Assembly (NCBI GenBank): GCA_019747795.1
Contig: JAIEQK010000089.1
Location: 1 to 57,673, forward strand
DNA length: 57,673 nucleotides
Direction of reading: 5' to 3'
From: Gammaproteobacteria bacterium
GTDB lineage: Bacteria > Pseudomonadota > Gammaproteobacteria > Ga0077536
The notes under the pieces: model-generated
The model's database searches: none
What the model was told of the DNA's origin: nothing
Seen by the model: only the letters and a program-made list of their open reading frames with translations
Shown: in pieces, positions 1-57,673 of the stretch
Layout: each line of letters opens with the position of its first letter
Position numbering within the stretch: position 1 is the stretch's first letter
Program-made: the position numbers and the translations under genes

Positions 1-40
1 AAAAAAATCACGCAGAGTCCTTTGCATGAATTTGCGTGAG

Positions 41-259
41 TCAGCTCAGCCTGAGCTGGCGCAGGACCACCAGGTCCTGCCTCACACCTTGCCTATCACA
101 CACGCTGTTGGCCGCTTCAATCAAATGGGAACGCTCAGCCGCCGGGCAGTGCGTGGTGATGCGCCCGGCACGGTGACCGAGCAGATCCAGCCGGTCTTCG
201 AAGCTCACCCCCGGCCGCGCGTAATCGCTGCAGAATGGCACAGGGGATTGGCGGCTCAT
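41..259 (-). CDS. Possible small hypothetical protein (72 aa)
   Basis: I do not recognise this reading frame. It starts at an ATG 31 bp after the stop of the monooxygenase gene on the same strand and has a GAGG ribosome-binding site a few bases upstream, so it could be a short last gene of that operon. The peptide is rich in Arg, Leu and Val, with no signal peptide, membrane segment or known motif. An opposite-strand frame of similar length overlaps it, so it may be a chance ORF or a remnant. Confidence 0.25.
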   Translation of the reverse strand: MSRQSPVPFCSDYARPGVSFEDRLDLLGHRAGRITTHCPAAERSHLIEAANSVCDRQGVRQDLVVLRQLRLS

Positions 260-290
260 GGCCTCGACCCGCCCCTATAGTCTGACAATG

Positions 291-1916
291 TCAACGCATT
301 TCGAACCCGCGGTACCTGTCCGCTTTCACGAGTTTCCACTGCTCGAGATAGTCGGGCATACCAATTGGATAATTGATCATCTGCGCAGCCTTGCCCGGGA
401 TGTTGTTCGCCATGTACCAAGACTGGGCCTTTCCGAATAACGTGCCGGCTGCGAATTCGTCAATGCGTTGACGCCATGCCTGGTCGGCCTGCGCACTCGA
501 TTCGATGCGTTGCATGCCGCTTTCGCGCATGTAACTGACCAACTCCACGATTTCATCGCCCTGCAGCTCCGAGCAGCTTGGCCCGTTGCTGAGGCCCGAC
601 GGCGCCTGCGGTCCATACACGAAGAACATGTTCGGGTAGCCATGGGTCATGGAACCCATGTAGGCACTCACGCCGTGCTGCCATCGATCACGTAGTGTCA
701 CGCCGTCGGTGCTCACAATGTCCATTGCAGTGAGGCCACCGGTCACCATGTCGAAGCCGGTGGCGAGCACCAGCAGGTCGACTCCATGTATGCGGCCGTC
801 AGCCGTTTTCACGCCGTCTTTCACTACCCGGGCAATCGGCGTTTCGTTCAGATCGACCAGCGTCACGTTCGCTTGATTGAACACTTCGTAGAAGCGCTGC
901 TCGAGAGAAATCCGCTTTACGCCGTAGGGATGGGGTGGTTTGGTTGGCGCGAGTTTCTCAGCCATCACCGGGTCTGTGAGGCGCTGGCGCACCTTGTCGC
1001 GCCAGAACTCGTAAGCCATGAGGTTGATCCGCTCATCGGTGTAGATTTCGGGGAAGTTGCCCAGCCACGGCACGAAACCGCCTTCCGTCCAGTGCTCTTC
1101 CCACAGCGCGCGGATTTCATCATCACTCATGCCCGCGCAGGTCGGGCCCGCATAGTCCAGGTAATCGAAGTCGTAGCCCGCGCGGGTGCGGGCGCGCTTG
1201 GCGTATTTCTCCTCCATGTTCTCTTTCAAGGCACGCTGGCCGGCGGCGTCCAGTCGGCGCTGACGCATCGGCAGGGCCATGTTGGGCGTGCGCTGAAACA
1301 CCGTGATGTAGGCCGCGTCGGGGCCGGCTTCCTGGATGACTTGCACGCCGGTCGCGCCGGTGCCGATAACGCCGATGGAGAGCCCCTTCAGGTCCACACC
1401 TTCCTGCGGCCACCGCGCGGTATGCACGCAACGGCCACCGAAGTCGGCAAGGCCAGGAATGTCCGGCGTGTGCGGCTTCGAGCCGATGCCGGTGCACAGC
1501 ACCAGGAACTGCGCTGAGGCGCGATGACCACTTTCGGTGTCGACCAGCCAACGGCGGCTCGCCTCGTCGAAGTGCGCGCCGGTGACGCGGGTGTCGTAAC
1601 GGATATCTCGGCTCAGGCCGAGCTTGGCATCCACGTGCTGGAAGTATTCGCGAATCTTGTCCCAGGACGGATAGAGCTCGTCGAAGTCCCAGTCCTGCCA
1701 AAGTTCCCGCATGGAGAACTGGTATAAGGGCCCGTAAGTATCGCAGCGCGCACCCGGGTAGCAGTTCCAGTACCACACACCGCCGAGCGCCGGCGCCGCT
1801 TCGTAGATTTTCACCTTGAAGCCGCGCTGACGCAGCCGATGCAGCTGATATAGACCAGAAAACCCTGCACCGACGACAAGCGCGTCGAGTTGTTCGGGAG
1901 TGGCTTCGGCGGACAT
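291..1916 (-). CDS. Flavin-dependent Baeyer-Villiger-type monooxygenase
   Basis: A 541-residue class B flavoprotein monooxygenase that should use FAD, NADPH and O2 to oxidise a ketone to an ester or lactone. An N-terminal FAD Rossmann motif (GAGFSG, about residues 16-21) is followed by the full Baeyer-Villiger fingerprint F-x-G-x3-H-x3-W-P at residues 159-170, then the NADP Rossmann motif GTGATG near residue 185. Length matches cyclohexanone-monooxygenase-like enzymes. I chose the ATG at 1916 over an upstream TTG at 1943 because a GAGG site precedes it. The AraC-type gene upstream on the same strand (142 bp gap) is its likely regulator. The substrate cannot be told from sequence. Confidence 0.92.
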   Translation of the reverse strand: MSAEATPEQLDALVVGAGFSGLYQLHRLRQRGFKVKIYEAAPALGGVWYWNCYPGARCDTYGPLYQFSMRELWQDWDFDELYPSWDKIREYFQHVDAKLGLSRDIRYDTRVTGAHFDEASRRWLVDTESGHRASAQFLVLCTGIGSKPHTPDIPGLADFGGRCVHTARWPQEGVDLKGLSIGVIGTGATGVQVIQEAGPDAAYITVFQRTPNMALPMRQRRLDAAGQRALKENMEEKYAKRARTRAGYDFDYLDYAGPTCAGMSDDEIRALWEEHWTEGGFVPWLGNFPEIYTDERINLMAYEFWRDKVRQRLTDPVMAEKLAPTKPPHPYGVKRISLEQRFYEVFNQANVTLVDLNETPIARVVKDGVKTADGRIHGVDLLVLATGFDMVTGGLTAMDIVSTDGVTLRDRWQHGVSAYMGSMTHGYPNMFFVYGPQAPSGLSNGPSCSELQGDEIVELVSYMRESGMQRIESSAQADQAWRQRIDEFAAGTLFGKAQSWYMANNIPGKAAQMINYPIGMPDYLEQWKLVKADRYRGFEMR

Positions 1917-2058
1917 GGACGAGACCTCAAGGACAGGCGGCAAAAGCGTTGGCGCGAGGGGATGCGCTGCACTACACGATGATACTGCCGAGGGAAGCGC
2001 GGGCCGAAAAGGGACGCAGGTGACAGGGCCTGGTCCTATCCTGCCATGGCTGGCGTCT

Positions 2059-3096
2059 TCAGCTGCGGGTCCCGGCCAGGCAGCCCTTGCGCCATGCGCT
2101 GGGAGACATGCCGGTCCAGCGTTTGAATGCCTTGGCGAAGCTCGCCGCGTCAGCGAACCCCAAGGATTCGGCGATGCTGGCGATCGGCAACGTGAAACGC
2201 CGCAGCAGTTCCGTTGCGCGCAAGCGCCGCAGGTTGTCGAGTTCGAGCTGATACGTAGTACCTGCGGCCCGCAGTCGACGAATCAGGGTGCGCGGCGAAG
2301 TATTCAAGTGACGAGCGACTTCCGCGAGCGTTGGCGGCGTAGCGCTGTTGTCCAGACCGTTGAAGAGTCGCTGCATCTGGCCACGCAAGACGTGGAGCAC
2401 GCTCGGCGCCCCGCGCGGCGCCGCGTGCTCCGCGCATTTGTGCAGGGCGGTCTGCCATAGCGCCTCGTCGTAGCCCAGATTCGGCGTAGCGCGCCACGCG
2501 GCGGGAATTCGCAGCTCGTTGCGCCGTGCCTTGAAGCCGAGTTCGCACTCGAACCATCGACGATAATCGCGCACTGCAGTGCGCGGCGCGTAAACAAAGG
2601 TGACACGTGCTCCGTTGATGGGCTGTGCGCGCACGGTACCGATGTAGTGCTGCAGGATCAGAAAGGGGATCTCGATCAGCGGCGGCAGTAGATCACCGAC
2701 CTCCAGCAGGGGCGTCAATTCCACATGCATATATCCGCCGCCGCTGCGTGAGCGGATGTCCATGTAGGGGATCCGCTGTCCGAAGTACTGCAGGAAGGCA
2801 TCGAGTCCATCGCCCAGCGTGGGCGCCGTCAGCATCGCCGACGTCAACGGGCCGTGGATGTATTCGGCAATGCGCAGGCCCCAGGGTAGATACCAGGCGG
2901 GCGAGGAGGCCAGCTTCATGGCGTTGGCCACGCAGCGCAGGTTTTGCTCGACGGTGATGTTGTGGCCGGGACGCTCGAGATCCGCCGGATCGAGGTCGCA
3001 CCCGTCGAGGACGGCAGCCGGCTGCTCGAACTCTCGCAGCATGTGGCACACGTAGACCGCAGGCATCAGCGTTTCGTGTATGGAAGGGTTCTGCAT
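2059..3096 (-). CDS. AraC-family transcriptional regulator (arabinose-binding-like domain plus HTH)
   Basis: A 345-residue cytoplasmic regulator. Roughly residues 20-210 resemble the Arabinose_bd domain found in OruR/ArgR-like AraC proteins. The C-terminal 90 residues hold the double helix-turn-helix, including the family signature around SIAESLGFADAASFAKAFKRW and the final GMSPSAWR. The start is taken as ATG 3096; a TTG 18 bases upstream is also possible. The gene lies immediately upstream of the Baeyer-Villiger monooxygenase on the same strand and is divergent from the LLM oxidoreductase, so it probably controls one or both. The effector is unknown. Confidence 0.92.
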   Translation of the reverse strand: MQNPSIHETLMPAVYVCHMLREFEQPAAVLDGCDLDPADLERPGHNITVEQNLRCVANAMKLASSPAWYLPWGLRIAEYIHGPLTSAMLTAPTLGDGLDAFLQYFGQRIPYMDIRSRSGGGYMHVELTPLLEVGDLLPPLIEIPFLILQHYIGTVRAQPINGARVTFVYAPRTAVRDYRRWFECELGFKARRNELRIPAAWRATPNLGYDEALWQTALHKCAEHAAPRGAPSVLHVLRGQMQRLFNGLDNSATPPTLAEVARHLNTSPRTLIRRLRAAGTTYQLELDNLRRLRATELLRRFTLPIASIAESLGFADAASFAKAFKRWTGMSPSAWRKGCLAGTRS

Positions 3097-3271
3097 GGCG
3101 CTGTCACCATTCAACTCACATTTGTCAGGCTTGGACCCGATCCGGGCGGACCAGCTTCCGTACGATCGACATGCTGAGCATAAATCCTGGCCGGCGTGCG
3201 GGACAGGGCGTGCCGCAGCAGTGTCCTACCCTTCGCCGTTCTCGTTGCCGCACCGCGGGGAGCCTATTCAC

Positions 3272-4480
3272 ATGAAATCGATGCTGTTCATGTTGCCCAC
3301 CATTCCCGCGACCTATGAAGAGCGGGAGCGGTTCCGGCCCATCGGCCGCAACAACGAGCGTACCCAGCAGATGATCGCCGAGGTGCGGGAGATCGCGCAG
3401 TACGCCGACCAGTCCGGCTTCGACGCGCTCGCCCTGACCGAGCATCATTTCCACTCCGAAGGTCTGGAAATGTCGGTCGCGCCCATCACGATGCTGGCGG
3501 ATCTCGCGGCCCGCACCCAGCGCATAAAACTCGCCACGCTGATCATGCCGCTGCCCGGCCGCGACCCCCTGCGTCTCGCGGAGGAGATTGCGTTGCTCGA
3601 CCACCTGACCCAGGGGCGTTTCATTCCTGGCATCGGCCGCGGTTACCAGGACCGCTGGCTCAATGTGCTGGGGCAGCAGTACGGCGTGGCGGGCGCGACG
3701 TCTGATGGTTCCGATTCCGATCGCCACAACCGAGAAGTATTCAAGGAACTCTACCAGGTGATGAAAATGGCCTGGACGCAGGATTCCATTCGATTCGAAG
3801 GCAAGCACTACCGCGTGCCGGTGGACAGCGTCGCGGGCCCGCCGCGCTGGCCGGTGGCCAGGACCTGGACCGCGCGATATGGCGCGCCGGGCGAAGTCGA
3901 CGAAGCTGGCAATATCCAGCGCGTCTGCGTGGTGCCCAAGCCCTACACCGAACCTTACCCGCAATTGTGGCAGGCCTTCTCCGGCGGCATCGAGACCATC
4001 TCCTGGTGCGCCGAGGAAAACATTGTGTGCTGGAGCCTCGCCGAACCAAACGCTTTCCTCGATCTGTGCCGCAGCTACCGTGATGCGGCCGCGCGCCACG
4101 GCCGCCAACTCAGACTCGGCCAGAACATCGGCGCCTTCCGCATGGTGTACATCGCTGACACCTACGAGAAGGCGTTCGCGCTTGGCGCCGCGGCCCTGGG
4201 CGACGCCTTCGTGCGTTATTTCTCGGGCTTCGGTTTCTTTGAAGGCTTTCGCCAACCAGGCGAAACGGGTGCGGTGCCGATCAGCTTTCAACGTATGGTG
4301 GACGCCCAGTTCGCCATCGTTGGCACGGTCGACCAGGTAAAGCGCCAGATCGATGCGCTATGCGAGGAATCCAGTCCTGACTGGTTCGGTTGGTATCTCG
4401 ATCAAGGCTTGATGGATCAGGGCGAAATTCTCCGTCAGCTGGAGGCTTTCGCGACAAAGATCTTGCCGGGTTTTCAGTGA
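3272..4480 (+). CDS. LLM-class (luciferase-like) flavin-dependent oxidoreductase
   Basis: A 402-residue bacterial-luciferase-like TIM-barrel flavoprotein that probably uses FMNH2 supplied by a separate reductase. Visible family features are the LTEHHF segment near residue 60, the GRDPLRLAEE segment and the GIGRGYQ loop. The ATG at 3272 has a GGGGAG site 8-10 bases upstream; an in-frame ATG at 3080 would add an implausible low-complexity leader. It is divergent from the AraC-type gene, and with the nearby Baeyer-Villiger enzyme suggests an oxidative pathway for a ketone or cyclic compound. The 38-kb flavin reductase could supply reduced flavin, but that is a guess. Confidence 0.92.
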   Translation: MKSMLFMLPTIPATYEERERFRPIGRNNERTQQMIAEVREIAQYADQSGFDALALTEHHFHSEGLEMSVAPITMLADLAARTQRIKLATLIMPLPGRDPLRLAEEIALLDHLTQGRFIPGIGRGYQDRWLNVLGQQYGVAGATSDGSDSDRHNREVFKELYQVMKMAWTQDSIRFEGKHYRVPVDSVAGPPRWPVARTWTARYGAPGEVDEAGNIQRVCVVPKPYTEPYPQLWQAFSGGIETISWCAEENIVCWSLAEPNAFLDLCRSYRDAAARHGRQLRLGQNIGAFRMVYIADTYEKAFALGAAALGDAFVRYFSGFGFFEGFRQPGETGAVPISFQRMVDAQFAIVGTVDQVKRQIDALCEESSPDWFGWYLDQGLMDQGEILRQLEAFATKILPGFQ

Positions 4481-4532
4481 GTCATTGATGGAGAGAGACT
4501 CGAGGTCCGTGTGAACCTGGCCTGCTGAGAAA

Positions 4533-4570
4533 GACGCCAAGAAGCGTTGACTCCACTGCATCTTGGCGTC
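4533..4570. terminator. Inverted repeat between convergent genes, probable bidirectional terminator
   Basis: GACGCCAAGA at 4533-4542 is matched perfectly by TCTTGGCGTC at 4561-4570, with an 18-base loop. The right arm is followed by CCTTT and the left arm is preceded by AAA, so it could end transcription from both the LLM gene (left) and the hydrolase gene (right). The T-run is short. Confidence 0.5.
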
Positions 4571-4594
4571 CCTTTCACCGGGGTTGGACCAGCG

Positions 4595-5602
4595 CTACCC
4601 CGACAGCAGTTCGCGGATCGCCCCTTCCACCTGCGCCATGGGTGCCGCGAAGCGGCCGGGCGCGCCGGCACAGTGGCCGTAGGGCGAATCGATGGGGCGC
4701 AGTTCCGCGCCCGGCACCATCGCGGCCTCCAAGGCATTCTCTTCCAGCGTGAAGTAGGCATCGGTCGTGCAGGGCATGACGATGGTCCGCGCGGTCACCT
4801 GGGCGAGCGCCGCCGCCAGGTCGCCGTCGAAGGGCGGCCCACGCGAAGGGTCGGCCTGCTGCCAGGCATCGACGAGGCAGAGCAGATCGTTGGCGTCGTG
4901 CTCGAGGTGGTCGTCCTCCCACGCACGCAGCAGCGCCTCGAGGCTCTCGTGGCCGAGTTCACGATAGAGCCCCTCGCGGAAGAAGCGCGGCGAATAGGCC
5001 CAGCCGCAGTAGGCACGGCCGAAGGCCCTGAGTCCTCGCTCGGGTGCGGCCTCGTAGGCGCCGTCGCGGAAATCCACGTCACAGCGCAGGGCCGCGCGCA
5101 CGCCTTCGAGGAAGGCCTGGTTCAGTGGCCAGCAGCGCGCCGAACCACAGAAGGGCAGAAGGCGCTCCACGAACACGGGATGCTCCACCGCCCACTGCCA
5201 CGCCTGTACGGCACCCATGGACCAGCCGGTGGCGAGTGCCAGTCGCGGGATGCCCAGCACCTGCGTGAGCAGGCGATGCTGTGCCCGCACGTTGTCGCGG
5301 ACCGACACGCGCGGAAAGCGGGCACCGGCCTGCCGCAGCGAAGCGTTCGAGGGCGAGATCGACACGCCGTTGCCGATCATGTTCGGCACGATGATGAACC
5401 ACTGCGAGGGATCGAGCGCGCGGCCGGGGCCGATCATCCGCGCGTTCGAGAGATGGCTGCCGGTGAAGTAGGTGGGAAAGAGGATGGCGTTGCCCCCGTC
5501 GGGGGCGAGTGTTCCCCAGGTGGCCACGGTGAGCCACGCCTCCTCCAGCACACCACCGTCTTCGAGCGGCAGATCGCCGAGTTCGACGCGCTCGATCTTC
5601 AA
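4595..5602 (-). CDS. Alpha/beta-fold hydrolase/acyltransferase, MetX-like
   Basis: A 335-residue alpha/beta-hydrolase of the homoserine O-acetyltransferase-like group. The nucleophile elbow is G-W-S-M-G with Ser128, the acid is probably the Asp in TTDAYF, and the base the His in YGHCAG near the C-terminus. The oxyanion-side segment PTYFTGSH is typical of MetX-like proteins, but this protein is probably not methionine biosynthetic: it sits 28 bp downstream of the glutamine-synthetase-like gene on the same strand. The most likely start is a TTG at 5602 with GAGG 7 bases upstream. It may hydrolyse or transfer an acyl or amide group within the TetR-controlled pathway. The exact reaction is unknown. 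Confidence 0.85.
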   Translation of the reverse strand: MKIERVELGDLPLEDGGVLEEAWLTVATWGTLAPDGGNAILFPTYFTGSHLSNARMIGPGRALDPSQWFIIVPNMIGNGVSISPSNASLRQAGARFPRVSVRDNVRAQHRLLTQVLGIPRLALATGWSMGAVQAWQWAVEHPVFVERLLPFCGSARCWPLNQAFLEGVRAALRCDVDFRDGAYEAAPERGLRAFGRAYCGWAYSPRFFREGLYRELGHESLEALLRAWEDDHLEHDANDLLCLVDAWQQADPSRGPPFDGDLAAALAQVTARTIVMPCTTDAYFTLEENALEAAMVPGAELRPIDSPYGHCAGAPGRFAAPMAQVEGAIRELLSG

Positions 5603-5630
5603 CGCGGCCTCACCCGGCGGCAGACGGACA

Positions 5631-6989
5631 TCAGCCGAAGAGCTTCAGGTAGCGCTGGTATTCCCAGTCGGAGACGTGGTGCATGTAGCTCATCCACTCA
5701 TCGCGCTTGTACTCGGTCCAGGCCTTGAACATTTCGGCGCCGAACACCTTCTCGGCAAGCGGGTCGGCGGCAAAGGCCTCCACCGCCTCGCCGAGGCTGC
5801 GCGGCAGCATGCGCACGCCCAGTGCGTCGAGCTCGGCCGGAGATTTGAGATACATGTTGTCGAGGTGCGGATCGCCCGGGTCGAGGCCCTCGCGAATCCC
5901 TTCCAGACCTGCAGCCAACACCAGCGCGGCGCCGAGATACGGGTTGCAGGCGCTGTCGGCCGCGCGCAGTTCCACCCGGCCGCCGCCCAGGGGAATGCGC
6001 AGCGTGTTGGTGCGGTTGTTGTTGCCGTAACAGCAGAAGATGGGCGCCCAGGTGAAGCCCGACATGCTGCCGCGCAGGATGAGGCGCTTGTAGCTGTTCA
6101 CGGTGGGCGCCACCACGGCGCTGATGGCCGGAAGGTGGCGCAGCACACCCGCGATGAACTGGTAGCCGAGCGTGGTCAGGCCGCAGCCGCGCGGGTCCTC
6201 GCGAGAGGCGAAGAGGTTCGCGCCAGACGTCAGATCGTAGAGCGACATGTTGAAGTGCGCCCCGCTGCCCGCGCGGTCGCCGTAGGGCTTGGGCATGAAA
6301 GTGGCGAAGCCCCCGTGGCGGCGCGCCACCTCGTTGGCCATCCAGCGGAAGAACACGAAGTTGTCCGCCATGGTGAGGGCGTCGAAGTACTTGAAGTCGA
6401 TCTCGAACTGGCCGATGCCGTCCTCGTGATCGAAGGAGTACACGTCCCAGCCGAGCGTGTTCATCATGTCGACCAGCTCGCCGATCCACGGCAGGTTCTC
6501 CACCAGGCGCGCGGCATCGTAGGCGGCCTTGTCCAGGTTGGGACGCGTGGAGAGCGGCCGGAATCCGCCACCCGGTGCGTCCTGCAGCACGAAGAACTCG
6601 GCCTCGATGCCGAGGTTGAGCCCGAAGCCGAGCTGCGCCGCATCGGCGAGGACGCGCTTCAGGATATTGCGGCTGCAGGCCTCGAACGGCTTGCCCCGGC
6701 ACCATAGGTCGCTCGCGAACCAGCCGACCGAGGACTCGAAGGGCAGCACGCGCAGCGACCCGGGATCCGGATGGGCAGCCACCTCCTCGTCGCTCACGTC
6801 CTGCGGCACGCCGTCGAGCGCCGCGCCCGTGAAGAGCTCCGATCCGCCCATCATGCGCGCGAGGTGCGGCAGCGGCACCATCTTGCTCTTGGATATACCG
6901 TGCATGTCCACGTAGGACGCCAGCAGGTATTTCACGCCACGTGCGGCGAGCTCCTGCGCCAGTGCTTCGTATCCTTCGTGTGAACCCAC
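5631..6989 (-). CDS. Type III glutamine-synthetase family protein (GlnT/gamma-glutamylamide synthetase-like)
   Basis: A 452-residue member of the glutamine synthetase fold. Seen directly: the GIEAEFF metal-ligand strand, the DHEDGIGQFEIDF segment that marks the GlnT/gamma-glutamylmethylamide synthetase branch, GSGAHFNMSL, the NSYKRL loop, and RVELRAADSACNPYL at the ATP/glutamate site. Such enzymes ligate glutamate to ammonia or to an amine. The start is a GTG at 6989 with a strong AGGAG; the frame stays open to 7514 but that part covers the divergent promoter. It shares a control region with the tetR gene and is followed by an alpha/beta hydrolase. Gamma-glutamylation of an imported amine is an inference. 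Confidence 0.9.
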   Translation of the reverse strand: MGSHEGYEALAQELAARGVKYLLASYVDMHGISKSKMVPLPHLARMMGGSELFTGAALDGVPQDVSDEEVAAHPDPGSLRVLPFESSVGWFASDLWCRGKPFEACSRNILKRVLADAAQLGFGLNLGIEAEFFVLQDAPGGGFRPLSTRPNLDKAAYDAARLVENLPWIGELVDMMNTLGWDVYSFDHEDGIGQFEIDFKYFDALTMADNFVFFRWMANEVARRHGGFATFMPKPYGDRAGSGAHFNMSLYDLTSGANLFASREDPRGCGLTTLGYQFIAGVLRHLPAISAVVAPTVNSYKRLILRGSMSGFTWAPIFCCYGNNNRTNTLRIPLGGGRVELRAADSACNPYLGAALVLAAGLEGIREGLDPGDPHLDNMYLKSPAELDALGVRMLPRSLGEAVEAFAADPLAEKVFGAEMFKAWTEYKRDEWMSYMHHVSDWEYQRYLKLFG

Positions 6990-7105
6990 GGTCTTCTCCT
7001 CTTGAGCTGCGTCTGCGATGTCGGGTGCTGGGGCACCGCAAGCGGCGTGTAACGGCCCCGCAGCAATCGGTGAGCAACAAGCCTGCCACCGGCGCCGCCG
7101 GCCTG

Positions 7106-7121
7106 TTAATCGCACGATTAA
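7106..7121. promoter_or_regulatory. Palindromic operator 1, probable TetR site
   Basis: TTAATCG-CA-CGATTAA is a perfect 7+7 inverted repeat in the 328-bp divergent region between the glutamine-synthetase-like gene (starts 6989) and tetR (starts 7318). A 13-of-16 match recurs at 8133-8148, upstream of the ABC importer. The rest of the region is GC-rich and shows nothing else I can name. Confidence 0.7.
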
Positions 7122-7317
7122 TGAAGACGCGACCGGCGCCGGTCGCCGCGCGTGCCTGCAGGCGCACTCCACCGATGCAGCGGAGGCCGCCGCCGCACCA
7201 GCGCCGTGCAGACTCGGCAGGTCTGGGCGAGCCTCACCACGGCCAGAGGCCGATTGCACGGCGCTGGCCCGCAACTGGCTAGACTGGCCACACTCGCCAC
7301 CGGAGGAGCGCAGGCCC

Positions 7318-8076
7318 ATGCCCCTTGCCCAACGCAGCAACAGTCGCCGCAACAGCACGAAGACCGACGCGCACACACGCTCGCGCGGAGGCGCGCGCGA
7401 AGCCGTGGCCGAGCGCGGAACGGCCATGATCGCCGTGGCGCTGGAGCTCTTCGCCCGGCGCCACTTCGCGGCTGTCACGATCAAGCAGATCGCCGGCGAG
7501 CTGGGGGTGAACACGGCCCTGCTCTACTACTACTTCGAGAGCAAGGAGGACCTGCTGCGGGCCACCATCGAGCACACCGTCCAGCGGGCTTTCGCCCACT
7601 TCGACATGCTGCGTGCCTGTGACGACGACCCCGCCGAGATCATCGCCGACTGGCTCGCGAGCCACGTGGATTTGTCGGAGCCGATCCAGAAGCTCGTGAA
7701 GATCAGCCTCGATTACCGCAGCAGCGATATCGACAGTCCAGCCATCGAGCGGGCCATCCGCCGCTTCTACGATGGCGAGCGGCGCATGCTCATGGAATGC
7801 ATCGAGAGCGGCATTGCCGCGGGTCGCTTTCAAGCGGTCGATGCGGCGCAGGTGAGCCAGTTCGTTTCCACCTACCTCGATGGCCTGATGGTGCGTGCGA
7901 TGGTGCAGCCGCGCTTCGATCTGAAGAAGGCCATGGCCCAGTTCAGCCAGATGCTGTGGCGTGAGCTGGGCGTCCGCGAGGACACCCTCGCCGCCTCGAC
8001 GCGCGCGCCCATGACAAGCAGCCGTCGCCGCCTGGCGGCAGACGCCTCCGCGCGCAGCCGCACCCGCCGCAGCTGA
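7318..8076 (+). CDS. TetR-family transcriptional regulator
   Basis: A 252-residue regulator. The N-terminal helix-turn-helix is clear (VTIKQIAGELGVNTALLYYYF, with the usual tyrosine-rich recognition end), followed by an alpha-helical ligand domain and a basic Arg/Ser-rich tail of about 25 residues. The ATG at 7318 is preceded by GGAGGAG; the frame opens at 7018, but that stretch is promoter DNA. It is divergent from the glutamine-synthetase-like gene and followed by the ABC importer operon. Two similar palindromes flank it, so autoregulation plus control of both neighbours is likely. The ligand is unknown; it may be the imported substrate. Confidence 0.93.
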   Translation: MPLAQRSNSRRNSTKTDAHTRSRGGAREAVAERGTAMIAVALELFARRHFAAVTIKQIAGELGVNTALLYYYFESKEDLLRATIEHTVQRAFAHFDMLRACDDDPAEIIADWLASHVDLSEPIQKLVKISLDYRSSDIDSPAIERAIRRFYDGERRMLMECIESGIAAGRFQAVDAAQVSQFVSTYLDGLMVRAMVQPRFDLKKAMAQFSQMLWRELGVREDTLAASTRAPMTSSRRRLAADASARSRTRRS

Positions 8077-8132
8077 ACGGCCGCGGCTGCCGTGGCCGCG
8101 CTGTCCTGCGGAAAGAGGCACTCGACCGCCTC

Positions 8133-8148
8133 TTCATTGAACGATTAA
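8133..8148. promoter_or_regulatory. Palindromic operator 2, probable TetR site upstream of the ABC importer
   Basis: TTCATTGAACGATTAA matches operator 1 (7106-7121) at 13 of 16 positions and keeps the right half-site CGATTAA exactly. It lies 57 bp after the tetR stop and 55 bp before the permease start codon, the place expected for an operator of a separate promoter. Confidence 0.6.
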
Positions 8149-8202
8149 ACAATTCCGGCACGCGCCTTGCTGCACTTCTCGCGGAACCCCGAGAAGCTGC
8201 CA

Positions 8203-9069
8203 ATGACGCACGCAACGCCCCACATTGCCGCACCACCAGCAGGCGCAGCGCTCGAAGGCGGTGCCGCGCCCACGGTGGGCCGGCAGCTGTCGGTGGATTT
8301 CAAGCAGGTCCTCGGCGGCACGGCGCGCGCCACGCTCGGCGCGGTCGGGGCGCTGCTCTTCCTTCTGACCTGGGAGGTGGGCTCGCATCTCTACGGCCAG
8401 CTGCAGCTCTTCCCGCCGCCGAGCGGTGTGGTGGTGGCACTGTGGCGCCTGTTCGGCGAGCAAGGCTTCGCGTGGGATGTGTGGGCGAGCCTGCGCCGCA
8501 TCCTCGTGAGTTTCGGCATCGCCGCGGTGGTGGCGCTTCCCCTCGGGCTGCTGATGGGGGCCTTCCCGCCCCTGCGTGCCGTGGGCGGGCCACTGGTGTC
8601 GGCGTGTCGCTACCTGCCGGCCACCGCCTTCGTGCCCCTGTTCCTGATGTGGCTCGGCGCCGGTGAGGAACAGAAGCTGGCCCTGCTCACGGTGGGCGTG
8701 GTGTTCTTCCTGCTCACGCTCCTCATCGATAACACGCTCGCAGTACGCACGGAACTCATCGATACGGCACGCACCCTAGGTGCCGGGCGCCGCCAGATCC
8801 TGCGCACCGTGGTGCTGCCGGCCTGCATGCCGGCCTACGTCGACACGCTTCGACAGATGCTGGCCGTGGGCTGGACCTACCTCGTGGTCGCCGAGATCGT
8901 GGCCACGACCGATGGCATCGGCGCCATGATGATGCGCGCCAAGCGCTTCGTGCACGTCGACGAGATCTTGGCCGGCATCGTCACCATCGGCGTGATGGGC
9001 CTCTTGCTCGACGGCGTCTTCCGGCTCCTGCATTACCGCGCCTTCCCCTGGCTGCACCACGCGCGCTGA
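8203..9069 (+). CDS. ABC transporter permease, NitT/TauT (SsuC/TauC-like) type
   Basis: A 288-residue inner-membrane protein with about six hydrophobic segments and the binding-protein-dependent permease signature in the ARTLGAGRRQILRTVVLPACMP stretch (EAA loop). The family imports nitrate, sulfonates, taurine, pyrimidine precursors and similar small anions. ATG 8203 follows GAGAAG; an upstream TTG at 8167 is less likely. It is the first gene of an operon of permease, binding protein and ATPase, and the TetR-type palindrome sits just upstream. Confidence 0.92.
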   Translation: MTHATPHIAAPPAGAALEGGAAPTVGRQLSVDFKQVLGGTARATLGAVGALLFLLTWEVGSHLYGQLQLFPPPSGVVVALWRLFGEQGFAWDVWASLRRILVSFGIAAVVALPLGLLMGAFPPLRAVGGPLVSACRYLPATAFVPLFLMWLGAGEEQKLALLTVGVVFFLLTLLIDNTLAVRTELIDTARTLGAGRRQILRTVVLPACMPAYVDTLRQMLAVGWTYLVVAEIVATTDGIGAMMMRAKRFVHVDEILAGIVTIGVMGLLLDGVFRLLHYRAFPWLHHAR

Positions 9070-9108
9070 CACGCAGCCCCGCCAATCCATCCACCAGAGG
9101 ATCCACCC

Positions 9109-10148
9109 ATGCAGCTACTCGCCCGCCTCCTTGCCACCGCCTGCCTCGCGGCCGGTCTTCTACAGCCGGCGCTGGCCGTCGAGAAGGTGCGCGTGTCGCT
9201 CTTCTCCTGGCCGGGCTACGCGTTCTGGTACATCGCCAAGGAGAAGAACCTGGTGCCCGAGCTCGACCTCGACATCCAGATCATCGAAGACCCCTACCAG
9301 AGCTTCAGCGCGATGGCGGCCGGCCAGCTGGACGTCACCTCCAGCACGGTGGAATACGGCCCCATCGCGGCCGAGAAGGGCGTGCCGGTGAAGTTCGTCA
9401 CCTATACCAACCCCTCCATCGGCACCGACAAGATCATCCTCGCGCCCGGCATCGCCTCGCCGGCTGACTTGAAGGGCAAGAAGGTCGCGGTGCTCGAAGG
9501 CGGCCTCACGCAGATCTACATGGGCATCTGGCTCGAGAAGAACGGCGTCAAGTTCGACGAAGTCACCTACGTGAACGTCATCATGGACGACGCCGTGGGT
9601 GCGATGGTCTCCGGCCAGGTCGCCGCCGGCGAGCTCTGGGAGCCCTTCGGCAGCAAGGTGCTCGAGAACCTCAAGGGCTCGCGCGCCGTCACCTCCTCGG
9701 CCGAAGACTACTGGAAGAGCACGGCGCTGCTTGGCGACGGCATGTACATGACGGATGCCTTCATCAAGCAGCGACCGGAAGCGGCGGCCGCCACCATGCG
9801 CGCCTACTTCGCCGCCGTGGCGTGGTGGAAGGCACACCCGGCGGAGGGCAACGAGATCATCGCCAAGGCGCTCAAGTTCCCGCTCGCCGACGTGGAACTC
9901 GTGATCGGCAAGGACGGCAAGCCGAACCCCATCGGCATCTGGGTCTTCGACCTGGACGAAGCCGCCCGCTTCATGAGGGTGAAGGACGGTCCGGTGCCGA
10001 TAGGCTCGGCGAATGGCGTCAACGACCACTGGGCACTCACCAACACCTGGTGGAAGAAGTTCGGCCTCATGAAGACGACTCTTCCGCCCGAGGCGGGCAT
10101 CGACCTCTCCCCGCTCAAGGCCACGGTCGCCAAGCCGCCGGTGGTCGA

Positions 10149-10152
<4 letters not shown>
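9109..10152 (+). CDS. ABC transporter substrate-binding protein (NMT1/SsuA-like)
   Basis: A 347-residue periplasmic protein. A Sec signal peptide of about 23 residues ends near LALA before the mature start VEKVRV. The body matches NMT1/SsuA/TauA-type binding proteins, with the SWPGYAFWYIAKEKNL opening, AAGQLDVTSSTVE and the LKGKKVAVLEGG segment. AGAGGATCC precedes the ATG. It would capture the substrate for the permease and ATPase around it. The ligand is not evident from sequence. Confidence 0.92.
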
Positions 10153-11017
<865 letters not shown>

Positions 11018-11021
<4 letters not shown>

Positions 11022-11884
11022 TGCAGCTCGAGCTCTACCGCAGCCTGTGGGCGAGCCCAGGGCGCAGTGCCGCGCAGATTGCCGAGGAGGCCGCGGCCGA
11101 AGGATTCACCGGCCTCGAGGGCGGGCTTCCTACAGACCCCGCCGAGCGCGCCGAACTCGCGCGTGCCCTCGAATCGCACGGGCTGTCGTACATCGGCGAG
11201 ATCTGCACCGGCGGCGCCGGCCCCGCCTGGTGGGTGCCGCCGCGCCATGCGCGCGTGGCCGACCACCTCGCCACCTTCGAGGCCGCGCTGGCCGCCTTCG
11301 ACGATTTCCCCGTGCAGCCCGGCTTCGTGAACTGCATGGGGGGCCTCGATGCGTGGCCGCTGGCCGAGGCCCTGTCCTTCTTCGAGGGCGCAATGGACAT
11401 CGCGCTGCGCTACGGCCGCACCGTCGTCTTCGAGACCCACCGCACGCGCTGCCTGTACGCCCCGTGGGCGAGCGTGCCCATCTTGGAGGCACTGCCCGAA
11501 CTGCTGATCACCTGCGACTTCAGTCACTGGGTGGTGGTGGCGGAGCGTCTCATCGACGAGGAGGCCGATGCCCTCGCACTCGCTGCACGGCACGCCCACC
11601 ACGTGCAGTGCCGGGTGGGCTATCCACAGGGTCCGCAGGTGCCGCATCCGGCCGCGCCCGAGTACGCGGACTGTCTCGCAGCCCACCAACGCTGGTGGGA
11701 AGCCGTCTGGACCGCGCAGCATGCGCGAGGCTACACGCGCACCACGCTCACGCCCGAATTCGGTCCCGATCGCTACCTGCACACGCTGCCCTTCACCGAC
11801 CAGCCCGTGGCCGATCTGTGGGACATCGCTCGCTGGATGGCGCGCACCGAGCGCGCCCACTTCGATGCCTGGGCGCGGGCCTGA
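11018..11884 (+). CDS. Sugar-phosphate isomerase/epimerase-like TIM-barrel protein
   Basis: A 288-residue protein of the xylose-isomerase-like (AP endonuclease 2-type) TIM-barrel superfamily. Ordered acidic and His residues in FETHRTR, TCDFSHW, HHVQCRVG and TLTPEFGP look like the usual divalent-metal ligands. It overlaps the ATPase gene by ATGA, so it belongs to the same operon as the importer. Its reaction is probably isomerisation, epimerisation or lyase chemistry on the imported compound or a product; I cannot be more exact. Confidence 0.82.
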
Positions 11885-11990
11885 GGCCAGCGCCTGCCCG
11901 GTCCGTGAGTGCATGCGCCATGCAGCAGAACGCCGCGGCCCGCCGCCCCAATCAACGAACGCGCCCCGAATACGATGAGGTTCAAGCATC

Positions 11991-13190
11991 ATGTCCGCCG
12001 TTGCCCCGCTGAATGACCCCATGCGCGTGCTCGCGCACAGCATCCGCGAGACGGCCGCCCGCCCGCTGGCGGAGGCACGTGCGCTGCCCGCCGCCGCCTA
12101 CGTGAGCGAGGCGTGGTTCGAGCAAGAGCGACTGCACCTGCTGCAGGGCGCCTGGCAGAGCGTCGCCCACGTATCGCAGATTCCATCGCCCGGCGACTAC
12201 GTGAACCTCGAACTGCAGGGCGAACGCATCTCGGTCATCCGTGGCGAGGACGGCGTGGTCCACGTGCTCTCGCGCGTCTGTGCCCATCGCGGCATGGACG
12301 TGATGCCACCCGAGAGCGGTCACGCCGAAGCCGGCAACTGCAAGCACCTGCAGTGCCCCTACCACCACTGGGTGTACGGCCTCGACGGGCGGCTGAAGGG
12401 TGCGCCGCTGATGAAGACCCACGCCGCCGTCACCGCGGGCGAACTCGCGCTCAATGCCTTCCGGAGCGAGGTGTGGCAGGGCTTCGTGTTCGTCACCTTC
12501 AATGAAGCGGCGCCGCCGGTTGCCGAGGCCCTGGCCGGCCTCGCGCCGCACCTCGAACGCTTCCGCATGCACGAACTCGAGCTGGTGCTGGACCTGTCGT
12601 GGGACTGCCCCTTCAACTGGAAGGTGCTGGTCGAGAACTTCATGGAGCCCTACCACCACCTCGGCGTACATCACGCGGTCTTCCAGCCGGTCATGCCGGC
12701 CCAGGGATGCTGGACCGAGCCGCCGCTGGGTGACGGGGTGGTCTGCCACCTGCCGCTGGCCGACGAACTGCAGCGCAAGGTGAAGGCCGGTGAGCCGCAG
12801 CTGCTGAGCTTTCCCGTGCTGCCCGGCATGCAGCCCGCGGATTTCCTCGAGTGGACGGTGTTCCTGGGGGCGCCGCACTTTCTGCTCTTCACCGCACCCG
12901 ACCGCGTCTACTGGTATCGCATCGAGGCGCTCTCGGCAGGACGCATGCGCCTGCACACCACCCTGATGGTCGACCGCCGCGCCACTTCGGTGCCCGGCTT
13001 CGAAGCCACCCTCGCCCAGGAAGAGGACATGCTCCGGCGCTTCCACCTCGAAGACATGGAAGTGTGCAGCGCCGTGCAGGCCGGCCTGCGCTCGCAGGCC
13101 TACCAACCGGGCCCGCTCGCCGAACTCGAGGCGCCGATCTGGCAGTTCCAGCGCTGGATCGCCCGGCGCCTGGAGGCAGCGGGGTTCTAG
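11991..13190 (+). CDS. Rieske non-heme iron oxygenase, catalytic (alpha) subunit
   Basis: A 399-residue aromatic-ring-hydroxylating-type oxygenase. The Rieske [2Fe-2S] site is C-A-H-R-G ... C-P-Y-H-H-W, with ligands about 17 residues apart. The mononuclear iron site is NWKVLVENFMEPYHHLGVHH, giving two His ligands plus a carboxylate further on. No ferredoxin or reductase gene lies nearby, so electrons must come from elsewhere. It is 106 bp after the TIM-barrel gene, with GAGG upstream of the ATG, and is probably the last gene of the TetR-controlled operon. In similar single-component proteins the reaction is often oxidative N- or O-demethylation or hydroxylation; the substrate here is unknown. 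Confidence 0.9.
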   Translation: MSAVAPLNDPMRVLAHSIRETAARPLAEARALPAAAYVSEAWFEQERLHLLQGAWQSVAHVSQIPSPGDYVNLELQGERISVIRGEDGVVHVLSRVCAHRGMDVMPPESGHAEAGNCKHLQCPYHHWVYGLDGRLKGAPLMKTHAAVTAGELALNAFRSEVWQGFVFVTFNEAAPPVAEALAGLAPHLERFRMHELELVLDLSWDCPFNWKVLVENFMEPYHHLGVHHAVFQPVMPAQGCWTEPPLGDGVVCHLPLADELQRKVKAGEPQLLSFPVLPGMQPADFLEWTVFLGAPHFLLFTAPDRVYWYRIEALSAGRMRLHTTLMVDRRATSVPGFEATLAQEEDMLRRFHLEDMEVCSAVQAGLRSQAYQPGPLAELEAPIWQFQRWIARRLEAAGF

Positions 13191-13214
13191 CGCAGGGCTG
13201 GGCCTGCGCAAAGA

Positions 13215-13236
13215 CCCGGCGCCGCCCCGCGCCGGG
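13215..13236. terminator. GC-rich hairpin between convergent genes, probable terminator
   Basis: CCCGGCGC at 13215-13222 pairs perfectly with GCGCCGGG at 13229-13236 across a 6-base loop, followed by CATTTAT. It lies between the end of the Rieske oxygenase gene and the end of the amidohydrolase gene. Confidence 0.55.
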
Positions 13237-13269
13237 CATTTATCGCGCTCGGATCTGCAGTCAACGCGG

Positions 13270-14889
13270 TCAGCGATGATGCAGGCAGGTGCCTTCAACG
13301 TAGGTAGCGGTCACACGGGCGCTACCAATCTGATCGTGGGGGCAACTGATGATGTCCCTGTCCAAGACTACGAGGTTGGCGAGCTTCCCGATCTCGATAC
13401 TGCCCTGCTGATCGGCAAGTCCTGAGGCATGGGCGGCGTTCATCGTGTACATACGAAGGGCTTCCGCCGGTGTCACGGCTTCGTCCGGGTCTATCGGCGT
13501 GCCCTTGGAAGACTTTCTGTTCACCGCCGTCGCAATGATTTCCAACGGCGAGAAGGTACCGCAGGGGTGGTCGGAAGCCAGGCTTACCCGCACGCCCTCC
13601 GCCGCCATGCTCTTGACCGGAAAGACGCGCAAGTGCTCTTGGCCATCACCGCGCCAAAGATTGAAGAGCTCGCCCCAGAGCCAGGCGAGCCCCGGATTGG
13701 CCACGAGGTCGATGCCGAGTTTCGCCATGCGCGGCGCCTGCCGCGGCTCGGCGACGAAGGCATGTTCCAGGCGCAGCACTGCATCACTGCTGCGCCCACT
13801 GCGGCTGCACTCGTAGGCGTCCATTACAGTATTTACCGCACAATTGCCCATGCCGTGAATGGCGGTTCCGATGCCCAGCTCGACCGCCTTCTTGGCCAGG
13901 CGGCTCACCTCGGCTTTCGGATAGAAAGCCACCCCGGTGTGCGCGCAACAGCCATCATGCATCTTGTCTATCGCCGGCCCTGGATACGCGCGGTCCACGA
14001 AGATCTTCATAGTACCGCCGATCAGTCGGCGACTACCCGGCTGCTTGATCCGGTCGATGATGTCGGGCCGCCGAAGATCGTGGGTGTCGAAGAAATGGTC
14101 GCCGGCGTGCAACATTTGCACACCAAAGGGCAGCAGTCCCTGGGCGTCCGCGCGGCGATAGAGCTCCGCCGACTTGGCGGTCACCATGGCGTCCCCGACG
14201 AACGTGATGCCGACAGCGAGGTATTCATTCATCTTTGCGTTCAGCAACTGTACTGAACGGTCCCAGTCGCGCTCTGCGTAAGCGTTCCAAGAGGTCGAGT
14301 GCAGCGGATTGGCCGCATTCTCGAGTAGCGTCCCTGTCGGCACGCCGGTCTTGTCACGCTCGATCTCACCGCCCGCGGGGTCCGGCGTGTGCTCATCAAT
14401 GCCGACCATTTCGAGCGCGAGGCTGTTGACGAAGCCGGCGTGGCAGCTCGCGTCAATCAGGAAGACCGGATTGTGCGGAGCCACTTCATCCAGTTCACCG
14501 CGCGTCGGATTGCGCATCTCCCGCACGTGGAACATGTTGAACCCCATCCCTCGCACCCACTGTCCCGAAGGGGCATGCTTGCAGTGCTGCTCGATGGCCT
14601 CCAGGACTTCGATAAGAGAGGACTTGGGTGGCGTGGCGCAGTCCACGCATTCGGGCGCGAAAGCGGCAATGCTCAAGTGGTTGTGAGCATCTATGAATCC
14701 CGGGACCACCGTGGCGCCGCCCATATCGCGGATTTCGCAGTCGGGGCCTCCAGCGCGCCGGACATCGGCATCTGAACCGACGGCCGCAATCCGACCGTTG
14801 CGAATGAGCAGGCTCTCTGCAACAGTGTCTCGAGGGTCCACCGTGCGAATCAGGGCGTTTACCAGAGCGACATTACGATTCTCGGTCAT
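13270..14889 (-). CDS. Amidohydrolase family protein (YtcJ-like)
   Basis: A 539-residue metal-dependent hydrolase. The metal ligands are visible in order: H-x-H in GFIDAHNHLS (about residue 68), a possible bridging Lys in MKIFVDRAYPG, His in AIHGMGNC, His in RLEHAF and the catalytic Asp in LASDHP. The C-terminal GSIEIGKLANLVVLDRD is the usual composite-domain ending of YtcJ/amidohydrolase 3 proteins. It probably hydrolyses an amide, imine or cyclic amide. Start ATG 14889 has GGATGGAAG before it. It is 54 bp after the cupin gene on the same strand, so likely in an operon with it. Confidence 0.9.
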   Translation of the reverse strand: MTENRNVALVNALIRTVDPRDTVAESLLIRNGRIAAVGSDADVRRAGGPDCEIRDMGGATVVPGFIDAHNHLSIAAFAPECVDCATPPKSSLIEVLEAIEQHCKHAPSGQWVRGMGFNMFHVREMRNPTRGELDEVAPHNPVFLIDASCHAGFVNSLALEMVGIDEHTPDPAGGEIERDKTGVPTGTLLENAANPLHSTSWNAYAERDWDRSVQLLNAKMNEYLAVGITFVGDAMVTAKSAELYRRADAQGLLPFGVQMLHAGDHFFDTHDLRRPDIIDRIKQPGSRRLIGGTMKIFVDRAYPGPAIDKMHDGCCAHTGVAFYPKAEVSRLAKKAVELGIGTAIHGMGNCAVNTVMDAYECSRSGRSSDAVLRLEHAFVAEPRQAPRMAKLGIDLVANPGLAWLWGELFNLWRGDGQEHLRVFPVKSMAAEGVRVSLASDHPCGTFSPLEIIATAVNRKSSKGTPIDPDEAVTPAEALRMYTMNAAHASGLADQQGSIEIGKLANLVVLDRDIISCPHDQIGSARVTATYVEGTCLHHR

Positions 14890-14943
14890 CTTCCATCCAC
14901 CCTCTTCATCGGCCGCGTGGCGACTTGTCTGTCGCGCGCCGCG

Positions 14944-15318
14944 TCATTTGAATTCAACCAGCACCATGCGCAAGGGAGCCTCGCCCTCGTTCAACGCCAC
15001 GTGCGCCGTACCGCCTGGCGGGACCCGGGAGCGAATGGCTGTGCCTGGGGCGATCGCGAAGCGGGTTCCTCCGGTACTCGACGGCAACGGCGTCATCCCG
15101 CCGCACAGCAACGCGTAGTCTTCAAGATCACCCGCAACGTGGCCCAGCGTGAGTTCCCCGCCCTCAGGGAAAAAAGCGATGTAATCGCGTGAATGACGGT
15201 GCGCACCCGTCGCCACGCCGGGTTCGAAGACCTCCTCCCACACGACGAATCGCTGCGCCTCTTCGAGCAAGCGAACGCCAGCATTGGGGAAATCGGCAAT
15301 CGTCTCTTTGTCGTTCAT
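14944..15318 (-). CDS. Small cupin-domain protein
   Basis: A 124-residue single cupin barrel. The first cupin motif is visible in VATGAHRHSRDY (H-x-H followed by an acidic residue), and the second half includes GTAIRSRVPPGGTAHVALNEG. Small cupins of this type bind one metal ion and act as isomerases, dioxygenases or binding proteins. It precedes the amidohydrolase on the same strand, probably first gene of that pair. Function is not clear. Confidence 0.8.
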   Translation of the reverse strand: MNDKETIADFPNAGVRLLEEAQRFVVWEEVFEPGVATGAHRHSRDYIAFFPEGGELTLGHVAGDLEDYALLCGGMTPLPSSTGGTRFAIAPGTAIRSRVPPGGTAHVALNEGEAPLRMVLVEFK

Positions 15319-16191
15319 CGGCTTGATTCCGTACGGATGCTCACGTGGCTCTCCGGGCGACTCACCTCCATGTTAGCGCGGCGCAATGGCTTGCCGGCAC
15401 TGAATTTGGGACAAGATGCGATGGCTTTTGGGCCAGTTGTCGAAGCGTACCGACAAGGTGGATGGTTCGGGTGAAGCCCGTGTGAGGGCGGGACAGGAAC
15501 GTGCACGAACTCAGGTCCGGATTCTCAGAGAACCGCGCCCCGTGCGCGGCGCGTCCCCATCGTGGCGGGCCCATTCGCAGGCGGCTTGAGCAGCATGCAG
15601 GTCCGGAAAATCCGAGATGCGACGTTGGTCATCGAGGGCGCAGGCGATCTAAGCCCCGGTTAACGAGGCGTCCTTTCGGTACACGTGGTCGACCGCTCCG
15701 CACGCCGAAATGCAGCGCGAAACCGGGGCCTGACAGACTCGTCGTCTGGTCCTAGCTCGTACGGAGGTCGGTTCGCCAGCGCCCCGCACCTATGGAAGAT
15801 GCCGATCCGATTCGCCGACCCGGCGAGCCGGTCGTCCTTCCTGTCTCAACTACTTGCAGACACGGGGGAACGCCGCCGACCTCGAGGGGGCCAGGCAGGC
15901 GGCGGCAAAGTGCGACGTCTCCTGGGCCGTGGAGCAGGCGCTGCGGTTGAAACGCTGGACATGCCGGCTCGCTCGTTGCCGGGCGGGCCGTTTCGCTCAC
16001 CCGCACCCCTGCCGACACGGGGTGCGCTGCCGGACGCACGATTCTGCCTCGCACAGGACCGAGCCCTCGGCCAGGGGGCCGCCCTGGAACTCGTTCATGA
16101 ACTCGTGGGGCAGGGCTGTCGTCCGAGGTGCTCGGGCCCATCAAGCCACGGGCGCTCCAGTCGGCTCGGCACGCTGACGTACACTGGCGGC
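15319..16191. other. 873-bp stretch without a recognisable gene
   Basis: Several overlapping frames are open on both strands because of the GC content, but none has a ribosome-binding site, a conserved motif or a consistent composition. Part must hold the promoter of the cupin gene (left end) and of the LysR gene (right end). It may contain decayed genes I could not identify. Confidence 0.6.
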
Positions 16192-17082
16192 ATGTCCAAC
16201 CTGCCGCCGCTCTCCGCCCTGCGCGCCTTCGAGGCCTCGGCGCGGCTGGGCAGTCACCGCCGCGCGAGTGAAGAGCTGCGCGTCGATCACACCGTGGTCA
16301 GCAAGCACATCCGCAAGCTCGAAGCCGAGCTGGGCACGCGCCTGCTCGACGTCACGCCGTCCGGCACGCGGCTGACGGCGGCCGGCCAGGCCTATTACCG
16401 GGACATCGTCGCGGCGCTCGGCATGATCGCGGCCGCCACGGATCGCGCGCGCCGCGGGCCGGCGTACCCGAGCCTGCACGTCGCCTGCTCTCCCGGTTTC
16501 GCAGTGCGCTGGCTGGCGCCGCGCATCTCGTCCTTCATCGAGGCTCATCCGGGGCTCGAACTGTCGCTCCGCCCGACCACGCGCGCGCCCGATCTCGCCC
16601 GCGGCGACGCGGACGTCGACGTGCGCTACAGCGCTCGCGGTGGCGTCGGCGACCAGCAGCAGGTTCTGGTCCGGCCGCGCGTCTTCCCGGTGGCGAGTCC
16701 CGCCTGGCTCGAGCGGCACGGCCCCATTACGTCGACCGAAGATCTGCTGCAGGCCGCGCTCATTCACGAAGAGACGCACGAGTACTGGCAGCGCTGGCTG
16801 GAGTACGCGAGCCTCACCGTCACCGATGCGCTGCACGGCCCACGTTACTGGAGCGCGGCGCTCGCGCTCGACGCGGCGCGCATGGGCCAGGGCGTGGCAC
16901 TCGCCAACGAGTGCCTGGTCGCCGACGAGTTACGCAGCGGCGCGCTGGTCGAGGTGCTGGCGACCGACATCGTGATCGATCCCTATGCGCTGTACGCCCA
17001 CGAGCGCCGCTGGCGGGAGCCGCTGATCGTCGAGTTCCGGGCTTGGCTGGCGGGGCATTTTCCGCCCCACCCTGGGCAATAA
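16192..17082 (+). CDS. LysR-family transcriptional regulator (GcvA-like)
   Basis: A 296-residue LysR protein. The N-terminal winged helix-turn-helix covers about residues 5-62 (LSALRAFEASARLGSHRRASEEL, then VVSKHIRKLEAELGTRLL), followed by the two-lobe effector domain. The Tyr/Trp-rich linker and YALYAHERRWREPLIVEFRAWL C-terminus resemble the GcvA branch. The frame is open far upstream, but the family's N-terminus is encoded from ATG 16192. It is 67 bp upstream of hyuB on the same strand, an unusual but known arrangement, and probably controls the hyu operon. Confidence 0.93.
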   Translation: MSNLPPLSALRAFEASARLGSHRRASEELRVDHTVVSKHIRKLEAELGTRLLDVTPSGTRLTAAGQAYYRDIVAALGMIAAATDRARRGPAYPSLHVACSPGFAVRWLAPRISSFIEAHPGLELSLRPTTRAPDLARGDADVDVRYSARGGVGDQQQVLVRPRVFPVASPAWLERHGPITSTEDLLQAALIHEETHEYWQRWLEYASLTVTDALHGPRYWSAALALDAARMGQGVALANECLVADELRSGALVEVLATDIVIDPYALYAHERRWREPLIVEFRAWLAGHFPPHPGQ

Positions 17083-17149
17083 TTGACCTTTCTCGGCAGG
17101 GAGCGCCTGCCTACACTGCGCGGGTCCGAAGCCTACGGGGAGACTCCGC

Positions 17150-19024
17150 GTGACCCGCTTCAAACGCCCACTGCTGCCGCCCTACGACCCGGCGCTGATC
17201 ACCACGCCGCTGTCCGACGATGAGATAGCGGGGCTGCCCGGCGCGCTGGATGGCGGTGACGCGAGCGTCGACCCGGTGACCTTTTCGGTGGTCTACGCGC
17301 GTCTCGACGGCATCCTGAGCGAGATGACCGAGACCATTCTCACCACCGCGCGCAATCCCATCCTCTACGGCGCCAAGGATTTCACCTGCACAGTCATGAC
17401 CACGCGGGCCGAGGTGCTGTCCATGCACGACTGCCTGCCGGTGCATGTCGGCACCATGAGTCCCGCCCTGCGCTTCGTGATCCGCGCGTTCGGCGACGAC
17501 ATCCACGAAGGTGACGTGTTCGTCAACAACGCGTCCTTCGCCGGCAATGCGCATGTCGGCGACTGGACCATGTTCGCCCCGATCTTCTTCGCGGGACGCC
17601 TGGTCGCCTGGGCGGTCAACAAGTGCCACATCATCGACACCGGCGCGCACATCCCGAGCAATGTCGATTTCTACGCCAAGGATGTCTACGAGGAGGCGCT
17701 GCACTTCCCCGCCGTGCGCCTGTGCCGCGATCATCAACCCATCGAAGACCTGGTGCGCTTCATCGCCTACAACTTTCGCTTTCCCGAACTCTGGCACGGC
17801 GACTTTCTCGCCCAGCTCGGCTCGCTGTGGACGGCCGAGTCCCGCGTGCAGGAGCTCTGCACACGCTTCGGCTACGGCGTGGTGAAGGGCTGTTTCGCCG
17901 AGGCCCTGCGCTATGGCGAGCGGCGCATGCGCGAAGAGATCGCGCGCCTGCCCGCGCGGACGGTCGAAGTGGCGATGATCGGCGAGAAGATTGCCGGCTT
18001 CTTTCCCGACGGCGTGCCTCTGAAGCTGCGCCTCGAGATCGACCCGGCAGCGGGCCGCATCCACTTCGACTACACCGACATGCCCGATCAGCAGGACTTC
18101 GGCTACAACCTGAGCTACGCCACCGCGCGCTGCTCGGCCCTGCAGGGCACGTTGCCGCTGCTCGATCCCGGCATTCCGCCCAATGACGGCGCGTTGAACT
18201 GCATCGAAGTGACGTTGCGCGAAGGCGCGCTGGCCGGCATTCCACGCTGGCCGGTGGGGACCTCGGCCGCGACCATCGCGCTGTGCGACGAGGTCACCAA
18301 CCTGGTGTTCAAGGCCTGGGCCGAAGTGCTGCCGGAACGCGCGATGGCCGGCATGGGGGAATACTGCGCCGCCAACTTCATCGGCTCCGGCACGACGGAT
18401 CACAGCGGCGAGTCCTACGTGCACGTCTTCTACCTGGCCGCGAGCGGTGGCGGCGCGGTGCGCGGCCATGACGGGATCCCGCACATGTTCGGCGCGTGCA
18501 TCATGGGCAACATGGGCTACGAGTCCATTGAACTGGTCGAACTCGCACGGCCGCTCATCGTGTGGGAGACGACCGCCGTCATCGATAGCGGTGGCGCCGG
18601 CGAGTTTCGCGGCGCGGTGGGTGTGCGCCAACGCATCCAGCCGGTAGACCACACCATGCACATCGGCTACTGCGGCTCGGGGCATACCTGCGCCGCCTTC
18701 GGCCTCGACGGCGGCCAGGCCGGCATGCCCGCCGACCACTGGATTGTCGAACAGGCCAGCGACGAGGTGTACGCGAAGCTCGCCAACGCCGGCGCGGCCG
18801 ATGTCGCGCCGACCCAGGCCTGGGTCGCGCAGACCGGCGGCGGCGGTGGCGCGGGCCTGCCGCACCGACGCGCGGCGGAGGCCGTGCTGGCGGACGTGGT
18901 GGATGGCTTCGTGTCGCTCGCGGCCGCGCGCGAGGTCTACGGCGTGGTGCTGGAAGATTCTGACGGCACATATGCCATTGACCTGGCGGCGACTGCCGCC
19001 CTGCGCGCGGGGGCGCAGCGATGA
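17150..19024 (+). CDS. hyuB: Hydantoinase B/oxoprolinase family protein
   Basis: A 624-residue HyuB-type subunit; with HyuA it forms an ATP-dependent enzyme of the oxoprolinase/hydantoinase/acetone- and acetophenone-carboxylase family. Typical segments are VFVNNASFAGNAHVGDW, GQ-like DMPDQQDFGYNLSYA and the glycine-rich C-terminus (TGGGGGAGLPHRR). The start is a GTG at 17150 with GGGGAG upstream. The order here is B then A, with an ATGA overlap to hyuA. The family covers hydantoin, oxoproline and ketone substrates, so the reaction cannot be fixed from sequence. Confidence 0.92.
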   Translation: MTRFKRPLLPPYDPALITTPLSDDEIAGLPGALDGGDASVDPVTFSVVYARLDGILSEMTETILTTARNPILYGAKDFTCTVMTTRAEVLSMHDCLPVHVGTMSPALRFVIRAFGDDIHEGDVFVNNASFAGNAHVGDWTMFAPIFFAGRLVAWAVNKCHIIDTGAHIPSNVDFYAKDVYEEALHFPAVRLCRDHQPIEDLVRFIAYNFRFPELWHGDFLAQLGSLWTAESRVQELCTRFGYGVVKGCFAEALRYGERRMREEIARLPARTVEVAMIGEKIAGFFPDGVPLKLRLEIDPAAGRIHFDYTDMPDQQDFGYNLSYATARCSALQGTLPLLDPGIPPNDGALNCIEVTLREGALAGIPRWPVGTSAATIALCDEVTNLVFKAWAEVLPERAMAGMGEYCAANFIGSGTTDHSGESYVHVFYLAASGGGAVRGHDGIPHMFGACIMGNMGYESIELVELARPLIVWETTAVIDSGGAGEFRGAVGVRQRIQPVDHTMHIGYCGSGHTCAAFGLDGGQAGMPADHWIVEQASDEVYAKLANAGAADVAPTQAWVAQTGGGGGAGLPHRRAAEAVLADVVDGFVSLAAAREVYGVVLEDSDGTYAIDLAATAALRAGAQR

Positions 19025-21084
19025 GCTACCGCATCGGTACGGACATCGGCGGGACCTTCACCGATCTCGTGGTGTCGGCGGACGGCGTGCTGCTCGGCCG
19101 CTACAAGTCCCCGACCACGCCCCAGCACCTCGCGACGGGCGTGCTCGACTGCCTGCGGCTCGCGGCCGCCGACATCGGCGCGCCGCTGCACGAACTGCTG
19201 GCGAACACCGAAGTCCTGGTGCACGGCTCCACCGTTGCCACCAACGCCGTGCTCGAAGGCAAGGTGGCGAAGTGCGGGGTGATTTGCACGCGCGGCACCC
19301 GTTACACGCTGTGGCGCGGCGAGGGCCGTCGCCAGCGCATCTTCGACTTCACCGCCCCGCCGCGTGCCCCGTTGGTACGCCCTCACCTCTGCATCGAACT
19401 GGACGAGCGCATCGACCGTCACGGCCAGGTGCTGCAGCCGCTGGATGATGAGCAGGTGCGCGCAGCCTTCCGCCAGCTTCGCGCACAGGGCTGCACCGCG
19501 ATCGCGGTCTGCCTGCTCTGGTCTATCCACAATCCCGCGCATGAACAGCGCGTGGCCGAGCTGATCAACGAGGAATGGCCGACGGGCACCTTCAGCCTGA
19601 GCAGCATGGTGCAACCCGTGTTGCGCGAGTACACGCGCATGTCCTGCACCGTGCTGAACGCGATGTTGAAACCGGTGGTGGCCCGCTACCTCGAAGACCT
19701 CGAACGCACGCTGCGCGACGCCGGGCTGGCCGGCCAGCTGCTCATCGTGACCTCCGACGGCGGTGTGCAACCGGTCGCCGAAATCGCTGCGCGACCGGTC
19801 TACATGCTGTTCTCCGGTCCGGCGACCGGACCGACGGCCGCGAAGCTGACGGCCGCGGCGGAAGGCCGCGAGGACTGCCTGCTCATCGACATGGGCGGTA
19901 CCAGCTTCGACGTCAGCACCGTCATCGGCGGTGAAGTCGCGGTGACGCGCGATGGACGCATCACCGACCACCCGACCGGCGTCGCAGCGGTGCAGATCCT
20001 CACCCTCGGTGCCGGCGGCGGCAGCATCGCGAGCGTCGATGCCGGCGGGCTCTTGGTGGTCGGGCCGGAGAGCGCGGGGGCCTTTCCCGGGCCGGTGTGT
20101 TATGGCCGCGGCGGGCGGCAACCGACCGTGACCGACGCCTACCTGGCGCTGGGCTACCTGTCCGCCGAGCGCTTTCTCGGCGGGCGCATGCGGCTCGACG
20201 AGTGCGCCGCGCGCGAGGCCATCGCCACGCACATCGCGGCGCCGCTCGGCATCGACGTCGAAGCGGCGGCGCTCGGCATCTGTCGGGTGGTGAACGAGCG
20301 CATGGTCAACGGCATCCTCGAGATGACGGTCAGGCGCGGCATCGATCCACGCCAGCTGGTGCTGGTCACCGGCGGGGGCGCCACCTGCGTGGCGGCGGTC
20401 GAGCTCGCGCGCGAACTCGGCATGCGGCGCATCCTCGTCCCGCGCACGACCTCGGTGCTGTGTGCCTACGGCGCCCTGAATGCCGATCTCGTATGGTCCA
20501 GCATCACCAGCTGTCCGACCCGCCTGCGCGATTTCGACTATGCGGGCGTCAATGCCCGGCTGGCACGCCTGGCCGAGGCGGGGAACGCGTTTCTCGACGG
20601 ACTCAAGGTGCCTGCCGCGCAGCGTCGGCTCGAAGTGCACGGCGCCGCGCGCTACCCGATGCAGATCACCGAGATCGACGTGCCGACCGCGGCGGTGCAG
20701 CTGACGCCCGACCACGTCGCCGCACTGGCGGCGTCTTTCCACGACGCGCACCAGGCGCGCTACGCGGTCGCGGAACGAGAGTCCGACGTCGAGTTCGTGA
20801 TGTGGCGCATGGTTGCCCGTGGCCTCACGGAGACGACGCGGCAGCACGAACCGAAGGGGCAGGCAGGAGACGCGGCGCTCGGCGTCACGCGTTTCTACGA
20901 CGCCCTCGCCGGCGCACATCGCGAAGTACCGCTGGTCGACGCCGACCGGCTGCGCCCCGGGGACCAGCTGCACGGCCCCGCGCTGCTGGTCGCCACCGAC
21001 ACCACCATCGTCCTGCCCGCGGACACCACGCTCGACGTGCGCGGCGATGGCTGCCTGATCCTGGAACTCGAGGAAGAGAGGTAA
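19021..21084 (+). CDS. hyuA: Hydantoinase A/oxoprolinase family protein
   Basis: A 687-residue HyuA-type subunit that carries the ASKHA-like ATP site: GTDIGGTFTD at the N-terminus and LLIDMGGTSFDVS near residue 290, followed by TLGAGGGSIA and VTDAYLALGYL. It overlaps hyuB by ATGA, so the two subunits are made together. ATP is probably used to phosphorylate the substrate before ring opening or carboxylation. Length is normal for the family (about 680-700). A saccharopine-dehydrogenase-like gene follows 5 bp downstream. Confidence 0.93.
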   Translation: MSYRIGTDIGGTFTDLVVSADGVLLGRYKSPTTPQHLATGVLDCLRLAAADIGAPLHELLANTEVLVHGSTVATNAVLEGKVAKCGVICTRGTRYTLWRGEGRRQRIFDFTAPPRAPLVRPHLCIELDERIDRHGQVLQPLDDEQVRAAFRQLRAQGCTAIAVCLLWSIHNPAHEQRVAELINEEWPTGTFSLSSMVQPVLREYTRMSCTVLNAMLKPVVARYLEDLERTLRDAGLAGQLLIVTSDGGVQPVAEIAARPVYMLFSGPATGPTAAKLTAAAEGREDCLLIDMGGTSFDVSTVIGGEVAVTRDGRITDHPTGVAAVQILTLGAGGGSIASVDAGGLLVVGPESAGAFPGPVCYGRGGRQPTVTDAYLALGYLSAERFLGGRMRLDECAAREAIATHIAAPLGIDVEAAALGICRVVNERMVNGILEMTVRRGIDPRQLVLVTGGGATCVAAVELARELGMRRILVPRTTSVLCAYGALNADLVWSSITSCPTRLRDFDYAGVNARLARLAEAGNAFLDGLKVPAAQRRLEVHGAARYPMQITEIDVPTAAVQLTPDHVAALAASFHDAHQARYAVAERESDVEFVMWRMVARGLTETTRQHEPKGQAGDAALGVTRFYDALAGAHREVPLVDADRLRPGDQLHGPALLVATDTTIVLPADTTLDVRGDGCLILELEEER

Positions 21085-21089
21085 GCATC

Positions 21090-22262
21090 ATGCGATTGGC
21101 GATAGTCGGAGCGGGCGCGATGGGCGCCTTCGTCGCGAAGGAGCTCATGCGCAGGGAACCGCGCGCGGAAGTGGTGATCATCGATGCGGACGCGGCGCGG
21201 GCGGCAAGCCTGGCGGCCACGCTTTCGCCCACGACGGTGGCGCGGGCCTGCGACGCGCGCGCGACCGACGACCTGGCCGCGCTCTTGCGCGGTTGCGCCG
21301 TCACCGTGAACGCGGCGCAGTACGACATCAATCTCGACGTGATGCGCGCCTGTCTCGCTGCGCACAGTCATTACCTGGACCTGGGCGGCATGTTCCACAC
21401 CACGCGGCGCCAGTTGACGTTGTCCGCCGAGTTCGCCGCCGCCGGCCTCACCGCCGTGCTCGGCATGGGTGCGGCGCCCGGCCTGACCAACGTCTTGAGC
21501 CGCGCGGCCTGCGACGAGCTCGACACGGTGGAACGCATCGAACTGTCCTTTGCCGTCGCAGCGGCGGGCGCGCCGTCGCTGCCGGTGTTCGCGCCGCCCT
21601 ACTCCATGCGCACCATCATGCAGGAGTTCAGCGAGGAATCCGTGCAGTTCATCGATGGTGAGTTCAGCACGCAGCCGGCGCTGGCCGGGCGCCGCAGGAT
21701 CACCTTCCCGGACCCGATCGGGGCGGTGGACTGCGTGTTCACCCTGCACTCCGAGCCCGCGACCCTGCCACACGCCTTCGCGGCCAAGGGCGTGCGCGAA
21801 GTGACCTGGCGTCTCGGCCTGCCGGCGGCGCTGGAAGACACGGTGCGCGCGTTCGCCGCCGCGGGTCTCGGCGGGCAGACCCCGATCAAGACCAGCGCCG
21901 GCGACATCGTCCCTGTGGATTTCCTCGCCGAGTGCATCGAGCAGAATCTCGCAAGCCTGACCCTCACCCCGACGACGAGCACCGAGTACGGCTGCGCGCG
22001 CGCCGAAGTCACGGGCCGTGTCGGCGCGATGCCGACGACCGTCAGCCTGGACAGCTTTCTCGAGGCGAGCGGCGCGCCGCCCGACCTCGCCGCCATCATC
22101 ACCGGCACGCCCGCCGCGGTCGCGGCCGTCATGCTGGCGCGCGGCGAAGCCGCCTTGCCTGGTGTCCACGGCCCCGAGGCGGTCATCCCGCCCGCGCTGC
22201 TGTTCGCGCGCCTGCGGGACAGCGGCTTCTTGACGCGCATGACCCGCACGCAGGTGCTCTGA
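21090..22262 (+). CDS. Saccharopine dehydrogenase-like NAD(P)-binding protein
   Basis: A 390-residue oxidoreductase with an N-terminal Rossmann domain (LAIVGAGAMGAFVAKEL) and the catalytic-fold segments YLDLGG and GAAPGLTNVLSR typical of saccharopine-reductase-like proteins. It lies 5 bp after hyuA with a GAGG site, so it is part of the hyu operon. The family uses NAD(P) in reversible amine/imine chemistry, which would fit a product with an amino group, but this is an inference. Confidence 0.88.
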   Translation: MRLAIVGAGAMGAFVAKELMRREPRAEVVIIDADAARAASLAATLSPTTVARACDARATDDLAALLRGCAVTVNAAQYDINLDVMRACLAAHSHYLDLGGMFHTTRRQLTLSAEFAAAGLTAVLGMGAAPGLTNVLSRAACDELDTVERIELSFAVAAAGAPSLPVFAPPYSMRTIMQEFSEESVQFIDGEFSTQPALAGRRRITFPDPIGAVDCVFTLHSEPATLPHAFAAKGVREVTWRLGLPAALEDTVRAFAAAGLGGQTPIKTSAGDIVPVDFLAECIEQNLASLTLTPTTSTEYGCARAEVTGRVGAMPTTVSLDSFLEASGAPPDLAAIITGTPAAVAAVMLARGEAALPGVHGPEAVIPPALLFARLRDSGFLTRMTRTQVL

Positions 22263-22503
22263 CGTCGAGACCTTGCTCCACGCACGCGCAGGCAGCCCTG
22301 CGCGAGCGCGAGGTGATGCGGCGACTGTCAGTGGGCGGGCGATGGTGACATCATGCGCGCCAGGCTGAAGGCTTCGGCCGACGAGCGGTGCGATGGGAAC
22401 GTACCGTGGCTCGCGCCGCGCGACACGCAGGCGCCCATTTTTTCAGACCCCGGTGCCGCAGTGCAGCCGCGCGACGGCACCCGTACTCCGGGGAGAAGTC
22501 GAC

Positions 22504-23727
22504 ATGGCACCGGTACCCAAGCACATCCTGAACGGTTTTCGCGTACTCGACCTGACCCACGTCCTGGCCGGCCCCACCGCTTCGCGGCTGATGGCGGAGA
22601 TGGGCGCTGAGGTGATCAAGGTGGAGTTCCCACCGCTCGGCGACATCTCGCGCGCGCTGCCATGCATCAAGAACGGGCGGAGCTCGTACTACGTCCAGCA
22701 GAACCGCGGCAAGCACAGTGTGTGCATCGACCTGAAGAGCCCCGACGGCAAGGCCGTGCTGACCGATCTCATCCGGCAGTGCGATGTCCTGGTCGAGAAC
22801 TTCGCGCCCGGCGTCATCGGCCGCCTCGGCTTCGGGTGGGAGCAGGTCCACGCGATCAATCCGCGCATCGTGATGTGCTCCATCTCGGCGCTCGGGCAGG
22901 CGGGCGAGCTGGCCAGCCTGCCCGGCTTCGACTACATCGCGCAGGCCTACAGCGGCGTGATGGGCATGATCGGCGATCCGGATGGCGCGCCGTCGTTTCC
23001 CATGGTGAGCCTCGGCGACGTCAGCACCGGCGCGCATGCCGCCGCCGCCATCGGCTTCGCGCTGCTCCATCGCGAGCGCGGCGGCGAAGCGCAGTACCTC
23101 GATATCTCGCTCCTCGATTGCTACACGCACTACCACGAACTCAACATCGCGCTGTACAGCATGACCGACGGCGCGGTCGAGCCGACGCGCTGCGGCAGCC
23201 AACATTTCGCGGTGTGCCCGCTCGGCCTGTTCAAGGGGCGCGACGGCTATGTCTGCATCATCGCCCTGCAGCCGCAGTGGCCTGCCCTGTGCCGGGCGAT
23301 TGGCCGCCCGGACCTGATCGAAGATCCGCGCTTCGCCACCAACGAGGCGCGCGTGGCGCACAAGGAGGCGCTCATCGATCTCTTGCAGGACTGGCTGACG
23401 GCGCAGCCCTCCGACGACGCGGCGCTGGCTGCGCTGCAGGCCGAGCGCGTGCCCTGCGCCCCGGTGCTGCGCATCTCCCAGCTGGCGAACCATCCCCACA
23501 TGCGCGGGCGCGGCACCATCCGCACGGTCAGCGACGCGAAGCTCGGCGACGTGCTGATGCCGGGCATGCCGCTGCGCTTCTCGGGCTTCGTGCACAATCC
23601 GCCGCTCGACGCGCTGCACCTCGGCGCGAGCAACGAGCAGGTCCTGCGCGAGGTGCTCGGCTACGCGCCCGAACGCATCGCGGCGCTGACCGAGCAAGGC
23701 GTGCTGTTCGCCAATCCCGACACGTGA
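22504..23727 (+). CDS. CaiB/BaiF-family CoA-transferase (family III)
   Basis: A 407-residue family III CoA-transferase, opening with VLDLTHVLAGPTASRLMAEMGAEVIKVE, the CaiB/BaiF hallmark. The family's catalytic Asp is expected in the DYIAQAYSGVMG region. It moves CoA between an acyl-CoA donor and a carboxylic acid, activating the acid for beta-oxidation-like steps. ATG 22504 has GGGGAGA upstream. The 241-bp gap from the saccharopine-dehydrogenase-like gene may hold its own promoter. The convergent acyl-CoA dehydrogenase could act on its product. Confidence 0.92.
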   Translation: MAPVPKHILNGFRVLDLTHVLAGPTASRLMAEMGAEVIKVEFPPLGDISRALPCIKNGRSSYYVQQNRGKHSVCIDLKSPDGKAVLTDLIRQCDVLVENFAPGVIGRLGFGWEQVHAINPRIVMCSISALGQAGELASLPGFDYIAQAYSGVMGMIGDPDGAPSFPMVSLGDVSTGAHAAAAIGFALLHRERGGEAQYLDISLLDCYTHYHELNIALYSMTDGAVEPTRCGSQHFAVCPLGLFKGRDGYVCIIALQPQWPALCRAIGRPDLIEDPRFATNEARVAHKEALIDLLQDWLTAQPSDDAALAALQAERVPCAPVLRISQLANHPHMRGRGTIRTVSDAKLGDVLMPGMPLRFSGFVHNPPLDALHLGASNEQVLREVLGYAPERIAALTEQGVLFANPDT

Positions 23728-23762
23728 CGCTTCACGCTGCGCGGCGCTGAGCGCTGTCGAGC

Positions 23763-23783
23763 GCGACGACCAAGCGTCGTCGC
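23763..23783. terminator. Hairpin between convergent genes, possible terminator
   Basis: GCGACGAC (23763-23770) and GTCGTCGC (23776-23783) form an 8-bp stem with a 5-base loop between the ends of the CoA-transferase and acyl-CoA dehydrogenase genes. There is no T-tract, so termination efficiency is uncertain. Confidence 0.4.
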
Positions 23784-23829
23784 TGCGGTCCGTCGCCCCC
23801 ACGCCCTGTCGGCGATGGGGCGCCCCGCA

Positions 23830-25065
23830 TCACAGGTCGAGGTCGCCCTTCAGCATCCGCTGCACCACGGTGCGCTTCAGGATCTCGTTGGTGCCGTCCG
23901 CGATATTGATGATGCGCAGCGTCTGCCAGATCTCCGCCAGACCGACTTCGTTGGTCAGCCCCATGCCGCCATGCGCCTGGATGGCGCGGTCGACGGCGCG
24001 CAGTCCGGATTCCACGGCATAGCACTTCGCCATCGACAGCTCCTTCACCGCGCGCTCGCCGCGATCGAGCAAGGCCGCCGCGTTGATGCCCATGAGGTGC
24101 GCCGCGTGCAGTTCGGTCGCCGATTCGGCGAGCGGAAACGTCACGCCCTGGTAGTCGGCGATGGGGTGGCCGAAGGCCTCCCGCTGCTGCGCGTATGCGA
24201 ACGCGAGCTCGAGCGCCCAGCGGCCAAGGCCCACCGCGCGCGCGGTGTTGTAGATGCGTCCGAGCGAGACGCCGAGCAGCGCGGTGCCGAAGCCTTCATG
24301 GAGCTTGCCCACGAGTTGGTCCGGCGTGACGTGCAGGTCTTCGAGCACCAGCGCACCTTCGTCCCCACCGGCGTGGCCGTACAGCTTGACCACGCTTTCG
24401 AGCTTGAAGCCGGGCGACGAAGTCGGCACGAGAAATGCCGAGATACCGCCCTGGTGCCGCGCGGCACGCTCGGCGTCCGTCACCGCGAACAGGATGCAGT
24501 ACTCGGCGTGGGGCGAATTGCTGGTCCAGAGCTTGCGTCCGCTGATGCGCCAGCCGTCGCCGTCCGCCACCGCGCGCGTCTTGATCATGCTCGCGTCGGA
24601 GCCCGCGCCCGGCTCGGAGAGGCCGAAGCACATCGATTGCTCACCGCTCAACAGCCCAGGCAGCACACGCTCGCGCGTCGCGGCGGTGACGTGCTCGAGC
24701 ACGGCGCTGGCCGCGAACGCCCAGTGCCCGACCACGTAGGGCGCCAGAAGGTTGTGCCGGCCGCAGGTGTGATAGACCGTCTGCCAGGCGACGAAATAGG
24801 CCAGGTGCCCCATGCCGGCGCCGCCGATGGACTCGGGGACACACATGTTGAAGAAGCCCGCGGCGCTGGACGCCATGCGCACTTCGCGGATCAGCGCGTA
24901 CACCTCGTCGCTGTAGCGCCCGTCGGGCGCGTAGCGACGGCGTGGGTCTTCGAGGAGCGCGGCGTTGCGCTCCGCGCGGGGCAGCACCTCGCGGCGTACG
25001 AACACCTCGATGGCCTCGCGCACCGCGGCAACGTCGGACGGCAGGTCGAATGCAATGGCGGTCAT
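23830..25065 (-). CDS. Acyl-CoA dehydrogenase
   Basis: A 411-residue FAD-dependent acyl-CoA dehydrogenase. Family motifs are FGLSEPGAGSDASMIKT (substrate/FAD loop), the ISGRKLWTSNS segment, AFGHPIADYQGVTFPLAE and QAHGGMGLTNEVGLAEIW. The region usually holding the catalytic Glu (YEGT in medium-chain enzymes) reads ADGTNEI, with Asp, as in the ACAD10/11-like branch. The ATG at 25065 follows GGGAG; the open frame continues to 25209 only by chance. It is convergent with the CoA-transferase, suggesting a shared acyl-CoA pathway. Confidence 0.93.
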   Translation of the reverse strand: MTAIAFDLPSDVAAVREAIEVFVRREVLPRAERNAALLEDPRRRYAPDGRYSDEVYALIREVRMASSAAGFFNMCVPESIGGAGMGHLAYFVAWQTVYHTCGRHNLLAPYVVGHWAFAASAVLEHVTAATRERVLPGLLSGEQSMCFGLSEPGAGSDASMIKTRAVADGDGWRISGRKLWTSNSPHAEYCILFAVTDAERAARHQGGISAFLVPTSSPGFKLESVVKLYGHAGGDEGALVLEDLHVTPDQLVGKLHEGFGTALLGVSLGRIYNTARAVGLGRWALELAFAYAQQREAFGHPIADYQGVTFPLAESATELHAAHLMGINAAALLDRGERAVKELSMAKCYAVESGLRAVDRAIQAHGGMGLTNEVGLAEIWQTLRIINIADGTNEILKRTVVQRMLKGDLDL

Positions 25066-25322
25066 GCTTGTCTCCCGAGGACGCTTCGCGGCGGGCCTCA
25101 GTATAGGCGCTCGAGAAAGGCCGGATGCGGGGCTCGCCAGCGCGGCCGACGCGCCGCGGTTCGGGAGCGCCCGCCGGGGTCGCCACGCCGGGGACCGCCC
25201 CGTGTACAAACACCGGCCATGCCTCTATAAAGGTTGGCGCGCCGACGCCCCGCCGCTCGGCCTGGTCGTGGCCTCGTTCCGCCACTCGTCCGTTCACTTT
25301 CAGCGCCTGATCGCACAACGCC

Positions 25323-26747
25323 ATGCAACAGTGGATCGAATTGCACGCCAACCTGCTGTCCGGCCTGGCCGGCATCGTGACCTTGCTGGCGGTGTTCCTG
25401 AGTCCACTGGCCAAGCACATCACGCCGGCGCTGCTGCGGCGCCGCGCCGACGAGAGCGGCACGGCGACCTCGGCGGTACCCGCCGAACCGGCCCCGGTTG
25501 CGTCGATGCCGGCGCCCGCTGCCCGGCCCGGTCACGGGCAGACGGCGATCCCGATCGCGGTCATGCCCTTCGACAGCCTGTCGAGCGACAGCGACGACGC
25601 CTACCTCGCCGACGGGATCAGCTGTGAGCTGATCTCGGCGCTGAGCCGGGCCGGCCGCCTGATGGTCACGCCGCGCTCGGATTCCTTCGCGCTGCGCCAG
25701 ACGGCGCTCACCGTGACTGAAATCGGCGCGCGCCTCAACGTCGGCTACGTGGTGACCGGCAACGTGCGTCGGAGCGCTGACCGGGTGCGCGTCATCGCCG
25801 AGTTCTGCGAGACGACGAACGGTCGTGTTCTGTGGACCAAGACCTACGAGCGCACCGTCGCCGACATCCTCGTCGTGCAGGAGGACATCGCGAGCCACGT
25901 CGCCGCAGCGCTCGGCGGCGAGGCCTATCGCGCAGAGGTGCTCAATCACCCCCACGACACCGGCAACCTCGACGCCTGGAGCCTGACTCAGCGCGCGCGT
26001 CACGAGTACATGGTTGGCCGCGGACCGGCGGCCAACCAGGCAGCGCTCGAACTGGTGCGCAAGGCCACCGAACTGGATCCCGACTATGCCCTGGCCCAGG
26101 CGCTGTACGCGGCGCTGCTCATGGACGGCGTGTCGACCGCGAGCGCCGCCGATCCCGAAGCCGCTCGCCACGCGGCGCGCGCCGCCATCGAGCATGCGCT
26201 CGCGCGCGGCGCCGACCAGCCGGACGTGCTGATGTACGCGGGGCGCGTGTGGGTGGAACTCGGCGAACGTGTGAAGTCGATCCAGGTGCTGCGTCGCGGC
26301 ACCCAGCTCTCGCCCCACGACCTCATGGAGTGGGGTTTCCTCGCGCGCTCGCTGGCCTTCGGCAGCCAGGCGGAAGCCGAAGAAGCGATCGTGATCGCGA
26401 CGCGCAACCTCGGCATCTCGCCCGATCATCCCTGTGCATGGCTGTGGCAGCTGTTCCAGGGGATCGCGTGCATGAATCTCGAACGCTACGCCGAGGCCCG
26501 CACCTGGCTCGAGCACGTGGTCACGGCCTCCGCGGATTTCGCGCGCGGCTGGATGTGTCTCGCCAGTGCCCGCGGCGCGCTCGGTGACGTGGAAGGCGCT
26601 CGCGCCGCGGCCGCGCGCGCTAGCGCCATTAACCAGAACCTGACACCCACCCGCTTCGTAGGTTACGTCAGGGTGATGGCGGGCGACGATGCCGCGACCG
26701 CGCGCATCACGCGGGGGCTCGTCGACGCGGGCCTGTTGGATCCCTGA
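25323..26747 (+). CDS. Membrane-anchored TolB-like/TPR protein
   Basis: A 474-residue protein. Residues about 10-30 form one membrane segment (LSGLAGIVTLLAVFLSPLA), followed by a Pro/Ala-rich linker and a domain starting IPIAVMPFDSLSSDSDD and LADGISCELISALSR, which is the TolB-N-terminal-like domain often attached to class III adenylate cyclases. The second half consists of TPR-like helical repeats. No cyclase or kinase domain is present, so it seems to be the sensor/scaffold half of such proteins alone. It may assemble a complex at the membrane; partners are unknown. Confidence 0.75.
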   Translation: MQQWIELHANLLSGLAGIVTLLAVFLSPLAKHITPALLRRRADESGTATSAVPAEPAPVASMPAPAARPGHGQTAIPIAVMPFDSLSSDSDDAYLADGISCELISALSRAGRLMVTPRSDSFALRQTALTVTEIGARLNVGYVVTGNVRRSADRVRVIAEFCETTNGRVLWTKTYERTVADILVVQEDIASHVAAALGGEAYRAEVLNHPHDTGNLDAWSLTQRARHEYMVGRGPAANQAALELVRKATELDPDYALAQALYAALLMDGVSTASAADPEAARHAARAAIEHALARGADQPDVLMYAGRVWVELGERVKSIQVLRRGTQLSPHDLMEWGFLARSLAFGSQAEAEEAIVIATRNLGISPDHPCAWLWQLFQGIACMNLERYAEARTWLEHVVTASADFARGWMCLASARGALGDVEGARAAAARASAINQNLTPTRFVGYVRVMAGDDAATARITRGLVDAGLLDP

Positions 26748-27406
26748 GCCAACGCCGCTCGCGCAGCTCCTCGGCCAGGTACTTCCGCCGTGGTCCCTGC
26801 CGACAACGTGCCGGTCGCTGCGCCGCCATTGGGGGCTACCACTCGCATACGTGGTTCTCAGCGCGATGCTGCCTTGGCAGGACTGTCCTTGGCATTAGCC
26901 CATCGCCACGCGCCGAACCGGTTCTTCGCCTGCCTCTGCTCACACCACTGCGTAGCGATGACCGCGGAAACCAAAGCTCCCACCCCTGTCGAAGTTGGGA
27001 GCGCGCCGCGCGGCGCCACCGTCGGGCTCGGCGTTCGAACGCGAATCGAACATGGGCCACTGGTAACGGGAGGTGCGCTCGGCTTCGAAGGTCAACGGCG
27101 CTTACAGCGCCAGCGCGTCGGCCGATCGCAGACCGCAGCCGGGGCGCGCGACACGCGTGTCTCGGCACCATGAAGCTCATCTGAGGATACGCGAACGCGT
27201 CAACTTGCTTAGTCCGCTCGGACCATGCAGGCGGAACATTACTTGCGCACTCGCGATTCTTGTTGTCATTCGCCAGGCGGCTGACCGGCATTCGCGGGAC
27301 CAAGAGCACGAATCCAGGGCTGCTCGTTACGATGGAACCGATCGGTGATAGATTGCTGACCAGCCGCCTCAGGTGGCTTCGCGCATACGCGACAAGGAGT
27401 TTATCG
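26748..27406. other. 659-bp stretch without a recognisable gene
   Basis: No frame carries a recognisable motif together with a ribosome-binding site. The right end must contain the promoter and leader of the VPLPA-CTERM gene. An open minus-strand frame (26836-27489) runs antisense into that gene and has the Arg-rich composition of a chance frame. Confidence 0.55.
27232..27247 (+). promoter_or_regulatory. Weak sigma-54-like promoter upstream of the VPLPA-CTERM gene
   Basis: CGGAACATTACTTGCG has GG and GC dinucleotides separated by exactly 10 bases and an intact TTGC, but departs from the TGGCAC consensus in the -24 block. It would start transcription near 27258, giving a leader of about 150 bases. 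Sigma-54 control of PEP-CTERM genes is known in some bacteria; here it is only suggestive. Confidence 0.25.
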
Positions 27407-28219
27407 ATGCGCCATCCTGTGCCCCGCGGCCTGGCGGCCACTATCTGCGCCGCCGGACTACTCGCTGCATCCCAACAAGTCCCGGCCACGAGTCTCGCGG
27501 CATCGGCCTACATGGACTGGAGCAGGTTGACCATCGAGTTCGTGCCAGACGGCTCCCGTTACTCACTTGCGACCGAGTCATCGACCGTGGCGGTTGGCGG
27601 CATGGCCTTGTACGAGGTCAATTCCGCGACCGACTGGACCACTCCGCTTTCGGCCGCAAGCTCGCAGGGCCTTGGCAGTGCGAGCGCGGACGCGACCGCG
27701 GACTGGCTGAGCGCATCGGCAGAATTGCAGGGCGACCAGCAGGCCCTGTACGCGACCCTGGTGCAGATTGGCGATTTGCAAAGTTTTTTTCTGGCTCCTT
27801 GGAGCACCCGGTCTGGCTCGATCACGGTCAGCGGGGGAGCAGGCTACCTGCTTGCATCGATTCCGGTGACTGTCTTCGCTGCGCTGAGTGATGCCGACGG
27901 GGCTTTATCCCCCTATGTATACGCAAACGTCGTGCTGAACCTGGAGAACGGTTTCGGTGTCGTGAACAGCTCAGTGTTGTATCGGCACTTGTGTTTCGAC
28001 TGTGATTCACAGCATGGCGGCGAACCCTACAGCGATTCGCTCGTAGTGGCGTTCAAGGTCAGTGACGGCGATGTCTTGCACCTCACCGGTTCGGCGAGCG
28101 TAGGTCTGGGTCTCTACGCTCCTGTTTCTGTTCCTGCGCCGGTGCCGTTGCCGGCGGCACTTTGGTTGTTCAGCTCCGCACTTGGCGCGGCCGGACTGGC
28201 GCGCCGTCGATCTGCGTGA
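27407..28219 (+). CDS. VPLPA-CTERM (PEP-CTERM-type) sorted exported protein
   Basis: A 270-residue exported protein. It has an N-terminal Sec signal (after MRHPVPRG, a hydrophobic stretch ending near PAT), a Ser/Ala/Thr-rich body, and the C-terminal tripartite sorting signal: PVPLPAALWLF, a short hydrophobic helix, then ARRR. This variant of PEP-CTERM is recognised by an exosortase (EpsH/XrtA family) and is linked to exopolysaccharide or surface display. No exosortase gene is in the window. Start ATG 27407 has a clean AAGGAG. Two Cys lie close together in LCFDCD. The passenger function is unknown. Confidence 0.85.
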   Translation: MRHPVPRGLAATICAAGLLAASQQVPATSLAASAYMDWSRLTIEFVPDGSRYSLATESSTVAVGGMALYEVNSATDWTTPLSAASSQGLGSASADATADWLSASAELQGDQQALYATLVQIGDLQSFFLAPWSTRSGSITVSGGAGYLLASIPVTVFAALSDADGALSPYVYANVVLNLENGFGVVNSSVLYRHLCFDCDSQHGGEPYSDSLVVAFKVSDGDVLHLTGSASVGLGLYAPVSVPAPVPLPAALWLFSSALGAAGLARRRSA

Positions 28220-28520
28220 GGCCACGCGGGGATTCGCTGCGGCGGAGCTCTTGATCGCCCCGCCATCCCGCCCTGACGGGTCTAACCCAGCGCACCCCGC
28301 GCAATCTCCCTTCATGAGCCGGCCAGCGCGCCTGCCCGCGAGCCGCGGACCGTCATTGCGGCCCGGGGGCTCGCCTTCTATATTCCTCGCCTGCCGCCGT
28401 TGCGCTGAGTGCCGGACGGCGCCGCGAGATTCCGCGTATCAGCCTGCAGGCTCGCACCTGGTCCGCCCTGTTCCGCTCCACCAAGCTAGATTAGCGAACC
28501 TTCAGCTGGAGATTTATCCG
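28220..28520. other. 301-bp gap between VPLPA-CTERM gene and second monooxygenase
   Basis: I see no gene here. The frame of the downstream monooxygenase stays open through it, but the true start at 28521 has its own GGAG site. A promoter for the monooxygenase is expected; no clear -35/-10 pair is evident. Confidence 0.55.
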
Positions 28521-30161
28521 ATGTCGAATGCCGCCACCACCGCGTCGCCCAGCACCCCGTCACAGGCCAGCGCCACCGATTTCGACGCCATTGTCATCGG
28601 CGCGGGTTTCGGCGGCTTGCGCGCCCTGCACGAACTGCGTGAGCTCGGCCTGCGTACCCGGGTCATCGAAGCTGGGTCGGATGTCGGCGGCACCTGGTAC
28701 TACAACCGCTATCCCGGCGCGCGCACCGACAGCGAGGCGTGGCTCTACGCCTATTCCTTCTCCAAGGAGATCCAGGACACCTGGAACTGGTCGGAGCGCT
28801 TCCCGAGCTGGGACGAGTCCCTGGCCTACCTGCGATACGTCGCCGATTTCTGCGATATGCGGCGCGACATCCAGTTCAACACGCGAGTCAAGGCGAGTCA
28901 TTACGACGAGGTCGGAAACCAGTGGACGGTGCTGACCGAGGCGGGCGAGCGATTCACCGCCACCTATCTCATCGCCGCGACCGGCCCGCTGTCCACCCCC
29001 TACAAACCTGACTTTCCGGGCTTCGAGAACTACAAGGGCGAGTGGTATCTCACGGGCAACTGGCCGCATGAGCCGGTCGATTTCGCCAACAAGCGCGTGG
29101 TCGTCATCGGCACCGGCGCGACCGCCGTGCAGTTGATTCCCATCGTCGCCGAAGCGGCGTCGCAACTCACGGTCCTCCAGCGCACGCCGAACTACGTTCT
29201 GCCGGCGCGCAATGCCCCCATGAACGACTACCAGCGCGCGGCCATCCGGCGCAATTACGACAAGATCTGGGCGCGTACCCGTGAGCAGGCCTTTGGTTTC
29301 GACTTCGATGATGCCGGCCGCAATGTCGCCGACGTGTCGCCGGAAGAGTGCCAGCGCATCCTGGAACGCGCTTGGGAAGTCGGCACGTTTCGCATCCTGT
29401 TCGAGGCCTTCGACGATCTCTTCACCAATCCGGCGGCCAATGCCGTCGCCGCCGAGTTCGTGCGCAACAAGATTCGCGCCATCGTCAAAGACCCGGCGAC
29501 CGCCGAACTCCTGTGTCCCAAGGACTATCCGCTCGGCGCGAAGCGTCCCCCGCTCGGGCATTTCTATTACGAGACGTTCAATCGCGAGAACGTCAAGCTG
29601 GTCGACGTGAACCAGGCGCCCATTCGCGGCTTCACCGCCGGCGGCATCATGGTCGGCGCCACCGAGTTCCCGGCCGACATCATCGTCTTCGCCACCGGTT
29701 TCGATGCGGTCACCGGCACCCTGCTCAGGGTCGATATTCGTGGCCGCGGCGGCAAGACCTTGGCAGAACACTGGCGCGATGGACCGCGCACCCATCTCGG
29801 CATGACCGTGGACGGCTTCCCGAACCTGTTCCTGGTGGGTGGACCGCAGAGCCCGTTCGCCAATATCCCGGTCATCATCGATGGCTGCGTCGATTGGATC
29901 GGACGCGCGGTCAAGCATCTGCGCGGCAGCGGCAAGAAGTCCATCGAGCCGACCGCGAAGGCGGTCGCCGACTGGGGCGCGCACATGCAGACGCTGGTCG
30001 ACATGACCGTCCTGCCCCAGTCGCCCGGCTCCTGGTTCATGGGCGGGAATATTCCGGGCAAGCCGCGAGTGGTGCTGTTCTACTTCGGGGGCGCGGGCAA
30101 CTATCGCAAGGAGTGCGAAGCGGCGCGGGAGAATGGTTTCAGCGACTTCGCCATCGCCTGA
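28521..30161 (+). CDS. Second Baeyer-Villiger-type flavin monooxygenase
   Basis: A 546-residue class B flavoprotein monooxygenase. The FAD motif GAGFGG is at about residue 27, the GGTWYYNRYPGARTD segment at 56-70, and the NADP motif GTGATA near residue 200. The Baeyer-Villiger fingerprint is present at 171-182 but imperfect: Tyr replaces Phe at the start and Leu177 sits where the conserved His should be. The other protein in this window (291-1916) has the intact His. ATG 28521 is preceded by TGGAG. It stands alone between two unrelated genes. Substrate unknown; oxygenation or simple NADPH oxidase chemistry are both possible. Confidence 0.9.
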   Translation: MSNAATTASPSTPSQASATDFDAIVIGAGFGGLRALHELRELGLRTRVIEAGSDVGGTWYYNRYPGARTDSEAWLYAYSFSKEIQDTWNWSERFPSWDESLAYLRYVADFCDMRRDIQFNTRVKASHYDEVGNQWTVLTEAGERFTATYLIAATGPLSTPYKPDFPGFENYKGEWYLTGNWPHEPVDFANKRVVVIGTGATAVQLIPIVAEAASQLTVLQRTPNYVLPARNAPMNDYQRAAIRRNYDKIWARTREQAFGFDFDDAGRNVADVSPEECQRILERAWEVGTFRILFEAFDDLFTNPAANAVAAEFVRNKIRAIVKDPATAELLCPKDYPLGAKRPPLGHFYYETFNRENVKLVDVNQAPIRGFTAGGIMVGATEFPADIIVFATGFDAVTGTLLRVDIRGRGGKTLAEHWRDGPRTHLGMTVDGFPNLFLVGGPQSPFANIPVIIDGCVDWIGRAVKHLRGSGKKSIEPTAKAVADWGAHMQTLVDMTVLPQSPGSWFMGGNIPGKPRVVLFYFGGAGNYRKECEAARENGFSDFAIA

Positions 30162-30318
30162 AACGCTTCGTCGGCGGGCGGGTCGCGACCGCGCAGCTCG
30201 TCCGCCCAGGAGCGCGCCAGGGCGTCTACTCGCGAACGACGCACGGCCGTCTACCGGCGGTCATATTCGCTCGGTAGCGTCGCAGACCGAGAGCAAAGAC
30301 TCGCAGGGGTGCCGGACC

Positions 30319-30606
30319 ATGAGTTCGACCGAAACAGCCTTGAGCGCCTCGCTGGCCATCGACCGCAGCCGCCTGTTCAACCAGGCCATCACCGTTCTCG
30401 TCGCCGGATTCAGCGCGGCCCAGGGCATGCTCCGCGAACTCCGCGCGTGCGCCCGGGAGGACGGCGAGGACATCGTGTTCTCGCGCAAGGACAACGTGAT
30501 TGCCGTGCACGGCGTGGATGCTGATTCAGCCCAGCTCGCCACCTGGCGCGTCAATCTCGAGATTTCCCGGGCGAGCCGCGGCGGCCAGGGCGTGTCGCTC
30601 GAGTAG
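30319..30606 (+). CDS. Small hypothetical protein (95 aa)
   Basis: I do not recognise this 95-residue protein. It has an alternating helical N-terminal half and a short strand-rich C-terminal half (DIVFSRKDNVIAVHGVD), with no signal peptide. Support for a real gene is a GGGGT-type site before ATG 30319, typical codon use, and a perfect 9-bp hairpin that overlaps its stop codon. It lies 158 bp after the second monooxygenase on the same strand. Confidence 0.6.
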   Translation: MSSTETALSASLAIDRSRLFNQAITVLVAGFSAAQGMLRELRACAREDGEDIVFSRKDNVIAVHGVDADSAQLATWRVNLEISRASRGGQGVSLE

Positions 30607-30631
30607 GCCGCCACCAAGACCCTGGCGGCCT
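30605..30631 (+). terminator. Hairpin overlapping the stop codon of the small gene
   Basis: AGGCCGCCA (30605-30613) and TGGCGGCCT (30623-30631) are perfect complements across a 9-base loop; the stem begins inside the TAG stop codon. There is no T-tract. It separates the small gene from the convergent RND operon. Confidence 0.5.
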
Positions 30632-30804
30632 CCCGGCGCCAGGGCGAAGTCCTGCTGAGGCCAGTCGCCATGCGTCGCGGCCTCCAGGACGAAACAGCCC
30701 AGGGGCGCGCCGATCTTCGCGCTCCGCCCACCCTCGAATCGGCGATGGGCTGCGCGCGCGGTGCCGTCGACCTGGCGCGTCGTACCGCCGCCTGCACGAA
30801 TCCC

Positions 30805-33800
30805 TCAAGCCCGGCCAACAGCCGCCACTTCCGCCCCGCCGCCCGGCCGAATGCGAAACCACAGCGCGTACAGCGGCGGCAGGAACAGCAGGGTCAGGAC
30901 GGTGCCGCCGATAGTCCCGCCAATCAGCGTGTAGGCGAGCGAGCCCCAGAACACCGAGTAGGTCAGGGGCACGAAGGCCAGCACCGCCGCGAGCGCGGTC
31001 AGGATCACCGGGCGGGCACGTTGCACTGTCGCCTCCACCACCGCATCGAAGGGATGCATGCCCGCCTTCAGGTTCTCCTCGATCTGCGCCATGAGGATCA
31101 GGGTATTGCGCATGATGATGCCGGCCAGGCCGATCAGGCCGATGATGGCGTTGAAGCCGAAGGGCTGATTGAAGGCCAATAGCGCGGGCACGACCCCCAC
31201 CAGCCCGAGAGGCACTGTGAGGAGCACCATGGCCATCCCGGCCAGGGACCGGACCTGGAAGATGATGACCACCATCATCAGGATGAACATCAACGGAAAC
31301 ACCTTGGCCAGTTCGAGATTGGCCTTGTTCGCCTCTTCGAGGGCGCCGCCGGTCTCTATCCTGTAACCGGCAGGCAGCGTCTCGACGATGGGCGCGATGG
31401 TCTTGATGACCTGCAGCGAGATCTCCGGCGGCTGGAATTCTTCACCGATGTCACCGCGGACGGTGATGGTGGTCTGGCGGTCGCGACGACGCATGATGGG
31501 ATTCTCCATCCGCACGTCCACGCGGCCCACCTGGTCGAGGGGAATGCGGGCGCCGTTTGCGCCGACGAAGGCAAAGGCTCCGAGCCGGGCCGGATCGAGC
31601 CTCGCGGTACCGGCGCTGCGGGCGATGACGTCGACCGAGCGGATGTCCTCGCGCACCTGGGTCACGGGAATCCCCGTCAGCAGGAACTGCAGTTGCTCAG
31701 AGGCGTCGTGGGACGACAGCCCCATGGCCTGCAGGCGATCCTGGTCGAGCACGAAGTGTACCGTCGGCACGCGTTCTCCCCAGTCGATGTTGACCTGGCG
31801 CATGGCCGGCATGCCGGCCATGGCCACGCGCACTTCCTCGGCTATTTCGCGCACCTTGAATTCGTCCGGGCCCATCACGCGAAACGCGACGGGGAACAAG
31901 GTGGGGGGCCCGAAGATGATCTGCGTGACGCGAATGCGCGCCTCGGGCACGAAGCCGTCCGCCACGGCCTCGCGCAGTCGCCGCTTCAGCGTTTCACGGG
32001 CTTCGGCGTCATCGGTCAGCACCACCACCTTGGCGAACGAAGGGTCGGGCAGTTCGGGCGAGATCGCGAGGTAGAAGCGCGGCGCGCCCTGGCCGATGTA
32101 GCTGGTGACGATGCGGGCTTCGGGCTGCTGGCGGAGCCACTCCTCGAGCTTGCTCACCGCGTCGCTCGTCACGCCGATGCTGGTGCCTTCGGGCATCTGC
32201 ACTTCGACCAGCACCTCCGGCCGATCGGAGGTCGGAAAGAACTGCTGTTGCGCCATGCCTATGCCCATCACGGACGCCACCAGCAGGACCAGCACCACCA
32301 GGGTGACCTTGCGCTTGTGGACGACCGTGGCGCCGATCACGGCGCGAAGTCGCCGGTAACCGGGCGTGCCGTAGATTGCGTGATAGCCACCGGCCTTGGG
32401 CGTGACGGACGGCAGCAGCTTCACCCCGAGGAACGGCGTGAACACCACCGCCACGACCCACGAGGTCAGGAGGGAAAAGCTCACCACCCAGAAAATGTTG
32501 CCGGCGTACTCGCCCGCGCTGGACTTGGCGAAGCCGACCGGCATGAGCCCGATGGCCGTGAGCAGGGTGCCGGACAGCATGGGCGCGGCGGTGTGTACCC
32601 AGGCGTAGCTGGCGGCGGCGATACGGTCCAGCCCCTCTTCCATGCGGACCACCATCGCTTCACTGACGATGATCGCGTCGTCGACCAAGAGACCGAGAGA
32701 CAGGATCAGCGCACCCAGCGTGATACGGTCAAAGTCGCGCCCCGTGGCCAGCATGATGACGAACACGGCGGCCAGCGTGAGCGGCACGGCGGCGGCGACC
32801 ACCAGCCCCGCGCGCAAGCCCATGCTGACGAGGCTGACCGCGATCACCACCACCAGGGCGACGGCGAACTTGATCATGAACTCGTCGTAGGCCGAGCTGA
32901 TGTTGACCGACTGGTCGGTGACCTTGGTCAGCGTGATGCCGAGCGGCAGGTCGCTGGAAATCGCCGCAAGCTCGTGGTCGAGGGCCGCGCCGAGCGTCAG
33001 GCCGTTGTAGCGCTCCTTCATGACCACGCCAAGCATGATGGTCGGGTCGCCGCCGTTGCGAATGAGGAAGCTGGGCGGGTCTTCATAGCCGCGCTTGACC
33101 TCCGCCAGATCGGAGAGCTTCAGCGTGTGCCCATTGGACACCACCGGCGTCTCGCGAATCTTCTCCACCCCATCGATGGCGCCGTCCAGCCGCATGAACA
33201 CCTGCGGTCCGCGCGTTTCGACCGAGCCCGCAGGGGTGAGCAGGTTGCGATTCAGCAGGGCCGCGAACACGTCACGGGGTGAAACGCCGAGGGTTGCCAG
33301 GCGCTCGTAGGAGAGCTCGACGTAGAGGCGCTGCGCTTGTTCGCCGGCTATCTGCACTTTCTTCACGCCCGGCACGTGCAGGAACCGCTGGCGCAGACGT
33401 TCAGCCTCGCGCACCAGGTGCCGATGGGGCACGTCCTTGCCCTTCAGCGCGTAGAGCGTGAAGGTCACGTCGCCGTACTCGTCGTTGATGAAGGGCCCGA
33501 TGACACCCGGCGGCAGCTTCAGTTTTTCGTCACCGAGCTTCTTGCGCACCTGGTAGAACTCGCTCTCCACCTCGGACGGCGGAATGGAATCCTTGAGCGT
33601 GACGACGATGAACGCGAGGCCGGGCCGAGTGTAGGTCTCGGTGCGGTCATACCATTTCAATTCCTGCAGGCGCTTCTCGAGCGGCTCGGCGACCTGGTTC
33701 TGCATTTCCTCCGCGGTCGCACCCGGCCAGGCCGCGGCCACGGTCATGATCTTGATGGTGAAGCTCGGATCCTCGGCGCGCCCGAGATTGAGGAAGGCGA

Positions 33801-33888
33801 ACACGCCGGCGACCACCACCGCGGAGATGAGGAAGACCGTGATGGCGCGTTCCCGCACCGCCCAGGCGGACAGGTTGAAGCCGGTCAT
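30805..33888 (-). CDS. RND efflux permease (AcrB/HAE-1-like superfamily)
   Basis: A 1027-residue inner-membrane proton-driven pump of the resistance-nodulation-division superfamily. It has the N-terminal membrane helix (ITVFLISAVVVAGVFAFL), two large periplasmic loops, and the TM4 proton-relay motif LGLLVDDAIIV with paired Asp. Length is typical. The ATG at 33888 overlaps the stop of the membrane-fusion gene (ATGA), so permease and adaptor are translationally coupled. With the outer-membrane factor at 35794 and TetR at 35083 it forms a complete tripartite exporter. The exported compounds are unknown. Confidence 0.95.
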   Translation of the reverse strand: MTGFNLSAWAVRERAITVFLISAVVVAGVFAFLNLGRAEDPSFTIKIMTVAAAWPGATAEEMQNQVAEPLEKRLQELKWYDRTETYTRPGLAFIVVTLKDSIPPSEVESEFYQVRKKLGDEKLKLPPGVIGPFINDEYGDVTFTLYALKGKDVPHRHLVREAERLRQRFLHVPGVKKVQIAGEQAQRLYVELSYERLATLGVSPRDVFAALLNRNLLTPAGSVETRGPQVFMRLDGAIDGVEKIRETPVVSNGHTLKLSDLAEVKRGYEDPPSFLIRNGGDPTIMLGVVMKERYNGLTLGAALDHELAAISSDLPLGITLTKVTDQSVNISSAYDEFMIKFAVALVVVIAVSLVSMGLRAGLVVAAAVPLTLAAVFVIMLATGRDFDRITLGALILSLGLLVDDAIIVSEAMVVRMEEGLDRIAAASYAWVHTAAPMLSGTLLTAIGLMPVGFAKSSAGEYAGNIFWVVSFSLLTSWVVAVVFTPFLGVKLLPSVTPKAGGYHAIYGTPGYRRLRAVIGATVVHKRKVTLVVLVLLVASVMGIGMAQQQFFPTSDRPEVLVEVQMPEGTSIGVTSDAVSKLEEWLRQQPEARIVTSYIGQGAPRFYLAISPELPDPSFAKVVVLTDDAEARETLKRRLREAVADGFVPEARIRVTQIIFGPPTLFPVAFRVMGPDEFKVREIAEEVRVAMAGMPAMRQVNIDWGERVPTVHFVLDQDRLQAMGLSSHDASEQLQFLLTGIPVTQVREDIRSVDVIARSAGTARLDPARLGAFAFVGANGARIPLDQVGRVDVRMENPIMRRRDRQTTITVRGDIGEEFQPPEISLQVIKTIAPIVETLPAGYRIETGGALEEANKANLELAKVFPLMFILMMVVIIFQVRSLAGMAMVLLTVPLGLVGVVPALLAFNQPFGFNAIIGLIGLAGIIMRNTLILMAQIEENLKAGMHPFDAVVEATVQRARPVILTALAAVLAFVPLTYSVFWGSLAYTLIGGTIGGTVLTLLFLPPLYALWFRIRPGGGAEVAAVGRA

Positions 33889-35012
33889 CGCGCGGCGTCG
33901 CTGCCGAGAGCCATGGCCGGCTCCGCGCCCAGTCGCACACGGGTGCCGGCGTGCAGCATGTGCGCGCCCATCGCCACGAAGCGCTCACCCGCGGCAAGGC
34001 CCGCGCTGATGGAGGCGGATTCATCGCCGACACCGACGACCGTCACCGGACGCCAGGCGGTGGTCGCCTCCTGCGCCGCGGCATCGACGTTCTCGATGAC
34101 CCACACGCCGGTGCCTTGACCTTGGTCGGCCAGGGCACTCAGCGGGATCTGCAGGGCAGCGGCGGCTTGCGCGTCCGGGATGTCGAGCGTGACGGTCGCG
34201 CCGAGCGGGGCGTCGGCTGCGTCTCCCGAGAGCGTGTAGCGGGCTTCAAAAGTGCGCGACACCGGGTCGGCGGACTGCGAGAGCTGCCGCAGGGTGGCGG
34301 ACGCGCTCGCGCCGCGCGGGCCGTAGAGCCGCGCCGTGGCGCCGGATCCCAAGGTCGGCCGCAGGGTCTCCGGCAGGTCGACCCGCGCTTCGCGGGGCCC
34401 CGCGTGGGCCAGCCGGATCACGGCCTGGCCGGCGGCGACCACCTGCCCGGGCTCGGCCAGCGTATCGACGATGATGCCGTCGGCATCGGCGAGCAGGACG
34501 GCGTAGCTCGCCGCATTGCGGGCGACTTCCGCCTGGGCTTCCGCGGCGCGCAGATCGGCGGCCGCGGCATCGGCCGCGGACTTGGCCTGGTCGTAGGCGA
34601 GCGCCGAGACCGCGCCCCGCTGCACGAGGCCTCGCAGGCGTTTCTCCTCGGACGCCGTCTGGGTGGCGCGTGTCCGGGCTGACTTGACCGCCGCTCGGCG
34701 CGCCTGGGCTTGAAGCTCTAGATCCGCGATGTCGAGGCGCATCAGCGGCTGGCCTTGCTTGACCGCCTGACCGCGGTCGACCAGTCGCGCGACGAGTTTG
34801 CCCGCGACGCGGAACCCGAGGTCGCTCTGCACGCGGGCGGCGACCACGCCCGTGAATGCCCTCGCCGGCTGCGCGACGTTCGCGGCCTCGAGCATGACTA
34901 CCCGGGGCGGCAGTTGCCGCGCGTCGGGCTCGGCCTCGCGGCAGCCGGTGAGGGCCATCACGCAGGCCAGGGCCACGGTGGAGAAAGCAAAGACGGGAGC
35001 GGGACGGTTCAC
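33885..35012 (-). CDS. RND efflux periplasmic adaptor (membrane-fusion lipoprotein)
   Basis: A 375-residue HlyD/AcrA-like adaptor. The signal peptide ends in a lipobox (LTGC, Cys24), so the mature protein is a lipoprotein. The barrel-sandwich hybrid and coiled-coil hairpin follow, with the classical LGFRVAGKL and VDRGQAVKQGQPLMRLD segments. The start is a GTG at 35012 with GAGG upstream. It precedes the permease with an ATGA overlap and is downstream of tetR on the same strand, separated by a gap that holds a TetR-type operator. Confidence 0.93.
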   Translation of the reverse strand: MNRPAPVFAFSTVALACVMALTGCREAEPDARQLPPRVVMLEAANVAQPARAFTGVVAARVQSDLGFRVAGKLVARLVDRGQAVKQGQPLMRLDIADLELQAQARRAAVKSARTRATQTASEEKRLRGLVQRGAVSALAYDQAKSAADAAAADLRAAEAQAEVARNAASYAVLLADADGIIVDTLAEPGQVVAAGQAVIRLAHAGPREARVDLPETLRPTLGSGATARLYGPRGASASATLRQLSQSADPVSRTFEARYTLSGDAADAPLGATVTLDIPDAQAAAALQIPLSALADQGQGTGVWVIENVDAAAQEATTAWRPVTVVGVGDESASISAGLAAGERFVAMGAHMLHAGTRVRLGAEPAMALGSDAAR

Positions 35013-35053
35013 TGGCGGCCTCGAGTGCGTGGGCTGGCCGCAGTGTGTTTTGC

Positions 35054-35081
35054 GAGTGACTAAACTGTCAAGTGGTCACTT
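35054..35081. promoter_or_regulatory. Operator 1 of the efflux TetR regulator (upstream of the adaptor gene)
   Basis: The 28-bp site has half-sites AGTGAC and GTCACT separated by 14 bases, the same layout as the site at 35737-35764; the two agree at 19 of 28 positions. It lies between the tetR stop and the adaptor start (35012), as expected for repression of the pump operon. It also contains a compact AAGTG-GT-CACTT palindrome at 35070-35081. Confidence 0.65.
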
Positions 35082-35082
35082 A

Positions 35083-35697
35083 TCATGGCGCAAGGCTGCG
35101 CAGAATGAGGGCGACGATTTCATTGGGAAGCTGCGGTACGGCGTCCAGGTTGTACTGTAGCGAGACGGGGGTGATGAAGCTCAGCATGGCGCCCACGATG
35201 GCGCGAGAGGTCTCGTCCAGCGGCGTCTTGCGCTCGAATTCGCCGCTGTGCCGTCCTTCGGTGACGATGCGTGCGACCATTTCATGAAGGGTGTCCATGT
35301 AGGCCACGGCGGGCGGCCATTTCTCGCTGCACGCGGCGCCGGCGAGGTCGTACAGCTTGCGATCGTTGAAGGCGAGTTTTACGCTGTCCGCCACAACCGT
35401 CGAAAAAAGCCGGCGAATCTTCTCGGTTGGCGTCTTCGCGTCGGCAATCACTTCTTCCGCGTGCTGCACGATGGATGTCAGGGCGCCGGCGCAGATCGCT
35501 TCTCCGATGGCCTGCTTCGAGTCGAAGAACTTGTAGATGTACGCCTTGGAGAAGCCGATGGCGCCGGCCAGGTCCGAGACCGTGGTCTTGCTGTAACCAT
35601 AACGGCTGAAGTGCTCGTTGGCGGCAGCGACGATCTGGTCCCGAATGGCGTGCTCGGCGGGGCCGCGATGTCCCGGATCTCGGTCGGAGTCGTTCAT
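35083..35697 (-). CDS. TetR-family regulator of the efflux system
   Basis: A 204-residue TetR protein with an N-terminal helix-turn-helix (TTVSDLAGAIGFSKAYIYKFF, about residues 35-55) and a helical ligand domain. The open frame extends to 35769, but that part overlaps the operator; the family N-terminus fits ATG 35697. The bases before this ATG are pyrimidine-rich, with no Shine-Dalgarno, so translation may be weak or leaderless. It sits between pump genes and the outer-membrane factor, with matched operators on both sides. It most likely represses both and itself. Confidence 0.92.
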   Translation of the reverse strand: MNDSDRDPGHRGPAEHAIRDQIVAAANEHFSRYGYSKTTVSDLAGAIGFSKAYIYKFFDSKQAIGEAICAGALTSIVQHAEEVIADAKTPTEKIRRLFSTVVADSVKLAFNDRKLYDLAGAACSEKWPPAVAYMDTLHEMVARIVTEGRHSGEFERKTPLDETSRAIVGAMLSFITPVSLQYNLDAVPQLPNEIVALILRSLAP

Positions 35698-35736
35698 GGG
35701 AGGGAAGATACACCGGGACACCCGTTCATTGACAGC

Positions 35737-35764
35737 AAGTGACCGTATGGTTATATGGTCACTT
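35737..35764. promoter_or_regulatory. Operator 2 of the efflux TetR regulator (tetR/outer-membrane-factor divergent promoter)
   Basis: A 28-bp near-perfect inverted repeat: AAGTGACCGTAT and ATATGGTCACTT around GGTT, with one mismatch in 12. It lies between the tetR start (35697) and the outer-membrane factor start (35794). Its AGTGAC-N14-GTCACT layout is identical to the site at 35054-35081. Confidence 0.8.
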
Positions 35765-35793
35765 CTCAAGTCATCAGTAGTTGGAGCCGCCCG

Positions 35794-37323
35794 ATGCCTG
35801 TTTCTCCCCGCTTGGCGCTCGCCGCCCTGGTCGGCCTGTGCGCGTCAGGCTGCGCAGTCGGCCCAGAGTACGAAAGGCCGGTGTTGGACGCGCCGCAGAG
35901 TTTCGCGCACGAGGCGGAGTTGGCGCAGCGCGAGGCCGCCGCGGCGCCCGAGTTGTCCCACTGGTGGGAGGGCTTCGACGATCCGCTCCTCTCGCGGCTG
36001 GTGGCGCAGGCGCTGTCGGACAATCTCGACCTCGCCCAGGCCGCGGCCCGCATCACCCAGGCCCGGGCGCTGCTCGGCGCGGCCCACGCGGCGCTGCTGC
36101 CTGCGGCGACGGTGGGCGCGCATGCCGACCGCGTGCACCAATCCCTGGAGACGCCCGTGGGGCGCCTGCTGGATGGGGTCGCGCCGAATTTCGGTCGCGG
36201 CTGGGCACAGTACGAGGCCAACCTGGCGGCGAGCTGGGAACTGGACTTCTTCGGCGGCCGGCGTCGGGCGCGCGAAGCCGCGGCCGCCGAGGTCGAGGCG
36301 ACCGAAGCGAGCGCCGCGGCGGTGCGCCTGGGCGTAGCGGCCCAGACCGCCGACACCTACCTGCTGATTCGCGGACTGCAGGCGCGGCTCGCCATCACCC
36401 GCGATCAAGCCAGCGCGCAGCGTCGCCTGATGGACATGGTCGAGATGCGCTACGACGCCGGTGTGGCCGCCGAACTGGAGCTGCGCCAGGTGGAGAGCCT
36501 GGTGCTGCAGACCGAAGCCCTGGTGCCCGCCCTTGAATCGGCCCTGGAGAACGCCTGCAACGCGCTCGACATCGGGCTGGGCGCGCAGCCCGGCACCCAT
36601 CACGCGGAACTCGAGGTCACCGGCGCGCTGCCCGCCGCGCCCGGGCTCGCCGACATCGGCGGTCCGCCCGAACTCCTGCGTCGTCGGCCCGACCTGATTG
36701 CCGCGGAACGCCGCCTCGCGGCCGCGAACGCCGCCATCGGCGCCGCCATCGCGGAGTACTACCCGAAGATCTCGCTGACCGGCCTGCTCGGCACGGCGAC
36801 CACTTCCTTTGGCGGACTGTTTACTGACGGGGCCACGCAGGGCCAGGCCAGTGCGGGACTGCGCTGGCGGCTGTTCGACTTCGCGCGCATCGAGGCCGAG
36901 ATTGCCGCGAGCCGCGGCCGCCAGGCCGAGGCGCTGGCGGCCTACAAGCTCGCGGTCCTGCAGGCGTCCGGCGACGTGGAGAACAGCATCACGGCGCTGG
37001 TGCGGAGCGAACAGCAGGAGCGCCTGCTGGGTGCCGGCGAGCAGGCGCTCCGCCGCGCTCGCGACGCGTCTGTCGCGGCTTACGCAAGCGGCACGGTCAG
37101 TCTCCTGGAAGTGTTGGACGCGGACCTCAAGCTGCTCGCGGCGCGCGACGCGCGCGCCGTCGCGAAGACCGCATCGGCGCGGGCCGCGGTCGCTTCCTTC
37201 AAGGCGCTCGGCGGCGGCTGGGAGACGAGCGGGTCCGCCGGACTCGCACGTGCGGGCCACGGCGCATCCCTCCCCGCTTCCGAAGGCGGGTCCGCCGTCC
37301 TGGCGCGCGATGAAGCCGGTTGA
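35794..37323 (+). CDS. NodT-family outer-membrane efflux lipoprotein (TolC/OprM-like)
   Basis: A 509-residue outer-membrane channel. A lipoprotein signal ends at Cys20 (ASGC), followed by AVGPEYERP, the family's standard mature start. Two OEP repeats follow, with the conserved NLAASWELDFFGGRRRAREAA and ELLRRRPDLIAAERRLAAANAAIGAAIAEYYPKISLTG segments. ATG 35794 has TTGGAG. It is divergent from tetR and completes the RND pump. A decayed copy of the same gene lies at about 52.9-53.8 kb, in the same orientation, with runs of identical DNA. Confidence 0.94.
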   Translation: MPVSPRLALAALVGLCASGCAVGPEYERPVLDAPQSFAHEAELAQREAAAAPELSHWWEGFDDPLLSRLVAQALSDNLDLAQAAARITQARALLGAAHAALLPAATVGAHADRVHQSLETPVGRLLDGVAPNFGRGWAQYEANLAASWELDFFGGRRRAREAAAAEVEATEASAAAVRLGVAAQTADTYLLIRGLQARLAITRDQASAQRRLMDMVEMRYDAGVAAELELRQVESLVLQTEALVPALESALENACNALDIGLGAQPGTHHAELEVTGALPAAPGLADIGGPPELLRRRPDLIAAERRLAAANAAIGAAIAEYYPKISLTGLLGTATTSFGGLFTDGATQGQASAGLRWRLFDFARIEAEIAASRGRQAEALAAYKLAVLQASGDVENSITALVRSEQQERLLGAGEQALRRARDASVAAYASGTVSLLEVLDADLKLLAARDARAVAKTASARAAVASFKALGGGWETSGSAGLARAGHGASLPASEGGSAVLARDEAG

Positions 37324-37600
37324 AAGCTTGAAACTCTGTTCGATGACGTGACGCCCGAGCGTTCGGACGCCAGCGACCCGGTCACGCGCGGCGTCGCCGA
37401 CGCTGGCTCACTGAAGTCCTGAGGCCGTACACCGGGCCCCTGAGTGCTGCCCTGTATCTCGCACGGCTGATAGAGCGGCATCGTCCCTCCCTGACGCCTT
37501 TCCCGCGCGCCATCCCGCTGATTCGAACGCAAGCCACGGAGTGCGCGGTCGCTGCGCGCGTACGACAGTGCAGGCCACTGCAACACGAAAAGGTCCTGCA

Positions 37601-38296
37601 ATGTCCGCTGCTCCGCCCACCACCGTCGCCATCGAACCGGCCATCCTCTACTTCGGCACGCCGGTCGTGCTCATCAGTACGCAGAACGAGGACGGCACCA
37701 GCAATCTCGCCCCCATGTCCTCGGCCTTCTGGTTGGGTTGGCGCTGCATCCTGGGGCTCGACGCCTCGTCGAAAACCACCGAGAACCTGGTGCGCACCGG
37801 CGAGTGCGTGCTGAACCTGCCGTCGGTGCGCGAAGTCGACGCCGTGGATCGCATCGCGCGTACGACCGGTTCGGATCCGATCCCGGGCGCGAAGCAGATG
37901 CGCGGCTACGACCACGAGAAGCTCAAGTGGGCGCGCGCGGGGCTGACACAAGTACCGGCCGAGACCGTCGCGCCGCCCCGCGCTGCCGAATGCCCGGTGC
38001 AGCTCGAGGCGGTGTTGGCGGCGCAGAATGGTTTCATGGCCGACGATCCGGTGTGGAAGGGCGGCATCGTGGTCTTCGAGGTGCGCATCCAGCGCGTGCA
38101 CGTGCATCCTTCGCTCTGCATGGACGGCCACGACAACCGCATCGATCCGGACCGCTGGCAGCCGCTGATCATGAGCTTCCAGAAGTTCTATGGACTCGCG
38201 CCGGGCCAGGTGCACCCATCGCGCCTCGGCGAGATCGAAGAGGCGACCTATCTCAGTCCGGATGTCGAGCGCGCGCGCAGTGTCAGCACCGCGTAG
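37601..38296 (+). CDS. Flavin reductase-like (FMN-binding split-barrel) protein
   Basis: A 231-residue protein of the flavin-reductase/split-barrel family. The N-terminal part TPVVLISTQNEDGTSNLAPMSSAFWLGWRCILGLD matches the FMN-binding core, and SKTTENLVRTGECVLNLP is typical of the family. It may supply reduced flavin to a monooxygenase or carry FMN itself; two flavin monooxygenases and an LLM oxidoreductase are in the window, but none is adjacent. ATG 37601 has AAAGG upstream. The 277 bp before it contain no gene. Confidence 0.85.
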   Translation: MSAAPPTTVAIEPAILYFGTPVVLISTQNEDGTSNLAPMSSAFWLGWRCILGLDASSKTTENLVRTGECVLNLPSVREVDAVDRIARTTGSDPIPGAKQMRGYDHEKLKWARAGLTQVPAETVAPPRAAECPVQLEAVLAAQNGFMADDPVWKGGIVVFEVRIQRVHVHPSLCMDGHDNRIDPDRWQPLIMSFQKFYGLAPGQVHPSRLGEIEEATYLSPDVERARSVSTA

Positions 38297-39744
38297 ACCG
38301 TTAACGACCGCGGCCGGCCGCAGCCAGCACCGAGTGCGTGGTGCGGGGCTCGAGCACGCTTGGAGCCGACCGCAGGCCCAGCTTCCCCGTGCGGTCTCTC
38401 GGGGGGAAGGCCGCTTGATCGGCGCGCTCGGCTTAGAGCCCCGCGCGCAGGCATTCATCGCGAGGAACACCCGCCCATGTCGACAGCACCCTGCCGTGAC
38501 CGGAACACGTAGCCTTCCAGGTGGCTCACTGCCCGGGGAGCAATAGCGCGCCCTCCGCCCCTCGATCTCAGGCTGGCGCGCCACACCATCAGCGCCCAGC
38601 ACGCCTGCGATCCACCGTGTGTGCCTGCGCCCATGGCCGTGCAGAAACTCCCACCGGCTCGCCGTAGCCCCCAATCCCGTGGTCGGCGACCTCGATCCGC
38701 CAGTGCTCGCCGGCGTACAGTGCGTCGCTATCTAGCGGACGACGACGGCACGGTGGTCGACAGAATCTCCGGAGGTCCTGGCCACCGCCTGGCTCTAGTC
38801 CGATGCCATCTGGGCTGAAGCCAGCCCACTATGGCCGGCCATGGAACTCATCGCCGGGCCAGGTGCAGTGGGCTTCGTGCATGGCGGCCCTGCAGGCGAC
38901 GTGTCCCAGCCGTTCGACCAGCTCGGGCAACACACAGTCCGGTTCACCGCTTAACAGCACGCCACGGCGTGGAACCGCGCCATTGCAGACTAGCCGTTCC
39001 TATTGTCGCCGGTGTGCGGCTAGCGGCCGTAGTGCATCAACTACGGCCATACGCGTGTCGCGGAGATTGCCCATGCCACGCACATGGTGATAGCGGCAAC
39101 ATCCGCGACCTCCGCGACCAAGCGGTGCCGGTTGGCTGTGAAAAGGACCTGTCCCACATCGTGCCGACCACTGGCGAGCGTTTCGACGCGCACGTGCTGC
39201 TGGACGCGGCCCATGCCATCGAAGATCTCGCGTCGCTCACGACGTCCACGGGATGGCGCTGGCTCGTGCAGCGCGGCGTGCACTGACGGCGGTGTTCAAG
39301 CCGCCGCTCGTTCAGCATTCACCCAAGAATGATGCCTCGCGGCGCACCAAGTGGCATCTTGGAGGTCTCCATCGAGGCGACTGGCAGATTTCTGGCCTCG
39401 ATGCTTGCGCTGGTAGTACGGCTTGCATATCTTGCAGGGTGAAGGGATTGGGCTTGCGTTGCGAGGGAAGTAGCGGTGATCGGCACGGTTTGCCGTCGCA
39501 TGCAGTCCAAGGGTGACTTCGTCCGCGGTGGGCCGAAGCCGGCTAACTGCAACGCCGGCGACATTCAGCTGCCAAGCTTGCGGAGAACACGACCTCGCAT
39601 ACCTTCGTAGTCGGATATCGGGCAAGGAATGTCAGGGAGATTGCTCGTGAGGCTTTCCGTCACGTCTACTCGTCGACAATGGCGAGCCAGCCGTTTTGCG
39701 GGCCGAGTAGAACGCACTAACGTGTCGCCCGCCAGGTCACCGAT
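38297..39744. other. About 1.45 kb of non-coding or decayed DNA
   Basis: No frame here has a ribosome-binding site and a recognisable family. Some stretches read like broken coding sequence, for example a minus-strand frame near 38990-38840 and another near 38730-38640, and a plus-strand frame at about 39050-39285, but I could not identify them. The region separates the efflux block from the lipid/signalling cluster. I think it is a graveyard of old genes rather than functional DNA, apart from a promoter for the regulator at its right end. Confidence 0.5.
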
Positions 39745-41289
39745 GTGAACACTCCCCAACCAGATTTCGCGGGCACCTCGGTCGAGTTGGACCGACTGCT
39801 ATTGGAGCGAGACTTCTACTTGAAGCTGCTTAACTTGGGTGGCTGCGACGATCCCGATGTGTTCCTCCGCGAAGCGCTCTCGCTGATCTCGGGCCTAACG
39901 GGCGCCGAGAAATCCTACATCGAATTGCGCAGCACAAACGAGGGTGAGGACGATGTGTGCCATCTGCAGTTCGGCCTTTCAGAAGAAGAACTCAGCGCTG
40001 TGCAGAATCAGATTTCTACCGGGATCATTGCCGAGGCACTCGCCACCGGCCAAACCATCGTCACACCGGCAGCGCTACTGGATCCGCGCTTCAGCCAGTT
40101 CGACAGTGTGCAGCTCGGAAGAATTGGCGCGGTCATCTGTGCCCAAATAGGCCCCTCCGACCGTCTCGGCGTACTTTATCTCCATACGACTCGCAATGGC
40201 CATACGTTTTCCGATGCGGATCGCAAGCCCGTCGAGCTTTTTGCCCGGCACCTCGCGCCGCTGGCCGAGCGCCTGCTCTCACGTCTGGCGCTTCGCAAGA
40301 CCGATGATCCCACCGCGCAGTACCGCAAGCAACTGCGCGCCGATGACCTGATTGGCCGCAGCCATGCGTTAGCGAGTGTCCTGCACGAGGTCTCGCTCAT
40401 CGCGCCACTCGAACTCAGCGTGCTTATCACGGGCCCCACCGGCACCGGCAAATCCCAGCTGGCCGAGATCATCCACAACAGCAGCCGTCGCAGCGGCGGG
40501 CCCTTCGTGGTCGTGAATTGTGCGACGCTTCCGCCTGCGCTGGCTGAGAGCGAACTGTTCGGCTACGAACGGGGGGCTCATTCGACGGCTGTGAAGGACA
40601 AGCACGGCAAGCTCCAGGCAGCAGCCGGTGGCACGCTTTTTCTCGACGAGATCGCAGAACTGCCGCTTGAGTCCCAGGCAAAGCTGCTCCACGTGCTGCA
40701 GAACAAGACTTATTTTCCCCTGGGCGGGACCACGCCACGGACCACCGATGCCCGTATCATCGCGGCCACCAACGTGTCGCTGCAGGCCCACGTCCGGGAC
40801 GGACGTTTCCGTGAGGACCTGTTTTTCCGACTGAACGTCATGCCCATCGAGCTGCCGCCGCTAGCGCAGCGGGTGGAAGACATAGCTGAACTCGCTGAGG
40901 GCTTGGTAAGGCGCATCTGCGAGGCCAACCACTTTCCCGAACTACGCTTGGCGCGGGACGCGCTAGTTTCGCTGCGTCATGCCGAATGGCCAGGCAATGT
41001 GCGCGAACTCGAGAACACGCTGACTCGCGCTTGTATGCGCGCCGCTGCGCAGGGCGGCGCCGCGATTCGCACCGGGCACCTTTTTCCAGAGCGAGGCGCG
41101 GATACCCGGGCATGCCCGACCTGGAGTGAAGCGACGCGTGCCTTTCAGAGGCAGCTACTGCTCGGCGCTCTCACTGAGAATGACTGGAACGTCGCGCGAG
41201 CGGCACGCCAGCTCGATCTGGCCCGTCCCTATGTTCACAGCTTGATTGCAGGGTTCGGCATTGAGAAGCCCAATCATGGCTCTAACTAA
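39745..41289 (+). CDS. NtrC-type AAA+ regulator with GAF domain and aberrant GAFTGA loop
   Basis: A 514-residue bacterial enhancer-binding-protein-like regulator. A GAF-like sensory domain covers about residues 30-180; the AAA+ domain has Walker A GPTGTGKS (230-237) and Walker B GGTLFLDEI (Asp301, Glu302), with R-finger region EDLFFRLN; a Fis-type helix-turn-helix ends the protein. The loop that should read GAFTGA and touch sigma-54 reads GAHSTA (277-282). It starts with a GTG at 39745. It overlaps the convergent carboxymuconolactone-decarboxylase-like gene by 8 bp. It could still act with sigma-54, or through another polymerase; the strong sigma-54 promoter at 52.35 kb is its obvious possible target. 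Confidence 0.9.
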   Translation: MNTPQPDFAGTSVELDRLLLERDFYLKLLNLGGCDDPDVFLREALSLISGLTGAEKSYIELRSTNEGEDDVCHLQFGLSEEELSAVQNQISTGIIAEALATGQTIVTPAALLDPRFSQFDSVQLGRIGAVICAQIGPSDRLGVLYLHTTRNGHTFSDADRKPVELFARHLAPLAERLLSRLALRKTDDPTAQYRKQLRADDLIGRSHALASVLHEVSLIAPLELSVLITGPTGTGKSQLAEIIHNSSRRSGGPFVVVNCATLPPALAESELFGYERGAHSTAVKDKHGKLQAAAGGTLFLDEIAELPLESQAKLLHVLQNKTYFPLGGTTPRTTDARIIAATNVSLQAHVRDGRFREDLFFRLNVMPIELPPLAQRVEDIAELAEGLVRRICEANHFPELRLARDALVSLRHAEWPGNVRELENTLTRACMRAAAQGGAAIRTGHLFPERGADTRACPTWSEATRAFQRQLLLGALTENDWNVARAARQLDLARPYVHSLIAGFGIEKPNHGSN

Positions 41290-41737
41290 GTCTAGCCAGT
41301 GCTGTGATCACGTCCGCCGCCGAGCACGCGGCTTGGTCGTCCTTGGCCAAGTCAGCCAAGTGTGTGAGCGTTCGCCGCAGAACATCCTGCGCCGCGACGA
41401 AGTGGTCTATGCCGGCATAAGCGCCGACCAGAAGCAAGATGTCTTCGATCTCTCCGAGTTCGACACCGTGAGCCAGAGCGAGATAGACGTGAATCGCGAG
41501 CGCGCTCGTGGCGCCACGGGATGCGAGCAACGCCACAAGCACGCGCTCACGACCTGGCGCCGGGAGACGAAGCGGCAAACCATTGCTACCGCTATAGAAG
41601 TGCTGATCGATGGCGTCCACGAGGAGGTGTGCGTAGGGCGCTCGCGTCTTGAGGCTCTTGGCAAGAAAATCATTCGCTTCCTCGCTGGTGTATTTTTCCT
41701 GAAGACGCTTGCGATGTTCCTCGGTGAAATCTGCCAT
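41282..41737 (-). CDS. Carboxymuconolactone-decarboxylase/AhpD-like protein
   Basis: A 151-residue helical protein of the CMD superfamily. The core segment ASRGATSALAIHVYLALAHGVELGEIEDILLLVGAYAG fits the family's repeat helix. The CxxC of peroxidase-active AhpD proteins is absent, so thioredoxin-like peroxidase activity is unlikely; a decarboxylase, isomerase or binding role remains. ATG 41737 has ATGGAG upstream. It is divergent from the patatin operon, and the 94-bp gap must hold both promoters. Confidence 0.75.
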   Translation of the reverse strand: MADFTEEHRKRLQEKYTSEEANDFLAKSLKTRAPYAHLLVDAIDQHFYSGSNGLPLRLPAPGRERVLVALLASRGATSALAIHVYLALAHGVELGEIEDILLLVGAYAGIDHFVAAQDVLRRTLTHLADLAKDDQAACSAADVITALARLS

Positions 41738-41766
41738 GAATGCCGCTCCATTGAACTTTGGTGCCG

Positions 41767-41796
41767 TTGACTGACAGCCTCAAGCATCGCTATCTA
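41767..41796 (+). promoter_or_regulatory. Sigma-70-like promoter of the patatin operon
   Basis: TTGACT (41767-41772), an 18-bp spacer and TATCTA (41791-41796) lie 36 bp upstream of the patatin start codon at 41832. The -35 box matches consensus at 5 of 6 positions. It would start transcription near 41803. This is a visual match only. Confidence 0.45.
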
Positions 41797-41831
41797 CCGC
41801 CGCCGCACGGAACGAGTGTCGCTCTCGCACA

Positions 41832-43844
41832 ATGACGATGAATCGAAACCTTAAGCCGTTCGCAGACAGGCTTGCAAGCGGATACCCCGATGCCAGTCGT
41901 CGAATCATCGATGATCTAGCGGCCTTCGTTGGCCTGACGCCAGATCGTGAGGACGTGCCTCTCGATTCCGCTGTTGGCCATTCCGTCGTCATCGACGCCG
42001 GCCAGTCGTGGCGGCTGGTCCAGGAGTCCGTCGAGTCGGAACTGACCACCGAGTCGAATGCGTTCACAGAGCGCGTCCTTGGCGCGGGAACCCGTCACTT
42101 CACGACTCGCGGCGGCGTTGCCTGGACGTGGCCGCCGCAGGTCGGATATCGATACGTGCTCAAGCCGCTGGGCGCCAACAAGGGCACGCTCCTACTTGAC
42201 CACCAACTGCTTGATGACCTGCAACACGCATCGCGTGCGGTGCGCTACGCCTCTCTGCGGTTCAGCGCCGAAGAACAAGGCGTAAAGGACATAGAACGCA
42301 TACTGATCGTCGTTTCGCCAGAACTTGAGGACTACGTGGCGCGGTACAATCTCGTCGAACGCTTCGCCGACGGTATCGCGCGCATCCGCGCCAAAAGTAG
42401 CGTCCGCAGCGGACGACCGCGGGTATTCGCTCTTACCGACCAGATCGCTATGCAGGAGTACGAATCGCAGCGTCCGCTGGAAGCCGCGTTGTCGCTGGAG
42501 CAAGAGGACCCAGCAAACCCGACCCCCGACGACCCCAGCACACTGCTGATCTGGAACCGCATGGCCGATCTCGATTCAGCCGCCGCGCTGCTGGCTCGGT
42601 GGCGGGACGGCGACGCAAATGACCAGTCGCGGCAGATTCATCGCATTGTCCACATCACCTCGTCGTACAGCACGCGCGTGCCACGCTCGATGAGCGAATT
42701 GCTCGATAGACGCTTGTTCGCGCGCACTCCCGAAGGTGGGCCCGACTATCAGCGGGATCCCTTGTTCGTCGCCATTGTGCCGACCATCATCGCCCAGCCA
42801 CCTGACAGACGCGTGCTGCCAACGCGGGCGCTCTTGCTGCCCGAGGACGAATCCTCGGTGGGTCCACAGGACAAGCGCCGCGGCGCCGACGACTTCTTCT
42901 CACGCCCCGACTACCGCAGCATGCGTGACACTACGATACTTACACGTCGCGCTATCGAGACAGACGATACGGCCGAATTCGACCGCTGGGCGCGCAACTT
43001 GTTCTGTTGTCGCGTCGGCTTAGCACTGAGCGGAGGCGGCGCATGTGCGTATCGCACCGTGCCATTGATCCGACACCTTCAGGCTGAGATCGGAGTAGAC
43101 GTGTTAAGTGGCGTGAGTGGCGGCGCCCTGCTCGGTGCCTATCATGCCGCGGACGAACAGGACCACCTGCAGACCGCCGTCGCCAGCGGTCCGCGCTTCA
43201 TGCGGACGCTGCCCTTGGCGGTGTGCACCACGCAAGCAATCGAGCGAGTGATCGACGAAGACCTCGGCTACCTACGGCTCGGGGAGACATCAATTCGCTT
43301 CTCGCCGATCGCAGCCGAACTTCGCGCCGACAACGTGCCGCGCGGCATCGTGCTGGTCGAAGGCACGTTGGGCCAAGGGGTACGTATCAGCGGCGCCCTT
43401 CCCGGCCTGTTCGCACCAACCGTGGTAGACGGCCGTCGCTACTCCGATGGGGGCGGGGTATCACTCGTCCCGGCTAGCTACTTGAGTTGCCTAGGTGCCG
43501 ACATCACGCTCGCCTGCAACTGTATCCCCGGCCCAGCCCACGCTAACTTGTTGCGCCTGAGTAGCGAGGACGGCGTCGCGCGCCGGCTCGGCAATGTGCT
43601 CTACTCCCTACTGGGTCGGGCTACCGACGTCTTGGTATGGATGAGTTTCGCCATGAAGAATGCCGGCAGCGCTTTCGGCCGGCAGGCCGACGTGTTTCTC
43701 GAGTTCGAACCATCCAATATCGCGCTTCGTGAGAGCGGCGAGTGGTTCGCCAGCCGAAAGATCGTGGCGCGCGGCGAGGCAGAAATGGACAAGATTGCTG
43801 ACGCCGTCGCGCGACTGCGCAGCCTATGGAGCAGACTGCTATGA
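41832..43844 (+). CDS. Patatin-like phospholipase with long N-terminal extension
   Basis: A 670-residue protein; the C-terminal part is a patatin hydrolase with oxyanion motif SGGGACAYR (about 400-408), nucleophile elbow GVSGG (Ser429) and the catalytic Asp in DGGG (Asp539), forming the Ser-Asp dyad. The first about 390 residues show no family I know and no membrane segment or cyclic-nucleotide domain. It probably releases fatty acids from phospholipid or another acyl ester. It is the first of four genes joined by 4-bp overlaps; its stop TGA overlaps the start of the condensing-enzyme gene. Released acyl groups could feed that enzyme after activation. Confidence 0.88.
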   Translation: MTMNRNLKPFADRLASGYPDASRRIIDDLAAFVGLTPDREDVPLDSAVGHSVVIDAGQSWRLVQESVESELTTESNAFTERVLGAGTRHFTTRGGVAWTWPPQVGYRYVLKPLGANKGTLLLDHQLLDDLQHASRAVRYASLRFSAEEQGVKDIERILIVVSPELEDYVARYNLVERFADGIARIRAKSSVRSGRPRVFALTDQIAMQEYESQRPLEAALSLEQEDPANPTPDDPSTLLIWNRMADLDSAAALLARWRDGDANDQSRQIHRIVHITSSYSTRVPRSMSELLDRRLFARTPEGGPDYQRDPLFVAIVPTIIAQPPDRRVLPTRALLLPEDESSVGPQDKRRGADDFFSRPDYRSMRDTTILTRRAIETDDTAEFDRWARNLFCCRVGLALSGGGACAYRTVPLIRHLQAEIGVDVLSGVSGGALLGAYHAADEQDHLQTAVASGPRFMRTLPLAVCTTQAIERVIDEDLGYLRLGETSIRFSPIAAELRADNVPRGIVLVEGTLGQGVRISGALPGLFAPTVVDGRRYSDGGGVSLVPASYLSCLGADITLACNCIPGPAHANLLRLSSEDGVARRLGNVLYSLLGRATDVLVWMSFAMKNAGSAFGRQADVFLEFEPSNIALRESGEWFASRKIVARGEAEMDKIADAVARLRSLWSRLL

Positions 43845-44830
43845 ATCGTTCGATTCTACCGCTGGACATCGTAGGCACAAGTACCGTCCTGCCCGGCAAT
43901 TGCGTGTCGACAGAGGACATCGTCGCTCGCCTCTATCCGCGATGGGAAGCCGGTCACATCTTACACAAGACGGGGATTCGCACCCGCCACTTCAAGCATC
44001 CCGAGGACGACTGCGCCTCACTCGGCACACAGGCGCTCAGCGCCGCGCTTAGTGCCGCCGGCCTGCCCGCCGAGGCACTTTCTCGACTGATCTTTGTCAG
44101 TTCGGGCGCCGGCGATCTCGTGTTCCCGGCCACAGCCAACCTGATCTGTGCGGGGCTTGGCCTGCGGTCCACCTGCGATTGCTTCGATCTCAACAATGCC
44201 TGTCTAGGCTTCCTCACCGCCCTCGACATAGCGGCCAAAGACCTCTACTTCGGCGCCGGTCCGATCGGGATAGTGGTGGCCGAACTAGGGTCGCGCTGCA
44301 TCGATGCGTCGCTGCCGCGTTCCTATCTGGTTTTCGGCGACGCAGTCGCCGCGGTGGTGGTGCGGCAAACTGAAACGGGCGGGGGCCTCTTGGGAAGTTG
44401 GTTGCGCAACGATGGCGTGGCATTCGGTAATGTCCGCCTGGCCAACCCGGCCGTGACGGGCACTCGCGAATTCATTGACTTCACTGCGACCAACGCCACT
44501 ATCGCCGATGAAGCCATCACGGCCATCCGTACCAGCGCTGACCAAGTGCTTTCGCGCGCTGGACTGCGGCTGGAAGACGTCCAATGGGTGCTGCCTCACC
44601 AACCCAACGGAGCACTGTTCAAGGCAATTATCGAAGCGCTGGGGATTCCGCTGGAGAGGACCGTGCCAGTTGCCGACAGCATCGGCAGCACAGGCGCTGC
44701 TGCTATCCCTATCAGCCTTGATCGTCTATTGCGCGAGAGGGACGTGCGCCCAGGTGATCATATTCTCCTAGCTGGGGTCGGCGGCGGCATCTCCTACGGC
44801 GCCATGCTCTACCAGGTTCCGGCGCGATGA
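43841..44830 (+). CDS. 3-oxoacyl-ACP synthase III-like condensing enzyme with altered active site
   Basis: A 329-residue thiolase-fold protein of the KAS III/FabH/PqsD/OleA group. Nucleophile Cys121 lies in DLNNACLGF, His253 in LPHQPNG, but the third catalytic residue, Asn in FabH (GNTSA), is Ser283 in GSTGA. The His-Asn pair drives malonyl decarboxylation in FabH, so the Ser suggests a different reaction, such as acyl transfer. ATG 43841 overlaps the patatin stop, with GGAG 9 bases before. The next gene starts at ATGA in its stop. It is unlikely to be housekeeping FabH. Confidence 0.9.
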   Translation: MNRSILPLDIVGTSTVLPGNCVSTEDIVARLYPRWEAGHILHKTGIRTRHFKHPEDDCASLGTQALSAALSAAGLPAEALSRLIFVSSGAGDLVFPATANLICAGLGLRSTCDCFDLNNACLGFLTALDIAAKDLYFGAGPIGIVVAELGSRCIDASLPRSYLVFGDAVAAVVVRQTETGGGLLGSWLRNDGVAFGNVRLANPAVTGTREFIDFTATNATIADEAITAIRTSADQVLSRAGLRLEDVQWVLPHQPNGALFKAIIEALGIPLERTVPVADSIGSTGAAAIPISLDRLLRERDVRPGDHILLAGVGGGISYGAMLYQVPAR

Positions 44831-45597
44831 GTGGTGAGAATCTTGCCCAGTCACTGTGGATTCAGCATTGGCAAGCACGTGCGCGCTATCACCGTTACGA
44901 AGTCGAGGGGTTCGAAATTCTGGAACGGACACGGCCGGCTCTGATTGTTGGCTACCATGGTCGTCCCCTAGCCTATGACATGTGCATACTTACGGCAAAG
45001 ATCCACGAGCGTCTCGGCTACCTGCCGCACGGCGTTGTCCACCGCGGCCTCGAGATGCACGGCAAACTGAGGGAGTTGGTCGACGCACTTGGCTTCGTCA
45101 CGGATGACGGCCCGGAACTGGTCGCTGCTGTCGAGCGCGGTGAGCACATCGTCACTACCCCTGGCGGAGCGGGTGAAGGCTGTCGCTCGATGTTTGACGA
45201 TGCGCGCGTCTCCTGGGGTCGCAACATGGGCTACATCAAGCTCGCCTACCGCCACGGCCTGCCCATCGTTCCGGTCGCCTGCAGCGGCTCTGATCGCGCC
45301 TATCACGGACTCTGGAATGCAGCTACCATGGCGGCCAAACTGCAGGTTCCCCGCCTGTGGTCCTTCGCGTTGTGGGCAGGGGTGGGTCCGCTCGGCCTCT
45401 ACCCCCTCTCTCCGCCGTGGCCGGTGAAGTTCAGACAGCGCATCGGTGCACCAATACACGTCGAAACCTTTGATCCCGACGACCACGAAGCGCGCGACTC
45501 AGCGCTGAGCCGCACCCACGACCGCGTCACACGAGCCGTGCAAACCATGCTGGACGATCTGAATGGCCGAGCGGCGCCGCGGGTGCGTCGGTTGTGA
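44827..45597 (+). CDS. LPLAT/MGAT-like glycerolipid acyltransferase
   Basis: A 256-residue acyltransferase of the PlsC superfamily, closest by motif to the MGAT/DGAT2-like branch. His44 and Asp51 (YHGRPLAYD) form the H-x-D catalytic pair, with six residues between them rather than the usual four or five. TPGGAGE at 111-117 is the phosphate/substrate motif (FPGG-like). No obvious membrane helix is present except a hydrophobic stretch near the N-terminus of the core (PALIVGYH). It would move a fatty acyl group to a hydroxyl of a glycerolipid or other acceptor. It overlaps both neighbours (ATGA and GTGA). Confidence 0.86.
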   Translation: MSGENLAQSLWIQHWQARARYHRYEVEGFEILERTRPALIVGYHGRPLAYDMCILTAKIHERLGYLPHGVVHRGLEMHGKLRELVDALGFVTDDGPELVAAVERGEHIVTTPGGAGEGCRSMFDDARVSWGRNMGYIKLAYRHGLPIVPVACSGSDRAYHGLWNAATMAAKLQVPRLWSFALWAGVGPLGLYPLSPPWPVKFRQRIGAPIHVETFDPDDHEARDSALSRTHDRVTRAVQTMLDDLNGRAAPRVRRL

Positions 45598-46412
45598 CGA
45601 GGCCGGCTCGCCAATGGGCACTGGTGCTCGGTGTCACCGCAGGGACGGGCGGGAGCATCGCGCGAGAGGTCGCGCGAGACCCTGGGCTCGATATCATCGG
45701 CTTTCATCGCGGCAATTTTCCGGATGAGGCAGCGCGGCTAATCGCGGACGTGGCCGCGCTCGGCCATCGCGCCGCCCTGATCCGCGGTGATGCGGGCGAT
45801 CCCGCTCGCATCAGCGACTGTGTAGCAGAGGTGCGGAACGTCGTACCGCAAGGCAGTATCAAGCTGTTCGTTCATTCCTTGTCCGGGGCTTCGCTCGGCC
45901 ATTTCCTCGACGATCGAGGCGACGCCTTTCATCCGAAGCAATTCGAGAAGACCTTTAACAACCTCGCCCACTCGTTTCCTTACTGGGCACGGGCGCTGCA
46001 CGAAGCGCAACTGTTCGCGCCCGAAGCCCGCTTGGTCGGTCTGACCAACGTTCTCCATCACCAGATGCTGCACAACCTAGGACTGATCGCGGCGGCGAAG
46101 GCTGCGCTAGAGAGTTACGTCCGTTACCTGTCGGTCGAGCTGGGCCGCCACGGCCATCGCGTGAATCTGCTGCAATTCGGGACCGTGGTCACGCCCGCCC
46201 TGCGTCGCGTGATGGGACCCGGCGCCCTGGCGCGGCTAGACGAGATTCACGCACGCATGATCCCGGCCGGCCGCATGTGTACGGTAGAGGAAGTTGCACG
46301 CATGGTGCGCCTCCTGACCATGGACGAAACCACATGGTTTAACGGCGCACTGATCGACTTCACCGGCGGCATGACCCAGCATTTATTCGACCTCGTTATG
46401 CCGCCAGACTGA
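45594..46412 (+). CDS. Atypical short-chain dehydrogenase/enoyl-ACP-reductase-like protein lacking the catalytic Tyr
   Basis: A 272-residue Rossmann protein of the SDR superfamily, closest in layout to enoyl-ACP reductases such as FabL. The nucleotide loop is GVTAGTGGSIA (13-23). Lys169 is in the expected helix (AAAKAALESYVRYLSVEL), but neither the Y-x3-K nor the Y-x6-K tyrosine is present: those positions are Ile165 and Leu162. It ends in a normal substrate/cofactor segment (WFNGALIDFTGG). It starts at a GTG overlapping the acyltransferase stop. It may still bind NAD(P)H and reduce by another mechanism, or serve as a non-catalytic partner. Confidence 0.85.
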   Translation: MTRPARQWALVLGVTAGTGGSIAREVARDPGLDIIGFHRGNFPDEAARLIADVAALGHRAALIRGDAGDPARISDCVAEVRNVVPQGSIKLFVHSLSGASLGHFLDDRGDAFHPKQFEKTFNNLAHSFPYWARALHEAQLFAPEARLVGLTNVLHHQMLHNLGLIAAAKAALESYVRYLSVELGRHGHRVNLLQFGTVVTPALRRVMGPGALARLDEIHARMIPAGRMCTVEEVARMVRLLTMDETTWFNGALIDFTGGMTQHLFDLVMPPD

Positions 46413-46444
46413 GAGGCGTTGCTCAGAGGGAGCGCCGTGCCGAA

Positions 46445-47299
46445 CTAACGGGGCGCCGGTGCCTTACAGAAGGTAAGGCAATAAAAGTATCGACTCACAG
46501 CGAAGTGATTCATGAGTACGGCACCGGCCGGCAGTAGTTCCAGCGGCGCCTTGGTAATACGATCAAAGAAGGTCAAAGCCCGGAATACCAGCTTGTGCGC
46601 CAAGCAATTCCAGCGGTCGGTATCCAGCTCCTCGTCGACCACAACGATTGGTGCCCCCGGCTTCGCTACCCGCATCATCTCACGTAGACCGAGCATGGGG
46701 TCTCGGTATGCGTTGATGCTGCCGACGTTCAAAACGCAGTCGAAGCTGTTGTCTGCGAACGGTAGGCAGTGGGCGTCCGCGTAGGCGAAGCGCAGCCGCC
46801 GTGTCGCGTGCGCGGCGCCGCGCACCGCCGCCCCCAGCATTTTCTGATTGATGTCCACTCCCCAGTATCCCAGCTTCGCGGGATCACCCGCTGCGTGGTA
46901 GATGAGTGGGATGTTCGCTCCGCTGCCCACGCCGACCTCGAGTACCCGAGCGGCGGCCCGGTTCCCCATGTCTTCCACACCTAGTTCAGCGATGTACTTC
47001 ATGCGATCGATGGGACCACTCGGGTACTCCAGCCAGGGCAGGACGTGATCCACCGCAGCATCGTGAAACGGCGCGATTAGGTCGTAGACGATGTCGACCA
47101 CTTGTTCCCGCTTGCCCAGCGCTTGCGCGTCGAATAGATGAGGCACGCTCTTCTTGACGCGCCATGCATGGTTCAGATCGCATTTGAGCACGCCATTCAG
47201 CGCGACCTCGTCATCTCGAGACGCACCTTCGAAAACCAACCGATGCTGGCATCGAGGACAGCGAAGCATGCTCCGATCTTTAGAATCCAAGCCAATCAC
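46445..47299 (-). CDS. SAM-dependent methyltransferase with N-terminal zinc-finger-like motif
   Basis: A 284-residue class I methyltransferase. The SAM site is VLEVGVGSGANIPLI, followed by GVDINQKML, DAHCLPFADNSFDCVLNVGS and the LREMMRVAKPGAPIVVVDEE strand. The N-terminus has C-P-R-C ... C-D-L-N-H, resembling the RlmA-type zinc site or Trm112-like segment. It starts at a GTG overlapping the stop of the giant kinase gene, so it is coupled to it, and is convergent with the lipid operon. The substrate could be a small molecule or lipid; an rRNA target is less likely given the context. Confidence 0.88.
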   Translation of the reverse strand: MIGLDSKDRSMLRCPRCQHRLVFEGASRDDEVALNGVLKCDLNHAWRVKKSVPHLFDAQALGKREQVVDIVYDLIAPFHDAAVDHVLPWLEYPSGPIDRMKYIAELGVEDMGNRAAARVLEVGVGSGANIPLIYHAAGDPAKLGYWGVDINQKMLGAAVRGAAHATRRLRFAYADAHCLPFADNSFDCVLNVGSINAYRDPMLGLREMMRVAKPGAPIVVVDEELDTDRWNCLAHKLVFRALTFFDRITKAPLELLPAGAVLMNHFAVSRYFYCLTFCKAPAPR

Positions 47300-50200
47300 G
47301 TCAACCCTCCTTCAGCGGTGATTCCCCGCGCCCATTGCAGTTCATAGGAGCACTCCAGACGTTCGAACGCGTCCGCCGCCATCGCAATGCACTTGTGGTC
47401 GTCGAGAGCACGCCCCAACTGTAGACTGGCCCACGCTTGGTCGTACGGCATCGCGCAGCGAGCCGCGCTGTGCACGGCCGTGGCAAGCAGTCTGCGCCCA
47501 CGTTCCAACCTTCCACGGTAGATCTGATGTACGCCGGTCCAGAGCATGGCCATGGGCGCCCCCAGCGCTTGGCGCCGGGCGAACCGCCGCAGCGAGCCCA
47601 TCACAGTTCGCACCGCACCGCTCGACACTTCGGAGGCGAACGCCGGCAGCTGCTCGAGGCCAAGCGTCGTCTCCGCGAGGGCGTGCAGCGCCGGTTGCAT
47701 CCAATAAGCGATCTGCGGGGTGGACTGAAGCTGAACCAGAGCCCTATTCACCCAACGCACCGCGATTTCATTTTCGCCGCCGCGAAAGGCGATCATCGAA
47801 AGTACACTGAACGACCACAGCGCCTCGGTCTTCGTGTAGCGTTCGTTGAGCATGCCGAGGGTCGCCTCGCACTGTTCGCGCGCCCGCTCTAGCTGACCAA
47901 GACGTGCCAGACACAGCGCTTCACCCTGCAGTCCCCAGCACTCGATCTGCCGATCACGCGTGCGCCGGGCGTCGTCGCGCAAGTCGATAAAGCTGTGCAC
48001 GCCCTGACGGAAGCGGCCGGCGAACACGTCTACCATCGCCTGCTGGGACTTGGCCTCGACGCGCAACCGAAGGTCTCCGCGCTTTTCGGCGTACCGCTCT
48101 GCGCGGTGCGCCTCGCGGGTCGCCCGTCGCCAGTCGCAATTGCCGAGGCGATACACCGCCATACGCGACAGTACCCAGCCCGTTCCCGCCAGATCACCCG
48201 TGCGTCTAGAGACCAGCAGAGAGCAGCGGGAAATTCGCTGGCTGAGGTGTTTCATGCCTAGAGAGTCAATCATCAAGGCGAACTGCGAATAAGTCTGAGC
48301 CAGTTCGAGCGAAGCCCCGATGCGCCGAGCCTGGATCACGGAGTTCAGCATTGACCACAGCACAGGTAACTGGCGCAGCGCGTAAAAGTTCGTGCTGGTA
48401 AGACGCATGAACGTGCGCGCTAGGTGCCGGGCGCGAGGGTCGTCCCGATACGGCTTGGGCTCGAGGCGACCCACCACCTTGAACAGGGCAAGCAGGATGG
48501 CACCGATGTAGCCGAAAGCGGTTCTTGGCACGGAATAGCCCAGCATGGTCAGCCCACGCTCGGCGTGACCGCTGCAAGCTTCCAGATTGCCAAGGCGATG
48601 ATGGCAATCAGCGAGGCAGACCTCGATCAGCGCGGCGACCGGCAGCGCGACATCGCGGGCGTCCTCATGGTCGGCCACTGCCAGGAGTTCGCGTGCATGC
48701 TCGAAGTGCTGGCGAGCTTCATCGCAGGCGCCTCCGAGCAACTCATGCTCCGCCGCGAGTAGCGTGTAGTGCAGTTCGTGACCGACTTCCCCGGCTTGGC
48801 CGAAGTAGCGCGCAAGTTCGGCGGCATGCTCGGGGCGATCGCGAAACTTTTGCGCCGCGTGTTCCGCCACATTGCGATAGAGCTGCGCCTTTTCGTGGCG
48901 GTCGATGGTCTCGAGCAGGTACTCACGAATCTTCTCATGAGAAAAACGGTAAGCTCGATCCGTGATTACCAGCACCGCTTCGTCGCTGGTGCGCCGCAGC
49001 CATCCGTCGAGATCCGCGCCTCGGACCATGCTCCTGATCAGTTCCAGATCCACATCACGACCGACGGTCGCAGTCAGGCGTAGCAGCCGCACATCGTCAT
49101 CTGCCAGACGAGCCAGACGCCTCTCGAGAATGCGGCGCATCCGCTCCGGTAAAACCCGAGGCGGCAGCTTGTCCCCAACAATCGCGGCGAGCGTGCCGGC
49201 GTCCTCGGCCAGCGCACGAATTGTCTCCACCACGAAGAAAGGATTGCCCTCGGTTTCTCGCGCCAGGAACGATTGCACCTCCCGAGAGATACGGTCACCC
49301 AGGATCGAAGAGGCCAGTTCAGCCGTCTCGGCCTGGGACAAACGGGTCAGGTACTGGACCCGCACGGCTTCCAGAATGCCTCCGTAGTCGCGCATCTCTG
49401 CTTCGCGACACGAGGCGACAATCAGCACCGGCATAGTATGAATGGGCCGCAGCAGCCATGTCAGGAGCTTGAGGCTCTCCGAGCCCGCCCAATGGAGGTC
49501 CTCCAGCACAATCAGAATCGGGGGCGCGTGCTCGGCGAGGATGCGCTCGATGTCGATGAACGAAGGCTGAGGCCGCGAGGCGGCGCGCGCGACAGCGGCG
49601 CTAGCGTCCTGGCCGTCGGCCGGCTCGGCAGGCGAGTCGAGGAGTTCGCAGTAGCGGATCACGTCGCCCCAAAGTCGGAAATTGCCTGCGTCACCCTCGA
49701 GGGCGTGCCCGCGCAACACGCGTACCCCGGACAACAGTGCCATGGTCTCGAATTCTCCGATCAGGCGTGACTTGCCAGAACCGGCCTCGCCCAGGACAAG
49801 GAGCGCGTCACCTCGTCCGGCGTGAAGTGCTCGGAGGGCCTCGTCGAACTGCGCGCGCTCAGACGCCCGGCCCACGAACCTGGCGGACTGCAAAATGCTT
49901 TCGCGCGTCGTCGAGGTCTCCGGCAGGACCTCTTCGAACTGCTCGCGCAAGGCGTCGAGGGCATGACGTGCGGATTGAAAGCGAGCAGCGGGATCGTTGG
50001 CCAGCAGCCGTACGAACACCGACTCCAGAGTCCCGTCGAGCTTGTCGCGCGCGTCCGGCAGACGGAACTCCTCGCGGCGGTGATAAAGGTCTATGGGATC
50101 GATGGGTAAGGGGTAGCGGCCGACGAAGGCTTCGTACGCTACCAGTCCGATGGCATAAAGCTCCGAAACCTCCGATGCCGGTGCGCCGCGTAGGAGTTCG

Positions 50201-50754
50201 GGCGCCATGTAGGCCGGCGTCCCCACAGTACGCTCGTCGGACGGGGCAGCACCCCGCCGCTCGACAGCGAATCCGAAGTCGACCAGCTTAATGCGCCCGT
50301 CGAGCACCAACAGGTTTCGCGCATTGATGTCTCGGTGTAGCACTCCCCGGTGATGAAGATACAACAGGGCGCGCAGCGCCTGTGCCAAATAGTCCACCAG
50401 CACTGCAAGGGGCTGAGAGCGCGCAACCATCGCCAGGGATTGCGCATTCTCGTGCAGGTCCATGACCAGGAAATCCCTCCCCGTCTCGTCGCAGCCGAAA
50501 TCAAGAGCCGTAACGATATTCGGGTGTCGAATGGACGCTAGCACGCGAAACTCGTCGCGAAGCAGGTGCTCATCGCAACCCGGCTCGACCAGGGCACGTT
50601 TGACAGTTACGACGCGTCCGCTGACGAGGTCGAGCGCGCGCAACACGGCACTGGTGGTGCCGCGGGCCACTTCATTGATGACCTGATAACGATGCGCCAG
50701 CACCGGACTCGTGGCGCGCGTACTCACAAGTCGTGGCTGGGCACTCACACGCAT
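47296..50754 (-). CDS. Protein kinase/AAA ATPase/TPR giant signalling protein
   Basis: A 1152-residue protein. Residues about 22-275 are an eukaryotic-type kinase: Lys52 in VVTVK, catalytic loop HRDINARN (140-147), DFG (159-161) and MAPE (183-186). Residues about 290-600 form an STAND-like ATPase, with Walker A GEAGSGKS (322-329) and Walker B LIVLEDLHW. The remaining 550 residues are helical TPR-like repeats. The layout resembles PknK-type kinases but without a LuxR HTH. The catalytic loop has Asn where Ser/Thr kinases have Lys, and reads like the tyrosine-kinase HRDLAARN motif. It is upstream of and coupled to the methyltransferase. Input and targets are unknown. Confidence 0.9.
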   Translation of the reverse strand: MRVSAQPRLVSTRATSPVLAHRYQVINEVARGTTSAVLRALDLVSGRVVTVKRALVEPGCDEHLLRDEFRVLASIRHPNIVTALDFGCDETGRDFLVMDLHENAQSLAMVARSQPLAVLVDYLAQALRALLYLHHRGVLHRDINARNLLVLDGRIKLVDFGFAVERRGAAPSDERTVGTPAYMAPELLRGAPASEVSELYAIGLVAYEAFVGRYPLPIDPIDLYHRREEFRLPDARDKLDGTLESVFVRLLANDPAARFQSARHALDALREQFEEVLPETSTTRESILQSARFVGRASERAQFDEALRALHAGRGDALLVLGEAGSGKSRLIGEFETMALLSGVRVLRGHALEGDAGNFRLWGDVIRYCELLDSPAEPADGQDASAAVARAASRPQPSFIDIERILAEHAPPILIVLEDLHWAGSESLKLLTWLLRPIHTMPVLIVASCREAEMRDYGGILEAVRVQYLTRLSQAETAELASSILGDRISREVQSFLARETEGNPFFVVETIRALAEDAGTLAAIVGDKLPPRVLPERMRRILERRLARLADDDVRLLRLTATVGRDVDLELIRSMVRGADLDGWLRRTSDEAVLVITDRAYRFSHEKIREYLLETIDRHEKAQLYRNVAEHAAQKFRDRPEHAAELARYFGQAGEVGHELHYTLLAAEHELLGGACDEARQHFEHARELLAVADHEDARDVALPVAALIEVCLADCHHRLGNLEACSGHAERGLTMLGYSVPRTAFGYIGAILLALFKVVGRLEPKPYRDDPRARHLARTFMRLTSTNFYALRQLPVLWSMLNSVIQARRIGASLELAQTYSQFALMIDSLGMKHLSQRISRCSLLVSRRTGDLAGTGWVLSRMAVYRLGNCDWRRATREAHRAERYAEKRGDLRLRVEAKSQQAMVDVFAGRFRQGVHSFIDLRDDARRTRDRQIECWGLQGEALCLARLGQLERAREQCEATLGMLNERYTKTEALWSFSVLSMIAFRGGENEIAVRWVNRALVQLQSTPQIAYWMQPALHALAETTLGLEQLPAFASEVSSGAVRTVMGSLRRFARRQALGAPMAMLWTGVHQIYRGRLERGRRLLATAVHSAARCAMPYDQAWASLQLGRALDDHKCIAMAADAFERLECSYELQWARGITAEGGLT

Positions 50755-50778
50755 CCTGATCCTGTGGGCTCAAGGCGA

Positions 50779-50809
50779 AGTATAGACCAAGCCAAGGAGT
50801 CCTCGCCAA
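50779..50809 (-). promoter_or_regulatory. Possible sigma-70 promoter of the kinase gene
   Basis: On the minus strand, TATACT (50784-50779) is preceded by TTGGCG (50809-50804) with a 19-bp spacer. It lies 25 bp upstream of the kinase ATG at 50754. The -10 is good, the spacer long, so confidence is modest. The 171-bp gap after the CRP gene allows independent transcription of kinase and methyltransferase. Confidence 0.35.
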
Positions 50810-50925
50810 GCCAGGGCTGTCGCATCCAGACCGGCGCCCGCCCCGGTTGCCGCGGCACCAGGCGGTCACCAAGGGTCGCGTACGGTTGACCCGCTTCGTG
50901 CGAACGTTAGTCGGAAGCCTCCCCC

Positions 50926-51636
50926 TCAGCCGTTGCGTGCCTCGTCGACTAGCCTGCCCAAGGCAGCGTAGTCGCGGATGATCCACGCGTCTCGGCGTGA
51001 GCAATCGAGCAGCCCCAGCCGCCGCAGGTGCGAGATCTCGCGTGACACGGCTTCCCGGTGAGTTGCCACGCGCGCGGCTACATCCGCGTGACGTGGAGGC
51101 CGAGCAATAATAGCTGCCTCGCTGACCTCGGAAACAGGCTTGGCGAGTCGATACAGCTCCGTTCGAACGCGTCCGCGCACACTCATGGTGGAGAACTCGA
51201 TCGCCCGATCGCTGAGAGCCCGCACCAGCGACGTCAGCTTGCGCAGTAGCCGCCACCGCAGCACTGAGTTGCTGTCGATCAGGACATGAAACGCGGCGGA
51301 TGACATACCCGCGACCAGGGTATCCGTGGTCGCAGTGACGCGTGCGGAGCGATCATGATGATCTATCGACGCAATCTCGCCGAACATGTCTCCGGGTCCA
51401 AGTTCGCGAAAAGCGATTACTTTGGCGTCGTGTCCATAGCAGGCTACGCTCACGTAGCCGCTTACCAGCCAGTACACGCCGTCATCGCAGTCTTGTTCCA
51501 TGAGAATGGCAGTCGAGGCCGCGTACCGGTATCCGCGCAATCGATTTGCGAGTGCCTCGAGTTCCGCGAGCTGTAGGCCTGCGAAGAACGGAATGGAGTT
51601 CAATGTCGCCACGCAGATCTTGACGTTTCTCTTCAT
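50926..51636 (-). CDS. CRP/FNR-family transcriptional regulator with cAMP-type binding residues
   Basis: A 236-residue CRP-like protein. The nucleotide-binding loop FGEIASIDHHDRSARV retains Glu87, Arg96 and Ser97, the residues that hold the ribose and phosphate in E. coli CRP, so it probably binds cAMP or cGMP. The C-terminal helix-turn-helix (about 183-205) reads VATHREAVSREISHL, with R-E-x2-S-R as in CRP (R-E-T-V-G-R), suggesting TGTGA-type half-sites. No FNR cysteines. The ATG overlaps the stop of the cyclase-like gene (ATGA), so both are made together. Confidence 0.92.
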   Translation of the reverse strand: MKRNVKICVATLNSIPFFAGLQLAELEALANRLRGYRYAASTAILMEQDCDDGVYWLVSGYVSVACYGHDAKVIAFRELGPGDMFGEIASIDHHDRSARVTATTDTLVAGMSSAAFHVLIDSNSVLRWRLLRKLTSLVRALSDRAIEFSTMSVRGRVRTELYRLAKPVSEVSEAAIIARPPRHADVAARVATHREAVSREISHLRRLGLLDCSRRDAWIIRDYAALGRLVDEARNG

Positions 51637-52295
51637 GCCCGCAGCTCCTCTTGATGATCGAACTCTTGGTCGGTGATGCCATTGGATGGCTTTTCGGTTG
51701 CGCTGCGAAGCCGCAGTGGCACGGGGCCGTGATGTCTTGGGCTCACCTCCGGACTGGATGCAGATGTAGGATCCGGCACTAACCTTGCGAACCGGACTGG
51801 GTGCTCTATGCCCTTCAGATGGGTTTCCGCCTCCGCATCACAGAGCTGCGCCCGTTGTGCCGGCAAGTTGGCGAGAACCTCGGCTGACACCACTATCTGT
51901 CCGGGCATCGCCAGATCACACAGACGGAACGCGAGAATCACGTTCAGGCCGAAGATGCGATCGGCCAGCTCGCATAGCGGCCCTACATGAATTGCTGTTC
52001 GCAACGCCAATTGGTGCCGAACTAACAATCTGTCGCGCTCCACCAGACGGTGGACGGCACAGGACGCCACCACAGCGGCATCGGCCGTTGGGAACGTGAA
52101 CAGCGCCCCGTCACCTCGGGCTTCCCAAGCACGTCCGCCGAAGAGCCGTACGACCCGCGCAGTGATGCGGGCGGTGCGGTGCATGACTTGCAGCGCTACT
52201 TCGTCACCGAGGCGAGTGGTCAGAGCGGTGAACCTAGCGACGTCGATGCAGACGACGGCGCTAGTGGCGACTTTGTAGGCGAGCGTGGTATTCAT
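51633..52295 (-). CDS. Class III nucleotidyl-cyclase-like protein with altered catalytic residues
   Basis: A 220-residue cytoplasmic protein consisting of a cyclase homology domain and a Pro/Ser-rich tail of about 45 residues. Both metal Asp are present (Asp18 in VCIDVARF, Asp62 in ARGDGALF). The purine-selecting position before the second Asp is Glu58, as in guanylyl cyclases, not the Lys of adenylyl cyclases. The transition-state Asn of the V-N-x-A-x-R motif is Ile120, although Arg124 is kept. It may therefore be a weak cyclase or a nucleotide sensor. ATG 52295 has GGGGA upstream; the sigma-54 promoter lies 38 bp before it. Coupled to the CRP gene by ATGA. Confidence 0.85.
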   Translation of the reverse strand: MNTTLAYKVATSAVVCIDVARFTALTTRLGDEVALQVMHRTARITARVVRLFGGRAWEARGDGALFTFPTADAAVVASCAVHRLVERDRLLVRHQLALRTAIHVGPLCELADRIFGLNVILAFRLCDLAMPGQIVVSAEVLANLPAQRAQLCDAEAETHLKGIEHPVRFARLVPDPTSASSPEVSPRHHGPVPLRLRSATEKPSNGITDQEFDHQEELRA

Positions 52296-52342
52296 AGTGT
52301 GGCGTTCCCCAGGACTTATGACTAAAGTCACCCGCCCAAGAG

Positions 52343-52358
52343 AGCAAACGACGTGCCA
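52343..52358 (-). promoter_or_regulatory. Near-consensus sigma-54 (-24/-12) promoter of the cyclase-CRP operon
   Basis: The minus strand reads TGGCACGTCGTTTGCT from 52358 to 52343, which agrees with TGGCACG-N4-TTGC(A/T) at every conserved base. The GG and GC are 10 bases apart. Transcription should start near 52333, giving a 38-base leader with a GGGGA ribosome site before ATG 52295. Confidence 0.85.
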
Positions 52359-52374
52359 GGGTCGGGCCTCGACG

Positions 52375-52390
52375 AATCAAACGCTTGATT
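52375..52390. promoter_or_regulatory. IHF consensus on both strands
   Basis: AATCAA-ACGC-TTGATT matches the IHF consensus WATCAA-N4-TTR perfectly when read on either strand. Its centre is about 50 bp upstream of the predicted sigma-54 start, between the -24 box and the upstream dyad, the usual place for a bending site. Confidence 0.65.
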
Positions 52391-52447
52391 GCACACGCTG
52401 TTAGATTTTTCTGCGCACAGCCAGCGACCCGTCAGAATTTCCTTACG

Positions 52448-52462
52448 GTGCGAGAAGCGCAC
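52448..52462. promoter_or_regulatory. Dyad upstream of the sigma-54 promoter, possible enhancer
   Basis: GTGCG-AGAAG-CGCAC is a perfect 5+5 inverted repeat centred about 120 bp upstream of the predicted start, a typical distance for an enhancer-binding protein. A related GCGCACA word also occurs at 52413-52419 and 52457-52463, 44 bp apart. The binding protein is not known. Confidence 0.45.
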
Positions 52463-52939
52463 ACCGAGCGAGCTTTGTCGGAATCCGATGTCCAGCTCTC
52501 CATCCGCGCTGCTCAAGCCATCACCATGAGTGGCATCCGGTGTGAGATTCCACCAGGGACGTGCGCCGAGTGAGCGGTGGCAAAGTGTGACGACGTAGCT
52601 GGCGAGTGGCGTGGGCGGAGGATTGAGGGGCGACGAGGCCGAAGTTCGGGCGCTGGCAGGCACCCAGCACCGTGCTTTCGAACTCGGGAGACGGTTCGGT
52701 ACGTTCATGTGTTTCCGCCTAAATCCGCCCCTCTGCGCGGATGGCGATGCGCGGAACGGGCACGTTGCACGTGACGTTCCTCACCGTGGCACTGCGAGGT
52801 ATAGGCGGCCAGCATTGCCCTAACCATGCCTGCGGATACTGCGTCAGTGCCTGACCGTCGAGTCGACGTGCAGGAAAACTCGCTCGTCCTACGTCACGCT
52901 CGACAGGCCGGTGATACCTCGACCGCGTACGTGTGCTTG
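52463..52939. other. About 480 bp without a recognisable gene
   Basis: Between the upstream dyad and the outer-membrane-factor pseudogene I see no intact gene. A 126-codon minus-strand frame (52328-52708) is open but covers the sigma-54 promoter, IHF site and dyad, which argues against it being a gene. The right part may contain the decayed 5' end of the pseudogene. Confidence 0.5.
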
Positions 52940-53770
52940 GCCCACGAGCGCGTCGAAGCACCGGGCTGCTCGCCGGGAGTGCCGGCGACTTCGGGCGCGG
53001 CTTGTCCTTTAGCGACACGAACGTCAACGCGAGTTGGGAACTGGATTTCTTCGGTTGGCGCCGCCGCGAGCGCTAGGCTGCACCGGCCGGGGTCGAAGCA
53101 AGCGAAACGAGCGCTGTGGCCGTCCGCCTCGGCGTCGCGGCGCAGACCGCCAAAACCTACGTGCTTATCCGCGGGCTGCAGGGACGGCGGGCCATGGCGC
53201 GCGAGCGGACGGCCGGGGAAGGTCGTCTGCTCAACATTGTCAGGCGACAGGACGTAGCCGGCGTGGCTGCCAAACTGCAGTCGCGGCGAGCCGGGAGCCT
53301 CGTGCATCAGACCGAGTCGACGGTCCCCGCCCTCGAGTCGGCGCTCCGGGCGGCACAGAATGCGGTCGAGATCGGACTCGGCGCGTAGCCTGGCGCCCAC
53401 CACCCGGAACTGCTCGTCGCCGGCACTGTGCCTGTTGCGCCGGACATCGAGAATGCCGGCGGACCCACTCCGCCATCTCGGAGTACTACCCGAAGATCTC
53501 GCTGAAGAGTCCGATCGGTACCGCGACCACCGCCTTTGGCGACGCCTTCTCGGGCGACGCCAACCATACCCAGGCCGGGGCCGGTCTGGGCTGGCGCCTG
53601 TTCGACTTCGCGTACGTCGACGCCAAGAATACCGCAGGCCGTGGCCGCTACGTTGAGGCGCTGGCCGCCCACAAGCTCGCGGTGCTGCAGTTATTCAACA
53701 ACGTGGAGAACGCGCTCACGGCGCTGCTGCGGGGCGAACGACAGGAGCGTAGCGGGCTCATCCGCGACGT
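52940..53770 (+). pseudogene. Decayed copy of the NodT-type outer-membrane efflux gene
   Basis: Translated pieces match the intact protein at 35794-37323 in order: DFGRGLS, ASWELDFFGWRRRER, AVRLGVAAQTAKTYVLIRGLQ, ESALRAAQNAVEIGLGA, AISEYYPKISL, GWRLFDFA, LAAHKLAVLQ. The frame is broken by a frameshift near 52980, in-frame stops TAG at 53074-53076 and 53386-53388, and a deletion near 53475 removing about 27 codons. The 5' end including the signal peptide is not recognisable. A 27-bp run at 53479-53505 is identical to 36752-36778. Ends are approximate. Confidence 0.9.
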
Positions 53771-53945
53771 CGCAGGCTTCGCCGCGTACGCCAGGAGTCT
53801 CGCTCTCCAACGGCCTGAGTCGCTCGGCATCGCACGCCAGCATGGCAATGCGGCAGCCTCCGCGGCGAAGCGTCGCGCGGCAGCGGCGCCCGTCTCAGAG
53901 CTGACGCCCGTGCTCAGCACCAGAGGCACGGACGCGCTGATGCCG

Positions 53946-54541
53946 CAACCCCCAGTGCATGCTCCTTGGCGAAATCGAAACGATCCGCGCCGAAGAAGAT
54001 GTCTTGTTCGATCCTGAAGAACGGCACCCGGAACACGCCGGCCTAGATGGCGGCCGCATTAGCCTCATCCAGCGCCGCTTCCATATCGGGCTGCGCGGCG
54101 AGGGGGATCACGTCCTGGCCTGGCAGGCCGAGGGACTTCATGAGCGCCTCGCTGGCCTCGCGGGTTGCCACGCTCCGCGAACGCGCCGAGGACGCATCGA
54201 GAATTGCGACATGGAAGCCGGCAGAGTGGTCGAAGGCTTGCGCGGCCAGCGAAGCGCGCGCGAGAAAGTGCAGATTGGTCGTCCCCGCCTACAGCACGGA
54301 CCAGCCCCCCGCATTCGCCATCAGCGGCACTCCGTGGCGCTTCGCTCACCGCGCGGTGTCGGCATGGGCGTGACGAAGCCTGGCCGGGCGCTTGGGCGAC
54401 GGATGGTTAGCGACCGCGTTCATCACATCGAGAATCGGGATGGCTTGTACACGACGAAGAGCCCGGACCGTGGCAATTGAGTATCTGCCAGGGACGCGTA
54501 GGGGCTGACTAGTCGAAATAGAGCTTGACGGGTTTGCTCAT
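53946..54541 (-). pseudogene. Decayed DsbA-family/2-hydroxychromene-2-carboxylate-isomerase-like gene
   Basis: The minus strand opens with MSKPVKLYFD then a TAG at 54511-54509; shifting the frame restores VSPYASLAD, the family's standard N-terminus. Further on one frame reads LMKSLGLPGQDVIPLAAQPDMEAALDEA, then a TAG at 54045-54043, then AGVFRVPFFRIEQDIFFGADRFDF, the typical C-terminus. Several frameshifts lie between. The family contains glutathione-dependent isomerases used in aromatic breakdown. The original start has GGAG and overlaps the end of a preceding frame. Confidence 0.85.
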
Positions 54542-54919
54542 ACTTGGCGCTCCATGATGTCGTGGGAGAATTTCGTCAGGACTGGGCGGCGTCGGGTCGA
54601 AAGCTCTGGCGAATGCCTCGATCCACCAGCGCGGCGGGCGCGAAGCGACGCAACAGCGACAAAGCGGCAACGGCCCTGCTTGCGGTATTGCGGGTGCGCG
54701 GGCTGCGCGGGGTTGCGGTCCGCAGGACGATGTTAGCGTCCACGCTTGGCTCTTCCCCCTGCACAGTGTGCGTCGGCAGCAGCGCGATGGCGACCTTGGT
54801 TGGCCTCGTGCTGCTTGGTGTGATCGAGTTCGCGGGACTAGCTCGATTCAAGAATGGGCTTGTCGTGGGCCGCCCCCGGGCGCGGTCTGGGCGGAACGCC
54901 TGGCGCGACGCCACGCCCC
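54542..54919. other. 378-bp stretch, probably decayed
   Basis: A minus-strand frame ends in a TGA overlapping the start of the isomerase pseudogene (ATGA), so an old coupled gene may have been here, but I cannot name it and its reading frame is not intact. No promoter or repeat is evident. Confidence 0.45.
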
Positions 54920-55684
54920 TCACCATTTCTCCAGCCACGGGCGCAGCACCACCTCGAACGCCCAGGTGGAGCGATGTTGCCGGTGCAGCTGCAGGTAGAG
55001 CTCGGCGATGCGGTCCGGATCGGCCAGGTTGTCGTCGACCGCGGTGCCGGCCAGCCGGTGCGCGCGTGAGCCGTCGGCCTGGGTCCAGCCGATGGCGGCG
55101 TCTATCGGCACGTTCGCCACGTGGATGCCCTGCGGCATGAGTTCGCGCGCGATGCTCTCGGCAAGGCCTGCCTTGGCGTGACAGGCCATCGCGAACGCGC
55201 CGCTACGCGGATAGCCCTTCATCGCGGCGCTGGCGTTGGTGAAGATGATCGTGCCGCGCGCGCCGGTAGCCGCAGGCGGATTCTTCAACATGAGTCGTGC
55301 AGCCTGTTGGGCGACGAGAAAGGCGCTGAACGCAGCGTTGGTCAGGGTGTCGCGCACCCGGTCCGGCACGACTTCAGTGATGCCCTTGCCGAACACCTCG
55401 GCGACGCGGCCATCAATGTTGTGCACCACCAGGGTCGGCGCGCCGAGCGTCTCGGTCACCTCGCGGAACAAGCGTTCGACGTCGGCCGGGGCGGCCGCGT
55501 CGCAGGCATGGAGCCGCACGCCGTCCGCGGCCAACGCCGCGAGCACGGGCTTGTCCAGGTTGCGCGCTGCGACGGCGACGCGCATGCCTTCAGCGGAGAA
55601 CAGCCGCGCGCAGCTCGCGCTGATGCCCGGCCCGCCGCCCACGATCAAGGCAACGTCGCGACTGGAATCCTGGGTCTCGGCCAT
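54920..55684 (-). CDS. SDR-family protein lacking the catalytic Tyr
   Basis: A 254-residue Rossmann protein of the short-chain dehydrogenase superfamily. The nucleotide loop is IVGGGPGISASCARLF and VVHNIDGRVA follows the cofactor strand. The usual Y-x3-K helix reads AFAMACHAKAGLAESIAREL, with Lys but no Tyr. Its C-terminus RQHRSTWAFEVVLRPW is shared with the divergent SDR, so the two are paralogues. ATG 55684 has GAGG upstream. It shares the operator region with the other SDR, so both should be controlled by the HxlR regulator. Confidence 0.85.
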   Translation of the reverse strand: MAETQDSSRDVALIVGGGPGISASCARLFSAEGMRVAVAARNLDKPVLAALAADGVRLHACDAAAPADVERLFREVTETLGAPTLVVHNIDGRVAEVFGKGITEVVPDRVRDTLTNAAFSAFLVAQQAARLMLKNPPAATGARGTIIFTNASAAMKGYPRSGAFAMACHAKAGLAESIARELMPQGIHVANVPIDAAIGWTQADGSRAHRLAGTAVDDNLADPDRIAELYLQLHRQHRSTWAFEVVLRPWLEKW

Positions 55685-55705
55685 GGTGCTCACCTCGCTT
55701 GATTG

Positions 55706-55726
55706 ATGGTTGCATGATGCAACCAT
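55706..55726. promoter_or_regulatory. Operator A in the SDR-SDR divergent region (probable HxlR site)
   Basis: ATGGTTGCAT-G-ATGCAACCAT is a perfect 21-bp palindrome 22 bp upstream of the left SDR start. Its GGTTG-N7-CAACC core recurs in operator B, with core starts exactly 21 bp apart, two helical turns. Confidence 0.8.
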
Positions 55727-55728
55727 GC

Positions 55729-55745
55729 GGTTGTCTAATGCAACC
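55729..55745. promoter_or_regulatory. Operator B in the SDR-SDR divergent region (probable HxlR site)
   Basis: GGTTG-TCTAATG-CAACC has the same GGTTG-N7-CAACC layout as operator A and shares its right half ATGCAACC. It lies 44 bp upstream of the right SDR start at 55790. Confidence 0.7.
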
Positions 55746-55789
55746 AACGCGAAAAACGTTCGAGCAATCCACCAAAGGAGAGAACTGCC

Positions 55790-56554
55790 ATGACGCCCGT
55801 CTGCCTGGTGATCGGCGCCGGCGCCGGTATCGGTGGCACCGTCGCGCGACGATTCGCCCGCGAGGGCTATCACGCGGTGCTGTGCCGGCGCAGTAATCGC
55901 GCGGGGCTCGATGCTCTGGTGGACGGCATTCAGCGCGAAGGGCACGCCGCCACGGGCTTCCTGGTGAACGCCGTGGAGCCCGACAGCCTGGAAACCCTGG
56001 TCACCACCGTCGAGGCGGACATCGGCCCCGTCGAGGTCGCGGTCTACAACCTCGGTGCGCAGATCGGCGACCGCGCGCTGACCGACACCTCGCTGAAGGC
56101 CTTCGAGACCGGCTGGCGCATCGGCACTTTCGGCCTGTTCCGCCTGGCCACCGCGCTATTCCCGCGCATGCAGGCGCGTGGCAAGGGCACGCTCCTGGTG
56201 ACGTCGTCCACCGCGGCCATGCGCGGCAATGCCGGGCAGCACTCCCATGCCGCCGCAATGGGCGGGCGCCGCATGCTCTGCCAGTCCTTGAACGCGGAGT
56301 TCGCCGCGAAGGGCATCCACGTGGCGCACATCGTCATCGACGGCCCGGTGGACGCGCCCGACACGCTCGGCAAAATGCTCGGCGCGGAGGCGTTCCAGGC
56401 ACTGCGCGAGGCGCGCGGCTTCGAGCACGATGGGCTGTTGTTGCCCGAGCACGTGGCGGAAACCTACCTGCATCTCGCGCGCCAGCACCGCTCGACCTGG
56501 ACGTTCGAACTCGACCTGCGCGCTTACTCGGATCGCGCCTGGTGGAATCACTGA
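55790..56554 (+). CDS. SDR-family protein lacking catalytic Tyr and Lys
   Basis: A 254-residue SDR-superfamily protein. The cofactor loop is VIGAGAGIGGTVARRFAREG with VAVYNLGAQ on the next strand. The region of the catalytic helix reads HSHAAAMGGRRMLCQSLNAEF, so the Y-x3-K motif is missing, with Arg in place of Lys by alignment to its divergent paralogue. Its C-terminus RQHRSTWTFELDLRAYSDRAWW matches the paralogue. ATG 55790 has AAAGGAGA. It is followed 4 bp later by the HxlR gene. Activity may differ from standard dehydrogenases. Confidence 0.86.
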   Translation: MTPVCLVIGAGAGIGGTVARRFAREGYHAVLCRRSNRAGLDALVDGIQREGHAATGFLVNAVEPDSLETLVTTVEADIGPVEVAVYNLGAQIGDRALTDTSLKAFETGWRIGTFGLFRLATALFPRMQARGKGTLLVTSSTAAMRGNAGQHSHAAAMGGRRMLCQSLNAEFAAKGIHVAHIVIDGPVDAPDTLGKMLGAEAFQALREARGFEHDGLLLPEHVAETYLHLARQHRSTWTFELDLRAYSDRAWWNH

Positions 56555-56558
56555 ACCA

Positions 56559-57050
56559 ATGTCACGCAAGCGCTTCGACGACATGAACTGCGGGGTTGCC
56601 CAGGCGCTGGAGACGCTGGGCGACTGGTGGACGCTCCTCATCGTGCGCGACGCGTTCTTCGGCGCGCGCCGCTTCAGCGAGTTCGAACACAGCTTGGGGA
56701 TAGCCAAGAACATCCTGGCCGCGCGCCTGCGCCGGCTGGTCGAGCATGGCGTGTTCGAGAGAGTCGCGTCCGGCGCGACCGGCGAGCGCCACGAGTATCG
56801 GCTGACCGCCAAGGGCCAGGCGCTGCTGCCTGTGCTGGTCGCGCTCCGCGAGTGGTCGGACGAGTGGGTCTACGGTCGCGGCCACGAGCCGATCATCTTT
56901 CGTGAGCGAGCGACCGGACGGCGACTGCCGCGCCTGCGCGTCACCAATCGCGACGGCGAGGAACTGAAGAGCAAGGACATTCTCGCCACCCCCGGACCGG
57001 GCGCGACACTCGAGACGCGACAGCGCCTGACGCCGCGCACCAAGGATTGA
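56559..57050 (+). CDS. HxlR-family transcriptional regulator
   Basis: A 163-residue winged-helix regulator of the HxlR/MarR-like DUF24 family: CGVAQALETLGDWWTLLIVRDAFFGARRFSEFEHSLGIAKNILAARL is the family core, with one Cys near the start (MNCG) as in redox- or aldehyde-sensing members. The usual length is 110-160, so the C-terminal 50 residues are an extension. It is 4 bp downstream of the right SDR gene and 4 bp upstream of the MFS gene. It probably binds operators A and B. Confidence 0.9.
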   Translation: MSRKRFDDMNCGVAQALETLGDWWTLLIVRDAFFGARRFSEFEHSLGIAKNILAARLRRLVEHGVFERVASGATGERHEYRLTAKGQALLPVLVALREWSDEWVYGRGHEPIIFRERATGRRLPRLRVTNRDGEELKSKDILATPGPGATLETRQRLTPRTKD

Positions 57051-57054
57051 GCGC

Positions 57055-57673
57055 GTGACGAGCCCCGCACCGCAGGCCATGCGCTGGTCGCTGGTGTTCG
57101 CCGCCGCCGGCATCCTGCTCATCACCACCGGCACGCGGCAGTCCCTCGGCCTCTTCATCGCGCCGCTCAATATCGACACCGGGGTGAGCCTGGTCGCGAT
57201 CAGCTTCGCGCTCGCCGTCGGCCAGCTTGCCTGGGGCGCTGTGCAGCCGCTGTTCGGCGCGCTGGCCGGCCGCCACGGTTCGAGGGTCGTCCTGACCTGC
57301 GGACTGCTGCTGATGACCGGCGGACTTGCTGCCGCGGCCTTCGCGCGCAGCGAGGCCGCCCTGATAGCCACCCTCGGCGTGTTGTCCGCCACGGGCGCCG
57401 GTGCGGCCAGCTTCGCGATACTGATCGGCGCCGTGGCCGGACGCCTGCCGGCCGAGCGGCGCTCCTTCGCCGCCGGCGTGATCAACGCCGGGGCCTCGCT
57501 CGGACAGTTCGTGTTCGCACCCATCGCGCAGGCGCTGATCGGCTTCGGTGGCTGGGCGTTCGCGCTGCTCGCGCTGGCGGCCTCCACCCTGCTCGCGCTG
57601 CCACTGGTCGGCGCGCTGCGCGGCGGCGGCGAGCCCGCCACCGCGGCACCGGCGGCCAGTCCCGGCCTGCGCG
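57055..57673 (+). CDS. MFS transporter, 5' part (runs off the window)
   Basis: The first 206 codons of a major-facilitator-superfamily transporter; the gene continues past the window end. At least six hydrophobic segments are visible, starting WSLVFAAAGILLITTGTRQSLGLFI, with the loop 2-3 signature GALAGRHGSR. The opening resembles the oxalate/formate-antiporter-like or CynX-type MFS families. GTG 57055 lies 4 bp after the HxlR stop. It is likely in the operon with the SDR and HxlR genes, moving their substrate or product. Confidence 0.88.
   Translation, partial: MTSPAPQAMRWSLVFAAAGILLITTGTRQSLGLFIAPLNIDTGVSLVAISFALAVGQLAWGAVQPLFGALAGRHGSRVVLTCGLLLMTGGLAAAAFARSEAALIATLGVLSATGAGAASFAILIGAVAGRLPAERRSFAAGVINAGASLGQFVFAPIAQALIGFGGWAFALLALAASTLLALPLVGALRGGGEPATAAPAASPGLR

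Follow-up and report, generated by a model that had tools for sequence, protein, structure and literature searches.

A probable sigma-54 promoter with an IHF core in front of a cyclase-CRP operon in a gammaproteobacterial contig

The stretch from 52343 to 52390 of contig JAIEQK010000089.1 is best read as a working sigma-54 (RpoN) promoter from which a cyclase-crp operon is transcribed leftward, and a probability of roughly 0.8 is assigned to this reading, which is drawn from sequence comparison. Throughout, the window is the whole stretch of DNA analysed, 57,673 nucleotides in length; its relevant features are collected in Table 1. The promoter is probably real, if ordinary in kind, because an exact -24/-12 match is found in a combination with an IHF core that is unique in the genome, and because the host encodes RpoN, IhfA, IhfB and canonical activators. 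An earlier note on this DNA had proposed an enhancer-dependent promoter here. This proposal is supported by the exact core, the IHF core at -58 to -43, the host machinery, the lack of a sigma-70-like site in the region searched and an upstream stretch that looks non-coding. The coordinates and distances that the note gave for its three elements (core, IHF site and upstream dyad) are also right.

Table 1. Coordinates of the predicted promoter elements and of the genes discussed, numbered on the forward strand of the window
Feature	Position	Strand	Remarks
-24/-12 element	52358-52343	-	TGGCACGTCGTTTGCT = TGGCACG-TCGT-TTGCT; GG 52357-52356, GC 52345-52344
Predicted +1	52332 (within about 2 bp)	-	placed from the -12 position (C at -12 = 52344)
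IHF core palindrome AATCAAgcgtTTGATT	52390-52375	both strands	at -58..-43
AT-rich stretch AAAAATCTAA	52410-52401	-	exactly 10 bp from the IHF core, 5′ side
Candidate enhancer CGGTGCG-AGAAG-CGCACACCG	52446-52466		about -134..-114
Inner dyad GTGCG-N5-CGCAC	52462-52448		inside the candidate enhancer 52446-52466
Dyad TGACTTTAGTCA	52319-52330		+3..+14, inside GGTGACTTTAGTCATA
Class III nucleotide cyclase, 220 aa, first gene	51633-52295	-	Ma1120 chain 5d0g, E 6.5e-16
CRP/FNR-family regulator	50926-51636	-	start overlaps the cyclase stop codon
Ser/Thr kinase with AAA domain, 1152 aa	47296-50754	-	171 bp after crp
Class I methyltransferase	46445-47299	-	overlaps the kinase gene
P0003, GAF-AAA-Fis regulator	39745-41289	+	GAHSTA in place of GAFTGA

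The minus-strand sequence 5′ of the cyclase gene is gaaaaatctaacagcgtgtgcAATCAAgcgtTTGATTcgtcgaggcccgaccCTGGCACGtcgtTTGCTctcttgggcggg. In it, TGGCACG-N4-TTGCT matches all consensus positions of a -24/-12 element, with the invariant GG and GC at standard spacing, so that the earlier claim of a core with all conserved bases is confirmed by an exact match. This is the sole site with no mismatch in the window, and it also takes the top rank when the window is scanned with a weighted -24/-12 model. The same weighted scan gives no sigma-54-like site before the patatin, kinase or P0003 regulator genes. From the predicted start, a leader of 37 nt would run on the correct strand to the cyclase ATG at 52295, and GGGGA is found ten bases 5′ of this ATG. 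The leader RNA yields no sign of structure (z-score 0.14). The region from 52296 to 52470 has a GC content of 56.6%, against 66% in the window. An ORF at 52328-52708 that overlaps the promoter was considered as a gene and rejected, as it lacks the low second-position GC that is typical of the genes in the window. Farther upstream, 53034-54017 contains what seem to be frameshifted fragments of an outer-membrane efflux protein gene, with a weak Pfam OEP match and a codon pattern that is not coding-like.

The earlier note had also described a two-sided perfect IHF consensus 17-32 bp upstream of the core, and it is indeed present: AATCAAGCGTTTGATT (52390-52375) matches the IHF core WATCAANNNNTTR on both strands, and the match is two-sided simply because the site is a 6+6 palindrome. 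Nowhere else in the window is the IHF core matched, and the site lies 17 bp upstream of the -24/-12 element. The spacing of the neighbouring AT-rich stretch is that expected of a lambda H′-type IHF site.

Taken alone, the -24/-12 consensus is hardly above the genome-wide background. In pattern searches over the 5.94 Mb of the genome, exact sites number 5, against 2 in the control, and a second pattern gives 8 against 4. Consequently, the evidential weight lies in the combination of elements and in their position. Some of the other exact sites are at sensible positions. For instance, one precedes an apparent permease gene (the first 120 aa of which have no Pfam match) that is divergent from a periplasmic binding-protein gene, and another precedes a gene with a PPDK_N domain that adjoins an activator. 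Two of the five exact sites, by contrast, have no evident gene start behind them. This, together with the near-background rate of the consensus, is what speaks for a coincidental arrangement, in which the operon would be read from a housekeeping or ECF promoter. Nevertheless, such a coincidence is highly improbable. With the window and the upstream region described by Markov models, 0.02-0.04 exact -24/-12 elements are expected per window and 4e-4 to 2e-3 IHF cores within 150 bp upstream of one, so that the joint expectation is only about 1e-5 to 7e-5 per window. A genome-wide pattern search also argues against chance: a looser gapped pattern (IHF core, 8-38 bp, TGGC-N7-TTGC), although composed with knowledge of the site, is found a single time in the genome, at this site, and never in the reversed control. 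Moreover, no sigma-70-like promoter was found in a search of 52200-53100.

Another alternative keeps the -24/-12 element functional and takes AATCAAgcgtTTGATT as the operator of an unrelated dimeric regulator instead of an IHF site. It is unlikely, if not to be dismissed lightly, because IHF sites are usually less symmetric than a perfect 6+6 palindrome. On the other hand, the operator of a regulon should recur, and no second exact copy of AATCAAgcgtTTGATT is found in the 5.94 Mb genome. In addition, an IHF site is consistent with where the palindrome lies, between the -24 element and the upstream region, and with the AT-rich stretch 10 bp from it.

The host is equipped for the sigma-54 reading. 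Its genome encodes one RpoN, with the RpoN box ARRTVAKYRE intact, as well as IhfA and IhfB, both of which score above curated cut-offs. Strong sigma-54 activator domains are found in 13 proteins. Eight of these carry GAFTGA or GSFTGA as contact loop, one has GAYTGA, one GAFTHA and the window's own has GAHSTA, while the loop of L073 is not recognisable and the tally is made without a read for L072. With these components, E-sigma-54 would form a closed complex on the -24/-12 element and start at about 52332, and IHF would bend the DNA at -58 to -43. The bend would then let an AAA+ activator that is bound farther upstream, perhaps at the dyad at -134 to -114, reach and open the polymerase. Promoter activity, the start site, IHF binding and the position of the enhancer are all features that we infer from the DNA.

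The two dyads add little to this picture. The 5+5 dyad that the earlier note placed about 120 bp upstream is present, and its reading as an enhancer is indistinguishable from chance. In effect, such dyads are expected 0.9-1.2 times per 100 bp, which makes the upstream one weak evidence, and matches to its sequence with at most one mismatch are fewer in the window than chance would give. The dyad at the predicted start lies in GGTGACTTTAGTCATA, which fits 8 of the 10 positions of a CRP-type site. It is a weak candidate because shuffled sequences equal its score in 17% of trials; a possible role would be to allow the operon's CRP protein to autoregulate its own promoter. Among nine CRP relatives, one (L043) has a site with 9 of 10 positions and the other eight have at most 7. 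The recognition helix of this relative is very similar (ATHREAISREL), and AGTGAGAAAAATCACA is found upstream of its gene, which may be a hint to the target sequence of this CRP subgroup.

As regards the operon itself, its first gene product falls below the Pfam cut-off; the cyclase label of the earlier note is nevertheless right at the level of the fold (class III). Between crp and the kinase gene, a gap of 171 bp (50755-50925) contains a TATACT hexamer, which may point to a separate promoter for the kinase. Thus, kinase and methyltransferase may either be co-transcribed with cyclase and crp or be read separately. An orthologous operon was found neither in 58 relatives nor in 369 genomes of the class. 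Likewise, a cyclase search of the contigs of close relatives gave no match, and the closest CRP relatives have no adjoining cyclase gene. A narrow full-text literature search returned no paper in which a sigma-54 promoter is paired with a cyclase-CRP operon.

The protein that would open this promoter is more likely one of the GAFTGA-type regulators of the genome than the neighbouring P0003. The earlier note had regarded the latter, an NtrC-type regulator encoded 11 kb away, as the natural activator, a suggestion that fares poorly, as GAHSTA replaces the GAFTGA loop that contacts sigma-54. P0003 has a GAF domain, a sigma-54 activation AAA+ domain with Walker motifs and a Fis-type HTH, and its best NCBIfam models, NorR and NifA, are both below cut-off. 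In PspF, the contact loop has been tied to contact with the closed complex (PMC4132715). According to Francke et al. (PMC3162934), working loops replace F3 by Y only, T4 by S, and G5 by D (putatively also by E, A, H, N or S). The H at F3 and the T at G5 of P0003 are outside these accepted changes and would place it in the inactive class (PMC3162934). Thus, P0003 is probably not a normal sigma-54 activator.

The GAHSTA loop is, as far as sequence comparison can tell, a family trait and not the result of random decay. The closest relative of P0003 found, with 51% identity and from the same taxonomic family (L085), also has GAHSTA. When 84,980 species genomes were scanned with a DNA pattern in which the H and the second T were fixed and the fourth position was partly open (W-S-N codons), 104 stretches were obtained, 80 of them readable (family loci L121-L200); the fourth loop position was S in all activators recovered in this way. 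Walker A is found beside the loop in 75 of 81 proteins, the window's own included, and the sigma-54 activation domain is matched by all 51 aligned members, the majority of which carry GAF and Fis-type domains as well. A tree built from AAA domains contains a split (support 0.80) that places 74 of 74 GAHSTA proteins together with a single one of 35 canonical activators. The named sources are mostly Myxococcota or "Deltaproteobacteria", with some Planctomycetota and Binatia. A search of the available literature for "GAHSTA" returned no paper, and the family is apparently both large and undescribed.

Could P0003 activate the promoter after all, by contacting sigma-54 through its variant loop? This is quite unlikely, and the role of P0003 as activator is doubtful. 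Still, several observations favor it. P0003 is encoded in the same gene cluster, its family retains the other AAA+ motifs, and rpoN is present in 47 of 50 genomes with a GAHSTA member; the three genomes that lack it may be incomplete. Moreover, the gene of a family member often has one for a Ser/Thr kinase directly after it, and such a kinase is encoded downstream of crp here. Of 77 loci, 31 have a kinase gene in the surrounding stretch examined, a raw count that has no matched background; in 15 of these 31 it lies on the same strand as the family gene and downstream of it, in most cases no more than 200 bp away. Since this kinase-linked family meets a kinase encoded in the same presumed operon, P0003 is an interesting candidate. 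Furthermore, regulon inference in Desulfovibrio points to continued function on sigma-54 promoters for an activator whose loop, GVATGV, is strongly altered (PMC4641369), and the GAFTGA rule is therefore not absolute. Against P0003 stands that very rule, by which F3 tolerates only Y and a change of G5 to T is not accepted (PMC3162934). Likewise, no sigma-54 signature and no common dyad are seen upstream of P0003 and its relatives: a search for an operator shared upstream of the GAHSTA genes gave none above shuffles. For the GAHSTA loci as a whole, -24/-12 elements with at most one mismatch number 15, against 3 in the control, in a comparison that is not matched for background. The broader proposal, in which P0003 opens the promoter, GAHSTA proteins are kinase-linked sigma-54 activators, and cyclase, CRP and perhaps the kinase are under their control, is very unlikely.

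The main reading, of an IHF-assisted promoter opened by a canonical activator, would make this an ordinary and unusually clean example of its kind. Sigma-54 control of the cyclase and CRP genes would place a cyclic-nucleotide regulator under the command of another regulator. If, instead, P0003 were to open the promoter, it would contact sigma-54 via a loop hitherto classed as inactive. In that sense, whether GAHSTA proteins function on sigma-54 bears on the rule used to divide thousands of proteins into sigma-54 activators and non-activators.

Several known systems resemble parts of this arrangement. P0003 has the same domains as the NorR- and NifA-like GAF-AAA-Fis activators, but with GAHSTA where these have GAFTGA. 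TyrR, DhaR and HupR, activator homologues that act with sigma-70 (PMC3162934), are likewise activator-like AAA+ proteins whose contact loop is altered. Unlike in these proteins, the altered loop of P0003 is itself fixed across a large family. The first gene product of the operon shares its fold with Ma1120, a class III adenylyl cyclase from Mycobacterium avium (PDB 5d0g, 4wp9), with which it aligns at both metal aspartates and at the Asn/Arg pair. In the substrate pocket, however, K, D and A of wild-type Ma1120 are replaced by E, R and F in the operon cyclase; a second Ma1120 chain in the alignment has E, G and Y at these positions, a design that converted the enzyme into a guanylyl cyclase. 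The product of the operon cyclase may thus be other than cAMP. Finally, the promoter itself resembles the IHF-assisted sigma-54 promoters of the nifH, glnH and Pu type, with which it shares a -24/-12 element, an IHF core that separates this element from the upstream region, and similar distances. What it would control, in contrast, is a cyclase-CRP operon.
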